From Desulfobacterales bacterium (GTDB lineage Bacteria > Desulfobacterota > Desulfobacteria > Desulfobacterales > JAIPEE01), in the NCBI GenBank assembly GCA_021737275.1, contig JAIPEE010000023.1, positions 1 through 62,610 on the forward strand: a stretch of DNA of 62,610 bases, given 5' to 3'. Under the pieces are notes generated by a model. That model had not been told where the DNA came from. It made no database searches and saw nothing but the letters and a program-made list of their open reading frames with translations. This document shows positions 1 to 62,610 of the stretch, piece by piece. Each line of letters begins with the position of its first letter. Within the stretch, counting starts at the first letter, position 1. The position numbers and the translations under genes were made by a program.

Positions 1-131
1 ACTGGACTTCACTTGCGGTGGCCTCCTGGATAATGTTATTTTTGTTGTAGTAAACACTATATAACCACTATTCATGGGCTTCCGCAAGCTTTTTACTACT
101 TGTTTTACTACTTTTTTATGCAACTACAGGG

Positions 132-545
132 TTAACTTTAATCGGTATTAGATGTACTGAGGAATACGAAATTAAATTTTTGAAAGAAAATCCGGAGATA
201 ACAGTCAGGTTTGCTTATGATTGTTTTAATGATGGTATTGATAAGGTATGCGAGGATATAAAATTAAAATATAGTGAATATGATGCGATTTACATTACGT
301 TAGATATAGACGCCCTGGACCCCGCATATGCACCAGGCACAGGGACGCCTGAAGCCGGTGGATTTACTACAAGAGAAATGATGAATATGGTTAGATACTT
401 TATTAAGGAATTGCCTGTAAAGGCTATGGACATTGTTGAAGTTTCACCTCCGCTTGATGTGCCGACTAATATAACTACCTATGCTGCTTTAAAAATTATG
501 TATGAAGCTTTTGGACAGTTATCCAAAAAAAAGAATAATTTATAA
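132..545 (+). pseudogene. Truncated agmatinase/arginase-family (ureohydrolase) C-terminal fragment
   Basis: The frame encodes the C-terminal third of a ureohydrolase. The metal-binding signature [16 protein letters not shown] and the following GTPEAGG segment are clear, and homology-like sequence (IGIR...) extends upstream of the TTG at 180. Ureohydrolases need about 300 residues, including a GGDHS segment and a DAHxD motif in the N-terminal half. Neither is encoded in the 130 bases upstream, where the frame stays open but reads like random sequence. I therefore call it a 5'-deleted remnant rather than a gene with a TTG start. A gene running in from outside the window is unlikely for the same reason. 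A weak hairpin follows at about 554-577. Confidence 0.75.
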
Positions 546-682
546 ATTCAATAATACAATAAAAGAATATTGTATTGGGAAAACTAAAAGGTAGAGTAGC
601 TATAATACCGCTGGTGCAATGGGTATACGGTATGGCAACTCAGATGTAATGGCAGAATTATGAATAAGAGAAGGGAAGAAAT

Positions 683-1855
683 ATGTTATTTGAACCGATC
701 ATAATTAACGGAATGCAGTTAAAAAATAGAGTTGTAAGATCTGCAACGTATGAAGCGATGGCGACAGAAGATGGCAAGATAACAGATAAAATCATTAAAT
801 TCTATACACGGCTGGCCAAAGGAGGCGTGGGGCTCATTATTACCGGACATGCCTATATCCAGAAAAATGGCATTGCCGATTCATTCCAACTCGGTGCTTA
901 TAGTGATGAACATGTTATGGGGCTAAAAAAATTAACAACAGCTATACATGAACAAAACACCATGGTTGCCCTACAGATATCACATGCAGGGCGCCAGACT
1001 GTTCCAGAGGCTATTGGTGGGCAGACTCCGATGGGGCCATCTTCAATTGAAGCTGATTCGGTTTTTAATGTTTCCCCCCGAGAAATGACGGTCGAGGAAA
1101 TTCTTAAATCTATTGATGCCTTTGTAAAAGCTGCTGAAAGATCCAAAAAAGCCGGGTTTGACGCAGTTCAACTCCATGCAGCACATGGCTACCTGATGGC
1201 CCAGTTTTTATCTTCTCACACTAATCGCAGATCTGATGAATGGGGTGGAACACCTGAAAAAAGAATGCGATTTATTATTGAAACATATAAAAAAGTAAGA
1301 CAGGCAGTAGGTAAAATTTATCCGGTTTTGATCAAACTAAGTGTTGATGAAGGCATCGAAAACGGGATTACATTGTCTGAAGCAATCAATATTTCGCAAA
1401 CACTTTCTCAGCTGGGGATTGATGCCATTGAAATAAGTGGTGGGACCATAGCTGATACTGTTTTTATGGTGTGCAGGGGAGACATCCCCATTGACATCTT
1501 AACCAGTGAGGAAGATTTATCTGAGGCAGAAAAGCTATCAGAACAATTATATTCCATAAAAGATAACGTAATGTTCAAAGAGGCATATTGGCTTCAGCAT
1601 GCAGAAAAAATAAAAGCGGTTATTAAAGATACTCCACTGATATTGGTTGGCGGCATGAAATACCCTCAGACAATGGAAAGAGTACTGGAAAGCAAAAAAG
1701 CGGATCTCATCTCACTTAGCAGGGCTTTAATAAGGGAGCCTAATTTACCCAATGAGATGGAAAAGGGTCGAAAAAATCCTGTAAAATGTTCCTTTTGCAA
1801 TCGATGTCTCTTTGAAACAGGGAGTGGTTCCCTAAGATGTTATAATTTAGGTTAG
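683..1855 (+). CDS. Old Yellow Enzyme-family NADH:flavin oxidoreductase (TIM-barrel only)
   Basis: This is a 390-residue FMN-dependent TIM-barrel oxidoreductase of the OYE/2,4-dienoyl-CoA reductase superfamily. The start is MLFEPIIINGMQLKNRVVRS, and the active-site region AAHGYLMAQFLSSHTNRRSD (from about residue 165) and the barrel-end segment LILVGGMKY are typical. The protein stops just after a cysteine cluster (CSFCNRC, then a fourth Cys ten residues on). In dienoyl-CoA-reductase-like enzymes such a cluster holds a 4Fe-4S centre before a flavodoxin/NAD domain, and that second half is absent. GGGAAG lies upstream of the ATG. The next gene starts within about 30 bases, so the two probably form an operon. 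The substrate cannot be deduced. Confidence 0.9.
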   Translation: MLFEPIIINGMQLKNRVVRSATYEAMATEDGKITDKIIKFYTRLAKGGVGLIITGHAYIQKNGIADSFQLGAYSDEHVMGLKKLTTAIHEQNTMVALQISHAGRQTVPEAIGGQTPMGPSSIEADSVFNVSPREMTVEEILKSIDAFVKAAERSKKAGFDAVQLHAAHGYLMAQFLSSHTNRRSDEWGGTPEKRMRFIIETYKKVRQAVGKIYPVLIKLSVDEGIENGITLSEAINISQTLSQLGIDAIEISGGTIADTVFMVCRGDIPIDILTSEEDLSEAEKLSEQLYSIKDNVMFKEAYWLQHAEKIKAVIKDTPLILVGGMKYPQTMERVLESKKADLISLSRALIREPNLPNEMEKGRKNPVKCSFCNRCLFETGSGSLRCYNLG

Positions 1856-1887
1856 ATGAGATGATGAATGATAAGGAGTTAAGTGCG

Positions 1888-2823
1888 ATGCAAATCGGAA
1901 CACCAAATATTGATACCATAAAAGTCATTGAAATTAATGATCATGTATTAGCCTTTTATACCGGACGTAACTGGACACGGATAAGAGAAGAACTCAACTG
2001 GATAGATGATGGTGCAATGAAGTTGGGGATTGCTGGATATGCTATTCTTAAGAATAATAAAGCAGTTATCTATGATACCTTTGCTGATATTCGTCAGGCA
2101 AAATGGGTGAGAAATCATTTGGAAAATATGGGAATTGAACAGTTTACAGTTGTATTGAGTCACTGGCACCTGGATCATATTGCCGGAAATGAAATTTATA
2201 AGGATTGCAATATTATTTCCAATACGCTGACATATGAAATTCTTTTTAAACATAAAAATGACATAGAAAAAGGTAGCCTGGAGGGGCCGCCGGAAATAAA
2301 ACCTCTCACCTTACCCGATATTACCTTTAAAAAAGAATTAAATCTTTACGTAGACGGTCTTCTGCTGGAGATTCGAAAGATAAATGTTCACAGTGAGGAT
2401 GGAACCATCATCTATATTCCTGATGATAAAATTCTTATTGCTGGAGATACGCTTGAGGATACCATCACTTATATGGATGAGGTAGAGAACCTTGTTGAGC
2501 ATATTAAAAATCTGATGCTACTGAAGCAGTTACCCTTTTCCACTATACTCCCAAATCATGGTGATCCAGATATCATCGAAGGGGGCGGCTATGATAAAAC
2601 GTTTATTGATGCCACGATAAACTATTTATCACGTATGGTGAAAAGGGCTCATAATGAAGATTTTCTGAAAAGCTCAATGAGATCATATCTTCAAAAAGAA
2701 CTGGAACTGGGATGGGTTCATTATTATGAGCCTTATGAAGAGGTGCATAGTGCAAATTTGATCAAGGTTTATGATTATTATAAAAACAGGTCTCTCCCTT
2801 CTCTTCCAGGAGTAGAGATGTAA
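1888..2823 (+). CDS. Metallo-beta-lactamase-fold hydrolase
   Basis: An MBL-fold protein with the HxHxDH zinc motif as SHWHLDHIAGN, a later metal-ligand stretch IAGDTLED, and a terminal LPNHGDP histidine. The frame is open from 1861, but I choose the ATG at 1888. AAGGAG at 1873-1878 lies nine bases before it, while the earlier ATGs have no comparable site. The result is 311 residues. It follows the OYE gene closely and probably shares its transcript, so the pair may act on one substrate. Glyoxalase II, lactonase, sulfatase or beta-lactamase activity cannot be told apart from sequence alone. Confidence 0.85.
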   Translation: MQIGTPNIDTIKVIEINDHVLAFYTGRNWTRIREELNWIDDGAMKLGIAGYAILKNNKAVIYDTFADIRQAKWVRNHLENMGIEQFTVVLSHWHLDHIAGNEIYKDCNIISNTLTYEILFKHKNDIEKGSLEGPPEIKPLTLPDITFKKELNLYVDGLLLEIRKINVHSEDGTIIYIPDDKILIAGDTLEDTITYMDEVENLVEHIKNLMLLKQLPFSTILPNHGDPDIIEGGGYDKTFIDATINYLSRMVKRAHNEDFLKSSMRSYLQKELELGWVHYYEPYEEVHSANLIKVYDYYKNRSLPSLPGVEM

Positions 2824-2951
2824 AATTGATTTTCACCAGGACACATTATACTAAAAGCTATCTTAAAAAAGTTTTTTGGCCCAAATTTGGCGTTGGATTA
2901 ATTTGTGTGATTCATAGATATCGCTTCAATCGAATGATATGAAATTAATCT

Positions 2952-3198
2952 ATGAATACAGAAATAAATGCCAGCCTCAAATGGGTAAAACTATATGAAG
3001 AAACCGGCGATGCTGGTTTTGTTTGTCGTCGGTGTGGCATCTCAAGACCTACTCTTAGAAAGTGGAGTAAACGATATAAAGAGCTTGGTATAAAGGGCCT
3101 GAACAGCCATAGCTGGCGACCTCACAAAAGTCCAGGGAAAAAGGTTACCCCTGAGAACTAAAAAACAATTCTTGAACTCAGACAGAAGCGAGCTTGGG
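2952..3198 (+). pseudogene. IS481-like transposase N-terminal helix-turn-helix fragment
   Basis: The first 69 codons encode the helix-turn-helix region typical of IS481-type transposases (WVKLYEETGDAGF, ISRPTLRKW). A TAA at 3159-3161 interrupts the frame. Family-like sequence (KTILELRQKRAWG) continues in frame after the stop until the IS256-type end begins near 3201. The catalytic DDE domain is missing. This is a dead fragment, truncated by a later insertion. Confidence 0.75.
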
Positions 3199-3200
3199 GA

Positions 3201-3357
3201 GTGTAGAAAATTCTGTGTAAATGGTTCGAGATAGGATATTAAACAAACCATTTTACATGAGGACTGCGCATGGCGATCAATCAGTTTGCGATACTATATG
3301 ATGATCGACTGCCTTTATCATGAAGTTGAAATATTATTTACACAGAATAACGGACAC
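3201..3357 (+). mobile_element. 157-bp internally deleted IS256-type remnant
   Basis: The left end (GTGTAG..., 3201-3222) and the right end (3336-3357) form imperfect inverted repeats sharing ATTCTGTGTAAAT. Bases 3201-3278 match the start of the IS256-type element at 61002-61079 with about four differences. The match covers the ribosome binding site and the first codons (MAI) of the transposase, after which the transposase is gone. The remnant resembles a MITE made by internal deletion. I see no target-site duplication at its edges. Confidence 0.75.
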
Positions 3358-4385
3358 ACTCTATATAAGAAAGCGACAGAGAAGATTCTCTATCTTCATA
3401 AAGCACATCGGCGATACAGGCAGAGCTGAGCCAGCTTCGGAAAGAAAATAAGCGCTTGAAAATGGAGCGTGAAATATTAAAAAGGTGGCAGCCTTCTTCG
3501 CGAACAAAAGAGCTGAAGTATCAATTTGTTGATGCAGAGAAGAAAGCTTATCCGATAGCTCTGATGTGTGAGGTTATGCAAGTTTCCAGAAGTGGGTATT
3601 ACGCATGGCGAAAATGCTGTAAATCGTCAAGACAAAAGGAAAGTGAAAGACTCATTCCTATTGTTCCGGCAGTCCATAAAAAATCAAAAGGAACTTCTGA
3701 AACTCGTCGAATTGCGGAAGAGATTGAAAATCACGGTATCCCTTGTGGGCGATTTAAAGCTGGGACACTGATGAAAATGGCCGGTGTTACAGCGAAGCAG
3801 AAAAAGAAATTTAAAGCGACTACAAACAGCAAACACAATTTGCAGGTTGCCCCGAATTTATTGAACCGGCAGTTTTAAGTGAAAGAGCCTGATAAAGTGT
3901 ATGTTTCGGATATAACCTACATCTGGACCCATGAGGGCTGGTTGTATCTGGCCGTGATTATAGACCTGTTCTCTCGTCCGGTTGTGGGTTGGTCTCTGAG
4001 CAACCGAATGACCAAGAACCTGGTCATGAATGTTTTGCGCATGGCAATCTGGCGTCGTCATCCGCTTCCGGGTCTTGTTTTCCATTCAGACCGGGGAAGC
4101 CAGTATTTCAGCAATGAATTTCAGAAGATGCTGAAAACCAACCAGATGGTTAGCAGTATGAGTCGGGAAGGGAATTGCTGGGATAATTCTGAAGCAGAAA
4201 GTTTTTTCGGCAGTCTGAAGACAGAACGTGTTTTCTTTTCAAATTATGTGATCCGTGAAGAAGCGAAAAGAGACATCGTTGATTATATTAAAATGTTTTA
4301 CAACAGCAACAGGCGGCATTCTTATCTGGGATATCTCAGCCCAAAAGATTTTGAAGAATTGTGGCTTCTGAAAAAAGCCGCTTAA
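3358..4385 (+). pseudogene. IS3-family transposase (orfA tail fused to orfB), broken
   Basis: In one frame the sequence reads the leucine-zipper tail of orfA (QLRKENKRLKMEREILK), then the orfB start region with VSRSGYYAW, then the DDE integrase core. The core has [19 protein letters not shown] (first Asp), FHSDRGSQY (second Asp), [18 protein letters not shown] (Glu) and [11 protein letters not shown]. An in-frame TAA at 3876-3878 replaces one codon between NRQF and the integrase core. The usual orfA ending (AAFFANK) is visible in the -1 frame at 3482-3500, so a one-base loss in the A tract near 3478 probably fused the two frames. The orfA N-terminus and the left inverted repeat are missing. 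The element cannot move unaided. Confidence 0.85.
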
Positions 4386-4391
4386 CAAAAG

Positions 4392-4416
4392 TGTCCATTC
4401 TTACTTGACCACGTCA
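4392..4416 (+). repeat. Right terminal inverted repeat of the IS3-family element
   Basis: TGTCCATTCTTACTTGACCA and the next bases match the conserved right end of IS3-group elements. They lie a few bases after the transposase stop and mark where the element entered the recombinase gene. No left partner was found. Confidence 0.6.
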
Positions 4417-4737
4417 GTGAAGCCTGTCAATGACGTAAGGTGCAGTTTAAGGGTTGCTTGTGAAAAGGCTGGCATTACATATGGTCGTTTCGAAAAGAAC
4501 GGTTTTATATTTCACGGTCTCCGGCAGACCTTCAATATAAATATGAGAAAATCGGGAGTGCCTGAATCTGTAACAATGAAGATTGCAGGGCATTCAACAA
4601 GGGAGATGTTTGACAGGTATAATACTGTTGATGAAGAGGATACAAAAGAGGCTGTTGATAGATTTGAATTCTTTTTAGAAAATGTTACCCACCCTGTTAC
4701 CCAAGGTACTAAAAAAGCCCTTACGAAAAAGGCTTAA
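4405..4737 (+). pseudogene. Tyrosine recombinase (phage/island integrase), C-terminal fragment
   Basis: The frame encodes the last third of a tyrosine recombinase: the HxLRxTF box (FHGLRQTF), the second histidine box (IAGHS) and the nucleophile region (FDRYNTV). The N-terminal DNA-binding domains and the first catalytic arginine are absent. The IS3 right end at 4392-4416 replaced them, so true recombinase coding starts at about 4417. The stop lies inside a hairpin, directly followed by a copy of the tRNA-Leu 3' end. That is where an island integrase is expected. The gene sits outside the repeat-bounded cassette, so it probably belongs to a separate, older island in the same tRNA. Confidence 0.85.
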
Positions 4738-4754
4738 TTTCTCGTAAAGGCTTT
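4714..4754. terminator. Hairpin at the recombinase stop codon, probably bidirectional terminator
   Basis: A 13-bp stem (arms 4714-4726 and 4742-4754, one mismatch) overlaps the end of the recombinase fragment. It has T-rich sequence on its right and a run of T on the minus strand. Its stem shares the core TTACGA with the hairpin at 9132-9159, and both lie 10-20 bases before a tRNA-Leu end copy. Confidence 0.6.
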
Positions 4755-4764
4755 ATTTTACTGT

Positions 4765-4785
4765 TTGGTGCCGAAGGCGAGACTT
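4765..4785 (+). repeat. Distal att copy: 21-bp direct repeat of the tRNA-Leu 3' end
   Basis: These 21 bases are identical to 9180-9200, which include the CCA end and acceptor/T-arm side of tRNA-Leu(GAG). Such end duplications are the hallmark of tyrosine-recombinase integration into a tRNA. The intervening 4.4 kb is the inferred integrated cassette. Confidence 0.8.
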
Positions 4786-4974
4786 ACTATATTGATAATA
4801 ATATCAATAGGTTATAGCTACCAAAGCGTTTATTGTTAACATTAATTAACATTTAGTTCGGTTCTGGCTGCATAATCGCATATTTTTGCATATAGTTTAT
4901 ATGACAAATTTTGAACCTTGGCCCAATAGAATTCAGGTCGTTACACTGGAACCCAAATAATTGAAAGATGGTCA

Positions 4975-5889
4975 TTACATATCTTGCCATGGACCAGTTG
5001 ATGGCCATGATTTATTGAACTGATCATCATACTTTTTCAGGGCAATTGGCAGAAGAAAAGCTTTAATATCTTCCATCAGTATAGAAAAAGCTTTGGGTGC
5101 ATTTGAAAATGGTCCTTTTTTTATAAAGGCAGACCATTGTTTTTGTTTATCTTGTTTTTTGAAGAATTCATCAGAAAAAACTTCTGCATTAGGGTGCAGC
5201 GGTGTATTACGGCATTTACAAGTGGCAAAGATGGCCTCTTTAAGCGTTTGCCCATCAAATACATGGCTCTGGCTCAAAACCCAGATGTCGTAAAAATCTT
5301 TCATCCGGCTATTTATATCAGCAAGGTCTAATGCTGCTTCAAATTTTTCGGCGATAATGGTTTCAGGCGAATAACTAAGTATTATCGGGGGATCCATTTC
5401 CAGTATTGTCGGAAATTCCATTTCGTTTGGATCAGGTACCATACTATCTCCAAAACCAATATCAATTTGTATCGGTATCCTTGCCTGACCAAGTTGGCTG
5501 GAAAACTTAAACCGGAATCCTGGATATTCTGAGGTTGGCGTCATTTCTTCATGTGCCAAATTTGAAAGATCAAATTGCAAACCGTCATCAATATCAATAT
5601 TTGCAATTTTCTGAATGTATTCTGAGGCAGTACCAATATCCAAATTCATCAACCCTAAAAAATCGATATCCTTAGTTGGTCTTGCCTGTGGAAAACCAAA
5701 TCCGATCAAAAGCAAGCCTCCTTTTAGAACGAACTTTTCTTTGTAAGGGGATATGGAAAGACGGTAAAGAAATCGTTCCAAACCATAAAGGACAAGAACT
5801 TCTTCAAAAGGTTTATGGTTTTGTCGTGCTATATTTAACAGGCGATTTTTTACTGATGCCGCAACATTTTTAACAATACGATCATTCAT
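4975..5889 (-). CDS. abiEii: AbiEii/AbiGii-type nucleotidyltransferase toxin
   Basis: A 304-residue member of the AbiEii family, DUF1814-type nucleotidyltransferases. The motifs are in the expected order: KGG at 56-58 followed by RPTKDIDFL with Asp74 and Asp76 (the metal-binding DxD), IQIDIGFGD near 141-148, the conserved PETIIAEKFEAAL at about 175-187, and MKDFYDIW at 196-203. Characterised AbiEii toxins (and related MenT proteins) transfer nucleotides to RNA targets and arrest growth, giving phage abortive infection. The ATG overlaps the stop of the upstream antitoxin by four bases, the usual coupled arrangement. All catalytic residues look intact. Confidence 0.9.
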   Translation of the reverse strand: MNDRIVKNVAASVKNRLLNIARQNHKPFEEVLVLYGLERFLYRLSISPYKEKFVLKGGLLLIGFGFPQARPTKDIDFLGLMNLDIGTASEYIQKIANIDIDDGLQFDLSNLAHEEMTPTSEYPGFRFKFSSQLGQARIPIQIDIGFGDSMVPDPNEMEFPTILEMDPPIILSYSPETIIAEKFEAALDLADINSRMKDFYDIWVLSQSHVFDGQTLKEAIFATCKCRNTPLHPNAEVFSDEFFKKQDKQKQWSAFIKKGPFSNAPKAFSILMEDIKAFLLPIALKKYDDQFNKSWPSTGPWQDM

Positions 5890-6491
5890 ATGGATAGCGC
5901 CTCAATATATGGTCGGATAATTTTTTCAACATTACATGTTTTTGCATAATCCATCAATTCAGATAGACTTGTATCCCGGCGTTTCAGGTATTCTTTTGCA
6001 GCTTCAATTGCTACATCCAGTCCAACAGCATCACGCCATCGAAAACAGTCGATGACAGTTTTGGGTGCATTGTAAATTCTAACATTTTGGTCCATAATTT
6101 GATGGGTTTCAATACCGCAGCTAAATGCCTTTTCATTAAAGAAAAAAATTCTGACTGGCGGGTAGTCTATTTTGGGTTTTCGGGCCTTTCGATGCACGGC
6201 AAGCCATACATAATGAGGTGTTTGGGTTGTCAGATTATGGAAGGCCAGTGCAGAAATCAGGCAGATAGCACCTTGGGGGGCTTTTTTAATAACATCCACA
6301 AGATCCACTTGTGTGGGAATGTCCAGATCCGCAAGGCGGTATAGTCCTCGAGTCACAGGAATAAGTGTGCCTCCATCTCTCAGGCTATAAAGCGTTCTTC
6401 TGTGGATTCCCAATTTTAGGGCCTCCCCAGTGCGAATAATACCACCATGTTTATGAATTATCTTAATAGCTTTTTCTTGTGCAGATTTCAT
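5886..6491 (-). CDS. abiEi: AbiEi-family antitoxin/transcriptional autorepressor
   Basis: A 201-residue protein with an N-terminal winged-helix domain (GIHRRTLYSLRDGG, then TRGLYRL) and the AbiEi antitoxin C-terminal region (KTVIDCFRWRDAVG, ending EKIIRPYIEALSI). The family neutralises AbiEii and represses its own promoter by binding inverted repeats. The frame is open from 6527, but I choose the internal ATG at 6491. The upstream residues are not family-like, and a promoter plus operator occupy 6499-6550, so translation from 6527 would need to start inside the promoter. The ATG lacks a clear Shine-Dalgarno site and may be leaderless. Confidence 0.85.
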   Translation of the reverse strand: MKSAQEKAIKIIHKHGGIIRTGEALKLGIHRRTLYSLRDGGTLIPVTRGLYRLADLDIPTQVDLVDVIKKAPQGAICLISALAFHNLTTQTPHYVWLAVHRKARKPKIDYPPVRIFFFNEKAFSCGIETHQIMDQNVRIYNAPKTVIDCFRWRDAVGLDVAIEAAKEYLKRRDTSLSELMDYAKTCNVEKIIRPYIEALSI

Positions 6492-6498
6492 AAATGAA

Positions 6499-6550
6499 TT
6501 GGTACAAAATCGCAGGCAAAATGTCAAGAGTGCCGACGTTTTTGTACCAA
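6499..6550 (-). promoter_or_regulatory. abiE promoter and inverted-repeat operator
   Basis: A perfect 11-bp inverted repeat, TTGGTACAAAA at 6499-6509 and its complement at 6540-6550, brackets a minus-strand promoter. The promoter has -35 TTGACA at 6522-6527, a 17-base spacer and a weak -10 TACCAA at 6499-6504 lying inside the proximal arm. The predicted start of transcription is about 6492, next to the abiEi ATG. AbiEi proteins studied elsewhere bind paired inverted repeats, so this is the expected operator. It also lies upstream of the divergent helicase gene. Confidence 0.65.
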
Positions 6551-6642
6551 AAAATAATATCTGGAATAATAATTTGTTTTAAATATTTGATATGTATGAA
6601 AATAAATGTAGTATAACCCAGGCCTGATATGAGGGGAATTGT

Positions 6643-9099
6643 ATGGATTTGGAAAAACTATCTATTCAGATTACGAATGCGAAAAAAGAGTTGGTCGAGC
6701 TTGATAAAAAAAAGGCTGCTCTTAAAGAAAAAATCTACCAGCTTGAGAAAATCAAAAAAGATATTGTTGGTTCACAGGATCAGCTTGTTAAGCAACTTGT
6801 TGGAAAGATAACAAACGAATCTTCCGAGAAAGAAAAGATCAATCTTTTCCGCTCTCTGTTTAGAGGGCGAGAAGATGTTTTTCCAAAGCGTTTTGAAAGT
6901 AAAAAAACCGGAAAAAGTGGTTATCAGCCTGTGTGTAGGAATGAGTGGGTTAAGGGTATATGTAAAAAACCCAAAACAAAGTGCAGTGTTTGTGAATTCA
7001 AGGATTTTAAACCAGTAGATGATGAAGTTATCAGAAATCACCTGTTAGGTTTTAATCCGAAGGATAAGAAACAAAATGACTTTACAATTGGCGTCTATCC
7101 CATGCTGATTGATGAACAGTGTTGGTTTTTGGTTGGAGATTTTGATAAGGCGTCTTGGCAAGAAGACACAAAAGTCTTTATTGACATATGTCAGAAATTC
7201 AGCGTTCCGGCAGCGCTTGAGAGATCAAGATCGGGAAATGGCGGACATATCTGGATATTTTTTTCTGAGCCAATTCCTGCAAGACTTGCACGACAATTAG
7301 GAGCTTTCTTGTTGACACAGGCAATGGAAAATCGTCCGGAAATTGGTTTCAACTCATATGACCGATTTTTTCCCAGTCAGGATACAATGCCTAAGGGTGG
7401 ATTTGGTAACCTGATCGCACTTCCACTTCAAAAGAAAGCAAGAGATAATGGGAACAGTGTATTTATCGATGAGAGATACACACCATATCGGGATCAATGG
7501 GTTTTTCTTTCATCAATAAAACAAATGAGTAAGGATGAAGTTGAAGATATTGTTGGGCAAGCCATGACGCAGGGAGGTGTTCTTGGCGTAAAATATGTTG
7601 GTTATGATGAAGAAGATGCAACACCGTGGGAGTATAGCCCTTCGGGTAGAAAACCAGAAACACCTATAATTGGTTCGATTCCTGAAGAGATCGAAATAGT
7701 TTTTGGAAACCAGATTTACATTCAAAAGAAAGGTCTAACACCTGCTCTGAGAAATCGTTTGATAAGGCTTGCAGCATTCCAAAATCCAGAATTTTATAAA
7801 GCACAGGCTATGCGGTTCCCAACATTCGACAAGCCTCGAATTATTCATTGCTGCGAGGATTTTCCAAAATATATAGGTTTGCCCAGAGGCTGCTTTGAAG
7901 ATGTCATGGAATTAATGAAGTCACATAATATAAAGGTTCACATCATTGATGAACGATTTGTAGGAACCCCAATTGAGCATAAGTTTAATGGTACTCTGAG
8001 GCCTGAACAGGAATTAGCTGTAAATGTTATGGTAAGACATGATGTAGGCGTTCTCTCAGCATCTACAGCATTTGGTAAAACTGTTGTGGCGGCTTACATA
8101 ATTGCTAAAAGGTCCGTAAATTCTCTAATATTGGTTCATAGGAAACAGTTGCTTGAACAATGGATAGCACGCCTGAGTAACTTTTTGGATATATCGCCAA
8201 AAGAGATTGGGCAAATTGGTGGTGGAAAAAATAAACCAAACCTGAAAATTGATGTGGCAATGATACAAAGTCTGAGTAGAAAAGGAGTGGTAAACGACAT
8301 TGTTGGAAAATACGGGCATTTAATTGTGGATGAATGTCACCATATATCTGCAAGGAGCTTCGAAATTGTTGCCAGACAATGCAAGGCAAAATTTGTTACG
8401 GGTTTATCCGCTACAGTAATTAGAAAAGACGGTCACCATCCAATTATCTTTATGAATTGCGGGCCTATTCATTATAAAGTTGATGATAAAAAACAAGCTG
8501 CTAAAAGACAATTTGAGCATAAGGTTATTATCACGAAGACGGATTTTGATATTCCGAAATTAAATGAAACCAATAGCTACTCCGCTATAAATACAATTTA
8601 TTCCGATTTGATAAGCAACGATAAACGAAATCAACTTATTGTTAAGGATGTATTAAATGCGGTCTCTTTAAATCGTTTTCCGCTAGTAATTACTGAACGA
8701 AAAGAGCATATAGATAAACTGTCTGATATCCTATCTGGTAAAATAAAAAATGTAATTGTAATGAAAGGCGGTATGGGTAAAAAGCAAAAGGAGGCAATAA
8801 GGGAAAAACTTGAAAATCTTTCTGATAGTGAGAGTAAAGTAATTATTGCGACAGGAAAATATTTAGGTGAAGGTTTTGATGAACCAAGGCTTGATACATT
8901 GTTTTTGACGTTACCCATTTCATGGAGAGGCACATTGTCTCAGTATGCGGGACGTCTCCATCGAGATTACGATTTAAAAAGAGAAGTGATAATATATGAT
9001 TATGCTGATCTAAAAGTGCAAATGCTGGCAAATATGTATGAACGGCGTATTAAGGGATACCGATCATTAGGATATGAAATCACTGATAAAGAAGAATAG
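6643..9099 (+). CDS. TOTE-type archaeo-eukaryotic primase-superfamily II helicase fusion
   Basis: An 818-residue multidomain protein. Residues 1-45 form a charged coiled coil. A TOTE-conflict-system primase domain follows, with a zinc cluster (Cys98, Cys107, Cys114, Cys117), the primase metal motif GDFD (Asp166, Asp168) and SRSGNGGH with His202. From about 450 there is a DEAD/DEAH helicase: RPEQ, a Walker A variant SASTAFGKT (472-480), DECH (563-566), SAT (589-591), GEGFDEP and QYAGRLHR (767-774). Such fusions occur in mobile elements and predicted conflict systems; the biochemical role is not established. GAGGGG lies seven bases before the ATG. The gene diverges from abiE and ends at the tRNA-proximal hairpin. 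It is intact. Confidence 0.85.
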   Translation: MDLEKLSIQITNAKKELVELDKKKAALKEKIYQLEKIKKDIVGSQDQLVKQLVGKITNESSEKEKINLFRSLFRGREDVFPKRFESKKTGKSGYQPVCRNEWVKGICKKPKTKCSVCEFKDFKPVDDEVIRNHLLGFNPKDKKQNDFTIGVYPMLIDEQCWFLVGDFDKASWQEDTKVFIDICQKFSVPAALERSRSGNGGHIWIFFSEPIPARLARQLGAFLLTQAMENRPEIGFNSYDRFFPSQDTMPKGGFGNLIALPLQKKARDNGNSVFIDERYTPYRDQWVFLSSIKQMSKDEVEDIVGQAMTQGGVLGVKYVGYDEEDATPWEYSPSGRKPETPIIGSIPEEIEIVFGNQIYIQKKGLTPALRNRLIRLAAFQNPEFYKAQAMRFPTFDKPRIIHCCEDFPKYIGLPRGCFEDVMELMKSHNIKVHIIDERFVGTPIEHKFNGTLRPEQELAVNVMVRHDVGVLSASTAFGKTVVAAYIIAKRSVNSLILVHRKQLLEQWIARLSNFLDISPKEIGQIGGGKNKPNLKIDVAMIQSLSRKGVVNDIVGKYGHLIVDECHHISARSFEIVARQCKAKFVTGLSATVIRKDGHHPIIFMNCGPIHYKVDDKKQAAKRQFEHKVIITKTDFDIPKLNETNSYSAINTIYSDLISNDKRNQLIVKDVLNAVSLNRFPLVITERKEHIDKLSDILSGKIKNVIVMKGGMGKKQKEAIREKLENLSDSESKVIIATGKYLGEGFDEPRLDTLFLTLPISWRGTLSQYAGRLHRDYDLKREVIIYDYADLKVQMLANMYERRIKGYRSLGYEITDKEE

Positions 9100-9131
9100 A
9101 TTGTCAATTAGGTGAATTGTCGAAAAATAAA

Positions 9132-9159
9132 AAAGACTTACGAATCATCGTAAGTCTTT
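9132..9159 (-). terminator. Hairpin terminator between helicase and tRNA-Leu
   Basis: A perfect 12-bp stem (9132-9143 with 9148-9159) and a 4-base loop. On the minus strand it is followed by TTTTTTATTTTT, a strong intrinsic terminator for the secG/tRNA-Leu direction. It can also stop the helicase transcript. Confidence 0.75.
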
Positions 9160-9179
9160 AATAATATAGAAAAAAGTTG

Positions 9180-9200
9180 TTGGTGCCGAAGGCGAGACTT
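9180..9200 (-). repeat. tRNA-proximal att copy (21-bp direct repeat)
   Basis: This copy is identical to 4765-4785 and forms the 3' end of tRNA-Leu. Integration here keeps the tRNA functional because the cassette carries the replaced end. Confidence 0.8.
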
Positions 9201-9267
9201 GAACTCGCACGGCCGTGGGCCACTACCCCCTCAAGATAGCGTGTCTACCAAGTTCCACCACTTCGGC
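9181..9267 (-). tRNA. tRNA-Leu (GAG anticodon)
   Basis: The minus strand reads GCCGAAGTGGTGGAACTTGG with the long class II variable arm. The acceptor stem GCCGAAG pairs with CTTCGGC, and discriminator A and an encoded CCA follow. The anticodon loop CTTGAGG gives GAG. It lies 12 bases downstream of secG, so the two are probably co-transcribed. Confidence 0.93.
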
Positions 9268-9278
9268 ACAAACTTTAT

Positions 9279-9605
9279 TTACTCTGCAGGTTGTTCTGCA
9301 GGTGCTGGTACTTCTGCCGGAACTGTTTGTTCCTGAGCGGCAGGAGCTGAATCCAGAACAATTGAGCCTTTAGAACTGTTGCCGGAAACATAAGCAAGGC
9401 TGAGTGAGGTCAGCATAAAGACAACTGCTGCAATAGTTGTAACCTTGCTTAAAAATGTTGCTGCACCAGTGCTGCCAAATAATGTCTGACTGCCGCCGCC
9501 ACCGAAAGCTGCGCCCATATCAGCGCCTTTTCCTGTCTGAAGGAGAACAATCAAGATCAGACCAATACATGCCAGAATATGTACTATAATAAGTAATGTT
9601 TGCAT
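9279..9605 (-). CDS. secG: Preprotein translocase subunit SecG
   Basis: A 108-residue inner-membrane protein that assists SecYEG protein export. The N-terminal transmembrane helix (about residues 2-22), the cytoplasmic GxxMGAAFGGGGSQTLFG segment and a second helix (about 53-73) are typical. An Ala/Pro/Glu-rich tail extends beyond the core, as in many deltaproteobacteria. It lies nine bases after tpiA, and the tpiA-secG-tRNA-Leu order is widely conserved. Confidence 0.93.
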   Translation of the reverse strand: MQTLLIIVHILACIGLILIVLLQTGKGADMGAAFGGGGSQTLFGSTGAATFLSKVTTIAAVVFMLTSLSLAYVSGNSSKGSIVLDSAPAAQEQTVPAEVPAPAEQPAE

Positions 9606-9613
9606 AATTTCAA

Positions 9614-10375
9614 TTATTTTTTATAATTAACAATTTTGCTGAAAGTGTCTGCTTTCAGGCTTGCTCCGCCAACCAGAGCCCCGTCAATATCCGGCATGGT
9701 CATCAATATTTCAATGTTATCCGGTTTAACGCTACCTCCATACAGTATCCGTAAAGATTCTGCAAGCGTTTTGCTAAATATTTTTTCAACTAAATCTCTT
9801 AAAAAAGCATGGACTTCTTGTGCTTGATCGGTTGTCGCGGTTTTACCGGTTCCGATCGCCCAAACCGGTTCGTAAGCAATAACCAACGCGCTAAGAGATT
9901 CAACGGAAAAACCTTCTAACCCCTTTTTAACCTGTTTGTCAAGTACGGAAAACGTTTCTTCTGAATCTCTTTCCTGTTCGCTTTCACCTACACATAAAAC
10001 AGGGATTAATCTGTTTTCAATAACAGCAGCAATCTTTTTGTTTACGGTTTCATCTGTTTCATGAAAATACTGACGTCGTTCAGAATGCCCGATAATCACA
10101 TATTCACAACCGGCAGCTGAGAGCATACCCGGAGAAATTTCACCGGTAAAGGCGCCTTCCTTTTCCCAAAAACAGTTCTGGGCTCCCAGAGAAATGGGAC
10201 TGTCTCTGATAATTTCGGATACCTGCGCAAGAGCGGTAAATGTCGGGGCAATCATTACGTCATGCCCGATATCTGAAGGTACAAGTGTTTTGAGTTCCCT
10301 GGCCGTTTTTACGGCTTCGTTACCGGTTTTAAACATTTTCCAGTTTCCGGCAATCAAGGGTCTGCGATTTTCCAT
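9614..10375 (-). CDS. tpiA: Triosephosphate isomerase
   Basis: A 253-residue TIM-barrel enzyme interconverting dihydroxyacetone phosphate and glyceraldehyde 3-phosphate. The catalytic residues are present: Asn11 and Lys13 (AGNWKMF), His97 (IIGHSERR) and Glu169 (AYEPVWAIGTGK), plus the phosphate-binding YGGSV. It follows gapA by 29 bases, forming a lower-glycolysis/gluconeogenesis operon with it. Confidence 0.97.
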   Translation of the reverse strand: MENRRPLIAGNWKMFKTGNEAVKTARELKTLVPSDIGHDVMIAPTFTALAQVSEIIRDSPISLGAQNCFWEKEGAFTGEISPGMLSAAGCEYVIIGHSERRQYFHETDETVNKKIAAVIENRLIPVLCVGESEQERDSEETFSVLDKQVKKGLEGFSVESLSALVIAYEPVWAIGTGKTATTDQAQEVHAFLRDLVEKIFSKTLAESLRILYGGSVKPDNIEILMTMPDIDGALVGGASLKADTFSKIVNYKK

Positions 10376-10404
10376 TGAGTTGTTCCTTTTATTGATACGA
10401 TATG

Positions 10405-11409
10405 TTAAAGTTGGCTTCCGACCATAGCTGCAAGATCAACCATCCTGTTGGAGTAACCGGTTTCATTATCATACCATGAAAGGACTTTTACCATATTGTC
10501 CATAACCATGGTGGTTGATGCATCTACGGTCGAAGAAAGCTTGCAGCCATTATAATCCGTTGAAACCAGAGGCAGGTCACAAAATCCGAGAATGCCGGAA
10601 AGCGTGCTTTCGGATGCCATTTTCAGGGCATCATTCACATCAGATGCGGTAATGCCTTTTTTTTCTACAGTACAGACAAAATCAACGATAGATACATTAG
10701 GTGTGGGTACACGAACAGCCAGACCATTGAGCTTGCCTGCCAGATCGGGCAGCACCAGGGCAACGGCCTTGGCAGCACCTGTTGTTGTCGGAATCATGGA
10801 CAGGGCCGCTGCACGGGCTCTCCGAAGATCCTTATGTGGAAAATCCAGAAGCCGCTGATCGCCGGTGTAGGCATGGACAGTGGTCATAAGTCCTTTTTTA
10901 ATACCAAAGTTTTCCATCAATACCTTTGCGACCGGAGCCAGACAGTTTGTGGTGCAGGATGCATTTGAAATAATGTTGTGGTTTTTCGGATCATACTGGT
11001 TTGAGTTTACGCCCATAACAATGGTTATATCCGGATCTGTTGCCGGTGCGGAGATGATAACTTTTTTTGCACCTGCGGCAATATGTTTGGATGCACTTTC
11101 AGAGTCCCTGAAAAGGCCTGTACACTCTGCGACAACATCCACACCATACTTTTCCCATTCCAGTTCTGCAGGATCTTTAACCGCTGATATGGCAACGGAT
11201 TTACCATCCACTTCCAGGACATCATCTTTTATCTTCAGGTTAATATCCAGTTTACCATGAACGGAATCATACATCATGAGATGCCCCATTGTGGGTGCAT
11301 CCATTAAATCATTAATTGCAACAACTTCAACATCGGGATGATTCAGTGCGGCCCTGAATACAACCCGGCCAATTCGCCCAAAACCGTTGATGCCAATTTT
11401 AATACTCAT
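10405..11409 (-). CDS. gapA: Glyceraldehyde-3-phosphate dehydrogenase, type I, NAD-dependent
   Basis: A 334-residue GAPDH. The Rossmann motif is GINGFGRIGR (6-15), the catalytic pair is Cys152 in SNASCTTNC and His179, and NPD-type phosphate-binding regions are present. Asp34 after AIN indicates NAD rather than NADP preference. AGGAGG lies just before the ATG on the minus strand. About 200 bases separate it from the upstream EIIA gene, so it probably has its own promoter. Confidence 0.97.
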   Translation of the reverse strand: MSIKIGINGFGRIGRVVFRAALNHPDVEVVAINDLMDAPTMGHLMMYDSVHGKLDINLKIKDDVLEVDGKSVAISAVKDPAELEWEKYGVDVVAECTGLFRDSESASKHIAAGAKKVIISAPATDPDITIVMGVNSNQYDPKNHNIISNASCTTNCLAPVAKVLMENFGIKKGLMTTVHAYTGDQRLLDFPHKDLRRARAAALSMIPTTTGAAKAVALVLPDLAGKLNGLAVRVPTPNVSIVDFVCTVEKKGITASDVNDALKMASESTLSGILGFCDLPLVSTDYNGCKLSSTVDASTTMVMDNMVKVLSWYDNETGYSNRMVDLAAMVGSQL

Positions 11410-11618
11410 AATGCCTCCTTAGTCTGCGTCGCTGATTAAGAGATCTTAAAATTATAAAAAAACACCATTCCCGCAAAAGCAGATATGTAAATCAGATATA
11501 TTGTTTGTGGGTGGGTCAATTTACCAAATCACGATTAAATCGGATCGGACAAGTCTATCTGTTTTTAAAAACTATTTATAAATTAACACAGAGCCGGTTT
11601 GAATAGCAAGGTATTTGC

Positions 11619-12032
11619 TCAGCCCCGTTTATCTCCTTTCAAGATACCGCTTGCCAGGGAAATACTTCTTTTACCAAACGTGACCAGTGTTTCGGCAAGT
11701 GCGCTAAGTTCCAGATTCTCCCTAGAGTTCAAGGCCTTGATAAGAATGGGGAGATTAACACCGGATATAACCTCTATTTTTCCCTCTTCGAGGAATGAAT
11801 AGCTGAGATTGGATGGTGTGCCACCAAACATATCTGTCAGTATCAGAACACCCTTATCTGTTTTAAGCCGTTTAATACTTTCAGCAATTTTTTTACGAAG
11901 TTTTTCTGCATTTTCATTCAGATCGATCGATAAGGTTTCAACCGCTTCCGGTTCTTTCCCGATAATAAATTGAGCGGCCTCAACAAGCGCATTTCCAAGT
12001 TGACTATGTGTAACAACAATTATTCCGATCAT
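11619..12032 (-). CDS. Mannose-family PTS EIIA component
   Basis: A 137-residue EIIA(Man)-fold protein with the phosphorylatable His9 in VVTHSQLG and the family motif LTDMFGGTPSN. No EIIB, EIIC or EIID sugar permease genes lie nearby, so it is probably a regulatory phosphotransfer protein, as in other deltaproteobacterial rpoN clusters. HPr, which often follows this gene, is absent here; gapA comes next. It lies downstream of rapZ after a 114-base gap. Confidence 0.9.
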   Translation of the reverse strand: MIGIIVVTHSQLGNALVEAAQFIIGKEPEAVETLSIDLNENAEKLRKKIAESIKRLKTDKGVLILTDMFGGTPSNLSYSFLEEGKIEVISGVNLPILIKALNSRENLELSALAETLVTFGKRSISLASGILKGDKRG

Positions 12033-12146
12033 AAATTTCCTTTGTTACCCCGTGAAAAAGCAGCTACGGATTTAAGTAGATTCTTTTGCACCATCCTATG
12101 TGTTGCCGATAAGCCTGGAGCGAGCTTAACAGGATAGCAGGCAATA

Positions 12147-13010
12147 TTACCGGTTGATATCTCTATGCAGAATTTCGATCTGTTTTTCAGTTTTTCCGAT
12201 ATGATCAAAAATATGCTTTGCAATTACAACCGAACGATGCCTGCCGCCCGTACAACCAATGGCAATTGTTAAGTAGGCTTTTCCCTCCTTTTTATATAAA
12301 GGGAGCAAATAGTCAAGCAAGTCCGTAAATTTTTGTAAAAAAACACCTGTTGTTTCATGGTTGAGAACAAAGTCTCGGATCTGGTTTGCCTCTCCGTCAA
12401 GCGGTTTGAGTTCGGGAATAAAGTAAGGGTTGGCCAGAAAACGGACATCCATAATCAGGTCCGCATCAGCGGGAGCACTATACTTGAATCCGAAAGAGAC
12501 AATATTTATTCTCAGCTTGCTGCGCATTGTTATTTTTTCTGTAATACCATTGATTTTTGATTTTAACTCATGGACATTATAGGCAGATGAATCGATTATA
12601 TAGTCCGCTTTATCCCTTAACCTTTTAAGCTGTGTTTTTTCATACCGGATATTGTCAATCAGAGATTTGCCATGGGAGAGGGGGTGATGGCGCCGGGTTT
12701 CACTGTATCTCTGAAGCAGGACCTTTTCATCTGACTCAAGAAACAGCATGGTAATGTTATATGCATTTTGTTTGAGATTGTTAAATATATCCGAATGCTT
12801 TTCAAGAAAACCTTTTTCACGAAGGTCCATGACAAAAGCAACACCGGGAAAGTCGTCCGTTGTTTCAAAAGGCATCTCCAGAAACTTGGGAAGCAGCTCT
12901 ACCGGCATATTATCTACACAGTAAAAGCCTGCATCTTCAAGTACGGTCATGGCTGTACTTTTTCCCGAACCTGAATATCCTGTGATTATGATAATATTCA
13001 GTTTATTCAT
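12147..13010 (-). CDS. rapZ: RNase adapter/nucleotide-binding protein RapZ
   Basis: A 287-residue YvcJ/RapZ protein. The Walker A P-loop is GYSGSGKSTA (11-20), and a Walker B-like VDNMPVELLP segment follows. The C-terminal domain contains GCTGGRHRSV, the conserved metabolite-binding/RNA-adapter motif. In E. coli RapZ steers RNase E to the GlmZ small RNA and controls amino-sugar supply for the envelope; the role in this lineage is inferred. It belongs to the ptsN-rapZ-EIIA block. Confidence 0.95.
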   Translation of the reverse strand: MNKLNIIIITGYSGSGKSTAMTVLEDAGFYCVDNMPVELLPKFLEMPFETTDDFPGVAFVMDLREKGFLEKHSDIFNNLKQNAYNITMLFLESDEKVLLQRYSETRRHHPLSHGKSLIDNIRYEKTQLKRLRDKADYIIDSSAYNVHELKSKINGITEKITMRSKLRINIVSFGFKYSAPADADLIMDVRFLANPYFIPELKPLDGEANQIRDFVLNHETTGVFLQKFTDLLDYLLPLYKKEGKAYLTIAIGCTGGRHRSVVIAKHIFDHIGKTEKQIEILHRDINR

Positions 13011-13059
13011 ATATTTAAACTATTTATGGAAGCATTATGAGTCGGGTTTATCATATAAT

Positions 13060-13092
13060 CTGCCCCTGGAAATATTATATGACCAGGGGCAG
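13060..13092. other. Intra-operon hairpin between ptsN and rapZ
   Basis: A perfect 10-bp G/C-rich stem (arms 13060-13069 and 13083-13092) with a 13-base A/T loop and no T tract on either strand. It may be a processing or mRNA-stability element, or a weak attenuator, rather than a terminator. Confidence 0.5.
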
Positions 13093-13115
13093 TTGAATCT
13101 GTTGAAATGTGTATT

Positions 13116-13574
13116 TTAAAACTCTTCGTCTTCTTCTTTTATTATAGCGAATAACTCTTCGGCATCTGCAGCATCCATAAGCCGCTCTCTGAAGGGATCA
13201 TTTTTCAGGATCCTTGAGATGCGGGCAAGTAGCTTCAGATGCAGGCCGGTTGAGTTTTCAGGGGTGATCAGCAGAAAGAATATATGCGTTGGCCTTCCAT
13301 CCATGGATTCAAAATTGACACCTCTGCGGCTTAATCCAAAACCAAGAATAAGGTCATCAATATCTTTCAATTTGCCATGGGGAATACCTATTCCACCACC
13401 AATTCCGGTACTGCCTAATCTTTCCCTTTCCATAAGAATCCGGACAAGCTGATCACTATCCAGATTTCCCTTTTTTGCAACAGGCGCAACAAGTTCTTCG
13501 AGTACGCCTTTTTTGTCGGTTGCTTTCAGGTCATCCAGAATCGTTTCTTTTGAGAGAACATCAAGAATTTTCAT
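13116..13574 (-). CDS. ptsN: Nitrogen-regulatory PTS EIIA (PtsN)
   Basis: A 152-residue EIIA(Ntr)/fructose-type domain with the phosphorylation site His66 in GGIGIPHGKL. It is encoded directly downstream of hpf and rpoN, the classic location that gave the protein its name. It probably senses PTS phosphorylation state and regulates partner proteins. No transporter-linked PTS domains are fused to it. Confidence 0.95.
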   Translation of the reverse strand: MKILDVLSKETILDDLKATDKKGVLEELVAPVAKKGNLDSDQLVRILMERERLGSTGIGGGIGIPHGKLKDIDDLILGFGLSRRGVNFESMDGRPTHIFFLLITPENSTGLHLKLLARISRILKNDPFRERLMDAADAEELFAIIKEEDEEF

Positions 13575-13594
13575 ATTTATTTACCACAAAGAGG

Positions 13595-14128
13595 TTAAAT
13601 GCTTGGTTCGATGAGGCCCAAATGGCCATCATTACGATTATATAAAACGTTTACACGATCTGATCTTGAATTCATAAACACAAGAAAATCATCGTCGATC
13701 AGTTCCATTTGCATTGCCGCTTCTTCTATGGACATAGGTTTATAATCAATATTTGTTACAAATATTTGCCGTTCCGTATCAGCATTTTGTTTTTCATCAA
13801 AATCACTTCCAAACTTCCTGGCTGCCGATTTTGAGTTGTTTCGGTGCTTTTTTATTTTTTGTTTGTTCTTTTTAATCTGTTTGACGAGTTTGTCAAGTAC
13901 CATATCGATGGCAGAGTACATATCTTCCGTCTGTTCCTTGCCAATGACATTGAGCCGGTCACCAACAAGGTTTACTTCTGCGGTCTGGCGAAATTTTTCT
14001 ACTGAGAGCACAACATTCGCTTCAGCCGGATTGTCCAGAAATTTGTCAAGACGATCAAGTTTATCACATACATAATCTCTTAATGTATTGGAGGGGTCAA
14101 GGTTTTTAAATGTTACAGATGTCTGCAT
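13595..14128 (-). CDS. hpf: Long-form ribosome hibernation promoting factor
   Basis: A 177-residue HPF. The N-terminal S30AE/YfiA domain (about 1-100) is followed by a linker and the C-terminal dimerisation domain (about 118-175, KPMSIEEAAMQMELIDDDF...VLYNRNDGHLGLIEP). Long forms dimerise 70S ribosomes into inactive 100S particles. It lies 12 bases after rpoN, with AGGAGG before the ATG. Confidence 0.95.
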   Translation of the reverse strand: MQTSVTFKNLDPSNTLRDYVCDKLDRLDKFLDNPAEANVVLSVEKFRQTAEVNLVGDRLNVIGKEQTEDMYSAIDMVLDKLVKQIKKNKQKIKKHRNNSKSAARKFGSDFDEKQNADTERQIFVTNIDYKPMSIEEAAMQMELIDDDFLVFMNSRSDRVNVLYNRNDGHLGLIEPSI

Positions 14129-14140
14129 AAATAAACCTCC

Positions 14141-15571
14141 TTAAATTTGCTTACGTTTGTTTGATGGCAGCACTCTTAACAACTCTCTATACTTTGCTAC
14201 GGTCCTCCTTGCTATGTTAATGTTAGCGTCTTTTAAAAGATTTGCAATTTTGCTGTCACTATAAGGTTTTTTAGGATCTTCGTTTTCAATTATACGTTTA
14301 ATTTTTTCCTGAACACTGGCGGAAGCCAGCGCCTCACCATGAATACGGCTGATAGAACTGTTGAAAAAATATTTTAATTCAAAAATCCCCTGAGGGGTAT
14401 GGGCATATTTGTTGGTTGTAACGCGGCTGATGGTAGATTCGTGCATCCCGATATCTTCTGCAACGTCACGTAAGACCATCGGCTTGAGATAGGCGATACC
14501 CTTTTCGAAAAAATCATTTTGGAATTTAACGATACTTTCCATAACCTTGAAGATAGTTTTCTGGCGCTGGTGTATACTTTTGATCAGCCAGGACGCCGAA
14601 CGGAGTTTCTCCTGAAGATATTCTTTTGCCGTATCGGAAATCAGCTCCCCCCTGTTGACGGCATTTTTGTAATATGAGTTTATCCGCAGCCGGGATATGC
14701 CCTCTTCATTGAGTACGATTACAAAGCTATCTTCCATTTTGTAGACATATATATCCGGTACAATATAGTGGGGCTCTTCATCACTTATCTGTCTGCCCGG
14801 CCTCGGTTCGAGACCTTTTATAACATTGATGGCAAGGGCAACTTCATCAATATTCATTTTTAAGGCCCGGCAGATGGCCTTGTAATTTTTATTTTCCAGA
14901 TTTTTTAAATGGTTGTTGATTATTTCAATAATAATTGTGTCATCTATGCCAAAATGACGGGCCTGAATCATAAGGCACTCTTTCAAATCTCTTGCACAGA
15001 TACCGAGCGGATCAAACGTCTGCATCAATGATAGCACATTTTCGACAGATTCTACAGAAGAACCTGAAAGTTTGGAGAGATCCTCTACAGATAGATCCAG
15101 ATATCCATTTTTATTAAGATTACCGACAATAAGGCTGCCGATACGTTCGGTCTCATCTGAAGGAGCGGTCATTAGAAGCTGCCAGAGCAGATGGTCGTCC
15201 AAAGACTCTTTCTTCGATATAAACGCTTCATATTTTGGTGTTTCTTTACCCTCAGCCTCAAAGTTTATTCTGCCCGGTGAGTTATATTCATCAATATAAT
15301 TGTTCCAGTCGATATCATTTTGAATTTTCTCTTCTTCGGACAGCTCTTTTTTTTCTTCCGGCTCAGGAGATTGTGTATTATCCTGTCCGGGCTGCTGTTC
15401 TTCAGGTGCATTCAGATCTTCATCCAGTGCGGGATTTTCTTCAAGTTCCTGCTGGATTGTATCGATAAGTTCAAGCCTGGATAACTGCAGCAATTTGATG
15501 GCTTGCTGCAGTTGGGGGGTCATAATAAGCTGCTGTGTCAGTTTTAGTTGCTGTCGGAGTTCAAGTACCAT
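14141..15571 (-). CDS. rpoN: RNA polymerase sigma-54 factor
   Basis: A 476-residue sigma-54. Region I is Gln/Leu-rich (LRQQLKLTQQLIMTPQLQQA), region II is acidic (about 52-90), then come the core-binding domain, the HTH (HESTISRVTTNKY) and the C-terminal RpoN box ARRTVAKYRE (454-463). It directs activator-dependent transcription at -24/-12 promoters. It starts two bases after lptB ends, so the two are translationally close. Confidence 0.97.
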   Translation of the reverse strand: MVLELRQQLKLTQQLIMTPQLQQAIKLLQLSRLELIDTIQQELEENPALDEDLNAPEEQQPGQDNTQSPEPEEKKELSEEEKIQNDIDWNNYIDEYNSPGRINFEAEGKETPKYEAFISKKESLDDHLLWQLLMTAPSDETERIGSLIVGNLNKNGYLDLSVEDLSKLSGSSVESVENVLSLMQTFDPLGICARDLKECLMIQARHFGIDDTIIIEIINNHLKNLENKNYKAICRALKMNIDEVALAINVIKGLEPRPGRQISDEEPHYIVPDIYVYKMEDSFVIVLNEEGISRLRINSYYKNAVNRGELISDTAKEYLQEKLRSASWLIKSIHQRQKTIFKVMESIVKFQNDFFEKGIAYLKPMVLRDVAEDIGMHESTISRVTTNKYAHTPQGIFELKYFFNSSISRIHGEALASASVQEKIKRIIENEDPKKPYSDSKIANLLKDANINIARRTVAKYRELLRVLPSNKRKQI

Positions 15572-15572
15572 C

Positions 15573-16298
15573 TTATAATGAAAAATCTTCCCCTAAGTAT
15601 ATACGGCGTGCTGTTTCACTTGATGCAATTTTTTCCGGTGTGCCGGTTTCAATGACCTTTCCATCGCTCATAATATAAGCGTGGTCACAAACATCTAGTG
15701 TTTCCCGTACGTTGTGATCTGAAATTAATATACCGATGCCCCGATCCCTCAGGTGCTCGGATATCTTTTTAATGTCCATAACTGCTATTGGATCAATTCC
15801 GGCAAATGGTTCATCAAGAAGTATAAATGACGGGTTTGTCGCCAGGGCGCGTGCAATTTCAAGGCGCCTTCGCTCTCCACCTGAAAGGACACTGGATTGA
15901 GCGTTTGCGAGTCGGCTGATACCCAGTTCATCAAGAAGAGAATCAACACGTTCTTTCTGTTCTACCCTGGAAAGTCCGAGGATTTCACAAATGGCCTGAA
16001 CATTTTGCTGTACCGTCAATTTTCTGAAGATTGACGCCTCCTGGGGAAGATACCCCACGCCTTTGCGGGCTCGTAAATACATTGGACACTCGGTCAGGTC
16101 TTCATCATCAAGAAAAACAGATCCGCCGTTCGGTTTGATCATGCCAACAGTCATATAAAAGGTTGTTGTTTTTCCGGCACCGTTGGGTCCAAGGAGACCC
16201 ACAATTTTGCCGCTTTCTATTGAGAGACTGACATCATCAACAACCCGCCGGCCATGATATGTTTTGGAAAGATTTTTAATTTTCAGCTGCCTGGTCAT
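15573..16298 (-). CDS. lptB: LPS export ABC transporter ATPase LptB
   Basis: A 241-residue ATPase with Walker A GPNGAGKTT (37-45), signature LSGGERRR, Walker B FILLDEP and the H-loop SDHNV. It powers lipopolysaccharide extraction by LptFG. The start overlaps lptA by 23 bases, indicating coupled translation in lptC-lptA-lptB. Confidence 0.97.
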   Translation of the reverse strand: MTRQLKIKNLSKTYHGRRVVDDVSLSIESGKIVGLLGPNGAGKTTTFYMTVGMIKPNGGSVFLDDEDLTECPMYLRARKGVGYLPQEASIFRKLTVQQNVQAICEILGLSRVEQKERVDSLLDELGISRLANAQSSVLSGGERRRLEIARALATNPSFILLDEPFAGIDPIAVMDIKKISEHLRDRGIGILISDHNVRETLDVCDHAYIMSDGKVIETGTPEKIASSETARRIYLGEDFSL

Positions 16299-16953
16299 TT
16301 ATCTCCCTGATGTCTTCTGTCTGCTCAGCTTGTATGTCTGATTCTGAATTATCCAATTTCTTTTTTGAACCTGGCTGCTCCAGATCGAAATTCATATCTT
16401 TATCGGGAAAGATAATGCCTTCCACACGTTTTGTTTCATCACTTTCAACCCTGATTCGTCCATCTTCCCGATAAAGTGTTATCTGTGAACCTGAAATGGT
16501 GTTATTGCCGCTTGTAATTTTAGTATTTTCACCTGAAAGAACAAGCTCACCTTTTTCTGCATTATATACTGCCTGCTCGGCTACGGCAACCCTGTTATCA
16601 AAAGTAATGTGAACATTGCCTGTTGCTTCAATTTTATCAATGGCGCCTTTGTCTTCAAGGACGGCATTCTTACCACCCTCTCCAGGTGTATTATAAAAAA
16701 TCTTCAGGCTGTCGGTTCTGATAACCGTTTTGCCTTGGGTTGCAACTACATTTCCAATAAATTCTGCATATTTGGTTTCACTATCCGATTCAAGGCGATC
16801 GGACGTAATGTGAATTTTATTATCCTCATTTTCAGGTGTGTTGCTTTCTGTGTCTTTGCCGGCTAAAGCAGTATTGATTGATAGTGATAATATAATCATG
16901 CAAATGAGAAAAACATAAAAAAATTTTCCGTTAAAGAGTGAAATCCGCATCAA
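16276..16953 (-). CDS. lptA: LPS transport periplasmic protein LptA
   Basis: A 225-residue OstA-like beta-jellyroll protein. An N-terminal signal peptide (hydrophobic to about residue 31, ALA cleavage) precedes the family core (HITSDRLESDSETKYAEFIG, NVVATQGKTVIRTDSL, GNVHITFDNRVAVAEQAVY). It bridges LPS across the periplasm. Its Glu/Gln/Asp-rich tail is longer than in E. coli. It overlaps lptC by 23 bases. Confidence 0.93.
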   Translation of the reverse strand: MMRISLFNGKFFYVFLICMIILSLSINTALAGKDTESNTPENEDNKIHITSDRLESDSETKYAEFIGNVVATQGKTVIRTDSLKIFYNTPGEGGKNAVLEDKGAIDKIEATGNVHITFDNRVAVAEQAVYNAEKGELVLSGENTKITSGNNTISGSQITLYREDGRIRVESDETKRVEGIIFPDKDMNFDLEQPGSKKKLDNSESDIQAEQTEDIREINDQAAEN

Positions 16954-17512
16954 ATATTCCTTTTACATTGCCCTCTAACAGGGCTTTTTTACTGTTTAAA
17001 TCATATTGCAATGTGTCGGCAACAAGATGATGGCCCTCTCCGCTGATATCAACCGGCACTTTTGTATAGAGTATCTCTTTTTTGTGGTTGTATTCCAGTT
17101 TTTCTGTCCTGAGCGTATAATTTTCATGTGTTGTTACCACATTTTTGTCGGCATGCATATTATTTGATTTTGAATTCAAAAATCCCTGATCCGCCGTCAG
17201 ATAAATCGGGCTCCGGTTTTCCACAAAAAATGTAATTTTAATATTTTTTAATATAGCAGATTGTTTTTTGTCATCATATGCAACCGAGTCAGCGTCCAGG
17301 CGCCATTGGGGGTTTCCATCTTTTGTCGCTGTGTGATGAATGGTGCCCAGCGCAAGATCCACATTTTTTTCCATTACAGGTTCCGGAATATTGTTATCAC
17401 CTTGATCCCCACGATAAACTATAAATGTAACAATTACGGCACCAAGTGCAATGAAAATAACAGCAAGAAGAAGCCGTTTTATCTTTTTTGATCCAAAATC
17501 AGTTGCTGTCAT
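16931..17512 (-). CDS. lptC: LPS export protein LptC
   Basis: A 193-residue bitopic protein. One transmembrane helix (about 13-33) is followed by a periplasmic LptC domain whose repeats resemble LptA. It docks LptA to the inner-membrane LptBFG complex. It overlaps kdsC by four bases (17509-17512). Identification rests on length, topology and position between kdsC and lptA. Confidence 0.9.
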   Translation of the reverse strand: MTATDFGSKKIKRLLLAVIFIALGAVIVTFIVYRGDQGDNNIPEPVMEKNVDLALGTIHHTATKDGNPQWRLDADSVAYDDKKQSAILKNIKITFFVENRSPIYLTADQGFLNSKSNNMHADKNVVTTHENYTLRTEKLEYNHKKEILYTKVPVDISGEGHHLVADTLQYDLNSKKALLEGNVKGIFDADFTL

Positions 17513-18045
17513 TGATTAAATCGTTCCAGAATTTTATCCCATAAGCCCCGGGCAGTTAAAACAGCCTCGCAGAACTCTCTGACAGCACCGGCGCCGCCAT
17601 TAGCAGCGGTAACCATAGTTGCACATTTTTTTACCGCATCGTGCGCATCAGCAACGGCAACCGCAATTCCGACTCTTTTCAGGAGGGGGATGTCAACAAG
17701 GTCATCACCGATAAAAGCCATCTCTTCAGGAGAAATGCCGGTTTTCTCAATTATATCATTCAGCACTTTTGCCTTATCGCGGACACCATCAAAAATCAGA
17801 TCAATGCCGAGGTTTTTACACCGGTGAAGAAGTGCTTCTGAGCTTCGGCCGGTAACAATGCCGACATGAATACCGGATTCCATCAGGAACCTTATTCCCA
17901 GTCCGTCCCTTACATAAAAAGCCTTGGTTTCACCACCATCTGCGCCGTAAATAATATCACCGCGAGTTAAAACACCATCTACATCAAGCAGAAGAAGCTT
18001 GATCTGTTTTAAACCGGAGGTGATTGCATCAGTATGCTGTTTCAT
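17509..18045 (-). CDS. kdsC: 3-deoxy-D-manno-octulosonate 8-phosphate phosphatase KdsC
   Basis: A 178-residue capless HAD phosphatase that dephosphorylates Kdo 8-phosphate. Motif I is DVDGVLTRG (Asp21, Asp23), then come YVRDGLGIRFL, the motif II Thr in GIVTGRSSEA, and motif IV AFIGDDLVDIPL. It follows kdsA by 42 bases and leads into lptC. Confidence 0.96.
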   Translation of the reverse strand: MKQHTDAITSGLKQIKLLLLDVDGVLTRGDIIYGADGGETKAFYVRDGLGIRFLMESGIHVGIVTGRSSEALLHRCKNLGIDLIFDGVRDKAKVLNDIIEKTGISPEEMAFIGDDLVDIPLLKRVGIAVAVADAHDAVKKCATMVTAANGGAGAVREFCEAVLTARGLWDKILERFNQ

Positions 18046-18087
18046 ATTATTACCCGATTCTGTGATAAACTGTTTGAAGAAAAAAAA

Positions 18088-18927
18088 TTAATCATTAAGG
18101 GTAAAATCTCTAAGTGCCTTTAGCTTTGTAAGAAGAGGTGCCATAGTGTCCAATGGCAGAGAATTGGGGCCGTCACAAAGAGCCTTATCCGGATCGGGAT
18201 GAACTTCAAAGAAAACACCATCTGCACCTGCTGCGACAGCAGCACTGGCCAGGATGGGTGCAAACTCCCGCCGGCCGCCGGAACTGGTGCCGGCACCGCC
18301 CGGTAGCTGTACACTATGAGTGGCATCAAAAATAACCGGGCAACCGGCATTATCATGCATTATCTTTATGCTTCTGAAGTCAACCACAAGATTATTATAG
18401 CCAAACATGGCACCGCGTTCGGTAATAGAGATATTATTATTACCACAAGATTTGATTTTGTTGACCACATTGGTCATATCCCAGGGGGATAGAAATTGTC
18501 CCTTTTTAACATTGATGGGCTTACCGGTTTTGGCGGCTGCAAGCAAAAGGTCTGTCTGGCGGCACAGAAATGCCGGGATCTGGATAAAATCCAGAACATC
18601 TGAGGCGGCTTCAACTTCACCGGTCTGGTGAACATCAGAAATAATACTGATATCCAGCTCGGATTTTATGCGTTCAAGAATTTTAAGGCCGTCATTTATT
18701 CCGGGGCCTCTGAATGACTGGATGGATGTACGATTGGCCTTGTCATATGACGCTTTAAAAATAAAAGGTATATCCAGCTTTTGCGTCAGATCTTTCAGGT
18801 ATGCGGCTATCTCGAATGTTATTTCATAATTTTCGATTACACACGGGCCGGAAATTAATACAAGTGGCAATTTGTTTCCAATAGATATTTTATCGGTTTT
18901 GACAATATTATTCAAAAAACCCTCCAT
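18088..18927 (-). CDS. kdsA: 3-deoxy-8-phosphooctulonate synthase (Kdo-8-phosphate synthase)
   Basis: A 279-residue class I aldolase-fold synthase condensing arabinose 5-phosphate and phosphoenolpyruvate. Motifs include ISGPCVIE, KASYDKANRTS, GPGINDGLKIL and FDATHSVQLPGG. The start is uncertain. The ATG at 18927 reads ATGGAGGG, so it overlaps an apparent Shine-Dalgarno sequence that would serve the TTG four codons downstream (18915). No other ribosome binding site precedes the ATG. First gene of the minus-strand LPS/rpoN operon. Confidence 0.95.
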   Translation of the reverse strand: MEGFLNNIVKTDKISIGNKLPLVLISGPCVIENYEITFEIAAYLKDLTQKLDIPFIFKASYDKANRTSIQSFRGPGINDGLKILERIKSELDISIISDVHQTGEVEAASDVLDFIQIPAFLCRQTDLLLAAAKTGKPINVKKGQFLSPWDMTNVVNKIKSCGNNNISITERGAMFGYNNLVVDFRSIKIMHDNAGCPVIFDATHSVQLPGGAGTSSGGRREFAPILASAAVAAGADGVFFEVHPDPDKALCDGPNSLPLDTMAPLLTKLKALRDFTLND

Positions 18928-19097
18928 TTATTAATCATGCAGATAGTAACTGCAATGTGTCTATAGCATCATAAAAACAATTATTTAAAAATTTACAGCG
19001 TGACCGCCCAAAAGTCAAGAAACGAAAAGATCCCTTGATTACAGGCTTTTAAATTGATAATGATACAATTTAATTTTTTAAAGAAAGGTGACCATTT

Positions 19098-20492
19098 TTG
19101 AAACGAATAAAGAGAAAAAAACAACGAAATCTAAAGGCTTGGTTTCTTGTCGTTTTTTGTATTGTTATCATTCTTCCTGCGGCGTGGATCTTAATAAAAT
19201 GCCTTGAAGGAACAGAACCTGAACTTCAGACGGATCTTTCATTTTCTTCGATTGGTGCATCAAAGATTCTCGAAGGTACCTTTTCTGATACCAAAAGCGG
19301 TGTCCGGAAAATTTTTATCGGTATTACGGATAAAGATAACAAGCCTATTGTTCTGATGGATAAAACCTTTCCGTCAGCCGGTTTGTTCACTGGCGGCAAA
19401 AGCCATCAAGAGGCTTTCTCTATCCGGATTGAGCCGGCCAAGTTGGGTATTCCTGATGGAAAGGCAACACTTCAGATTGCCGTCAGAGATTATTCCTGGC
19501 GCAAATGGTGGCATGGCAATCAGAACTATATCGAAAAAGAGATCACCATTGATACGGTAGCGCCTGGCGTTGAAGTCCTGAGTAGTGCTCATAATGTGTC
19601 TCAGGGTGGTTCCGGGCTTGCCATATACAGGTTGTCAGAGTCCTGCCCGAAAAGCGGTGTGATGGTGGGTGAAAATTTTTTCCCAGGGCATAACGGGTAT
19701 GCGGATGAAGAAGATATTTATATTTGTTTTTTTGCTTTAACCGACAGGCAGGGCAAAGATACCAAGATTTCAGTTCGTGCCGTGGATGAAGCAGGAAACT
19801 CAAGCCGTGCCGGAATTTCCTATTATATAAAAAAGAAAGTATTTAAAAAAGATATTATCCGGATTTCCGACAATTTTTTAAATTGGAAAATGCCGGAACT
19901 GACACTGAAGGATCCAGCGGATGCAGGTCTGACCGGTATTGAAAAGTTTATAAAAATCAACAACAAAACGCGTCAGGAAAATTATGATCAATTTGTGGAG
20001 ATCTGCAGTAACCCGGATGGAATGCTTTACTGGAAGGGAAGCTTTTTAAGAATGCCGAATACCGCACGGAAATCCAGCTATGCTGATCGTCGTGATTATC
20101 TTTATGACGGTAAGGTCGTTGACCATCAGACACATATGGGTGTTGACCTTGCCTCCAACAAGCATGCACCTGTGCCGGCGTCAAATCATGGCAGGGTTAT
20201 TTTTACCGGTGATATTGGAATTTACGGAAAAACAGTTGTGATTGATCACGGTTTTGGACTTTTCAGTATGTATTCCCATTTAAGCAGTATTGGCGTTGAA
20301 AAAGATCAGATGGTAACCCATGGTGAAATTATCGGTCTGACCGGTACAACCGGCTTTGCCGGCGGTGATCATCTTCACCTGGGTATGATGGTTCATAATA
20401 CGTTTGTTAACCCGGTTGAATGGTGGGACGGCACCTGGATTAAGAACAATATAACGCATAAACTTGATGGTATTTCTCCTAAATCGAATTAG
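19098..20492 (+). CDS. M23-family (LytM) zinc metallopeptidase, membrane anchored
   Basis: A 464-residue protein with a basic N-terminus, one transmembrane helix (about 11-31), a periplasmic Ig-like region, and a C-terminal LytM peptidase domain. The zinc ligands are intact: His346 and Asp350 in HMGVD, and His425/His427 in HLHLGM. It probably cleaves peptidoglycan cross-links. It starts at a TTG with AAAGGTG upstream and is divergent from kdsA. An A/T-rich promoter region lies between them, but no confident -35/-10 pair is visible. Confidence 0.9.
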   Translation: MKRIKRKKQRNLKAWFLVVFCIVIILPAAWILIKCLEGTEPELQTDLSFSSIGASKILEGTFSDTKSGVRKIFIGITDKDNKPIVLMDKTFPSAGLFTGGKSHQEAFSIRIEPAKLGIPDGKATLQIAVRDYSWRKWWHGNQNYIEKEITIDTVAPGVEVLSSAHNVSQGGSGLAIYRLSESCPKSGVMVGENFFPGHNGYADEEDIYICFFALTDRQGKDTKISVRAVDEAGNSSRAGISYYIKKKVFKKDIIRISDNFLNWKMPELTLKDPADAGLTGIEKFIKINNKTRQENYDQFVEICSNPDGMLYWKGSFLRMPNTARKSSYADRRDYLYDGKVVDHQTHMGVDLASNKHAPVPASNHGRVIFTGDIGIYGKTVVIDHGFGLFSMYSHLSSIGVEKDQMVTHGEIIGLTGTTGFAGGDHLHLGMMVHNTFVNPVEWWDGTWIKNNITHKLDGISPKSN

Positions 20493-20509
20493 AACCTGAG
20501 AAGAGAAAA

Positions 20510-21682
20510 ATGAAAAAATTTAAAGTTAACAAAACCTACAAAGAGATTAATGACAAGATAAAGTCCGGTGATGTGGTTGTGGTCACCGCAGAAGAGATTA
20601 TTGATATCGTCAAAAAAGAAGGTGCTGTCAACGCGGCAAAAAAAGTGGATGTTGTCACAACCGGTACTTTTTCACCGATGTGTTCATCCGGTGCGTTTAT
20701 CAATTTCGGTCACTCCAAACCGGGTATCAAGGCTTCTGAAATCTATCTGAATAATGTATCTGCGTATGGTGGGCTGGCAGCAGTTGACACTTATATCGGT
20801 GCAACTGAGCCTTGCCGGGAAGATCCGCTGAATAAAGTCTATCCCGGTGAATTTAATTATGGCGGCGGTCATGTTATTCAGGATCTTCTTGAAGGTAAAA
20901 AGGTTCACCTGAAAGCAACCGCTTACGGTACAGACTGCTATCCCGGCAGGGAAATTGAAAAAACCATTACGCTGAACAAGCTGCCTTACGCTGTACTTTG
21001 TAATCCAAGAAATGCGTATCAGAATTATAACTGCGCCATTAATATGAAGAAAAAGATAATTTATACATATATGGGAACATTGAAACCCAGGGTTGGCAAT
21101 GCCAATTACTGTTCGGCCGGTGAACTCAGTCCGCTTTTTAATGACCCGTTTTATAAAACGATTGGCCTGGGCACACGGATATTTCTGGGTGGCGGTGTGG
21201 GCTATGTAACATGGCAGGGTTCTCAGCATAATCCTGATGCAGAAAGGACCGAAAAGGGGGTTCCCCTGACGCCGGCCGGAACATTATGTGTAATGGGCGA
21301 ACTTAAACAGATGAACTCTGATTATCTGAAAGGTGTTAGTATTCGTGGATACGGTTGTTCCATGTCAGTGGGGCTGGGCATACCGATTCCCATTTTGAAT
21401 GAAGAGATGGTACAGTATACGGCCATTTCGGATGAAGAGATTTTTACTAATATTGTAGATTACGGCAATGACTATCCCGATGGTATTGCAAACAGTTATG
21501 GAAAAGTCAGTTATGCCGAACTTAAAAGTGGTTCGATTACGATTAAGGGAAAGACGGTGCCGACGGTGCCACTCTCCAGTATGGTAAAGGCCAGGGAAAT
21601 TGCAGATACCTTGAAACAGTGGATTTCAAAAGGAGAATTCTTTCTTGGTGAACCGCAGTTTACGTTGCCGAGCTGTGAGTAA
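20510..21682 (+). CDS. Homocysteine biosynthesis protein (DUF39/HcyBio family)
   Basis: A 390-residue HcyBio (DUF39) protein. In methanogens and sulfate reducers this family is required for making homocysteine from aspartate semialdehyde and sulfide without acetylated or succinylated homoserine. The family-typical segments TTGTFSPMCSSGAFINFGH, GATEP and YGTDCYPGREIEK are present, including the conserved cysteines. No CBS or ferredoxin domain is fused, unlike some archaeal members. The start lies 17 bases after the M23 gene with AGAAGAG upstream. Its presence supports an anaerobic sulfur-metabolising host. Confidence 0.88.
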   Translation: MKKFKVNKTYKEINDKIKSGDVVVVTAEEIIDIVKKEGAVNAAKKVDVVTTGTFSPMCSSGAFINFGHSKPGIKASEIYLNNVSAYGGLAAVDTYIGATEPCREDPLNKVYPGEFNYGGGHVIQDLLEGKKVHLKATAYGTDCYPGREIEKTITLNKLPYAVLCNPRNAYQNYNCAINMKKKIIYTYMGTLKPRVGNANYCSAGELSPLFNDPFYKTIGLGTRIFLGGGVGYVTWQGSQHNPDAERTEKGVPLTPAGTLCVMGELKQMNSDYLKGVSIRGYGCSMSVGLGIPIPILNEEMVQYTAISDEEIFTNIVDYGNDYPDGIANSYGKVSYAELKSGSITIKGKTVPTVPLSSMVKAREIADTLKQWISKGEFFLGEPQFTLPSCE

Positions 21683-22254
21683 TGAAACAGCTTGATACCA
21701 TCAGGACTTTTATTGCAATCGAAATTTCTGAACAGGCACGAACAACAGTTTGTGGTATCCAGAACGATTTAAAATCCCGTGGTTTCAAGGCAAAGTGGAT
21801 ACAGCCCGAAAATATTCACCTGACGTTGAAATTTCTGGGGGATATAAGTCCGGAAAAAGTTGAAGATATCACAGCGGCAATGATATCTGCCGCTGAAACA
21901 TATTTACCGGTACAACTTTTCGTAAAGGGTGTGGGCGTTTTTCCGAATGTGAAGCGCCCACGAATTATATGGAGCGGCGTTACAGGGGATCTCGATTCCT
22001 TGACAGGGCTTCAGAAAAGCCTTGATAAGAAGTTTGAAACGTTAGGGTTTGCAAGTGAAAAAAGACCGTTTAAGGGTCACCTGACCATTGCCAGAACCAA
22101 GCATCAACTTGATTCGAAAAAAATGGTTGATGCGATTGAAGCGTTTAGAGGGAAATCTTCTGAACCATTTTTAGCAGATCGGATAATTCTGTTTCAGAGT
22201 GAGCTGAATAATACAGGGGCGGTTTATACCCCTTTAAAAAGTGTCACGCTTTAA
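21682..22254 (+). CDS. thpR: RNA 2',3'-cyclic phosphodiesterase
   Basis: A 190-residue 2H-phosphoesterase with the two required HxTx motifs, HLTL at His46 and HLTI at His133. It opens 2',3'-cyclic phosphates on RNA ends (LigT/ThpR family). Its ATG overlaps the stop of the DUF39 gene (TAATG), so it is translationally coupled. It lies just upstream of recA. Confidence 0.93.
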   Translation: MKQLDTIRTFIAIEISEQARTTVCGIQNDLKSRGFKAKWIQPENIHLTLKFLGDISPEKVEDITAAMISAAETYLPVQLFVKGVGVFPNVKRPRIIWSGVTGDLDSLTGLQKSLDKKFETLGFASEKRPFKGHLTIARTKHQLDSKKMVDAIEAFRGKSSEPFLADRIILFQSELNNTGAVYTPLKSVTL

Positions 22255-22301
22255 ATAGTATATTTATTTGGGTCTCACATTAAACCATCAGGAGGAGCGT
22301 A

Positions 22302-23333
22302 ATGAGCACAACACCGGATAAGGAAAAAGCAGTCGATACGGCAATAACCCAGATTGAGCGTCAGTTTGGGAAAGGATCGATCATGAAATTGGGCGACAGA
22401 CCTGTTAGTGATATCCCGGTTATACCGACAGGATCAATTGCCCTTGATAAGGCACTGGGTGTTGGTGGACTACCGCGAGGCCGTGTTATTGAAGTTTTTG
22501 GTCCGGAATCATCCGGAAAGACCACCCTGACACTTCACGCAATTGCTGAAGCGCAAAAACAGGGCGGGATTGCTGCATTTATAGATGCGGAGCATGCACT
22601 TGATACCGTATATGCTAAAAAACTTGGTGTTAATTGTGATGAACTGCTTGTATCCCAACCCGATACCGGTGAACAGGCGCTTGAAATTGCAGATATGCTG
22701 GTAAGAAGCGGTGCCATTGATATTCTTGTTATTGATTCCGTAGCCGCACTGGTTCCCAGGGCTGAAATTGAAGGCGGTATGGGTGATGCCCACATGGGAC
22801 TTCAGGCGAGACTGATGTCACAGGCCTTACGTAAACTGACCGCCACCATCGGCAAAACCATGACAACGGTTATTTTTATTAACCAGATCCGTATGAAAAT
22901 CGGTGTGATGTTCGGTAACCCCGAAACGACTACCGGTGGTAATGCTCTGAAATTTTATTCTTCCGTACGACTCGATATTCGCCGGACCGGTGCCATCAAG
23001 GATGGTCAGGAGATGACCGGTAACCGAACAAAAGTTCGTGTTGTTAAAAACAAGATGGCACCGCCGTTCCAGAATGCTGAATTTGATATTATGTATGGAG
23101 AAGGTATCTCCAAAACAGGTGAACTGATTGATATTGGTGTTGAAGCTGAAGTTATCGAAAAGAGTGGCTCATGGTATTCATTTGATGGGGAACGGATAGG
23201 CCAGGGCCGCGAAAATGTAAAGGCCTTTTTCAAGGAGAATCCGGATGTATATGAAAAAGCCCTTGAAAAGGTAAAAGCCGGCCTGGGGTTGACCGGACAA
23301 AGCAAAGAGGAAAGCGCCGAAGAGGCGCAGTGA
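22302..23333 (+). CDS. recA: Recombinase RecA
   Basis: A 343-residue RecA. The N-terminal polymerisation motif, Walker [10 protein letters not shown] (67-75), Walker [11 protein letters not shown], the DNA-binding L2 region [13 protein letters not shown] and the acidic C-terminus are intact. It drives homologous recombination and SOS induction. AGGAGG precedes the ATG. I saw no convincing LexA box in the 47-base gap after thpR, so it may be read from an upstream promoter. Confidence 0.98.
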
Positions 23334-23364
23334 TGAGCAATCGGTTTTTGTATTGGAGTAATAT

Positions 23365-25989
23365 ATGAACTGCAATGAAATACGCAGAAAGTTTCTGGAT
23401 TATTTTAATGTAAAAGATCACCAGGAGGTCAGGAGCGCTTCGCTTGTGCCCCAGGATGACCCGACCCTGCTTTTTATAAATGCAGGGATGTGTCAATTTA
23501 AACGCACTTTCCTTGGTGAAGAAAAAAGAGATTATGTTCGAGCTACCACTTCACAAAAATGTGTAAGGGCCGGCGGAAAACATAATGACCTTGAAAATGT
23601 AGGTTATACAGCGCGACACCATACCTTTTTTGAAATGCTGGGTAATTTCTCTTTTGGTGACTATTTTAAGGAAGGTGCCATTGAGATGTCCTGGGATCTG
23701 CTTTTAAACGGGTTCGGCTTACCCAAGGATAAACTGTGGGTTTCCGTATTCAGGGAAGATGATGATGCCTATAATATCTGGCATGACAAAATGGGCGTAT
23801 CTGAAGATCGTCTTATCAGGCTGGGTGAGAAAGATAACTTCTGGTCAATGGGAGATACCGGTCCGTGTGGCCCCTGTTCTGAAATACTCATTGACCGGGG
23901 AGAAGCGCACAGTTGTGGAAAGCCGGATTGTATGGCCGGATGTGATTGTGATCGTTATCTTGAGATCTGGAACCTGGTCTTCATGCAGTATAATCGTGAC
24001 CGGTCCGGTAAGATGGAACCATTACCAAGACCCAGTATTGATACCGGTATGGGGCTTGAACGAATTGCTTCCATTGTCCAGGATGTTACAACCAATTATG
24101 ATACGGATCTTTTCATGCCGATCATTAATAAGGTTGAGCAGCTTTCCGGTGTAAAACCGGGTGCGGAAAAAAAATCGGATGTCGCCATGAAGGTTATTGC
24201 CGATCATATCCGTTCAACGGCTTTTCTGATTGGTGACGGTGTTCTTCCATCTAATGAGGGACGAGGTTATGTATTGAGAAGAATCATGCGCCGGGCAATC
24301 CGTTATGGCCGTAACATTGGTCTGATGCAGCCATTTCTCCATGAAACGGCTGAGGCTGTTTTTGATACAATGAAATCAGCTTATCCTGAGCTTTCCGGTT
24401 CAAGTTCCTTTATTACCAATGTCATAAAAAATGAAGAGCTTCGTTTTACGGAAACCCTTGATAATGGGCTGAAACTTCTGAATGATACACTTTCAGAAAT
24501 CAGGGCAAAAGGAGAGACTACTGTTCCGGGTGATATTATCTTTAAATTGTACGACACTTTTGGGTTTCCTGTAGATATTGTCAGGGATGTTGTCCGTGAT
24601 GAAGAGATGAATCTGGATATGGATGGTTTTGATTCCGCGATGGCGCACCAGCGAGAGCTGTCCCGCTCTGTTACATCCTTTTCAACAATGAATGCTGCTT
24701 ATAAAAACCTTTCCAACAACGGTATAAAACCTGAGTTTGTCGGTTATACCCATACAAAGGAAGATGGAAAAGTTCTGGTTATTGTTTCTGGTGATAAGGA
24801 AGTTGAAGAGGTTTCTTCGGGCAGCATTGAACTGGTTACAGATGTGACACCCTTTTATGGAGAATCCGGCGGACAGATGGGTGATGTGGGAACCATTACG
24901 GCTTCCGGTTTTGAAATGAAGGTAACCGATACCATAAAAGATCCGACCGGTATTACGATCCATAAAGGTGAAGTGGTCTCCGGATCTGTAAAAAAAGGTG
25001 ATACGGTTACATTGCGTGTTGATGAAACAAAACGTTCACAAACGGCTTGTAATCATACAGCTACCCATATCCTTCACAAGGCGTTAAGAACGGTATTAGG
25101 TGATCATGTCAAACAATCCGGTTCGCTTGTTTCTCCTGACCGCCTCAGATTTGACTTTACGCATTTTTCACTGGTTGAACCTGAACAGCTTGATCAGGTT
25201 GAATCCTATGTTAATGAGAAGATCCGGAAAAATGTTGACGTTGACATTAATGAGATGAATATCGAAGAGGCGATGAAGTCCGGTGCAACCGCGCTGTTTG
25301 AAGAAAAGTATGGTGATACGGTTCGAGTTATTACGCTTTCTGATTTCAGCCGGGAACTTTGTGGTGGAACGCATACTGTTAAAACAGGCAATATCGGTCT
25401 TATGAAAATTCTGGGAGAGACCGGTGTTGCCGCCGGTATCAGAAGAATTGAAGCTGTAACAGGTGCAGCTGCAGTTGCACAGACACAGGCCACTTCAAAA
25501 GTTGTCCGTGACACGGCGCGGTTGATAAAGGAAAAACCGGAATTAATTACGATCCGTGTAGAAAAAATTATAGCTGACCAGAGGTCTCTTGAAAAAGAGG
25601 TGGCTCAGCTCAAAGCAAAAATTGCTGAAATTTCAGCCGACAGCGGAGATGACGATATTCGTGTTATCAATGATGTTAAGGTAATGGCCAAAGAGGTTGT
25701 TCTGGATAATCCAGGCGCTCTTAGAGATCTTGCTGATAAGTTTCGCGACAAGATTCAGTCCGGCGTGGTTGCCCTGGCCTGTGTGAATGGCGGTAAGGTT
25801 TTACTGACTGTTGTTGTGACAAAAGATCTGGGCAAAAAGTTTCATGCAGGTAACATCGTTAAGGAGATGGCTGCCGTTGTCGGGGGCGGTGGTGGTGGCC
25901 GGCCGGATATGGCCCAGGCCGGTGGTACAAAGCCCGAAAATCTCCAGCAGGCGTTGGATAAGTTTTATGAGATCATTGAAGCGGTTTGA
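23365..25989 (+). CDS. alaS: Alanyl-tRNA synthetase
   Basis: An 874-residue class II synthetase. The N-terminal catalytic core has FINAGM(C)QFK, ARHHTFFEMLGNFSFGDYFK and GMGLERIA; the editing domain has the zinc motifs HTATHILHKAL and CGGTH; the C-Ala domain ends GGGGGGRPDMAQAGG. All domains are present. It follows recA by 31 bases, a common deltaproteobacterial order. Confidence 0.98.
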   Translation: MNCNEIRRKFLDYFNVKDHQEVRSASLVPQDDPTLLFINAGMCQFKRTFLGEEKRDYVRATTSQKCVRAGGKHNDLENVGYTARHHTFFEMLGNFSFGDYFKEGAIEMSWDLLLNGFGLPKDKLWVSVFREDDDAYNIWHDKMGVSEDRLIRLGEKDNFWSMGDTGPCGPCSEILIDRGEAHSCGKPDCMAGCDCDRYLEIWNLVFMQYNRDRSGKMEPLPRPSIDTGMGLERIASIVQDVTTNYDTDLFMPIINKVEQLSGVKPGAEKKSDVAMKVIADHIRSTAFLIGDGVLPSNEGRGYVLRRIMRRAIRYGRNIGLMQPFLHETAEAVFDTMKSAYPELSGSSSFITNVIKNEELRFTETLDNGLKLLNDTLSEIRAKGETTVPGDIIFKLYDTFGFPVDIVRDVVRDEEMNLDMDGFDSAMAHQRELSRSVTSFSTMNAAYKNLSNNGIKPEFVGYTHTKEDGKVLVIVSGDKEVEEVSSGSIELVTDVTPFYGESGGQMGDVGTITASGFEMKVTDTIKDPTGITIHKGEVVSGSVKKGDTVTLRVDETKRSQTACNHTATHILHKALRTVLGDHVKQSGSLVSPDRLRFDFTHFSLVEPEQLDQVESYVNEKIRKNVDVDINEMNIEEAMKSGATALFEEKYGDTVRVITLSDFSRELCGGTHTVKTGNIGLMKILGETGVAAGIRRIEAVTGAAAVAQTQATSKVVRDTARLIKEKPELITIRVEKIIADQRSLEKEVAQLKAKIAEISADSGDDDIRVINDVKVMAKEVVLDNPGALRDLADKFRDKIQSGVVALACVNGGKVLLTVVVTKDLGKKFHAGNIVKEMAAVVGGGGGGRPDMAQAGGTKPENLQQALDKFYEIIEAV

Positions 25990-26012
25990 TTTTGCTTAAG
26001 TAAAAATGATAA

Positions 26013-26044
26013 GCTCCTCCCTGGAAATGGGGAGGGGTTTTTTT
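26013..26044 (+). terminator. Intrinsic terminator after alaS
   Basis: A G/C-rich stem (CCTCC with GGGGAGG around a short loop) runs straight into seven T residues at 26038-26044. It ends the M23-DUF39-thpR-recA-alaS transcript. Confidence 0.85.
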
Positions 26045-26071
26045 ACTTATTAAACCATAACATATCAATGT

Positions 26072-26215
26072 AGGGTATCTCTAAAAATTGCCTTTTGGCA
26101 CCGATTACTGCGTTATATTAAAATTTGAATTCTCGAAATATATAATATATTCCTCCGGTTAAAATTTTAATATGCCTTGTACTCGTACCAAAATTCTAAT
26201 TTTTAGAGATACCCT
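26072..26215. repeat. 144-bp inverted-repeat (MITE-like) element
   Basis: Perfect 18-bp terminal inverted repeats (AGGGTATCTCTAAAAATT at 26072-26089 and its complement at 26198-26215) enclose A/T-rich sequence with a further internal inverted pair (ATTAAAATTT with AAATTTTAAT). No coding sequence is present. The size and ends suit a non-autonomous miniature element or a large REP-like hairpin, placed between convergent transcripts. Confidence 0.65.
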
Positions 26216-26223
26216 GTATATAT

Positions 26224-27987
26224 TTATTGCTGAAACTCCCTGTCAAAATATACTGAGGCCGGTTTAGGCGGCAGCGGTAAATCATTTTCAATAGCATCTT
26301 CAAGATCTGCCTTTGAATCTTCATCTATCCACCAGTACCAGTATGCAGCACGTTCATCACCGTATTTATCCAGAACCGTATCGGGTGTGCCGAACTTATT
26401 CCAGTAGAGCAGGCGTGTGTAATTAATGTTCCATAAAAGCACATAGGGATAGTCATTGTACACGATTTCATCTATCTCTCTGACAATATCGTTACGCTGC
26501 TGAATATCAAAAATAGTTTTCTGTTTTTCAATAAGCTCATCTACCCGTTTGTTTTTAAAACCGGTAATATTGCTCCCGCTCTGCCTTTCAGCTTCTTTTG
26601 AAGACCACATACTTTCAGGGTCTTTGAAAACACCGGCCCCCCATGCAGCCCATGTCATATGGTAGTTAAACTCATCCATATCCTTGGCCCATGCAGCCCA
26701 GTCTTTTTTGTCAATTACAAGTTCAATGCCGACATCCTTCAAATCTTCAGCATAAATAGAGAGAAATTTTTCTGAAGAGGCATCACGTGTTAAAAATTTA
26801 AAAGAGAGTGTCCTTCCATTTTTTTCAAGAATACCTGTTTGAGGGTTTACTTTCCATCCGGTTTCAGCAAGAAGATTCCGTGCTTTTTGTTTGTTAAATT
26901 CTACAAGCTTGTTCGGACAGGGGATATCTTTTGAATAGAGATCTTCATAATAGGATTTATGAAGAAAGTACTGATTGTACATAAGGGTGCTGTTCATCTT
27001 GTCCCGATCAAGAACCAGCGCCATTGCTTTTCGGACATTTATATCATCAAACGGCGGCTTTCTCATATTCATGGCAAAGCCCTGAAAACCGACCGGGTTT
27101 TGATTGAATACTTTTTGTTTTATAACCCAGTTATTATCAAATCGATCTCCTTTTGTGTCATTTACCCAGAGTCGTGATGTGTAAATGGGATAGAGGTCAA
27201 CCATACCTTTTTTAAAAGCTTCAAAGGCATTTTCACGTTCCGCATAGAATCTGAATCGCATGGTCTGAAAATTGCCCTGTCCGGCGGATCGGGGGTCATT
27301 AATGTCCCACCAGTCGCTGCGGCGTTCTAGTGTAATAAAAACACCTTCGTTAAGAGTTCCCAGTTTATATGGACCGGAAACAACCGGCAGCTCAAAATTG
27401 ATTTTGTTAAAATCTTTTCCCTCAAAAACGTGTTTGGGAAGAATTTGAAAACCGCCGACTGAACCCAGGTTTTTCCAGTGCGCATCATTTGCAGTAAAAC
27501 GAATTGTATGACTATCAATAACAACAGGCGGGGCAAAACGTTCCATGTCCACTTTATGAGAGCCTGTAAGGTTTTTGGGGTCTATGATGGTATCATATGT
27601 CCATTTTACATCATGGGCTGTAATCGGTTTGCCGTCACTCCATTCGGCACTTTTATTGATATAAAATGTAAATAATTTCTTGTCATCGGAAATAGTCCAT
27701 TTCTCTGCAAGGCCCGGTTCGTAATCCAGCGTTATCGGATTTGATTTCAATAATGTTTCAAACATAGCGCCAAAGATTTCCGCAGAGAGTACATTAAGAT
27801 CCAGGTAGTAATTCAGACTTTTGGGGTATTGTCCTGCAAAGATGGTTATTTCACCACCAATAACCGCATCCTGATTGGCAATGGGGTTTGGCTGATGTTT
27901 CCAGCCTTCAGTTGGAAAAGTTTCATCTGCAAAAGAGACAGATACCGGACTGAAAAACAGGATTAGCAGAAAAATGACTTTTTTCAT
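26224..27987 (-). CDS. ABC transporter periplasmic substrate-binding protein, family 5 (peptide/nickel type)
   Basis: A 587-residue SBP_bac_5 protein. A signal peptide (about 1-20, cleaved after SFA) precedes the family opening GGEITIFAGQYPKSLNYYLD, and EPGLAEKW, WSDGKPITAHDV and INVRKAMALVLDRDK are typical. It probably captures oligopeptides or a similar solute. No permease or ATPase genes adjoin it (its neighbours are dapB-like and alaS), so it is an orphan in this window. It ends beside the MITE-like repeat. Confidence 0.9.
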   Translation of the reverse strand: MKKVIFLLILFFSPVSVSFADETFPTEGWKHQPNPIANQDAVIGGEITIFAGQYPKSLNYYLDLNVLSAEIFGAMFETLLKSNPITLDYEPGLAEKWTISDDKKLFTFYINKSAEWSDGKPITAHDVKWTYDTIIDPKNLTGSHKVDMERFAPPVVIDSHTIRFTANDAHWKNLGSVGGFQILPKHVFEGKDFNKINFELPVVSGPYKLGTLNEGVFITLERRSDWWDINDPRSAGQGNFQTMRFRFYAERENAFEAFKKGMVDLYPIYTSRLWVNDTKGDRFDNNWVIKQKVFNQNPVGFQGFAMNMRKPPFDDINVRKAMALVLDRDKMNSTLMYNQYFLHKSYYEDLYSKDIPCPNKLVEFNKQKARNLLAETGWKVNPQTGILEKNGRTLSFKFLTRDASSEKFLSIYAEDLKDVGIELVIDKKDWAAWAKDMDEFNYHMTWAAWGAGVFKDPESMWSSKEAERQSGSNITGFKNKRVDELIEKQKTIFDIQQRNDIVREIDEIVYNDYPYVLLWNINYTRLLYWNKFGTPDTVLDKYGDERAAYWYWWIDEDSKADLEDAIENDLPLPPKPASVYFDREFQQ

Positions 27988-28004
27988 AAAGATTCCTTTT
28001 TAAA

Positions 28005-28048
28005 AAGAATCTCTCGTCCGCTTCGCTGCGAGACGCAGAGACACAGTG
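28005..28048. repeat. Intergenic REP-like sequence (CGCAGAGAC type)
   Basis: CTCGTCCGCTTCGCTGCGAG forms a short hairpin, followed by ACGCAGAGACACAG. A related stretch lies before flgL (52780-52890). These CGCAGAGACACAG sequences are dispersed in many proteobacterial intergenic regions. Confidence 0.45.
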
Positions 28049-28054
28049 AAAAAA

Positions 28055-28888
28055 CTAGATCCCTTTCAGGACATCTATCATCGTGAACACTTTGCCCTTT
28101 TCACCGGCCTGGATTTTATTACCAAGATATTCAATGGCATCCAGTGTTCCCTGAGCATAGATATCACGACCATTAATATTGTGGGTAAAAGAAAACGTTG
28201 CAGTCTTATCCGGTGAAACAAGTGTGTAGGTATGCCAGGCATGTCCGCCAAGATACGCCTCCGGAATATCCCAGTTGTTTTTCTGGTGTTCGGGATCTCG
28301 TTCCATGATGATATCATCCTTGGTAAACTCAATACCCAGGTTATTGAAATAACCCACCATCGCTTTGGCGGTACCACTTGTATCTGCTTTGCCTTTCTGG
28401 TGACTCTCTTTGATTTCAAGAGAGTATCCTTTAAACAGATCGGGAAAATTTTCAGCAGCAAATGCCATCATAGCCTGAAAGCCCACAATCTGTTTGGCCA
28501 TATTCGGGGCAATAACCGCAGGAATATCGGAATCACAAACGCTCTGATTCAGTTTGTCCCTGTCACCGCCGGTTGTTCCCATGACAAATGGGATTTTATT
28601 GGCACAGTAAAATTCGGCATTACTGTTAACTGCAGAGGGGTGGGTATAATCAACACAGATAAAATCACCCTCTTTTCCCTTAATCTTTTTTATAGCCTGA
28701 TCACGATTTTCAGGAAGAATAAGATTAATTGTAAGATCTTCGACCGTTATTTCTGTTTCTTCAATATCCGGGCCGGTAAGAGAGTAGGGTAGAACCTTAA
28801 CACGGTCATCCTTTAGTGCATGTCCGGTTATGATACTGACAACATTGCCGGGCAGGCCGTTCATCATAATTTTTATCGGGGTTTTCAT
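28055..28888 (-). CDS. dapB: Dihydrodipicolinate reductase (DapB, plant-type subgroup)
   Basis: About 277 residues. The protein reduces dihydrodipicolinate in lysine/diaminopimelate synthesis. GLPGNV is the nucleotide-binding loop; CVDYTHPSAV, GTTGGDRDKL, ESHQKGKADTSGTAKAMV (catalytic loop) and GRDIYAQGTLDA match the family, especially the plant-like subgroup. I choose the ATG at 28888 over that at 28900, because the first ATG is part of ATGGAGGC, an evident ribosome binding site for the second. It lies just after the ABC-F gene. Confidence 0.88.
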   Translation of the reverse strand: MKTPIKIMMNGLPGNVVSIITGHALKDDRVKVLPYSLTGPDIEETEITVEDLTINLILPENRDQAIKKIKGKEGDFICVDYTHPSAVNSNAEFYCANKIPFVMGTTGGDRDKLNQSVCDSDIPAVIAPNMAKQIVGFQAMMAFAAENFPDLFKGYSLEIKESHQKGKADTSGTAKAMVGYFNNLGIEFTKDDIIMERDPEHQKNNWDIPEAYLGGHAWHTYTLVSPDKTATFSFTHNINGRDIYAQGTLDAIEYLGNKIQAGEKGKVFTMIDVLKGI

Positions 28889-28906
28889 GGGTGCCTCCAT
28901 ATGGTT

Positions 28907-30724
28907 TTACTTCTCAAACGATTTCTTCAACAGTTCAATCGCCTCCCAGCGTTCATAGGCCGATTCAAGCTTATTTTCCACCGCTGAAAGATCATTTTTG
29001 ATTTTGTTCATTTCACTCACATCTTTTTGATAGAATGCCGGATCGGACATGGACTGGTGGATTTCATCCTGCTGTGATTCAAGGCCTTCAATTATTCCGG
29101 GCAACGTTTCAAGTTCCAGTTTGTCCTTATAGCTGAGTTTGTTCTGTTTTTTTACAGCGTGCTGTTTTTTATCAGATTTTGGAGTAACGTTAGTTGCAGC
29201 CGGAACTCCATTATCCCGGCGTTGACGAATCCAGTCATCATATCCGCCGACGTACTCATTTACCGTAGCATTACTTTCAAAAACCAATGTGCCGGTTACA
29301 ACATTATTCAGAAATTCTCTGTCGTGGCTGACCAGTAAAAGAGTGCCCTGATAGTCCAGCAGCAGTTCTTCAAGCAGTTCAAGTGTCTCTGCGTCCAGAT
29401 CATTGGTCGGTTCATCAAGAACAAGTACGTTAGACGGCTTTGTAAATAGTTTTGCCAAAAGCAGGCGGTTTTTTTCACCGCCTGAAAGGATATGGACCGG
29501 AGAGCGTGCTCTGTCCGGTGAGAAGAGAAAATTTTTAAGATAGGTAATAACATGAACCTGTCTGTCATTAGCCATGATCATATCGTTTCCTTCACCGATA
29601 TTTTCATGAACCGTTTTATTTTCATCAAGTTGCGCCCGAAGTTGATCAAAATAGGATATGTTCAGATGTGTACCATGATGTAAGGTGCCTGAATATGGAG
29701 AAAGTTTTCCAAGCAGGACATTCAACAGCGTAGTTTTGCCTGCTCCATTAGGACCCATAATACCGATTTTATCTCCACGCATGATGGTCGTGGTAAAATT
29801 TTGTATGATATCCTTATTGAGATATTTATAACTGATGTTTTCAGCAGCGATAACCAGCTTGCCTGAACGCTGTTCACTTTGAATCTCCATGCGGACATTA
29901 CCCGTCCGGTCCCGCCTGGCTCTGCGGGTTTCCCGCATCTTTTCAAGTGCGCGGACACGTCCTTCATTTCGTGTACGTCTTGCTTTTATTCCTTTGCGGA
30001 TCCAGATCTCTTCTTCAGCAAGCTTTTTATCAAAACGAGTCTGCTGCCCTGCTTCAGCATCAAGAGCCGCCTGTTTTCGTGCCAGGTAGTTTTTATAGTC
30101 ACATGGCCAGTTTGTGAGCGATCCCCTGTCAAGATCAAGTATCCGGGTGGCCAGCTTCCGGAGGAACATTCTGTCATGGGTGACAAACAGCAGAGATGCT
30201 GAAAGATTATACAGAAAATCCTCAAGCCATTTAATTGAATCAATATCAAGATGGTTAGTGGGTTCATCCAGAAGAAGCAAATCAGGCTCAGCAGACAGGG
30301 CTCGGGCAAGTAATACGCGTCGTTTCATTCCGGCAGAAAGTGCTGCAAAATCAATATCCGAATCAAGTTTCATCTGGGAAACAATTTTTTCAGCTTGTCG
30401 GTGCTGCTGGCGAACACATGCAGGTTGCGGTGTCGGCGATATACCCTCCGGCGATTTGTTCATGATAACATCAAAGATTGATCCTGAAAGGCCGGCAGGA
30501 ACACCTTGGGGCAGCATGGCAATACGGACATTCTTTTGTCTGATAATTTCACCGTTATCGGGCGAAAGATTTCCATGGATCAGTTTAATGATAGTGGATT
30601 TTCCCTCACCATTTCGGCCGATCAGGCATACGCGTTCCCCAGACTCCATTTGCAAGTTGATATGATCAAGCAGCAGGTTTCCGCCAAACCCGATAGAAAT
30701 ATCTTTTAATGTTACCAGCGCCAT
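28907..30724 (-). CDS. ABC-F family ATPase (Uup-like)
   Basis: A 605-residue soluble tandem ABC protein. Domain 1 has GRNGEGKS and LSAGMKRR; an Arg/Lys-rich linker (KGIKARRTRNEGRVRALEKM) follows; domain 2 has GPNGAGKTT and LSGGEKNR; the C-terminus is a charged coiled coil (about 520-600) as in Uup. There are no membrane segments. ABC-F proteins act on ribosomes; Uup-type members affect translation or transposon excision. Walker and signature motifs are intact. Antibiotic-resistance function cannot be assumed. Confidence 0.93.
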   Translation of the reverse strand: MALVTLKDISIGFGGNLLLDHINLQMESGERVCLIGRNGEGKSTIIKLIHGNLSPDNGEIIRQKNVRIAMLPQGVPAGLSGSIFDVIMNKSPEGISPTPQPACVRQQHRQAEKIVSQMKLDSDIDFAALSAGMKRRVLLARALSAEPDLLLLDEPTNHLDIDSIKWLEDFLYNLSASLLFVTHDRMFLRKLATRILDLDRGSLTNWPCDYKNYLARKQAALDAEAGQQTRFDKKLAEEEIWIRKGIKARRTRNEGRVRALEKMRETRRARRDRTGNVRMEIQSEQRSGKLVIAAENISYKYLNKDIIQNFTTTIMRGDKIGIMGPNGAGKTTLLNVLLGKLSPYSGTLHHGTHLNISYFDQLRAQLDENKTVHENIGEGNDMIMANDRQVHVITYLKNFLFSPDRARSPVHILSGGEKNRLLLAKLFTKPSNVLVLDEPTNDLDAETLELLEELLLDYQGTLLLVSHDREFLNNVVTGTLVFESNATVNEYVGGYDDWIRQRRDNGVPAATNVTPKSDKKQHAVKKQNKLSYKDKLELETLPGIIEGLESQQDEIHQSMSDPAFYQKDVSEMNKIKNDLSAVENKLESAYERWEAIELLKKSFEK

Positions 30725-30870
30725 TTGAATTTATATATCCTGATTAAAATATGATGGGTTATGCGTGATTATAAGCAGAACGTCAAGGGGATATGTATAA
30801 AATCCGTTGTAAGAGAAAATAAATAAATCTTATGGAGGTGCTATATGCCCATCCTACCTCTTTTATTAAT

Positions 30871-31710
30871 TTAACAGGGTTTTTTCCAATTCGTATCAAA
30901 GCCGAGGTCCTGTAAAATCTTCACGCCTTTATCAACATTAAGGCCTGCCGTACTTACTCCGTGAGAATCATCACCCGGCACAACTGCTATTCCCAGTTCC
31001 TTGGCCCTGAGAAGAATCGGCCTTGAAATATACGGCTCTTTTGCGCCCTTTAAAAATGATCTTAAATTCATATCCATGATTGAACCCGTGGATTTGATCA
31101 GTTCGAGATTCCGGTTAATACGGGACCAGATATCAGGTTTCAGGATACGCTCAGGATAATCCGGATCATAAACCCGGATATTATCAAAATGACCGATAAC
31201 AGGCGGCTCAAGACCCTTTATCATTTCATACTGGATATCAAAAAAAAGGGTATAAAGGTTATCAAGGCTGCCGGTTATTTCAACAATACGTTGATAGTTT
31301 TCAGGTGTTTCATCAAAACAGATCGCTTCTACATGGTGAACGGATCCTACAAAATAGTCCGGCTGATATTCGGCTATCAATTTTTTGATATATTCTTCTG
31401 ATCCGGAATAGGCTTCAGTCTCAAATGCGACATATATCGTAATGTCATCAGCATATTTTTTCTGGAGCGCCCGGCATGTTTTAATATAATTTGAAAATCG
31501 CGTTGCCACCTTTTTGGCATTCATATTGGCTGCAACTTCATCATCAAACAGCCATTTGTCACTTAAAGGGGGCATGTGCTCGGTAATTCCCACCCATTCA
31601 AAACCTTTGCGGATATACTCTTTTATTACCTCTTCAAGCGTGTCTGTTGCATGACAGCAAAACTCACCGGAATGGCCGCCGTGAATGGAAACGAGTTCAG
31701 CAGTTTTCAT
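30871..31710 (-). CDS. PHP-domain histidinol-phosphatase-like protein
   Basis: A 279-residue PHP-family phosphoesterase of the HisK type. Metal-ligand regions include SIHGGHSGEFCCHA near the N-terminus, GITEHMP, FETEAY, VGSVHHVE, GHFDNIR and the terminal GDDSHG. HisK removes phosphate from histidinol phosphate in histidine synthesis. No other his genes are nearby, so the substrate is inferred from family only. It starts five bases after the small upstream gene, so the two are an operon. Confidence 0.85.
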   Translation of the reverse strand: MKTAELVSIHGGHSGEFCCHATDTLEEVIKEYIRKGFEWVGITEHMPPLSDKWLFDDEVAANMNAKKVATRFSNYIKTCRALQKKYADDITIYVAFETEAYSGSEEYIKKLIAEYQPDYFVGSVHHVEAICFDETPENYQRIVEITGSLDNLYTLFFDIQYEMIKGLEPPVIGHFDNIRVYDPDYPERILKPDIWSRINRNLELIKSTGSIMDMNLRSFLKGAKEPYISRPILLRAKELGIAVVPGDDSHGVSTAGLNVDKGVKILQDLGFDTNWKKPC

Positions 31711-31715
31711 ATTCT

Positions 31716-32033
31716 TTATTCTTTTTCGAGTTCAATAGTTACATTTTTAGGCAATGCCAGACCTGCCTCTATCTCTATCGCCTTTAGAATACCTGATGGA
31801 ACTGTGCATGCCGAATGGGGAAGGTATTTAGTTGCCAGTTCATAAGTTTTCGTTTGGCAGATTTTTTTGAAAATCTCTTCATATGGTGTGATCTCAGACA
31901 GCTCTTCAGATAATTTTGTTACATCAGGGCAGCCGCTTTTGATTTTGACGGATACTTTTCCACCTGCAGATGGGGCTACCTCAACCTTGGTAACAAACCC
32001 ACAAATACCGGCAACGATTTTGCACTTTGTCAT
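31716..32033 (-). CDS. Small conserved protein, DUF6951-like
   Basis: A 105-residue protein of unknown function. The frame is open from 32111, but I choose the ATG at 32033, which has AAAGGA upstream and begins MTKCKIVAGICGF. Conserved-looking features are the N-terminal Cys4 and Cys11, SGCPDV, and the C-terminal HSACTVPSGILKAIEIEAG. The four or more cysteines with small size suggest metal or Fe-S binding, which is inference. It is co-transcribed with the PHP phosphatase. Confidence 0.65.
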   Translation of the reverse strand: MTKCKIVAGICGFVTKVEVAPSAGGKVSVKIKSGCPDVTKLSEELSEITPYEEIFKKICQTKTYELATKYLPHSACTVPSGILKAIEIEAGLALPKNVTIELEKE

Positions 32034-32111
32034 TTTGTTCCTTTCCGTTTGTATAAAATATTTTGAAGTAATCGTAAATTCAAGATAGCACTGCTTAAAA
32101 TTATGTGTCAA

Positions 32112-32507
32112 CTTTAGATAAATAATTCAGAATTTTTTTTCTATCTACCCAATTATCCCTACATTTTAAAAATCCCAATCGGGCGCAAAACCACTCCGGT
32201 ATTTCTTCGGAATTATATTGAAATTATAGCGTGTTTTAAGATGTGAAATGAAAATCGAATATTGATAAAATTTATATTAAAAAATACTAATATTAGAATT
32301 AAAAATGAATTAAATGACGAAAAGATCTAAATAGGTGTTGACCGATCGTTTAGTCCATAATAGAAAAGCCGGGGACTGAGATAAGTAACATATGAAAATA
32401 GTTGTTAGTAAATAAAGTATTATGGAGAGAATAAATTTTGAGAGCCATCAGACGCCGATCAATCTGAATGCGCATTGGTTATTATGATTTAGAAAAGGGG
32501 GATTTTA
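32112..32507. other. Divergent intergenic region (396 bp)
   Basis: A/T-rich sequence between the DUF6951-like gene and the symporter. A TTGACC (near 32338) with CATAAT close behind has the wrong spacing for a standard promoter. No ORF, RNA gene or strong hairpin is visible. It must hold promoters for both flanking transcripts. Confidence 0.4.
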
Positions 32508-34172
32508 ATGGAAGGCACGTACGAATTTTCAAATTGGGTTTTAATGGGATTGGTTGTCTATATGGCAGTCATGCTATTTGTCGGGTGGTATGCATCAAAA
32601 AAAATTGAAACTACAGAAGATTATGTAGTAGCAGGAAGGCGCTTAGGCGTCTTTTTTTGTACCGGAACTTTATTTGCAACATGGTTTGGCGCCGGTACCT
32701 GTATGGGTGGGGCAGGAAATGCGTATCTTTTCGGAAACCAGGGTGTTATCTTTGACCCGTGGGCAGCAGCACTTTGCCTTGTTCTTCTCGGTTTCTTTTT
32801 CGCAAGGCTGGTTCGTCGCGGAAAATATATTACAACTGTAGATCTTTTTGAAACGCGTTTCGGTAGAAAAATGGGGCTCTGGTCCGCCATAATCCTGGCT
32901 ATTGGTGATATCGGCTGGCTGGCATCACTGCTGGTTGGATTTGGAACGGTTCTGCACTACTTTGCCGGAATTCCCCTGACAACCGGTATCGTTATTTCAA
33001 GTGTCATTGTTATTATCTATACTTATCTTGGCGGCATGTGGGCCGTTACACTGACCGATGTTTTCCAGATGATTATCCTGATTGTCGGTCTGGTTGCCAT
33101 GCTGATTGTGGCCGTTCCGCTTGTTGGTGGATTGGACAGTATTTTCACTAATGATCCCAACCTTAACTGGTGTGGTATTAACCAGTGGTCATTTATTCCG
33201 ACACCTGAATCGGCTGCAGATCCTGATTTCGGGAATGCCGGGTTCTTTTATTATACGGGCCATCAAGGATGGTTCTACTGGCTGGCCGCATGGTTGTCCA
33301 TCGCCGTTGGATCATTTCCTTTTCAGAGTCTTATGCAGCGGGTGTTTTCAGCAAAAGATGAAAAAACAGCAGCCATGTCCGGATACTGCAGCGGCCTTTT
33401 ATATATTACGGTGGGTATGATTCCCGTCTTACTGGGTATGATATATTTCCAGCTCAATCCTGATCTGGGCGTTGAAGATGCCATGAATAAAATCCTGCTG
33501 TTAATGGCGACCGAGTATCTGCATCCGGTTTTTGCGGTTATTTTTGTTGTCGCACTGGTTGCAGCCATCATGAGCTCTTCGGACAGTACTATTTTATCAT
33601 CCTCATCCCTGTTGGGGTATAATGGTTATAAATACTTTAAGAAGAATGCAACGGAAAAAGATACGCTTCGAATGATAAAAAGGCTTGTACCGATTGTCGG
33701 TACGGTTGCCCTGATCATTGCCCTGTATTTCCAGGTTATTTATAACCTGATGGTCATTGTTGGGACGGTTGTTCTGGTTGGTCTGTCCGTTCCGTTTATC
33801 TGTGCCTATTTCTTTAAAAAGGCAAATAATTATGGCGCACTCGCTTCACTGTTTGGCGGTGTTATAACCTGGGTTGTCTGCTATTTCATCTATCTGCCAT
33901 ATACCATGGAGATGGAAACAGGCATCCTTGAAGAAGGTGTTGTCTATTTTGAATGGGCCATGTGGGATGCCTTGTACATCGCATCTATCTGGGCGGTGGC
34001 TGTTTCGCTTATCTGCATGATCGTTGTTTCACTGACAACCCAGAAAATTGACCCACCCAGGCCGCTGGTTGATGTGGATGGAAACCTCATGTCAACAAAG
34101 CAATGGATGGGGCTTTTTGGGGGCAGCAGGGATAAGAATGTTATTTCCGGTCCCGTTAGTGAAGAAAAATAA
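32508..34172 (+). CDS. Sodium:solute symporter family protein
   Basis: A 554-residue integral membrane protein of the SSS (SLC5) family with about 13 hydrophobic helices. The family segments EDYVVAGRRLG, FATWFGAGTCMGG, YTYLGGMWAVTLTDVFQM and IMSSSDSTILSSSS are present; the last includes the sodium-site serines. The substrate (amino acid, carboxylate or other) is unclear. The hut operon is 7 kb away across other genes, so a histidine role is only a possibility. AGGGGG precedes the ATG. Confidence 0.9.
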   Translation: MEGTYEFSNWVLMGLVVYMAVMLFVGWYASKKIETTEDYVVAGRRLGVFFCTGTLFATWFGAGTCMGGAGNAYLFGNQGVIFDPWAAALCLVLLGFFFARLVRRGKYITTVDLFETRFGRKMGLWSAIILAIGDIGWLASLLVGFGTVLHYFAGIPLTTGIVISSVIVIIYTYLGGMWAVTLTDVFQMIILIVGLVAMLIVAVPLVGGLDSIFTNDPNLNWCGINQWSFIPTPESAADPDFGNAGFFYYTGHQGWFYWLAAWLSIAVGSFPFQSLMQRVFSAKDEKTAAMSGYCSGLLYITVGMIPVLLGMIYFQLNPDLGVEDAMNKILLLMATEYLHPVFAVIFVVALVAAIMSSSDSTILSSSSLLGYNGYKYFKKNATEKDTLRMIKRLVPIVGTVALIIALYFQVIYNLMVIVGTVVLVGLSVPFICAYFFKKANNYGALASLFGGVITWVVCYFIYLPYTMEMETGILEEGVVYFEWAMWDALYIASIWAVAVSLICMIVVSLTTQKIDPPRPLVDVDGNLMSTKQWMGLFGGSRDKNVISGPVSEEK

Positions 34173-34257
34173 ATAATTTAAACTGTATGTTTTTGATTTG
34201 AATTATTGTATTAAATTCAAGTTGATTTAATTGAGAACAGACGTTGGAAGAGACATG

Positions 34258-34289
34258 ATACCGAACGGAAATGACAATCCGTTCGGTAT
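34258..34289 (+). terminator. Hairpin downstream of the symporter gene
   Basis: A perfect 11-bp stem (ATACCGAACGG at 34258-34268 with 34279-34289) and a 10-base loop. Only a short T-rich stretch (CCTTTT) follows at a distance, so termination is likely but not certain. Confidence 0.55.
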
Positions 34290-34384
34290 CTGCCGTTATA
34301 GCCTTTTATGATGTAATTCAATAAACCGGATTATTAAACGTTGAAACCATATGGGTAATAATTATCATTAAAAGTTTTAATTCC

Positions 34385-34413
34385 TTGACAACACACGGTG
34401 GGATATCTATTTT
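34385..34413 (+). promoter_or_regulatory. Predicted sigma-70 promoter of the Mrp-type ATPase gene
   Basis: TTGACA at 34385-34390, a 17-base spacer and TATTTT at 34408-34413 lie 40 bases before the chosen ATG. The -35 is perfect and the -10 matches four of six bases. Confidence 0.5.
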
Positions 34414-34454
34414 TCCCGTGTAAATGATTTTGTTTGAATAAAAGGAGAATAATA

Positions 34455-35303
34455 ATGGGAAATTGTGGTGGACAAGCGGCTGGTACTGTAGGAATTCAGG
34501 ATGGAATTAAAGATCCGGATGCATCAATCAAAAAGTCACTTGGTAGTATAAAAAACAAATTTGTTATCATGAGCGGAAAGGGTGGTGTCGGTAAATCAAG
34601 TGTTTCCGTTAATCTGTCCATAGCACTCGCCAATAAGGGGTATAAGGTTGGAATTATTGATGTTGACCTTCACGGTCCGGATATACCGAGAATGCTGGGG
34701 CTGAAGGGAATGCTGGGGCTGAGTAGTAACAATAAACTGAGTCCGCTTGATTATTCCGAAAATCTCAAGGTTGTTTCAATTGAAGCGCTAACTGCTGATA
34801 AAGATGATGCGATCATCTGGCGCGGCCCGCTTAAATATTCTGCAATTCGTCAGTTTATTGGAGATGTTGAGTGGGGCGATCTGGATTTTCTTTTGATTGA
34901 CTCACCTCCGGGCACCGGAGATGAGCCTCTTACGGTGGCCCAGACGATTTCTGATGCAAAAGCAATTATTGTCACTACACCTCAGGAAGTTTCTCTGGCT
35001 GATGTGAGAAAATCCATAAATTTTTGTAAAACAGTTAAAATGGGTATATTTGGCCTTATTGAAAATATGAGCGGCTATGCTTGTCCGCACTGCGGCGAGA
35101 CACTGGATCTTTTCGGTTCCGGCGGTGGTGAAAAGACAGCAGCGGATGCCGATATCAATTTTCTCGGCAGAATCCCATTTGACGGAAATGTTGTTATGTG
35201 CGGTGATGCCGGTGAATCTTATCAGGAAAAATTTAAAGATTCACTTGTCACTAAAAGCTTTGCTGCTATTGCAGATAAGATGGCTGAGCTGGTAGAAAAA
35301 TAA
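34455..35303 (+). CDS. Mrp/NBP35-type iron-sulfur carrier ATPase
   Basis: A 282-residue P-loop protein of the Mrp/ApbC/NBP35 family that assembles or carries Fe-S clusters. The deviant Walker A is GKGGVGKSS, followed by DVDLHGPDIPRMLG, the switch region DSPPGTGDEP and the cluster-bridging CPHCG near the C-terminus. I choose the ATG at 34455 (MGNCGG) with AAAGGAG upstream rather than the earlier in-frame start at 34434. The N-terminus keeps a single Cys, unlike the four-Cys NBP35 motif. Confidence 0.9.
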   Translation: MGNCGGQAAGTVGIQDGIKDPDASIKKSLGSIKNKFVIMSGKGGVGKSSVSVNLSIALANKGYKVGIIDVDLHGPDIPRMLGLKGMLGLSSNNKLSPLDYSENLKVVSIEALTADKDDAIIWRGPLKYSAIRQFIGDVEWGDLDFLLIDSPPGTGDEPLTVAQTISDAKAIIVTTPQEVSLADVRKSINFCKTVKMGIFGLIENMSGYACPHCGETLDLFGSGGGEKTAADADINFLGRIPFDGNVVMCGDAGESYQEKFKDSLVTKSFAAIADKMAELVEK

Positions 35304-35319
35304 ATTAAATAGGGTAGAT

Positions 35320-35351
35320 AAGGTGAACCCCGCTTAAGCGGGGTTCACCTT
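35320..35351. terminator. Perfect 32-bp palindrome after the Mrp-type gene
   Basis: AAGGTGAACCCCGC and its complement meet at a TTAA centre, giving a 14-bp or longer stem. No T tract follows, so it may stop transcription weakly or protect the mRNA end. It isolates the next operon. Confidence 0.6.
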
Positions 35352-35502
35352 AAACGATAGTTGCTTCTTTAAACATCTCCGACTTGATCATTTCAATCGT
35401 ATTTGATAAAAACTTATAATTACCTTACATTTTTTCCGGATTCCCGTTCAAGATTAACCGGTAATAAATGATTTTAAATATAAGCACATTAAGGGTCATA
35501 CC

Positions 35503-36141
35503 ATGAAAGTTGCTATAATTGCAGCGTGTTCTCTGGATGGCAAAATAACGCCCGGGCCGATAGGCAGTAAAGAAGATCGCAGGTTTCTTGAGGAGATGCG
35601 CCTTGAGACGGATGCCGGTATTCTTGGTGCCGGTACATTGAGAAAAGATGATCCTCAAATGTTAGGTCCCAACGGGTGTATACTTGAAAACAGAATCCGT
35701 GCAATTATCAGCTTAACCGGTAATATTCCTTTATCGGATAAACGTTTATTTGAAAATGGCCCTGTTCCAATCATATATACGGCCGGCAAAATGTCAGCAT
35801 CTCTTGAAACGACTTTTGATGAAAAGGCGGAAATCGTTGGTTTGCCTGCAAACCAATATGGCCTTTGTATTCAATCCGTACTGAAGGATCTTGAAAATCG
35901 TGGTGCATCATCTGTTTTAATTGAGGGCGGTGGTGGACTCAACTATTCATGCCTTGCGCAGGGCGTTGTTGATGAAATGCTGGTTACCGTTTCACCGTCG
36001 GTGAATGGCGGTAAGGACAATATTAATCTTCTGGAACGAAACAAAATGCCGGAATTGCCGCAAATAAAGCTTGATTTTGTTTCATGTATTCAAAATAAAT
36101 CCGGTGAAGTTTTTTTAAGGTATTCTGTAAGAAAGGATTAG
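35503..36141 (+). CDS. RibD C-terminal-domain (DHFR-fold) reductase
   Basis: A 212-residue stand-alone RibD_C protein: VAIIAACSLDGKITPG at the start, GAGTLRKDDPQMLG, and IEGGGGLNYSCLAQGVVDEM near the C-terminus, the NADPH-binding and ribose-pocket signatures. RibD_C enzymes reduce ribosylated pyrimidines or pterin-like compounds with NADPH. The N-terminal deaminase domain of true RibD is absent, and no rib genes or FMN riboswitch are visible. First gene of a tight operon with a PP-loop ATPase, a GT2 and folE2. The substrate is probably a GTP-derived heterocycle (inference). Confidence 0.85.
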   Translation: MKVAIIAACSLDGKITPGPIGSKEDRRFLEEMRLETDAGILGAGTLRKDDPQMLGPNGCILENRIRAIISLTGNIPLSDKRLFENGPVPIIYTAGKMSASLETTFDEKAEIVGLPANQYGLCIQSVLKDLENRGASSVLIEGGGGLNYSCLAQGVVDEMLVTVSPSVNGGKDNINLLERNKMPELPQIKLDFVSCIQNKSGEVFLRYSVRKD

Positions 36142-36142
36142 C

Positions 36143-36913
36143 ATGACCTCTAAACATGAAGTGGCGATTCTTTTTTCAGGCGGAACCGACTCTCTTGCTC
36201 TTTATGCATTATATATGGCCGGAAAGCATAGAGATATGGTACCGGCCGGCAAGATACATCTCCTTTGCATGCTGAACGGCATGTCCCGGTTTGACCATTT
36301 CCCGGTTGAAAGATTTAAAACCGCACGGAAAATACTGGCTAAGCAGGCACCCGATTCAGAACCGGTTCCAGAAACCGAGTATACCGAACTTGATACAGGG
36401 CGGCTATTCCAGGGGCTATGGCTTGATCATTATGAAACGCTCATGCCTAAATATAACGGAAAAAACATGGTATGTGTGGCCTGTAAACTGGCCATGCATG
36501 TACGGGCCGTCATCTATTGTGTAAAATATCTGGTCTGTGATCTTGTTGCCGGATACACTGTTAAGCAGTCATATTATCCTGAACAGACCGATGCCTTTAT
36601 GTCCCGAATAATTGAGTTTTCCGGAAACTTTGGTATTGCCACCCACTTTCCGGTGTATGAAGATTTCAGTGATGAGATGGTAACACGGCATGTACTGGAA
36701 GATTTCGGCCTGCCCTCTTCAGGCGGTGGAGAACGGAAATGCCTTTTTGGGCAGACCTATACAACGGCAGCTGAAGAAGATGTGGCTCAGTACCTTGATG
36801 ATATGCTTCCGGTTTTAAATCAGTATGTGGAAAGCAAACTGGAGGGGGACATCAGGGGCGCAACCGCATGTTTCCCTGCCGGCAGAGTAAAAGGTGAGCT
36901 TGCAGAAAAATAA
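36143..36913 (+). CDS. PP-loop ATP-pyrophosphatase-family protein of unknown function
   Basis: A 256-residue protein with the N-type ATP pyrophosphatase P-loop SGGTDSLAL (about 11-19). CVACK near residue 112 and ERKCLFGQTY near 198 supply cysteines arranged as in thiolating or QueC-like enzymes, but I cannot assign it to QueC, MnmA, ThiI or TtuA. The protein should adenylate a carbonyl or carboxyl of its substrate before nitrogen or sulfur transfer. The ATG lies two bases after the upstream stop. Its neighbours suggest a pterin or deazapurine substrate (inference). Confidence 0.7.
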   Translation: MTSKHEVAILFSGGTDSLALYALYMAGKHRDMVPAGKIHLLCMLNGMSRFDHFPVERFKTARKILAKQAPDSEPVPETEYTELDTGRLFQGLWLDHYETLMPKYNGKNMVCVACKLAMHVRAVIYCVKYLVCDLVAGYTVKQSYYPEQTDAFMSRIIEFSGNFGIATHFPVYEDFSDEMVTRHVLEDFGLPSSGGGERKCLFGQTYTTAAEEDVAQYLDDMLPVLNQYVESKLEGDIRGATACFPAGRVKGELAEK

Positions 36914-36926
36914 GTCGGGAGAAGTA

Positions 36927-37730
36927 ATGGTCAGCTGCATTATACCCACATACAACAGGATGACGATGCTGCCCGGGGCCATTGAAAGCGTATTGGGTCA
37001 GACTTTACGGCCGGAGGAGATAATTGTAGTCGATGATGCCTCTGATGATGGTACGTTTGAAATGATTTGTGAAAAATATCCTTCTGTGACATTGCTCAAA
37101 ACAGAAGGTGTCGGGCCGGGGTATGCCAGGAATGCCGGCTTCAAAGTTTCCAGCGGTAACATCATCATGTTTCTTGATTCGGATGATATCTGGTTACCGG
37201 ATCATGTTGAAACGCTTTCAAACATTGTTGGCGGCGGGAGAAATGTTGCATACGGTATTACAGAAACAGCAGATCGTTTTAACAATACATCATTTATGAT
37301 TCCTGAAAATGGGGCGGGCACTTCAGGGGATTGTTTTGAAAATATATGTAAGTGGTGCTTCCTGGTTCCGTCATCAGCAGCTATTACCAGAAAGGCGTTT
37401 GATAATGTCGGCGGGTTTCGAAAGTATGAAATGGGTGAGGACTGGGATCTGTTCATCCGGCTTGCTGAAAAATATCCATTTGGTTTTTCTCCAAAAATAA
37501 TAACAAAACGGATCCTTCACAGCGGCAGCATTTGCTGTAAAAAAGAGATACATGAAAAGATTCTTAACCTTCTTGAAAATATTAAAAATGTTTTAATGTC
37601 TTTTTCAAGGACAACCGGGGATGCTTTAAACTTTATAGAGGCGGCCGGAATCGTGGTCAAAAAAGAGGGGGCAAAATGGCAGACTTTTCAGGAGTTTTAC
37701 ATGGCGTTAAATCGTCAGGGGCTGATCTGA
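36927..37730 (+). CDS. Family 2 glycosyltransferase
   Basis: A 267-residue GT-A fold transferase: VSCIIPTYNRMTMLPGAIES at the start, VVDDASDDGT, the metal-binding DSDD in IMFLDSDDIW, and GGFRKYEMGEDWDLFIRLAE. GGGAGAAG precedes the ATG at 36927; the frame extends upstream to 36894, overlapping the PP-loop gene. There is no membrane anchor. The setting between a PP-loop ATPase and FolE2 is unusual for a surface-polysaccharide enzyme and suggests a small-molecule acceptor (inference). Confidence 0.85.
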   Translation: MVSCIIPTYNRMTMLPGAIESVLGQTLRPEEIIVVDDASDDGTFEMICEKYPSVTLLKTEGVGPGYARNAGFKVSSGNIIMFLDSDDIWLPDHVETLSNIVGGGRNVAYGITETADRFNNTSFMIPENGAGTSGDCFENICKWCFLVPSSAAITRKAFDNVGGFRKYEMGEDWDLFIRLAEKYPFGFSPKIITKRILHSGSICCKKEIHEKILNLLENIKNVLMSFSRTTGDALNFIEAAGIVVKKEGAKWQTFQEFYMALNRQGLI

Positions 37731-38608
37731 AGAAAAATATCTCCAGTTCGGAACACCGCCGGGTTATGGAAATATGCGATGATATTCCCGAACAGGTGCC
37801 ATCTTTTCCAATAAGGATTGACGATGTCGGTATCAGCAGTAAAACAATATGGGTCCGGCTGCCTGAAGGGCGCATTCCGTTTGATGCAGAGATAAGCGTT
37901 AATTTACCCTCCAGCGCACGCGGTATACATATGTCCCGGATTGAAAACTGTATTAGTGAGATGCATAGTCATGAGTTTCGTGATATCGGATGCTATGTGC
38001 AGGTTCTGGCAACTGAAGTGTTAAAGGGACAGAACGGCAACCTCTGCCGGGTTTCTGCCTCCGGTAAAATACCGATGGTTCAGCAGACACCGGCTACAGG
38101 AAAAAAGTCTATTGACTCATTTGAAGTTACAGGCTTTGCCGAAGCGACCCCCAAAGATTGCCGGGTCCGTATCGGCGTCGGCGTTAACCATATTACAGCC
38201 TGTCCCTGTACCCAGGCGTATAATGAAATACTTTCTCAAAAAAGTAACGGCATGCCCATGCCGACTCACAGCCAGCGGTCTGTAACCTGGTTGACCATAG
38301 AAAGAAACGGTGCTGTGCCGGCCTACGTAGAGCTGGTTATGTGTCTGAAAGCATCACTTCATATAACATATGATTTACTTAAAAGACCTGATGAAGCAGA
38401 AATTGTGATGACTGCTCACCGTGCACCACAATTTGCTGAAGATACTACCAGGGAGACAGCCAGGGAAGTGGGAAATCGTTTCGGCTCATTCCTTCCTCCT
38501 GATACATCCGTTGTTATTGCATCTCATAGTTTCGAAAGTATTCATACACATGATGTCAGATGCCGGATAACGACAACGATGGCAGAAATTCTTGACGTTA
38601 ATAAGTAA
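37676..38608 (+). CDS. folE2: GTP cyclohydrolase type IB (FolE2)
   Basis: A 310-residue FolE2/MptA-family enzyme converting GTP to 7,8-dihydroneopterin triphosphate, the entry to folate, pterins and 7-deazapurines. Family segments include VGISSKTIWVRLP, NLPSSARGIHMSRIENC, the catalytic CPCTQAYNE loop, PTHSQRS and RFGSFLPPDTSVVIASHSFESIH. GAGGGGG precedes the ATG, which lies inside the glycosyltransferase gene (55-base overlap), so translation is coupled. The 3' end overlaps convergent hutC by 11 bases. FolE2 is metal-promiscuous and often replaces zinc-dependent FolE. Confidence 0.93.
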   Translation: MADFSGVLHGVKSSGADLKKNISSSEHRRVMEICDDIPEQVPSFPIRIDDVGISSKTIWVRLPEGRIPFDAEISVNLPSSARGIHMSRIENCISEMHSHEFRDIGCYVQVLATEVLKGQNGNLCRVSASGKIPMVQQTPATGKKSIDSFEVTGFAEATPKDCRVRIGVGVNHITACPCTQAYNEILSQKSNGMPMPTHSQRSVTWLTIERNGAVPAYVELVMCLKASLHITYDLLKRPDEAEIVMTAHRAPQFAEDTTRETAREVGNRFGSFLPPDTSVVIASHSFESIHTHDVRCRITTTMAEILDVNK

Positions 38609-39338
38609 GATTTAACAGATTGGGGCTGTTCTCGTCATCAGGTGAAAATGTATCTTCAAAGGCAAGATCACCTCGAATATAATATTGAACATATGTAACC
38701 GGGTTTTTATTTGTATATGTTAATCGTTCAACATAAAATACAGGGTGACCAGCGGCTTCATTAAAGAGTGCTGCAATTTTTTTTGGCATTGTTTCTGCTG
38801 TCATGCGTTGCCAAACTCTTGAGAGAGGTAAATTATACTTTTGAGTAAGCAGTTCATGAATTGAATTGTTTTCCAGGTTTTCCCACAGGATGCCGCCACA
38901 TAAATCCCCCCTTAAATATCTGATCTCATATCGAACGGGGATTTGATCAAAAAAATGTAACCGACGAACAAGAATAATTTGCTGATTGTAGTTCAGTTTG
39001 TCTGTAATCCTTCCGGGTGGATTTGAAATGGTCTTAAGTTCTAAAACGTTTGTTGTGTAAATTACATTAAGATCTTTTGCCTGTTTCCACGAAGGTTGAA
39101 TTTTGAAATATCCCTGGGAAAGCTCACGAGTTTTAACAAAAGTTCCTTTCCCCTGGATTCGTTCAACCCAGCCATCATATACCAGTTCTGAAAACGCTTT
39201 GCGTGCAGTCATACGGCTTACATTAAATTGTTTTGCAATCTGATTTTCAGAAGGCAGCCCATTGGTAAAAAGATGTGACCGGATACCCTGGATGAGATGC
39301 TCTTTAATCTGGGATGATATTGAAACTCTTTTTTTCAT
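38598..39338 (-). CDS. hutC: Histidine-utilisation repressor, GntR/HutC family
   Basis: A 246-residue regulator. The N-terminal winged helix (LPSENQIAKQFNVSRMTARKAF, GWVERIQGKGTFV) is followed by a UTRA ligand domain (YEIRYLRGDLCGG, PVTYVQYYIRGD). HutC represses hut genes and is released by urocanate. I choose the ATG at 39338, since the longer frame from 39374 would place the start inside the operator at 39351-39372. The gene is divergent from hutU. Confidence 0.9.
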   Translation of the reverse strand: MKKRVSISSQIKEHLIQGIRSHLFTNGLPSENQIAKQFNVSRMTARKAFSELVYDGWVERIQGKGTFVKTRELSQGYFKIQPSWKQAKDLNVIYTTNVLELKTISNPPGRITDKLNYNQQIILVRRLHFFDQIPVRYEIRYLRGDLCGGILWENLENNSIHELLTQKYNLPLSRVWQRMTAETMPKKIAALFNEAAGHPVFYVERLTYTNKNPVTYVQYYIRGDLAFEDTFSPDDENSPNLLNLTY

Positions 39339-39350
39339 GGTATTTTTAAA

Positions 39351-39372
39351 GTTGTATATACTTGTATAAAAC
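39351..39372. promoter_or_regulatory. HutC-like operator upstream of hutC
   Basis: GTTGTATATAC is followed by CTTGTATAAAAC: two half-sites related to the hutU-side palindrome. It lies 13 bases before the hutC start, so HutC probably represses itself. Confidence 0.6.
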
Positions 39373-39508
39373 AAATTGAAGCATCGCCTATTTTTATTAT
39401 TCTAAAATAGAATTAAACTCTTTGCTCAATTATAATAAAATATTAATAAAATCAATGTAAATATCTCGTTATAGATCAATTATTTTAGATAAATGAATCA
39501 TATAATTC

Positions 39509-39537
39509 TTGACACTAACAGGCAAATAAATTACTGA
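39509..39537 (+). promoter_or_regulatory. Predicted hut operon promoter
   Basis: A perfect -35 TTGACA (39509-39514), a 17-base spacer and a weak -10 TACTGA (39532-39537). The HutC-like operator begins nine bases downstream, where it would overlap the transcription start. Confidence 0.45.
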
Positions 39538-39546
39538 GAAACATTA

Positions 39547-39560
39547 GTTGTATATACAAC
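39547..39560. promoter_or_regulatory. HutC-like operator upstream of hutU
   Basis: A perfect 14-bp palindrome, GTTGTATATACAAC. It closely resembles HutC sites known in other proteobacteria (TGTATATACA core) and lies 48 bases before the hutU ATG. Confidence 0.75.
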
Positions 39561-39607
39561 ATAATGAAATGATATTATGCTTAGCATATGAAGACAGGGG
39601 GTAATAT

Positions 39608-41638
39608 ATGTTCAGTAATGGTAGGATTCATAATTCCATGACAATTAAACTTGATGATACGCTTCCGGAAATGCCGGAATTTATCGAAGGAATCAGACGT
39701 GCACCGGACAGGGGTTTCCGGTTATCCAAAAATCAGACTGAAACGGCACTTAAAAATGCATTACGGTATATTCCCGAAATTCATCATGAAATAGTGGCTA
39801 CGGAATTTCTGGAAGAACTTTTGAAATATGGTCGGATTTATGGGTATCGTTACCGGCCCGCCGGAGCGATTAAAGCAAGGACGGTACATGCATATAAAGG
39901 TAATTGTCTTGAAGGAAAAGCCTTTCAGGTGATGATTGACAATAATCTGGATTTTGACATTGCACTTTATCCATATGAACTGGTGACTTATGGGGAAACC
40001 GGAAGCGTCTGCCAGAACTGGATGCAGTACCGGTTGATAAAAAAATACCTTGGGGCACTTAAAAATGATCAGACCCTGGTTATTGCATCCGGCCATCCCC
40101 TGGGACTGTTCCAGTCCGATATTCAGAGCCCGCGCGTTATTATTACCAATGGGCTGATGGTCGGTATGTTTGATAATCCGGCTGACTGGGAAATTGCCGC
40201 TCAGATGGGGGTTGCCAATTACGGCCAGATGACGGCCGGCGGGTGGATGTATATTGGTCCTCAGGGTATTGTCCATGGCACTTTTAATACCTTGATCAAC
40301 GCTGCAAGACAGCAATGCGGCATCGGAAGTAAAGGTAATCTCGGCGGGTTGTTGTTTGTGTCTTCCGGTCTGGGCGGTATGAGCGGTGCACAACCCAAAG
40401 CTGCTGAAATTGCCGGGGCGGTCAGCATTATTGCGGAAGTTGATTCTTCACGGATTCAGATTCGTCATGAGCAGGGATGGGTAAAATGTGTTTCTTCCGA
40501 TCTGGATGAAGTCTTTAAACTTTCCCAAACTGCTGTCAAAAAAAATGAGCCGCTATCAATTGCTTATCATGGTAATATTGTGGATCTGCTTGAATATGTT
40601 GTCCAAAATAATATCAGGATTGATCTCCTTTCCGATCAGACCTCATGTCATGTCGCTTATGATGGTGGTTACTGTCCGCAGGGGCTCTCTTTTGAACAAA
40701 GAACAGAGATGCTTTCCGGTAAGCGTGACGAATTTATCAGCCTCATTGACAAAAGCTTGAAGCACCACTTTTCATTAATCAAAAGACTTGTTGAGAGAGG
40801 AACTTACTTTTTTGACTATGGTAATGCTTTTTTGAAAGCAGTCTTTGATGCAGGTGTAAGTGAAATATCCAAAAACGGTGTTGATGAAAAAGACGGTTTT
40901 ATTTTCCCATCCTATTTTGAAGATATTATGGGTCCTATATTTGACTATGGGTATGGCCCGTATCGATGGGTTTGTTTAAGCGGCGATCACCAGGATCTTG
41001 TAAAAACGGATCAGGCTGCGATGTCCGTCATTGACCCTGAAAGAAGGCCGCAAGATAGAGATAATTATGTCTGGATTCAGGATGCAGAGAAAAACAGACT
41101 TGTTGTGGGAACACAGGCTAGAATTTTATATCTTGATGCAAAAGGACGTATGAATGCTGCGCTTAAATTTAATGAAATGGTCCGCAAGGGAGAAATAGGA
41201 CCCGTTATAATCGGACGGGATCATCATGACCCGGGCGGAACGGATTCTCCTTTTCGTGAGACAGCCAATATTACGGATGGAAGTAATGTGATGGCCGATA
41301 TGGCGACACATTGTTTTGCAGGGAATGCAGCGAGAGGTATGTCGCTGGTAGCATTACATAATGGTGGTGGAACAGGTATTGGAAAAGCGATCAACGGCGG
41401 ATTCGGATTGGTGCTGGATGGGAGTGACCATCTTGATGACGTTATCCGTTCAGCCATAACCTGGGATGTGATGGGTGGTGTGGCAAGGCGAAACTGGGCG
41501 AGGAATTCCAATGCAATTTCTGTGGCGATGGAATATAATCTGGACCAGGAGCATTCTAACCAGATTACGCTGCCGTATCTTACCGATGAAAATAAAATTA
41601 AAAAACTGGTCCAGGAAAAATTAGAACAAAAACAATAA
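39608..41638 (+). CDS. hutU: Urocanate hydratase
   Basis: A 676-residue urocanase converting urocanate to imidazolone propionate with tightly bound NAD. The family segments ASGHPLGLFQS, TNGLMVGMFDN, YGQMTAGGWMYIGPQGIVHG, GLGGMSGAQPKAA (NAD site) and GRDHHDPGG are present. It belongs to the longer (about 670-residue) subgroup, not the 555-residue Pseudomonas-type form. AGGGGG lies upstream. First gene of the hut operon. Confidence 0.96.
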   Translation: MFSNGRIHNSMTIKLDDTLPEMPEFIEGIRRAPDRGFRLSKNQTETALKNALRYIPEIHHEIVATEFLEELLKYGRIYGYRYRPAGAIKARTVHAYKGNCLEGKAFQVMIDNNLDFDIALYPYELVTYGETGSVCQNWMQYRLIKKYLGALKNDQTLVIASGHPLGLFQSDIQSPRVIITNGLMVGMFDNPADWEIAAQMGVANYGQMTAGGWMYIGPQGIVHGTFNTLINAARQQCGIGSKGNLGGLLFVSSGLGGMSGAQPKAAEIAGAVSIIAEVDSSRIQIRHEQGWVKCVSSDLDEVFKLSQTAVKKNEPLSIAYHGNIVDLLEYVVQNNIRIDLLSDQTSCHVAYDGGYCPQGLSFEQRTEMLSGKRDEFISLIDKSLKHHFSLIKRLVERGTYFFDYGNAFLKAVFDAGVSEISKNGVDEKDGFIFPSYFEDIMGPIFDYGYGPYRWVCLSGDHQDLVKTDQAAMSVIDPERRPQDRDNYVWIQDAEKNRLVVGTQARILYLDAKGRMNAALKFNEMVRKGEIGPVIIGRDHHDPGGTDSPFRETANITDGSNVMADMATHCFAGNAARGMSLVALHNGGGTGIGKAINGGFGLVLDGSDHLDDVIRSAITWDVMGGVARRNWARNSNAISVAMEYNLDQEHSNQITLPYLTDENKIKKLVQEKLEQKQ

Positions 41639-41658
41639 ATTCAGAAAGGATTTATATC

Positions 41659-42579
41659 ATGGCCGGGATGCTAATTGAATGCGTACCAAACTTTAGTGAA
41701 GGGTGCAGAAAAGATGTAATTGAAAAAATTGTTGAACCGTTTCGGACTTATGAAAAATGCTATCTTCTGGATTACAGGGCAGATCCTGATCATAACCGAC
41801 TGGTGGTAAGTCTTGTCGGCGAGCCTGCACCCATACAGGACGCTCTTATTGAATCGTCGAAAATCGCAATAGCTAATATTGATATGAAAAGCCATACCGG
41901 CGGACATCCGAGAATAGGCGCTATAGATGTGATTCCATTTTCGCCCATTAAAAACATTACCATTAATGAATGCATTAATATTGCACATCAGTTTGGCGAT
42001 CGCTTTAATAAAGAAACCGGTATTCCTGTATTCTTTTATGAAGATGCGGCGCGTACTCCTGAACGGAAACGATTGGAAATTGTTCGTAAAGGACAATATG
42101 AAACACTTAAAAGTGAGATACAAAAAACAGAACGCAAGCCGGATATTGGAGAGGCAAGCATGCATCACACCGCGGGTGCAACAGCTATTGGTGCCAGGAA
42201 GCTTCTGGTTGCCTATAATGTTAACCTGAAAACATCAGATGTTGAGATTGCCAAAAAAATTGCAGATACGATTCGCTCTTCTTCCGGCGGGTTTACTCAT
42301 GTCAAAGGGATTGGTCTTTCCCTGGAGGATCGCGGAATGGTTCAGGTCAGCATGAATATTACTGACTTTGAGAAGAACCCCATTTACAGAGTTCAGGAAC
42401 TTATTAAGATTGAAGCAAAGCGTTGGGGTGTAGAAGTTGGTGAGGCTGAAGTTTACGGAATGATTCCTCAGGCTGCTTTAATGGCCTGTGCCGAGTACTA
42501 TCTTCAGATTGCAGGGTTTAACAATAATCAGGTTATTGAAAACTGTCTGCTTGATATTATGGGAGATGATGTTAAATGA
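41659..42579 (+). CDS. ftcD: Glutamate formimidoyltransferase
   Basis: A 306-residue stand-alone formiminotransferase (ECVPNFSEG at the start, DPDHNRLVVSLVG, HTGGHPRIGAIDVIPF). It moves the formimino group of N-formimino-glutamate to tetrahydrofolate, releasing glutamate. The cyclodeaminase half of mammalian FTCD is supplied by a separate gene at 43814. The stop overlaps hutI by four bases. Confidence 0.95.
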   Translation: MAGMLIECVPNFSEGCRKDVIEKIVEPFRTYEKCYLLDYRADPDHNRLVVSLVGEPAPIQDALIESSKIAIANIDMKSHTGGHPRIGAIDVIPFSPIKNITINECINIAHQFGDRFNKETGIPVFFYEDAARTPERKRLEIVRKGQYETLKSEIQKTERKPDIGEASMHHTAGATAIGARKLLVAYNVNLKTSDVEIAKKIADTIRSSSGGFTHVKGIGLSLEDRGMVQVSMNITDFEKNPIYRVQELIKIEAKRWGVEVGEAEVYGMIPQAALMACAEYYLQIAGFNNNQVIENCLLDIMGDDVK

Positions 42580-43832
42580 GCACAAAACTATTCCGGAATG
42601 CACGCATCCATACACCGCATGATAATGGAAGTCCCTTAAGCGGTATATCACAGGGGGATATCAGTATTTATGAGCAAGGTATATTGTTATGCCGTGATGG
42701 CATCATCAAACATATTGGCGATGAACGGGATCTTTTAAAAAGTGCAGACTTTAAACAGGTTGATATTGAGATCGATTGTGAAGGCCACTGCCTGATACCG
42801 GGTTTTGTTGATCCTCACACCCACATGTGTTTTGCAAAAACCAGGGAAAAAGAGTTTGTGCAGCGTCTTCGAGGGACACCGTATCTTGAAATTCTTAAAC
42901 AGGGCGGTGGTATTCTGTCATCCGTAAACGCCGTTCGAAAAATTTCTGAAGATGAATTGTATGAGATTACTTTAAATAACGTTATGTCGGCTATGCGATT
43001 TGGTACCACAACGCTTGAAATTAAAAGCGGCTATGGTCTGAATACTGAAACAGAATTAAAAATGCTACGCGTTATCGATAAGGTTAACAAAAATATCCCT
43101 GTTGATATTGTAGCCACCTTTTTAGGTGCGCATGCAATTGACAGTGCGTTTAATGTTGATCCAGAGCGGTTTGTTACCATGATCGTTGAGGAGATGATAC
43201 CTGCGGTTGCAGAACAGGGTATTGCAAAATTTTGTGATGTATTTTGTGAAAAAGGTGTTTTTTCTGTGGAACAAAGCCGTAGAATTCTTAAAGCAGCAAA
43301 AGATTCAGGTATGAAGCTTAAAATGCATGCGGACGAAGTTTATGATCTGGGTGGCGGGGCACTTGCTGCAGAACTTAAAGCAACTTCAGCGGATCATTTA
43401 CTGACCTCAAATGATGAAAGTATAAAGGCAATGGTAGATGCGGGTGTAATCGCCACACTATTGCCGGCAACATGTTACAGCCTTAAAAAGACCTACGCCC
43501 GGGCAAGAGAAATGGTGATTGCCGGATTGCCGATAGCTCTTGCAACAGACTGTAATCCAGGATCCAGTTATACGGAGTCCATGCCATTTGTGTTCGGGCT
43601 TGCTGTAATGAATATGAGATTAATGCCTGAAGAGGCGTTGACTGCCGCAACGCTTAACGCGGCTTATGCGATAAATATGGCAGATAAGGCCGGCAGTCTG
43701 GATATCGGGAAACAGGCGGACTTCTTATTGTTACAAGGTGAATCGCCTGCTGTACTCGCCTATCATGCGGGTGTTTCACCGGTAACAGCTATTTATAAAA
43801 AAGGAGAAATAATATGGAATTTAAAAACCTGA
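42576..43832 (+). CDS. hutI: Imidazolonepropionase
   Basis: A 418-residue amidohydrolase hydrolysing imidazolone propionate to formimino-glutamate. The metal motif HxH is His81/His83 in FVDPHTHMCF; further ligands are in LKMHADEVY and LATDCNPGSS. GLxxGTTTLEIKSGYG is the substrate-binding signature. It overlaps ftcD by four bases and the cyclodeaminase gene by 19 bases. Confidence 0.96.
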   Translation: MSTKLFRNARIHTPHDNGSPLSGISQGDISIYEQGILLCRDGIIKHIGDERDLLKSADFKQVDIEIDCEGHCLIPGFVDPHTHMCFAKTREKEFVQRLRGTPYLEILKQGGGILSSVNAVRKISEDELYEITLNNVMSAMRFGTTTLEIKSGYGLNTETELKMLRVIDKVNKNIPVDIVATFLGAHAIDSAFNVDPERFVTMIVEEMIPAVAEQGIAKFCDVFCEKGVFSVEQSRRILKAAKDSGMKLKMHADEVYDLGGGALAAELKATSADHLLTSNDESIKAMVDAGVIATLLPATCYSLKKTYARAREMVIAGLPIALATDCNPGSSYTESMPFVFGLAVMNMRLMPEEALTAATLNAAYAINMADKAGSLDIGKQADFLLLQGESPAVLAYHAGVSPVTAIYKKGEIIWNLKT

Positions 43833-44440
43833 CCATAGAAAAATTTATTCAGGAAGTAGATAGTGAATCACCAACACCTGGCGGCGGTAGTGTTGCTGCT
43901 ATTGCAGGTTCTTTAAGTGCGGCATTAACGGCAATGGTGTTCAGAATCTCGATTAAGAAAATGAGTGATGAGTCTGCCATAAACAAATTTAAAGCGTCAA
44001 CCGGTAAAGCTGAAATCCTGAAGACGCGCTTTTTATCGCTTGCCGATTCAGATGCAGCTGCATTTGATCAGGTTATGGAATCTTTCCGAATGCCTAAAGA
44101 TACTGAGGAGCAAAAATCTAAAAGAGGCAAAACCATCCAGATGGCCTTTCATAATGCGGTTTCTGTTCCTATGGAAACACTGAGATCTGCTGATGAATTA
44201 ATTGCTGAAATATGCCTGGGTATTGAAAAAGGAAATCCGAACTGTCTTAGCGATGTTGGAACAGCCTTGCAGTTGATCAATACCTGCGCATATTCAGCTT
44301 TATATAATGTCAGGATAAATTTGCAGACGATTAAAGATGAGAAGTTCGTTGATGATTGTATGAGCTCATCACAGGAAATAATAGCCCGAATTAAAGAAAA
44401 GGTTCAGGAGATGAATTCTAAAATTATGGAGACATTTTAA
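43814..44440 (+). CDS. fchA: Formiminotetrahydrofolate cyclodeaminase (FchA type)
   Basis: A 208-residue all-helical cyclodeaminase with the PTPGGGSVAAIAGSLSAAL folate-site signature at about residues 17-35 and DSDAAAFDQVM. It turns 5-formimino-THF into 5,10-methenyl-THF plus ammonia. It completes the one-carbon branch of histidine breakdown and is homologous to clostridial FchA. The start is inside hutI, with AAGGAG upstream. Confidence 0.92.
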   Translation: MEFKNLTIEKFIQEVDSESPTPGGGSVAAIAGSLSAALTAMVFRISIKKMSDESAINKFKASTGKAEILKTRFLSLADSDAAAFDQVMESFRMPKDTEEQKSKRGKTIQMAFHNAVSVPMETLRSADELIAEICLGIEKGNPNCLSDVGTALQLINTCAYSALYNVRINLQTIKDEKFVDDCMSSSQEIIARIKEKVQEMNSKIMETF

Positions 44441-44505
44441 AAAATGTATTAGCACAAATTTATTTTGTCAGTAGAACTAAAATTATTAATAAGCTCAGGT
44501 GAACC

Positions 44506-46044
44506 ATGAAAAAAATATATTTAGACAAAAAGCCAATATCAATTGAAGATATTGTATCCGTCAGCCGGAACTATGCACCAGTTGATATCTCTTCAGAAGG
44601 TGAAGCGCGGATAATGCGGGCTCGAAAGCTGATTGATAAATGGGTTAAAGAAAAAAAAGTTATATACGGTGTGACAACCGGTTTTGGCGGAATGTGTAAT
44701 GTAACCATATCTCCCGAAGAGACCCGAAAACTTCAAGAGAATATTTTGATGAGCCATGCAGCAGGCGTTGGTAATCCGTTACCTGAAGAAATTGTTCGTG
44801 CAATAATGGCAATCCGTGCACACGATCTTTCCATGGGCCATTCAAGCTGTAGAATTGAAACTGTTCGATATCTGATTTCATTTTTAAATGAAGGTGTGAC
44901 TCCTGTTATTCCTGAAAAAGGTTCTGTTGGTGCAAGTGGTGATCTGGCGCCGACAGCCCATCTCGGGTTGGTTATGATTGGTAAAGGTGAAGCTTTTTAT
45001 AAAGGTGAAAGAATGCCCGGCAGTAAAGCGCTTGAAAAGATTGATCTTAAACCGCTTGCACTGGAAGCAGGGGAGGGTATTGCATTAATCAATGGTACAC
45101 AGGTAATGGCGGCTATTGGATCTCTGTTGGTACATGATGCACACCGTCTTTCCAAAATTGCAGATATAACATGCGCAATGAGCCTTGAAGTATTAATGGG
45201 CAGTGATACGGAATTTGATTCAAAAATTCATCAGGTCCGCCCTCATCCAGGCCAGATCGCATCTGCAGAAAACATGCACCGGATGACTGAAAACAGTGAA
45301 CTCATCACATCCCATAAGGATTGTGGACGCGTTCAGGATGCTTATACATTAAGATGCGCACCTCAAATCCATGGTGCAAGCAAGGACGCCATTTCTCATT
45401 TTAAAAAAACAATTGATATGGAAATTAATTCCACAACAACCAATCCACTGATTTTTCCTGAAGATGAAACTTTTTGTCTCGGCGGTAATTTTCATGGCCA
45501 ACCCATTGCTTTAACGGCAGATTATCTGGCAATTGGTATTGCTGAATATGGCAGTGTTTCAGAACGCAGGGTGGAACGACTTGTAAATCCCCAGTTAAGT
45601 GAATTGCCGGCTTTCCTGGTGAGAAACTCAGGTCTGAACTCAGGTTTTATGATTGCACAGTATACTGCGGCGGCACTGGTATCAGAAAATAAAGTCCTGG
45701 CGCATCCTGCCAGTGTTGATTCTATTCCGACATCAGCCAATAAGGAAGATCACGTAAGCATGGGTACGATTGCTGTCAGAAAATGCAGGGAAATTCTGAA
45801 CAATGTTGAGCATGTCCTTGCCATCGAATTGTTATGCGCCGCCCAGGCAATGGATTTAATAAGTGAAGAAAAACCTTATAAAATGGGCGATGGAACACAG
45901 GAAGCCTACCGTATTATTCGAGACAACATCAGTCATCTGGACAGGGACCGGTTTATGGCGCCGGATATCAATGACATGGTTTCTCTTGTTCGGAGTGGTA
46001 AAATAATTGAAGCGGTTGAGAGTAAAATGGGAAAGTTAAAGTAA
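44506..46044 (+). CDS. hutH: Histidine ammonia-lyase
   Basis: A 512-residue lyase that deaminates histidine to urocanate. The MIO cofactor tripeptide Ala143-Ser144-Gly145 lies in GSVGASGDLAPTAHLG, and the catalytic Tyr54 is in YGVTTGFG. Length and motifs are normal. It comes last in the catabolic order but in the same transcript direction, 65 bases after fchA. Confidence 0.97.
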   Translation: MKKIYLDKKPISIEDIVSVSRNYAPVDISSEGEARIMRARKLIDKWVKEKKVIYGVTTGFGGMCNVTISPEETRKLQENILMSHAAGVGNPLPEEIVRAIMAIRAHDLSMGHSSCRIETVRYLISFLNEGVTPVIPEKGSVGASGDLAPTAHLGLVMIGKGEAFYKGERMPGSKALEKIDLKPLALEAGEGIALINGTQVMAAIGSLLVHDAHRLSKIADITCAMSLEVLMGSDTEFDSKIHQVRPHPGQIASAENMHRMTENSELITSHKDCGRVQDAYTLRCAPQIHGASKDAISHFKKTIDMEINSTTTNPLIFPEDETFCLGGNFHGQPIALTADYLAIGIAEYGSVSERRVERLVNPQLSELPAFLVRNSGLNSGFMIAQYTAAALVSENKVLAHPASVDSIPTSANKEDHVSMGTIAVRKCREILNNVEHVLAIELLCAAQAMDLISEEKPYKMGDGTQEAYRIIRDNISHLDRDRFMAPDINDMVSLVRSGKIIEAVESKMGKLK

Positions 46045-46073
46045 GATTTCTCATAAATTTTTAGGAGGTGTTT

Positions 46074-46940
46074 ATGATAAAAATATCCATTGATCAGGAT
46101 AAATGCAATCAATGTGGGGCATGTGTGGCGCTCTGCAGTAATGCTTCATTTGTAAACCCGGTTTTTGAACAGGTCAATCAGAAAATTAAAGTATTAAGTT
46201 CTGATGGGTGCTGGTGTTGCGGACACTGTATTGCGATCTGCCCTACAGATGCCATTATACATAGCGAATTCCCGTTATCCTCTTGTCCGGTTTTGGATCA
46301 AGGTACTTTGCCAAGTGCCGAAGGTCTGGTAACAGCATTTCGCAATCGGAGATCAGCACGTATTTTTCGTAATAAATCCGTATCCTTTGAGACGGTTAGC
46401 AGCCTTGTCGATATCTCCCGCTGGGTACCCAGCGGTGGTAATTTGCAGCCCATAAACTGGATTGCAATTGATGAACCGGAGCAGATATCGACTTTGAGAG
46501 AGGGCGTTATAGAAGTGCTCAGGGACAAGCATAAAAGATATAAGAAAGGAAATGCCCCCGATGTAAGAGAATCAGATTTTAACGAGTTCGAGGAGGTTCT
46601 AAAACAATTTGATGCAGGGGGGCGGGATCCTATCTTTTATAACGCCCCTGTATTACTGCTGGCACACGGCCCTAAAGATAATGCATTTGGTCGTGATGAT
46701 GCCACATATGCAGCTTATAATCTGATGCTGGTCGCTGAAACAATGGGGCTTGGCACATGCCTGATGGGTTATCTTATGGAAGTCCTGACTGCAAATGAAT
46801 CTTTTGCCACTAAAATAAGCCTTCCTGATGATCGCAGGGTGGAAGTGGCGCTTATTCTCGGATATCAGAAATACCGGTTCCGGCGCTTTGTTTCTCGCCG
46901 TAAGATGGAACTGGCCTGGAACCCCATATCTGTAAATTAA
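46074..46940 (+). CDS. Ferredoxin-nitroreductase fusion protein
   Basis: A 288-residue protein. Residues 1-60 form a two-cluster ferredoxin domain (Cys11, 14, 17, 21 and a CWCCGHCIAICP set); the rest is an FMN-binding nitroreductase fold (FRNRRSARIF, VPSGGNLQPINW, GLGTCLMGYL). It likely passes electrons from ferredoxin to an unknown substrate, as usual in strict anaerobes. I choose the ATG at 46074 with AGGAGG at 46063-46068; the frame could also begin at GTG 46068. It starts 30 bases after hutH and may be part of the hut transcript. Confidence 0.88.
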   Translation: MIKISIDQDKCNQCGACVALCSNASFVNPVFEQVNQKIKVLSSDGCWCCGHCIAICPTDAIIHSEFPLSSCPVLDQGTLPSAEGLVTAFRNRRSARIFRNKSVSFETVSSLVDISRWVPSGGNLQPINWIAIDEPEQISTLREGVIEVLRDKHKRYKKGNAPDVRESDFNEFEEVLKQFDAGGRDPIFYNAPVLLLAHGPKDNAFGRDDATYAAYNLMLVAETMGLGTCLMGYLMEVLTANESFATKISLPDDRRVEVALILGYQKYRFRRFVSRRKMELAWNPISVN

Positions 46941-47335
46941 GATAAACCAATTTATGTAGAGTAGGAATTAAATTAATATTTAATTCAGCTTAGTATATCT
47001 TACATCTGTAACTGTTGGGAGGGATATCTTTTTTTGCTTTTTTGGTTATAATCTATGGGTAGTGTTTTTTTTGATGCGGTGAAGCCTACAATAAGATTAT
47101 TATGTTGATCTTATGTATTGACTAAATTAATTTATGTTTCTCCATATGATACGGAATTCCTAACAACCCCAGATAGTTGAAAATATTTCTCCGGTAATAT
47201 TATGTCTGCTGTTACCGGTGTTTTTTTAAGTTGATCTATGTTTTGAATAATATAAAACTAAGCTGTTAGAAAAAAGATGAATTGATTTTGGAACATAGTC
47301 TGCGTTTTACGACTGGAAAGAAGCAGAGGAAAAGC
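46941..47335. other. Intergenic region (about 395 bp) with a terminator-like hairpin
   Basis: A/T-rich and non-coding. At 47191-47227, CCGGTAA and TTACCGG flank a loop and are followed by TGTTTTTTT, a good intrinsic terminator for the hut/nitroreductase transcript. No RNA gene was recognised in the rest. Confidence 0.55.
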
Positions 47336-48559
47336 ATGGTTGAACCTTTAAGTGGAATCAGAGTTCTTGATATGAGCCGCATACTTGCAGGCCCATGGGC
47401 CGGCCAGATACTGGCGGACCTCGGTGCAGAAGTTATCAAAATTGAGCGACCGAAAGTGGGTGATGATACTCGCCGCTGGGGCCCTCCTTATATGCAGGAT
47501 GATGATGGAAATGAGACCAGGGAGTCCGCATACTATCTCTCGGCCAACCGGGGCAAACAATCAGTAACGGTAGATATCACTTCTGAAAAAGGCCGGAAGA
47601 TTATTTATGAACTGGCTGCGAAATCGGATATCCTGTTAGAAAATTATAAATGCGGTGGCCTAAAAAAATACGGTCTTGATTATGATAGTATGAAAGCGGT
47701 TAATCCCGGCCTGATATATTGTTCCATTACCGGTTTCGGCCATACAGGCCCCTATAAAAAGCGTGCCGGTTATGACTTTATGATTCAGGGAATGGGCGGA
47801 TTAATGAGTATTACCGGAGAGCCGGATGAAGTTCCAGGAGGCGGACCGGTAAAGGTCGGTGTTGCCGTTACGGATGTATTTACCGGGCTTTATGCCGTTA
47901 TTGCCGTACAGGGTGCGCTAATTGAGCGTCAACGCTCAGGTCTCGGTCAGCATATTGATCTGGCGCTTTTCGATGTGCAGGCGGCTGTACTGGCCAATCA
48001 GGCCAGTAATTATCTGGTGGGAAATAAAATTCCGGGCAGACTGGGGAATGCTCATCCCAATATTGTACCGTACCAGGCGTTTGCAACCGCTGATGGTTAT
48101 GTCATTCTGGCTGTGGGCAATGATTCACAATTTGTAAATTTCTGTGATCTGGCTAGAAGGCCTGAACTGGTAGAAAACCCATCTTATAAAACAAATAAAG
48201 CAAGGGTAGAAAACCGGAATGAAATTTGTGGTATTATAGCTGATATAATGCGTGAACAGACCAGTAACTATTGGCTGGGCGAGCTGGAGAAAAGGGGGGT
48301 TCCCTGCGGGCCCATCAATACACTTGACAAAGTTTTTGACGATGAACATCTGCAGTCAAGGGATATGATATTGAACGTGCCGCATCCACACAAGAAAGAC
48401 CTTAAACTGGTGGCCAATCCGATTAAATACAGCCGTACACCCTTGAAGCAGGATTCCGCACCCCCATTGCTGGGTGATAGTTCGGAAACAGTTCTTAAGG
48501 ATTTGCTTGGGTATGACGATGAAATAATTGAACAATTGAAGGGTGATGGTGTAATATAG
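47336..48559 (+). CDS. Class III CoA-transferase (CaiB/BaiF family)
   Basis: A 407-residue family III CoA-transferase: LSGIRVLDMSRILAGPWAGQ, AEVIKIERP, the probable catalytic Asp147 in GYDFMIQGMGG, and GHTGPY. Such enzymes move CoA between carboxylic acids in anaerobic catabolism. I choose the ATG at 47336 (GAGGAA upstream, family-typical start MVEPLSGIRVLD); the frame extends to a TTG at 47282. No acyl-CoA dehydrogenase or hydratase gene adjoins it, so the acid partner is unknown. Confidence 0.92.
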   Translation: MVEPLSGIRVLDMSRILAGPWAGQILADLGAEVIKIERPKVGDDTRRWGPPYMQDDDGNETRESAYYLSANRGKQSVTVDITSEKGRKIIYELAAKSDILLENYKCGGLKKYGLDYDSMKAVNPGLIYCSITGFGHTGPYKKRAGYDFMIQGMGGLMSITGEPDEVPGGGPVKVGVAVTDVFTGLYAVIAVQGALIERQRSGLGQHIDLALFDVQAAVLANQASNYLVGNKIPGRLGNAHPNIVPYQAFATADGYVILAVGNDSQFVNFCDLARRPELVENPSYKTNKARVENRNEICGIIADIMREQTSNYWLGELEKRGVPCGPINTLDKVFDDEHLQSRDMILNVPHPHKKDLKLVANPIKYSRTPLKQDSAPPLLGDSSETVLKDLLGYDDEIIEQLKGDGVI

Positions 48560-48595
48560 GTATTTTAATAACCTGTTTAAAATAGCTCTGAATTG

Positions 48596-48622
48596 TAGAG
48601 ACAGGTTTCAAGCCTGTCTCTA
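48596..48622. terminator. Bidirectional hairpin between convergent genes
   Basis: A perfect 10-bp stem, TAGAGACAGG with its complement, around TTTCAAG. It separates the CoA-transferase and the Spy-like gene; the T tracts are short. Confidence 0.55.
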
Positions 48623-48659
48623 TGGTGTGAGTGGTTTCACTGTTATTATGGGCACATGA

Positions 48660-49334
48660 TTACTTAAAGTGTTGAGGATTCATATGAATATTATTTTTAA
48701 AGGTTTCTAGTTGTTTGTCAGTTAGTATGCTACTCAATTTAACTTCAAAAGATATTTTATCCTCAGTCATTTTTTTTCTTGTTTTATCCATTTCAAACAA
48801 CTGATGACGTGTTTCGAAAAAATCTTCAATCAAGGGTCGGATTTGATATTCCTGTTCCGGTGTCAATTGTAACTCATCTTTCATTCGGCCCAAAAGGTGC
48901 TCGTGTGGCGGCAAGCGGTCACCGGGAAAAGCCATTTTATGATCAGGTCTTGGTTTGTCGGGTTTGAATCTGTCCATACGTGTTTTTAGTTGTTTTACCA
49001 TCGTATCAAATTCGTCTTGTTGGGAATCAGTAAGTTCATCCCTGATAGCGCTAAACGAAGAGGTCATCATCTCTTCGACGTTCGGATGAAAATTAGCGGC
49101 AAGTTTAGAAAACTGCTCATGTGAGCTATTGATGATATCTCCAATCCTTTCATGCTGTTCTGGAGTTAAATCCAGTTGATGGGTCATTCTATTTAGAAAA
49201 ATGACTGGCGGTGGTGGACCGACGGCAAAGCGATGGAGCCTTTGTTTGTAGAGCATCCCGTTACCCACAACGCCCGCAGCGACGCCAAGGATAAAGGTCA
49301 GAACAATATATATCCAAAACTTAGTCTTGTTCAT
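48660..49334 (-). CDS. Membrane-anchored periplasmic Spy/CnrX-like sensor protein
   Basis: A 224-residue protein. One N-terminal transmembrane helix or uncleaved signal (about 6-27) precedes a helical periplasmic domain with two LTPEQ motifs (LDLTPEQHERIGDI near 54, LQLTPEQEYQIRPLI near 146), the signature of the Spy/CpxP/ZraP/CnrX superfamily. The CnrX branch senses nickel/cobalt and holds an anti-sigma factor. It lies nine bases after a short membrane protein and downstream of an ECF sigma gene, so a signalling role is plausible. Confidence 0.75.
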   Translation of the reverse strand: MNKTKFWIYIVLTFILGVAAGVVGNGMLYKQRLHRFAVGPPPPVIFLNRMTHQLDLTPEQHERIGDIINSSHEQFSKLAANFHPNVEEMMTSSFSAIRDELTDSQQDEFDTMVKQLKTRMDRFKPDKPRPDHKMAFPGDRLPPHEHLLGRMKDELQLTPEQEYQIRPLIEDFFETRHQLFEMDKTRKKMTEDKISFEVKLSSILTDKQLETFKNNIHMNPQHFK

Positions 49335-49343
49335 TTAGCCACC

Positions 49344-49661
49344 TCAAATCATCTTAAAGGGTTCGAAAAATGACACCGAGAGAGACTGGTTAAAAAAAAC
49401 TTCTGCAATCATATGGTTAAATCCAATATTGGACCTGATTATCAATGTTGCAAGCAGGGCTATCAATATACATACAGCCGGCACAAATTTCCAGAACATA
49501 CTATCAATAAACTGGTTATCAGTATTTAGGGGACCAATTTCATTGATGTGAGCCATAACCTTATTGCACCATACGGTTTCATTGTGGCTATGGAGTTCAA
49601 TTTCAACATTTTTACTATGTGCAGATTTTAAAACACTTAGTAGTTTATCAGTTAAATACAT
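49344..49661 (-). CDS. Short single-pass membrane protein, possible anti-sigma factor
   Basis: A 105-residue protein with a soluble N-terminal part of about 60 residues, one strong transmembrane helix (FVPAVCILIALLATLII, about 63-79) and a short C-terminal tail. I recognise no family. I choose the ATG at 49661, which has TGGAGG five bases upstream; the frame is open from 49736. Its size and topology match CnrY-type anti-sigma factors, and it lies between an ECF sigma gene and a CnrX-like sensor, so an anti-sigma role is inferred from context. Confidence 0.6.
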   Translation of the reverse strand: MYLTDKLLSVLKSAHSKNVEIELHSHNETVWCNKVMAHINEIGPLNTDNQFIDSMFWKFVPAVCILIALLATLIIRSNIGFNHMIAEVFFNQSLSVSFFEPFKMI

Positions 49662-49674
49662 ATTAACCTCCAGC

Positions 49675-49739
49675 ATGGAAACAATTTGGTATTTATGTGG
49701 AAATATTTTCCTTTTTTTCCGATAAGATGGAAACAATTT
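49675..49739 (-). promoter_or_regulatory. Paired 13-bp direct repeats upstream of the membrane-protein gene
   Basis: ATGGAAACAATTT occurs at 49675-49687 and 49727-49739, 52 bases apart, with TGGAAA also between them. On the minus strand this reads AAATTGTTTCCAT. It may be a regulator-binding pair or part of a promoter for the sigma-dependent genes. Confidence 0.4.
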
Positions 49740-50194
49740 CCTGTAAAAATTTCCATAAATAAAATGATAATTTCATGCATCCTTTATTTTCAGGTCTCTA
49801 ATAATGTAAGTAAGTAATGGCACAAATATTGCTTATCTAAAACGTTTAAGAGGCTTAGTCTTAAGAGCTTCCCGGAAAAGCAAAATTTAATTTTTTAACG
49901 ATAAACTTTTTATATATATATAAAAAATATATAAATTAACAGATTTAAATGAGCATAATCTCAACAATCAAATGAAACAGATCTCATCGGAACATTATAT
50001 GCTGAACTTAAGTTGTATTAATAAAAATTTGTAAAGCCATAAAACAACAACCTGTGATAGTTTACAGGAGTCATAAAAAAATTAAAAGAACATAAGAGCA
50101 TTACATCCAATAGGTAATGTATGAATTTCTGCGCCCTAAAAAAAATAATAATATAAATATTATAATCGATATATAATCTACGTAAGCTTCTGTA
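49740..50194. other. A/T-rich intergenic region (455 bp)
   Basis: Very A/T-rich (including TATATATATATAAAAAATAT near 49911-49930) with no ORF and no convincing stable hairpin. It separates the sigma factor from the two membrane-protein genes, which therefore probably have their own promoter. Confidence 0.4.
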
Positions 50195-50806
50195 TTACGC
50201 TTCTCTTTTTAATTGTTTCTCAATAATCCGCCTGAGTTTGTTTCGAGTCCTGAATAGTTTTATTTTTATATTTGCCAGGCTGCAGTCAAGCATTCCGGCT
50301 ATTTCTTTTCCTGATAATCCTTCGAAATAAACCAGATCCAGCATCATCCTTTCTTCGGGTTTTAATTTATTTAGTGCCCAGTTCAGGACCTCCCTGGCCT
50401 CATCTTCTGTTGATTGATCATTATATAATTGCATTGACTGGTCTGTTATAACATTTTCAAGCCATGTCTGATGTTTTTCAGAAAGCGAACTCATTGAGAA
50501 CTCTTTTGATTTATAATGGTTTCTCCAGAAGTCATAGCTGGTTCTGATTGCAATTCCGGAAAGCCAAGACTTGAAGGAACTTTTAAATTTAAAGTTTGGC
50601 AGCGCAAGATATGCTTTTATAAACACTTCATGGGCTATTTCTTCTACTTCATTTTTGGGTACACGTTTATAAACAACCTTAAAAACATGTGATTTGTATT
50701 TGAGAAGAAGGTTTTCAAAAACATTAATATCACCGTTAATAACCTGATGAATGATTGATTCATCGGATTCATCAATATTGAAAGAAGGCTTTAAAATGCT
50801 TTCCAT
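50195..50806 (-). CDS. ECF-type RNA polymerase sigma factor
   Basis: A 203-residue group IV sigma factor. Region 2 (about 34-100) has the core-binding EIAHEVFIKAYLALPNFK and WLSGIAIRTSYDFWR; region 4 (about 140-195) has LKPEERMMLDLVYFEGLSGK and EIAGMLDCSLANIKIKLFRT. Regions 1 and 3 are absent. It lies upstream of a CnrY/CnrX-like pair on the same strand, and just beyond the flagellar cluster. GAAGG-like sequence is weak before the ATG. Confidence 0.92.
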   Translation of the reverse strand: MESILKPSFNIDESDESIIHQVINGDINVFENLLLKYKSHVFKVVYKRVPKNEVEEIAHEVFIKAYLALPNFKFKSSFKSWLSGIAIRTSYDFWRNHYKSKEFSMSSLSEKHQTWLENVITDQSMQLYNDQSTEDEAREVLNWALNKLKPEERMMLDLVYFEGLSGKEIAGMLDCSLANIKIKLFRTRNKLRRIIEKQLKREA

Positions 50807-51132
50807 TTTATTTTATGAGAAGAAGCATCATCATGGATTTTCAGTTTCTGTATATATGGCTCAGACAAATGTTAATAGCAATGAGAATTATTGTCCACTT
50901 TATTTTCAAAATACTTATATAATAAACCAGATCATCGCATCATTTATTTCCCGAAATGATTTTATTTGGATCACGCTTGTTGTGATTAAATTCCTTATTG
51001 TTCTGGTTAATCCGATATCTCGTAATATTGGTATTTTATTGTAGCCGATAGAATACAGACGAACAAATTCGGCTGTACCCTTTAAATGTATAGTCGGAGA
51101 TTGATGTAAAAAAGATACAAAATAATAGGATA
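50807..51132. other. Intergenic region between the sigma gene and flgL (326 bp)
   Basis: No supported gene. A plus-strand frame at 50751-51044 overlaps the sigma start and lacks family features. The region should hold the sigma-gene promoter. Confidence 0.4.
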
Positions 51133-52746
51133 TTACATATAATCCAGAATATTTAATGACAGAATCTTGGATGCGGCTGAAAGTGCAGCTTCATATGCAG
51201 CCTGAGTTGAAGAAAGATTTATGCTGGCCTCAATAATATCAGCATCTTCAAGTTCTGTAAGCCTTTCTGTAAAACTGAGAGACAGATCCGAAATGCAGTT
51301 TTCCCTGATCTCAAGGCTGTTAATTTTCGATCCGGTTTCCGTTATAAATGAGAGTAAATCATTGAAATGTGTGTCGAGCGTGGTCATCGATTTGGCAATG
51401 CCGTTAGTATCATTTGATTCAAGGTAGGTTTTGAGATCTATTAAAGTATCAAATATGCTCCAATTTACCTCGTTGTCACTTGTTGGCGGCGTGAAGGCAT
51501 GGTCAGTATTGCTAAAACCAAGAGCAGCTAAAGCACCTGAACTGCTGCTTGTACCCGATAGCGTGAATGATTCAAGCGTTGTTCCGATTTCTTTGGATAT
51601 GACAAATTGCTGACTTGAATTGCCATAGGTCACAGAATAGTCTATATTGTAGCCATTTGTTACAGATTCCAAATCCATGGCAAGCTCAAGTGCACTTGCA
51701 AGATCGCCACCACTGTTATAAGTGGTGGCCGGAATTGTAACGGATAAACTGACAGGACCGGAACCATCATCCTCGCTAAATGCTATGGTGTCGTCACCCG
51801 AATTGATTGTAATGGGGAACTCCTCAACACCAATATCACTTGTAAGGGCATCCCGAATATCGATTCTGTCAAACCCGATATAAGTGCCGATACTGGTGCC
51901 TGCATTCATGCCACTTTCCCATAGAAGTTCAACATGGACATCTGATGTAGTGCCATCATCCTGAATTGCAAACTGATTTGTAGTTGCATCAAAATCGACA
52001 GAATAGTTAATCCCAATTCCTGACTGGTCTGAAGCAATATTCATGGCATTGCTAATAGCTGTAGCAAGTTCCTCATAAGAATATGTGCCGTCAGTAATGA
52101 CAGCTGATAATTCCGAACCCTCAATACCAGAACTGTATTCAACAAAATCAATCATGTTATTGGTATCATTTATCGTAATCTCGGATAGACCAAAAACGTC
52201 TGCCCCGTTAAATCCAACTTCCATGATTTCATTGGTTCCGGTTTTAACTTTAAAGGCTTGAGAATTTCCATAATAATCAACGGTGGTTGGATCGTCGGGG
52301 GCATTAAGTTCAAAGGGTTGCGTATTCGTATTGGTGCCGGCAAATATATATTGCCCGTTGACCTGTGTATTGGCAAACTGAATAACCTGTTTCAGAATTT
52401 CATCAACTTGTTCTGCTGCATTGGCGCGATCGTCTTCGCTGTATGTATCCGTTATCATTTGCTCACAAAGGACCATGGCTTCTTTCAATGACGTATTGAT
52501 GCTTGATAATGTTGTATCTGCACTAGTTAGCCATGTTTTGCCGGTTTCGATATTTCTTTCAAGTTGTACAAGGCTTGCTATGTTGGATTTGATATCAAGG
52601 ATCTGTGTAACACCAACCGGATCATCAGAAAGAGAATTGATACGCTTTCCGGTTGCGACAACCAGGTTGGCCTGGTACTGGTCTTCAACCGCACTGCTGA
52701 GTTGATATCGTGACATTTCATAGATTGTCTTTGTTGCGATACGCAT
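51133..52746 (-). CDS. flgL: Flagellar hook-filament junction protein FlgL
   Basis: A 537-residue flagellin-like protein. The N-terminal helix (MRIATKTIYEMSRYQLSSAV, then DDPVG) and C-terminal helix (ASINLSSTQAAYEAALSAAS...LNILDYM) form the D0/D1 coiled domains. The centre has two flagellin-IN-like beta segments. It is longer than the E. coli protein (317). AAAGGA precedes the ATG. Last gene of the flagellar run here. Confidence 0.9.
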   Translation of the reverse strand: MRIATKTIYEMSRYQLSSAVEDQYQANLVVATGKRINSLSDDPVGVTQILDIKSNIASLVQLERNIETGKTWLTSADTTLSSINTSLKEAMVLCEQMITDTYSEDDRANAAEQVDEILKQVIQFANTQVNGQYIFAGTNTNTQPFELNAPDDPTTVDYYGNSQAFKVKTGTNEIMEVGFNGADVFGLSEITINDTNNMIDFVEYSSGIEGSELSAVITDGTYSYEELATAISNAMNIASDQSGIGINYSVDFDATTNQFAIQDDGTTSDVHVELLWESGMNAGTSIGTYIGFDRIDIRDALTSDIGVEEFPITINSGDDTIAFSEDDGSGPVSLSVTIPATTYNSGGDLASALELAMDLESVTNGYNIDYSVTYGNSSQQFVISKEIGTTLESFTLSGTSSSSGALAALGFSNTDHAFTPPTSDNEVNWSIFDTLIDLKTYLESNDTNGIAKSMTTLDTHFNDLLSFITETGSKINSLEIRENCISDLSLSFTERLTELEDADIIEASINLSSTQAAYEAALSAASKILSLNILDYM

Positions 52747-52779
52747 GATTTTATCCTTTCAAAAAAATATTTCTCACCC

Positions 52780-52890
52780 GCTCTCTTCGTTCGTCCGAGC
52801 GCACAGACAACACAGAAAATATTTTTTTCGCAAAAAAATAAGAGCGTTTTTAATCTTTTATCTCTGCGAACCCTGCGTGCTCTGTTAGAG
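52780..52890. repeat. REP-like intergenic sequence before flgL
   Basis: TCTCTGCGAACCCTGCGTGC and CGAGCGCACAGACAACACAG resemble the sequence at 28005-28048. It lies between flgK and flgL without coding content. Confidence 0.4.
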
Positions 52891-52939
52891 ACCGGTTTGG
52901 TCGATTTTTTATTAAACCACATACCGCACAGGTCGAAGG

Positions 52940-54994
52940 TTACCTTACCGAAAGCAACGTCTGCAGCATTTCATCTGCGACAGTAAGTAATTTTGCTGCA
53001 GCACTGTAAGCTGATTGAAATTGCATGAGATTGACCATCTCTTCATCAAGGGAAACTGCTGAAACGGCATCTCTTTGTCCAGTCAGGGTCGCGACCATGG
53101 ATTCTGAAAATTCCATGGAACTCTTGATGCTTAGCGAAGACAACCCTATTTTGCTAATTATTACCTGGTAATAACCTTCTATGGTGCTGTTCAATGTTGA
53201 AGAAGATGCAGCTTCACCTCTATTTAAAACAATATCACGCATTTCAAGTGTTAAATTTTGTGAATCAATAATTGCCAGGGCATTTGTATTGTCACCGGCG
53301 CCGATTTCACCGGTATCGGAATTGACACTGCAAGCGGCTATCAGGTTCTTGTTTTCCAGCACATCATTAACTTCCATTGTCATGGCGCTGTCACCTGAAA
53401 AAAATGTATTAATGCCTAACGCGGCCATCATTCCGGATTCTTCTGATTCATCATCAGAAAACGCAAAACTGTAATTATCTGAATCAGGTGTGAAAACGAT
53501 AGCATTATTCACAACTGAAGCGGTTACGCCACCGCCTGTAAGGGCAACTGTATTATTAAACTCGTCGGCAAAATCTGTGAGTGTGTATCCGGATATGTTT
53601 TCAGTAGGGTTGCCATTTGCATCGGTGGTGATGACAAATGTATCATTTGTAAACGGCCCGGTGATATTGTCAAAAGTTATCTTCATCCCGTCGACTTCAA
53701 TTGTTTCAGGTATGGAGCCGGCATCAACTGTAAAGGATCCTTCTGTCAGGTTGTTTGACCAGTTTATTGTTACATCGGTTCCACCACCGACCTGGCTGCC
53801 TGCCGGATCAACTGTGAATACATAACTATCCAAGACACTGTTGGCATTACCGGATAATGTTATATCCGATGAAGTAACCGGTGCTGCTGCACTGAGGTCA
53901 ATTTCAATTTTTGTTGATGTTGGCGGTTCGGTGCTGCTGTCCTGCAGCCACATGACAACATTATTGGAAAAATCGAGTTTGTCCGCGTAAGACAGTGTTG
54001 AAAGCAATTCGCTTGAACCGGTTTGATAGGTTCCGGATATTTGCCCGTCAAAATACTCAAGGCCTGCCCCTTGCGAATGTTCATAGTTGACAGCCCAAAT
54101 AAACCCTTCTGCCATAACATCCAGTTCGGCCATATAAGTCGGGACAGCTTCATCCCGCATCATGAGCCATCCACCTACCTTGCCGCCAGTGATATCATCC
54201 GTAATATCCACATCTCCGGATGAACCCTCCCAAACAATGAGATCACCCGACATACCCAGTTCTGTATTTGTATTTGAATTGACCAGTGTGTAACCCTTGG
54301 CCGTAGAGACAGTGATTGCGCCATTTGAGTTTTCAAAAGTATTAATGTCAATTAACTCTGATAGATTCGTAAGAAGCTGGTTTAAATTGTCCCTCTGGTC
54401 GTTAGCTGTTGAACCACCGGCTTCCAGAGCGACAATCTCCTTATTAATTGATGCAATATTGGCTGTTATATTGTTTATTTCTGAAAGTGCCGTCTCTATT
54501 TCACTGGAGAGGTCGTCCTCTATCTGACGCAGATCTTCATTTAATGCGTTAAATCTGTCTGAAATGCTGTCGCCAAGTTCATAAACAACGACTCTTTCAG
54601 CAGCACCGGAGGGATTGTTGGAAAGGTCCTGCCAGGCACTGTAAAAATCTGATATAAGACTGCTCAGCGCATTGTCGGAATTTTCATTAAAAATACTTTC
54701 CACGCGTTCCATGTACGATACATATTCCTGGAGACCGGCATATGTTGACGTCTCGTTCATGAGTTGTTCTTCTATGTACTGATTTGATGATCTTACGATT
54801 TCTTCTACAGAGGCGCCTGTTCCTAAAAGGACGCCACCATAAGAAACGGAAGCACTTGTAGATATATATGGCGACTGTCGTGAATATGAGACTGTATCCA
54901 CATTGGCAATATTCTGGCCACAGACGTTGATGCCGATTTGCGCTGTATTGAGCGCATTTTGCGAAAGATTCATTAATGCGGTTATGCCCGACAT
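52940..54994 (-). CDS. flgK: Flagellar hook-associated protein 1 FlgK
   Basis: A 684-residue junction protein. The N-terminal rod-like motif (ALNTAQIGINVCGQNIANVDTVSYSRQ) and C-terminal VSLDEEMVNLMQFQSAYSAAAK are intact. A beta domain at about 387-457 (53624-53836) resembles two tandem domains in FliD. It is longer than the E. coli protein (547). It is co-directional with flgE, 31 bases after it. Confidence 0.92.
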   Translation of the reverse strand: MSGITALMNLSQNALNTAQIGINVCGQNIANVDTVSYSRQSPYISTSASVSYGGVLLGTGASVEEIVRSSNQYIEEQLMNETSTYAGLQEYVSYMERVESIFNENSDNALSSLISDFYSAWQDLSNNPSGAAERVVVYELGDSISDRFNALNEDLRQIEDDLSSEIETALSEINNITANIASINKEIVALEAGGSTANDQRDNLNQLLTNLSELIDINTFENSNGAITVSTAKGYTLVNSNTNTELGMSGDLIVWEGSSGDVDITDDITGGKVGGWLMMRDEAVPTYMAELDVMAEGFIWAVNYEHSQGAGLEYFDGQISGTYQTGSSELLSTLSYADKLDFSNNVVMWLQDSSTEPPTSTKIEIDLSAAAPVTSSDITLSGNANSVLDSYVFTVDPAGSQVGGGTDVTINWSNNLTEGSFTVDAGSIPETIEVDGMKITFDNITGPFTNDTFVITTDANGNPTENISGYTLTDFADEFNNTVALTGGGVTASVVNNAIVFTPDSDNYSFAFSDDESEESGMMAALGINTFFSGDSAMTMEVNDVLENKNLIAACSVNSDTGEIGAGDNTNALAIIDSQNLTLEMRDIVLNRGEAASSSTLNSTIEGYYQVIISKIGLSSLSIKSSMEFSESMVATLTGQRDAVSAVSLDEEMVNLMQFQSAYSAAAKLLTVADEMLQTLLSVR

Positions 54995-55025
54995 AACAAA
55001 GTCTCCAATTGATGTTAAGGGTTTA

Positions 55026-56726
55026 TCAGCGCTTCATGCTGATCACTTCCTGGAGCATTGAATCGACGGTCGTAATGATTTTAGAATTGGCCTGATACCC
55101 TCTTTGAAGGGTGATCATTTTGACAAATTCATTAGCGAGATCTACATTAGACTGTTCCAGAGAATTCGGAGATATGCTTCCAAGACCACTAGTTCCGGGA
55201 TGATTGGTTGTTGCAGTACCACTGTCCAGTGTTTCGGAATATAGATTATTGCCTTCTTTATAAAGTCCCTGTTCGTTAACAAAGTCTGCCAGTGCAACGC
55301 GATAAAGGGGGATGATTTGCCCGTTTGAGTAGGAACCGGTGATCAGTCCGTCTGTGCCGACATAAACCCCTTGAAGCTCACCGGCACCATAACCATCTGC
55401 AGTTTGGAAAGTAGTAGAAGATGAATTTGAATATTGAGTGGTCGTCAGCGAATCGTTAATAAAAGAGCTTATTCCATCATACCGGGACCCAAGATCAAAT
55501 TCGACATTCATTATCGTATCGGTACCGCCGATAAAATCGCAATTGAACTCAAAATATCCGTTCGTATTGGTAGTTTCTGCAACCCAACTGGTTGATCCGG
55601 TAATGTCGGCATCGATTGTGCCGGCTCCGGTCACCGCTGTATCAAAGGTATAAGTAATATCGGCTGAAGCATCACCATCAAGATCGATTTCAACCTCTGT
55701 CGTGCTGGAAGATAAGATGGTTGCCGCATATCCGGGATCGTTATTGATGCTCCAGGTGGTGCCGTCATAATCCAGTTGAAAAGTTGATCCGCTTAAAGTT
55801 AATGCAGATGGGTTGTTGATGGTTAAGGTTGTATTATCTTCTGTGAATCCATTTGTGCCGCTATAGACTAAATTTGTAAGACTTTGTTCATGGTCGGGGC
55901 TGCTAAGGGTGTTCATTGTCAGATCAAGAATGGTACCGGAACTTTCGGAAAAGGTGACGGTTCCGCTTGCAAGAAGGCCGGCACTGCTTGTTTCAGGAAA
56001 TCCAGTTCGACTATCCTCGTCTGGATTGCATGTAATGATGTATTCCCACTCAGATGATGTATCTGTCCTGTCAAAGTAAACCGTAAGATCATGTTGACTG
56101 CCAAGTGAGTCATAAAGCGTTATACTTGTCTGATACTCATAATTAACACCATCAATTGCTGGTTCTTCGGTGCCATCCCAGGCATTTGATAACGATGCGG
56201 ACTGGCTGGTAGAATCGGAATCAAGATTGGCAACAAGCGTTATATGTTCGCTTGACTGGGGAGCTGAAGTAAATGAAGCGAGTAAAATATCACCAACAGA
56301 GCCAACATCTTCACCGGTTTCATCAACTTCCCAACCTTGAACAATATATCCTTCCGGTGTAACAAGATAGCCGTCATTATCAAATTCAAAATTTCCGGCT
56401 CTTGAATAATACATGGATTCACTCGAATCATCCCTCAGGATAAAGAAACCATCTCCGCCAATTGCCAGGTCTGTTGCGTTCCCTGTAGACTCGAAAGATC
56501 CCTGCTCAAAAGAAGTCGATATATCGCCAAGTGCTGTTCCCCGGCCAATTTGGGCGGTACCGGATTGCGTGGATACGCTCTGGCTTAAGAGATCCTGAAA
56601 TGTATAACTGCTGGATTTGTAACCAACCGTATTGACATTTGCGATATTATCACCAACAATCTGCATGGAGTTGCCCAGGGCTGACATCCCGCTGACTCCT
56701 GAAAACAATGAGCTTGTTAAAGACAT
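55026..56726 (-). CDS. flgE: Flagellar hook protein FlgE
   Basis: A 566-residue hook protein with SLFSGVSGMSALGNSMQIVG, DNIANVNTVGYKSS at the N-terminus, the hook body domains (GGDGFFILRD, YSRAGNFEFDNDGYLV), and the C-terminal LEQSNVDLANEFVKMITLQR. AAGGAAGG precedes the ATG. It lies 69 bases after flgD, the usual flgD-flgE order. Confidence 0.95.
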   Translation of the reverse strand: MSLTSSLFSGVSGMSALGNSMQIVGDNIANVNTVGYKSSSYTFQDLLSQSVSTQSGTAQIGRGTALGDISTSFEQGSFESTGNATDLAIGGDGFFILRDDSSESMYYSRAGNFEFDNDGYLVTPEGYIVQGWEVDETGEDVGSVGDILLASFTSAPQSSEHITLVANLDSDSTSQSASLSNAWDGTEEPAIDGVNYEYQTSITLYDSLGSQHDLTVYFDRTDTSSEWEYIITCNPDEDSRTGFPETSSAGLLASGTVTFSESSGTILDLTMNTLSSPDHEQSLTNLVYSGTNGFTEDNTTLTINNPSALTLSGSTFQLDYDGTTWSINNDPGYAATILSSSTTEVEIDLDGDASADITYTFDTAVTGAGTIDADITGSTSWVAETTNTNGYFEFNCDFIGGTDTIMNVEFDLGSRYDGISSFINDSLTTTQYSNSSSTTFQTADGYGAGELQGVYVGTDGLITGSYSNGQIIPLYRVALADFVNEQGLYKEGNNLYSETLDSGTATTNHPGTSGLGSISPNSLEQSNVDLANEFVKMITLQRGYQANSKIITTVDSMLQEVISMKR

Positions 56727-56795
56727 GTGAATACCTTCCTTTCGTTTGAAAATTAATTGACTGGTAATTTGTGGGTCTCAAAATACTTGTTGGTG

Positions 56796-57491
56796 TTACA
56801 CTTCTTCACTTTCCTCAGGAATTGTTATTTCGATAATGCTTGCCGGATTGATAAGGTTGTCATTAACGACAAGATATTGGTTCCCGTTTTCATAGGAGAG
56901 GCCGGTAACAGTGCCGCTCATTGTAGTTTCAACATTAACAGCGCCGCCGCTTTCATTTATTGCCGAGATAGAATAATAGTAAACCCCATCATCCACTTGA
57001 GAACCGCTTGAATCAGTGCCATCCCATTCAATTCCGTATGTGCCGGCATAGTTTTGTCCTAAATATAAATTTTTGACTTCTTCGCCGCTGGTATTATAAA
57101 TCGTAACGTTGATGTTTGCTGAATCCTCAATAGAAAACGATGCGCTAGTCGCAGTCCCGCCATCAATGGTCATTGCATACCCGGAATAGGTGACATCCTT
57201 GCCGATATAATCCAGAATATTTTCAGTACTGTCTGTATCAAGTTTACTGGAAATTTCTGATAAAAGCGTATTGGTCTCCATTTGCTGCTCAAGGGCAGAA
57301 AACTGGGCAAGCTGTGCCGTATACTCTGTTCCATCCATGGGATTTAAAGGATCCTGGTTTTGTAACTGTGCAACCATCAACGTTAAAAAATCTTCCTGAC
57401 CCAGTGAAGTATCTGAGTCCGTTTCAGAAGAGGATGTGTCTGTTGCCGTGTTCAGATAGCTAAAATATGAAGAAATTGAATCGATAGACAT
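56796..57491 (-). CDS. flgD: Flagellar hook-capping protein FlgD
   Basis: A 231-residue hook cap. The N-terminal LGQEDFLTLMVAQLQNQDPLNPMDGTE motif is diagnostic, and the FlgD Ig-like/tudor region follows (YNTSGEEVKNLYLGQ, YGIEWDGTDSSGSQV). AGGAGG precedes the ATG. The hook-length gene fliK, often just upstream, is replaced by fliD here. Confidence 0.95.
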   Translation of the reverse strand: MSIDSISSYFSYLNTATDTSSSETDSDTSLGQEDFLTLMVAQLQNQDPLNPMDGTEYTAQLAQFSALEQQMETNTLLSEISSKLDTDSTENILDYIGKDVTYSGYAMTIDGGTATSASFSIEDSANINVTIYNTSGEEVKNLYLGQNYAGTYGIEWDGTDSSGSQVDDGVYYYSISAINESGGAVNVETTMSGTVTGLSYENGNQYLVVNDNLINPASIIEITIPEESEEV

Positions 57492-57689
57492 TTGTTGTAG
57501 GCCTCCTTTGTTTGATTCCTGTGGTCGTCGTCGATCTTCCTTTGACGGAGGCAGATCAGACGATTTCAGCAGGGTTTCTTACTCGTAACCATAATCCCTG
57601 AATTTGGATAAACAGATTAAGATTATGAAAATTTAAAAAGTCTTTATTTGTTTTTATGAGCTCCTGCCAATTGGGCATGAGTTAAGTTC

Positions 57690-60191
57690 TTACTCACTGA
57701 GCGATTCCACCAGTGAACTTAAGGTGGTCTCCTGGCTTGACAACGCGCCCAGTGTTACTTCAAGGGCCGCGAATTTTGTGTTCAACCTGTTTTCCACAAG
57801 GGAAATACGGTATTCTTCCCGCTCAATTTTTTTGTCGGTATTGTCGATGATATCTGCGTAGTTTTCCATTAAAACCTGAAGCGGACCAGGGTCTTCTGAA
57901 GAATAGTCATTGGTGAGTGCTTCCATCTCCTGGTACATAAGCTCAGCGAAACCCACGATGCCGGTGCTGTCATTATTTACAAAAAAATTGCAGACATCTT
58001 CAAAATTAGTGCTCAATGCTTCACTAAGGATATCGTCATCAATTACCCAATGAGGTGTTGAAATTTCCCATGAATCGCCATTGCCATCTTCAAACTCGAC
58101 AGTAACATCTTCTGTTGAAATACCGAGTTGAGACAACAGGGTGTATTCGTTACCTAATTCTGAAAGACCGGCAACTGAAGAGGTCAGTATATCGTTTATT
58201 TTTTGTTCAATGATTTGGAAAGTATAGTTGCCGATCATTTTGCCGTTGTAGACTGAATCTCCAGATTCGAGATGGGCGGTCATTACAGCGATATAATCCA
58301 GAATATTATTGACGGCGTCGAGCATTTCCTGGATGTTGGTTGTAACTGCATTTATGTCATTGGAAATTGTAACAGTCACAGTTCCGGTATCTGCAAGTGA
58401 TATTGTAATACCATTGATTACATCCCCCACAACATTCGACGTACGTTGTAGATATTTTCCTTCTTCATCAGGAAAACCGTCGACAACCAGCATTGAATTC
58501 TGTGCACTTTGTGTTTCACTGAAACCGCTGTCGCCGGAATTATCACCATAAAAATTATCCAGCGTGTGGGTAATATTTTCAATTTTGAATGCAGCGCCTG
58601 TATCATTACCGGTAAGTTGCAAGTGATATGAGGTAGAAGAGCCACTGCCGTCATTAACGATACTTGCGTAAACACCCGGATTGTCATCATCATTGTTTAT
58701 GAATTCACACAGATCAGTTAATGTTGAATTTTCCGATATGGTCAGGGTTCTGGTAATGCCGCCATATATATAGGAGAAGGTCCCCTCAGAGGTATTTACA
58801 TATGAAGTGTCATCATCTGAAAAGCCATCGTGTGTTTCAATTTCTACCTGGGCAAGTCCACTGTCCTGGCTGTTTTGAATTGTCGTATTATATACGTTGA
58901 TTTTAAAGGTATTATCTGAAAAAAGTTCCTGATATTCGGATGTGTCAAAAGAGATGGAGAGTCCCTGGTAAATTTCAATACCGTCACCTGTTTCATAAGA
59001 CGCAGGAATGGTGGCGGTCCCTGAATTTCCTTCGGAATCTTCCCAGCTTATTTCAATTTCATCACTTCCTAATGTGCCGCTTGTCTGGATTTCAAAGGAA
59101 AAGGATTTGTTGGTACTACCTGAATAGTTTTCTGAAATAACAGGTGTAGCGGAGGTGCTATCCATATCAAGGGAAGTCGGGTCGCCGGTATTGGTGTAGA
59201 TGTTAACGTTAAACGTTTCCCCGTTAACAATATCTCCATCAGAAAAACTGAGCTTGATACCGTCTGAAACTATAATCGTATCTCCTGTTTCGTAGCCGCT
59301 GCCTATATCAAAAGCGCCGGTATTGCCGATGCCATCATCCCAGTTGATGATAAGAGAATCAGTCTGGCCGATTGTTCCATTTGAAGATGCAGTGAACGTA
59401 TAAGTTTTATTTTCTACCGATGTTGATATGCCACTTGATGTGACTGTGGCGCCGCTCCATTCACTTTCCACAGCATTGCTGATCAGGTTGGAATTGAAAT
59501 TCAAATTTAGAGGGTTTTCAGATATAGTGATCCTGTTATCGTCGCCCCCATCCATGGCTGTTAATATCAGCCGATAAGTGCCATCGACCGTATTTTCTTC
59601 AATTGAAGCCGTGACAACACTATTACTACCGTCATCATTCAGGTTATCAGCCGCATAATTTATGGCGGTTACAATTTCTTCAAGAGAGCTGGTTGCATCA
59701 AACTCCCCGTTATACGGGTCTGCCGGTGAGTCAGTATAGTCGACAGTAAAGTTGTTATTTCCAGCTGAAATTATAAGGTCCTGTGAAAAATTCGAACCCG
59801 CTATGGTGCCTACAGCTTCGGTATTCTCGCTGACTGGATTTGATGCAATAATGTGAGGGATCAAGCTGCCAACCTCAACCGTATGGGCGCCTGGCGCAGG
59901 GGAGCCGTAACTGGAAGTTGTAACAATGCCTTCATCACTTGAAACGACTGTAGTTTTATAAAAATCATCTTCGGAATTAATATCTCCTGCATATGAACTG
60001 AGTTGAAGAAGTTCACTTTCAAGACCGCCAATTACAGTGACTTTTTCTTCCCATTCGGCTTTCCATGATTCAAGGCTATTGATCGTATATCTTTCAACTT
60101 CTACCAGGTCATCAACTAAATCTGCCCAATTGGTATCTGACGTGATTCCTGAGTACTGGATAGTTCCTACTGAAGAAAGTGAAATAGCCAT
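57690..60191 (-). CDS. fliD: Flagellar filament cap FliD (hook-associated protein 2), enlarged
   Basis: An 833-residue filament cap. The FliD N-terminal domain (NWADLVDDLVEVERYTINSL, then coiled coil) and C-terminal FliD domain (EYRISLVENRLNTKFAALEV, LSSQETTLSSL) are intact. The middle carries two tandem beta domains of about 77 residues (259-335 and 360-436), making it nearly twice the usual length. I choose the ATG at 60191 with AAGGAG upstream and FliD-like start; the frame is open from 60236. Confidence 0.9.
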   Translation of the reverse strand: MAISLSSVGTIQYSGITSDTNWADLVDDLVEVERYTINSLESWKAEWEEKVTVIGGLESELLQLSSYAGDINSEDDFYKTTVVSSDEGIVTTSSYGSPAPGAHTVEVGSLIPHIIASNPVSENTEAVGTIAGSNFSQDLIISAGNNNFTVDYTDSPADPYNGEFDATSSLEEIVTAINYAADNLNDDGSNSVVTASIEENTVDGTYRLILTAMDGGDDNRITISENPLNLNFNSNLISNAVESEWSGATVTSSGISTSVENKTYTFTASSNGTIGQTDSLIINWDDGIGNTGAFDIGSGYETGDTIIVSDGIKLSFSDGDIVNGETFNVNIYTNTGDPTSLDMDSTSATPVISENYSGSTNKSFSFEIQTSGTLGSDEIEISWEDSEGNSGTATIPASYETGDGIEIYQGLSISFDTSEYQELFSDNTFKINVYNTTIQNSQDSGLAQVEIETHDGFSDDDTSYVNTSEGTFSYIYGGITRTLTISENSTLTDLCEFINNDDDNPGVYASIVNDGSGSSTSYHLQLTGNDTGAAFKIENITHTLDNFYGDNSGDSGFSETQSAQNSMLVVDGFPDEEGKYLQRTSNVVGDVINGITISLADTGTVTVTISNDINAVTTNIQEMLDAVNNILDYIAVMTAHLESGDSVYNGKMIGNYTFQIIEQKINDILTSSVAGLSELGNEYTLLSQLGISTEDVTVEFEDGNGDSWEISTPHWVIDDDILSEALSTNFEDVCNFFVNNDSTGIVGFAELMYQEMEALTNDYSSEDPGPLQVLMENYADIIDNTDKKIEREEYRISLVENRLNTKFAALEVTLGALSSQETTLSSLVESLSE

Positions 60192-60617
60192 GTTTACTCC
60201 TTGCCTGTTATGTGTTTGATCAAACTTTGGATGCAACTATTCCGCGAGCACTTATTCTATCGTTTTGGTGTTTTTCAATGAAAAAAATTCAGAAATAAGT
60301 AAAACGATCGAGTTTAAAATAGTAGTCGGGTAAAAAAATAAAAAGTTACAATTAAAAAAATAAAAGGAGAAAAAACTTGGAAGGCCCGAATGGCTTACGT
60401 TCGTGATGGAAGGCGAAAATAAAATTAAAATAATGTAACCAAAATAGATAAAATACGACTACAATAATCAAAGGCCTTCAGGTAAAAAAACTTAATAATA
60501 GTGCTATCAATACTGCAAGAATAATTAATAATGAATATTAGTTTTATACTGGGAATTATCCATAAGGATGAATCGAATTTAATAAGATTAACCTTCTTTA
60601 TATTTGCGGGGTATAAT
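60192..60617. other. Divergent intergenic region between fliD and the orphan gene
   Basis: A/T-rich, about 425 bases. I found no sigma-28 (TAAA-N15-GCCGATAA) or sigma-54 (GG-N10-GC) promoter that I would trust upstream of fliD. No RNA gene was recognised. Confidence 0.35.
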
Positions 60618-61007
60618 ATGCATAAAGTTGTTGCAATGAAAATTGAGACTGAAGATATACCGGAAATTCCCGGAAAAATAATCCGCCCTGATCTGGAAAG
60701 ATTGTATTACATGATCAGAAAACGTATAGAATTAAGGAGTGAGCAGGAGATTGATGTTAGGCCGATCATAATTAACTACATTGAAATTCAACAGAATATT
60801 GTTGAAGAACATATCAGAACAAAAAATGTAATTTTGCTTCAATTGATAAAAGAGTTAAATGTTCGTCAGTTAGCAGCTGAACAACTTTTATGTCCTCTTT
60901 TAACACGTAAACAAATGATTGCTTACCAGAAAATTAATTTTGAAATAATTGAACTGACAATTGAGATGTTCAGAGAATTAAAAAGATCTTTTGACGCGGG
61001 AGTGTAG
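60618..61007 (+). CDS. Small helical protein of unknown function, 3' end at an IS256 remnant
   Basis: A 129-residue, mostly helical, charged protein (PDLERLYYMIRKRIELRSEQ, IIELTIEMFRELKRSF). I do not recognise a family. I choose the ATG at 60618 (GCGGGG upstream); the frame extends to 60531, but that N-terminal part is poorly protein-like. Its last codons and stop are supplied by the IS256-type left end at 61002, so the native C-terminus may be lost. Proximity to fliD hints at a motility role, without other support. Confidence 0.45.
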   Translation: MHKVVAMKIETEDIPEIPGKIIRPDLERLYYMIRKRIELRSEQEIDVRPIIINYIEIQQNIVEEHIRTKNVILLQLIKELNVRQLAAEQLLCPLLTRKQMIAYQKINFEIIELTIEMFRELKRSFDAGV

Positions 61008-61400
61008 AAAATTCTGTTTAAATGGTTTGAGATAGGATATTAAACAAACCATTTTACAGGAGGACTGCACATGGCGATCAGAGACGAACTACTGGATGAA
61101 CTTCTCAAGGGATACAAAAACCCTGAGGACATGTTTGGCAAGAATGGAATAATCAAGGAACTCACCAAGCGCCTCGTAGATAAGGCAATGGATGCTTAGC
61201 TTACCCATCAACTTGGCTACGAAAGAAAAAGAGGCCCAACAGCGCCTTACTGAATTTTCTGAAAAGAGGGATCTCCAATATCCGACCATTTCAAAATCCT
61301 GGCAGACGAACTGGAATCGTGTCATTCCCTTTTTTGCCTATCTTGAAGAAATCAGGAAAATTATTTACACGACGAATGCTATCGAATCACTGAACAACAT
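61002..61400 (+). mobile_element. IS256-family element, internally deleted and disrupted
   Basis: The left end (61002-61023) is like that at 3201. A transposase start at 61071 (MAIRDELLDELLKGYKNPED) runs 42 codons to a TAG at 61197-61199 where the family has a Glu (AMDA-LTHQLGYE). The sequence then jumps to the late catalytic region (EAQQRLTEFSEKRDLQYP, VIPFFAYLEEIRKIIYTTNA, IESLNN), so roughly half the protein is gone. An IS200-type element interrupts it after IESLNN. No right end was found. Confidence 0.8.
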
Positions 61401-61402
61401 TT

Positions 61403-61447
61403 GTTTCTCCTTGGTTGAGTTGCTCCACAACTTAACCAAGAAGAAAC
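61403..61447 (+). other. IS200-type left-end hairpin covering the tnpA ribosome binding site
   Basis: A near-continuous 20-base stem (GTTTCTCCTTGGTTGAGTTG with its imperfect complement at 61428-61447) ends three bases before the tnpA ATG at 61450. IS200/IS605 elements carry such subterminal hairpins for strand recognition, and some sequester the tnpA ribosome binding site. Confidence 0.65.
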
Positions 61448-61449
61448 AA

Positions 61450-61856
61450 ATGAGTCGATTTCATAAATTATCACAAACGGTTTGGCATTGATAGTACCAT
61501 ATTGTCTGGACACCTAAATATAGATTTCGGATTATTAAAGGAGGCATCGCAGAAGAGATTGAAGAATGTATCAGAACGTTTTCCTCACAACAAAAGTGTG
61601 AAATCATAGAATTGAATGTCCAGGCTTATCATGAACACTTGTTAGTGCTCATACCGCCCAAAGTTTCAGTATCGAAATTTATGGGAATAGTAAAAGGTCG
61701 AACAGCTATTCGTGTTTTAAATAAATTTCGTAAGTTACGCAAACAGTCCTATTGGGGTAACCGTTTTAGGCCAGAGGATATTGTGTTGATACAGTAGGGC
61801 TGGATACTGAAATGATACGAAAATATGTAAAATACCAAGAAGGTCGAGAAACGTAA
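61450..61856 (+). pseudogene. IS200/IS605-type TnpA (Y1 transposase), broken
   Basis: The frame starts MSRFHKLSQTVWH and meets two adjacent stops (TGA TAG) where the family reads Cys-Gln. It resumes as YHIVWTPKYRF, then KCEIIELNVQ, and HEHLLVLIPPK where the HUH motif should be (family HVH). A frameshift near 61770 moves RGYCVDTVGLD and the catalytic-Tyr segment IRKYVKYQ into another frame, ending at 61856. It cannot make an active protein. Confidence 0.85.
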
Positions 61857-62528
61857 GTTGTTAAAATAACGTACAAACTTGTTACAAAGGGGCAACTCAA
61901 CCTTTTCCTCCTATGGGGGCGAAGGCATTTTTATCCCCTTTTAGGGGTTAAGCCAAAGCCGGCCCCTCTGGGATCGGATTTTTACTCCAAATTTAAATCA
62001 AAAGCATTGAAAATTTTAAGACTGAACCTAAAGGCTCCCTTCAAGTCACGAGCGACGCGTTAAGGTAAAATGCTGATTTTTTAAATTATATCTCCCTGTG
62101 GTTAAAACTTTAAATACCCAGGATTCAAACAGAAATCTAAAATTCAGAGATCGGCGCCATATTTTGAATTGGAAATAGTTTTATAATTACAAGATGTGAA
62201 TTTACATACACAAAATATTTAAAATTTATATTGATATATATGCAATTATAGTTTATTTTAATGATCAAATACAAAGCTAAGCTGTTTAATTTTTCTATAA
62301 CTGATCTGGTGTAACTAAAAATTGTAGATAAAAGAAGTTTTTGGAAGATTGCTCAAATGTCGCCTATAAAGATTTATGAAGAGAAATAATATTGATTCAG
62401 GAGAAAAAGATGAAAAGAAAAAAAGGTCAAGCAGTCCCCTTGAAGGTTTTTGTTTTAGTCTAACATAAAAGCCCTGACCCTGAGGGCCAGGTCAGAGTGC
62501 AGAGGCTTTGCCCTCTGTACGACTCAAT
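61857..62528. other. Non-coding region with IS200 right-end hairpins
   Basis: 61880-61990 contains hairpins (TCCCCTTTTAGGGG, and GCCGGCCCC with GGGATCGG nearby) expected of an IS200 right end. 62474-62495 (CTGACC/GGTCAG) and 62500-62517 (CAGAGG/CCTCTG) form two further hairpins just before the next IS200 left end. The rest is A/T-rich with no supported gene. Confidence 0.5.
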
Positions 62529-62610
62529 GTTACTCAATGGAATAGTTGTCCCCACAACATAAAGCCAAGGAGTAACAAATGAGTCGATTTCAAAAATTAA
62601 CACAAACCAT
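62529..62610 (+). mobile_element. Second IS200/IS605-type element, left end and start of tnpA (cut by window)
   Basis: GTTACTC (62529-62535) pairs with GAGTAAC (62570-62576), with GTTGT/ACAAC inside, the same left-end hairpin plan as at 61403. The ATG at 62579 opens MSRFQKLTQT, the canonical TnpA start, up to the window edge. Whether the rest is intact cannot be seen. Confidence 0.75.

Follow-up and report, generated by a model that had tools for sequence, protein, structure and literature searches.

A conserved RibD_C, PP-loop, glycosyltransferase and FolE2 operon of Desulfobacterota as a candidate route to a modified pterin

Introduction

YcfA and YcfC together form 6-thioguanosine (PMC6225789), and the tgs operon makes 6-thioguanine (PMC7994395). 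Among PP-loop thiolases that depend on iron-sulfur chemistry, TtuA holds a [4Fe-4S] cluster on three cysteines and TtcA requires such a cluster (PMC6225789), while CtaC, which carries the TtcA/TtuA motif, is an Fe-S PP-loop enzyme that builds thioamides into a natural product (PMC6772006). Glycosylated pterins are known products of both bacteria and archaea, with cyanopterin, limipterin and solfapterin as examples (named in PMC3546692 and PMC13259868).

Here we describe a four-gene locus in a window of 62,610 nucleotides, the whole of the Desulfobacterales contig stretch analysed, in which a PP-loop enzyme stands among genes for a RibD_C-type reductase, a glycosyltransferase and a FolE2-type GTP cyclohydrolase. 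The PP-loop enzyme shares with YcfA/TgsB (ycf of Erwinia amylovora; tgsA-F of Staphylococcus) the fold of the whole domain, the sequence profile, the PP-loop, a cysteine equivalent to C126 and the conserved segments K-A-H...YC and Q...EQ. However, identity is ~22%, C111, C114 and C200 are additional in the operon's family, and the partners are FolE2, RibD_C and a glycosyltransferase rather than the desulfurase, NUDIX, HAD and exporter proteins of the described systems. A CxxC pair and a third cysteine align with those of the TtcA/TtuA/Ncs6 and CtaC Fe-S thiolases, CtaC being a precedent for small-molecule thioamide formation, whereas the overall profile match is weak and the operon protein is a single domain of 256 aa in a small-molecule gene neighbourhood. 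The predicted product resembles cyanopterin, limipterin and solfapterin in being a glycosylated pterin and would differ from them by a ring sulfur, which to our knowledge none of the three contains. We know of no link between the glycosyltransferases of the known pterin glycosides and PP-loop or RibD_C genes.

Results

Four open reading frames, all on the plus strand, occupy positions 35503-38608 of the window in the order RibD_C, PP-loop, GT2 and FolE2. The original prediction had proposed this set; family matches bear out three of its members, and the PP-loop protein is recognised by its motif, SGGTDS, with no Pfam match. The features of the locus are as follows.

34434-35303, upstream of the operon: Mrp/NBP35-type gene
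35320-35351, no strand: perfect palindrome of 32 bases, AAGGTGAACCCCGCTTAAGCGGGGTTCACCTT, read from the sequence
35503-36141, plus strand: RibD_C-type NADPH reductase, single domain, 212 aa (PF01872, fold search)
36143-36913, plus strand: PP-loop enzyme, 256 aa, YcfA/TgsB-like with TtcA-like C111xxC114 and C200 (AlphaFold2 model and fold search, hhalign, invariant residues)
36927-37730, plus strand: GT2 glycosyltransferase (PF00535; start from alignment and a ribosome-binding-like site)
37676-38608, plus strand: divergent FolE2/MptA-type GTP cyclohydrolase paralogue, 310 aa (PF02649, catalytic motifs)
37676-37730, plus strand: 55-nt overlap of the GT and FolE2 reading frames, recurring in many loci
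38598-39374, minus strand: HutC-like regulator downstream, convergent with the operon, with histidine-utilisation genes beyond

The tight packing first described for these genes required partial revision. A single base (36142), not two, separates RibD_C from the PP-loop gene. For the glycosyltransferase, alignment with relatives and the Shine-Dalgarno-like 'gggagaa' that precedes it favour the ATG at 36927 over the GTG at 36894, and because the supposed overlap with the PP-loop gene depended on that GTG, it was dropped; judged from the sequence, the two genes are most likely separated by a 13-base gap. The overlap of 55 bases between GT and FolE2 was confirmed and recurs in relatives. The FolE2 ATG at 37676 has 'gaggggg' upstream, and in relatives the ATG gives an overlap of exactly 55 nt in many loci and of 58-61 nt in a few, an arrangement that probably reflects translational coupling. 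The FolE2 start codon in relatives usually overlaps bases of a conserved Trp codon of the glycosyltransferase. The palindrome, which lies between the Mrp/NBP35-type gene and the operon, could be a terminator of that gene or an operator; it does not appear in the output of a terminator scan that requires a T-run. We discarded a tie to the histidine-utilisation genes next to the operon, as these are not neighbours at other loci.

A contig scan with one protein as query located close PP-loop relatives on two genome contigs; two genomes among 58 relatives also carry one, as do 19 others in a phylum sample of 395 genomes. The four genes are contiguous and in the same order in 14 of the 24 loci examined, an arrangement far beyond chance, and a fifteenth locus with this order (G258) is interrupted by a contig end. 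RibD_C adjoins the PP-loop gene in 22 of the 24 loci and lies on a separate contig in G211 and G379, while in G025 and G281 the GT and FolE2 genes are still together on another contig. At one locus (L036), a restriction-modification-like gene pair is inserted between the PP-loop gene and FolE2. Dispersal is confined to a minority of genomes, and even there the genes co-occur. The flanks of the operon vary among families and repeat only inside related groups, and no sulfur-donor gene recurs next to it among the neighbours across the loci examined. Homologues in phages and viral contigs were not found, and the plasmid matches comprise only distant TgsB-type and related proteins. Of three plasmid TgsB-type proteins, two (L056 and L057) have NUDIX, DMT-transporter and HAD genes clustered around them, joined in one case by an aminotransferase class V gene, as in the described tgs operon (PMC7994395). 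In contrast, none of the desulfurase, NUDIX, HAD and exporter genes recurs beside the operon loci.

To follow the suggestion of a search for conserved co-occurrence, we compared the distribution of the genes across genomes. The operon-type PP-loop, FolE2 and RibD_C proteins occupy an identical set of 20 of the 395 genomes in the phylum sample, with carriers spanning nine families; genomes are non-independent samples, and a naive co-occurrence probability overstates the association. In the order that includes G341 (46 genomes), the PP-loop protein was found in 32 genomes, FolE2 in 34 and RibD_C in 32, with mismatches attributable to contig ends, one genome of 66% completeness or a decayed remnant. 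The contigs of the FolE2-only cases G462 and G465 start inside the GT gene, so the assembly may not include the genes that precede it. In G449, the 66%-complete genome that has no RibD_C, the PP-loop gene is at base 117 of its contig. In G470, FolE2 is lost, RibD_C is spread over two reading frames and the PP-loop gene next to it retains just its final 71 residues, a locus that reads as a decaying copy of the operon. Within the genus g308, both PP-loop and FolE2 are present in G471-G473 and neither is present in G467-G470 and G474. The glycosyltransferase gives a strong match in 19 of the 22 carriers and none in G200, G352 and G271. Mirror-tree correlations among the four proteins (0.63-0.87), in which species relatedness is uncontrolled, were left out as evidence. 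The joint presence and absence of the core genes in lock-step strongly supports one functional unit; it is the strongest evidence for such a unit and holds regardless of gene proximity. The four genes almost certainly share one pathway.

The FolE2 copy matches PF02649 with 160.6 bits (cut-off 25, E 6.8e-47) but falls below both NCBIfam equivalog cut-offs, scoring 148.1 against 220 bits for the MptA model and 113.1 against 215 for the FolE2 model; it is thus closer in score to archaeal MptA than to bacterial FolE2. Aligned to the solved FolE2 of N. gonorrhoeae, it conserves the motifs CPC, HxQR, RPDE, ED and ESIH, which we take to be the metal and catalytic residues. Because a separate canonical FolE2 (E 4e-76 or better) is also present in 21 of the 22 carriers, there is strong support for the operon copy being a dedicated enzyme distinct from that of folate synthesis. 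In G211 (97% complete) the operon-type FolE2 stands alone, with no canonical copy found, and a FolE match over the cut-off occurs in none of the 22 carriers.

The RibD_C protein matches PF01872 with 82.8 bits (cut-off 24.1, E 3.6e-23) but lies below the cut-off of TIGR01508, the archaeal riboflavin reductase equivalog (85.5 against 186.45 bits). A fold search with its model (pLDDT 89.2) returned archaeal Rib7/ArfC (Z 24.7), Rv2671 (Z 23.3 and 23.2) and the T. maritima DHFR (Z 18.4), and archaeal Rib7 is nearest in sequence too. Position 12, which aligns with the Asp of the Rib7 LDGK motif, is Cys in nearly all members and Asp in the window. The Rv2671 structures close to RibD_C hold dihydropteridine or tetrahydropteridine rings, and two members match the DfrA36 dihydrofolate reductase model. 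Judged from these models, a function as dihydropterin reductase is credible beside one as ribosylaminopyrimidine reductase, and would fit better with a FolE2 that uses up the ribose. The glycosyltransferase matches PF00535 (95 bits, cut-off 23.3, E 6.1e-27) and its FLDSDD motif is invariant in 16 members. It is an ordinary GT2 whose profile finds generic GT2 structures, chondroitin synthase among them, and an assignment of the donor sugar was therefore dropped.

The PP-loop motif occupies residues 12-17 of its protein, and neither the window protein nor 24 family members gave a significant match to Pfam or NCBIfam. The AlphaFold2 model (pLDDT 89.5, pTM 0.89) has as its nearest solved fold YcfA of Erwinia amylovora (Z 29.2, rmsd 1.7, 220 residues), of which the solved entries include, by their titles, complexes with ATP and, as in 9kq9, with GTP; ThiI (Z 15.8), QueC (13.9), the nitrile synthetase ArtA (13.8) and LarE (13.6) follow, QueC and LarE having been named beforehand as comparisons. 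The family profile also retrieves YcfA (E 1.6e-12), and its hhalign comparison with the three plasmid TgsB-type proteins scores 99.1% (E 1.9e-18). S12, D16 and S17 are present in all 23 members that cover the PP-loop site, and a segment of the form GY..Q...PEQ is likewise invariant. C126, which aligns with the Cys at position 113 of YcfA, is present in 22 of the 24 members and is S or A in two. C111, C114 and C200 are found in 24 of 24 members and are absent from the three TgsB-type proteins aligned; hhalign with TtcA-like proteins pairs them with the TtcA cysteines, at an overall probability of just 59%, against 29.6% for a TilS control. In the tree of PP-loop proteins, which is unrooted, long branches lead to TgsB. 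By sequence and model, the protein is clearly nearest to YcfA/TgsB, the 6-thioguanine enzyme, and by analogy it is likely to carry out sulfur transfer.

Discussion

We tentatively propose, as a scheme that falls somewhat short of probable, that the four genes convert GTP to a thiolated, reduced and usually glycosylated pterin. The FolE2 paralogue, as its family and conserved catalytic motifs suggest, would open GTP and reclose it to 7,8-dihydroneopterin phosphate. By analogy with YcfA and TtcA, the PP-loop enzyme would then activate the ring carbonyl (guanine O6, pterin O4) by adenylation with ATP and introduce sulfur from C126 and/or a [4Fe-4S] cluster on C111, C114 and C200, giving a 4-thioxopterin; alternatively, GTP may be thiolated ahead of FolE2. 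The pyrimidine ring of pterins is the same 2-amino-4-oxo ring as that of guanine, so a YcfA-like pocket could take either dihydroneopterin phosphate or GTP. RibD_C, with NADPH, would reduce the pterin ring in the manner of its Rv2671-type relatives, and the GT2 enzyme would attach a sugar, probably to a side-chain hydroxyl. The most economical order would run from GTP through dihydropterin, 4-thioxo and reduced forms to the glycoside, with the order, the atoms and the sugar all predicted by analogy. Of the earlier suggestion of an undescribed modified-pterin-type pathway, the joint action of the genes is borne out by their lock-step distribution and the dedicated FolE2 paralogue, while the product itself is a prediction; of the alternatives offered with it, the evidence points to thiolation rather than amidation, and to a pterin rather than a deazapurine.

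In its most specific form, which we regard as possible but hold with greater reserve, the scheme would yield a new natural product or cofactor of Desulfobacterota: a glycosylated, reduced 4-thioxo pterin whose synthesis joins a dedicated FolE2 and a RibD_C reductase to a YcfA-type PP-loop enzyme that depends on Fe-S chemistry. The enzymes are all of known superfamilies. Neither their combination nor the predicted product turned up in the literature searched, which yielded nothing relevant on thiopterin biosynthesis or the four-gene set and had most subscription journals outside its scope. If confirmed, the product would represent a new class of natural pterin, and ring thiolation would enter pterin biochemistry, joining thioguanine-type thiolases to the GTP cyclohydrolase pathway. 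The PP-loop, FolE2 and RibD_C genes, plus the usual glycosyltransferase, provide a defined core for expression and assay. The PP-loop family is without a Pfam or NCBIfam model, and annotations of 'FolE2' or 'RibD' in carrier genomes can mask enzymes of another pathway.

Several observations count against the full thiopterin scheme: RibD_C is slightly nearer to Rib7 than to Rv2671, no sulfur-donor gene recurs, C126 is replaced in 2 of 24 members, the overall TtcA profile match is weak and three carriers have no strong glycosyltransferase match.

The closeness of RibD_C to archaeal Rib7 in both sequence and fold would suit a ribityl branch. Here the FolE2 reaction would end at, or supply, a ring-opened ribosylaminopyrimidine, whose ribosyl chain RibD_C would reduce to ribityl in the manner of Rib7, and the PP-loop enzyme would place sulfur at the carbonyl of the pyrimidine. 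The outcome would be a thio-ribitylpyrimidine or a lumazine-like compound that carries its sugar on the ribityl chain. We consider this branch unlikely: FolE2-family enzymes normally spend the ribose carbons on closing the pterin ring, the LDGK Asp of Rib7 is replaced by Cys in nearly all RibD_C members other than that of the window, and no RibH/RibE-type partner recurs at the loci.

Two further readings concern the PP-loop chemistry, and both are improbable. A QueC- or NAD-synthetase-like insertion of nitrogen, giving an aminated pterin (e.g. 2,4-diaminopteridine) or a deazapurine amide or nitrile, could draw on the fold common to QueC and ArtA, but YcfA is closer by 15 Z units, the QueC family PF06508 is matched by neither the window protein nor the 24 members, and the cysteines pair with those of TtcA and, at C126, with that of YcfA. 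Equally doubtful is a thiopurine-derived antimetabolite, for which the PP-loop enzyme would make, for example, 6-thioguanine while FolE2, RibD_C and the glycosyltransferase act on or detoxify thioguanine nucleotides. The formation of 6-thioguanosine by the closest relative is in keeping with this, whereas the NUDIX, HAD, transporter and desulfurase genes of tgs clusters are not beside the operon, and FolE2 and RibD_C are obligatory partners of the PP-loop gene.

It is very improbable that the PP-loop protein is a tRNA thiolase placed by chance among unrelated genes: although its fold and three-cysteine motif are common to TtcA, TtuA and NcsA, its nearest relative, YcfA, is a small-molecule guanine thiolase, the genomes checked have TtcA-like and TilS genes besides it, and FolE2 and RibD_C are found exactly where the PP-loop gene is.

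A second pairing of PP-loop and FolE2 genes

The canonical FolE2 gene, which is separate from the FolE2 gene of the operon, is adjoined by a TtcA-like PP-loop gene in three genomes. The TtcA-like protein contains a CFLC motif and one further Cys downstream in the sequence. This arrangement is a second PP-loop/FolE2 pairing, distinct from that of the operon, within the same genomes.

Canonical FolE2/TtcA-like PP-loop gene pairs
L083:6304-7851, genome of the window, contig C6
G008:C32:22956-24413, second genome
G025:C11:55954-57404, third genome

The CxxC motif is also present in two distant PP-loop relatives outside the operon, at loci L011:9057-9794 (surrounded by surface polysaccharide-like genes) and L055:4430-5263. 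Families f122 and f133 contain a third FolE2-like protein, distinct from the other FolE2 copies (G200:C3:233198-233890, with counterparts in genomes G248, G271, G292, G312 and G352).

Variation in and around the operon

Directly 3' of FolE2, three families carry a DUF166 gene (PF02593, function unknown), which is an occasional fifth member of the operon. A Ysc84-domain gene adjoins RibD_C at three loci, including where RibD_C stands apart from the operon.

Occasional neighbours
L045:5754-6374, DUF166 gene after FolE2
L053:5666-6298, DUF166 gene after FolE2
L123:6158-6916, DUF166 gene after FolE2
L045:9520-10206, Ysc84-domain gene beside RibD_C, Pfam-confirmed
L127:4481-5230, Ysc84-domain gene beside RibD_C, Pfam-confirmed
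L128:5742-6494, Ysc84-domain gene beside RibD_C, assigned by sequence resemblance

In genome G470, decayed remnants of RibD_C and the PP-loop gene were found (L133:4101-4953), and other species of the genus retain the set. At L036:8848-14555, a gene pair resembling type III restriction-modification lies between the PP-loop and FolE2 genes.

A short distance 5' of the operon, the window carries a perfect 32-base palindrome (35320-35351), possibly a terminator or operator. The window also holds an HcyBio gene (PF01837, sulfur incorporation) at 20510-21682 and a DUF6951 gene at 31716-32111.
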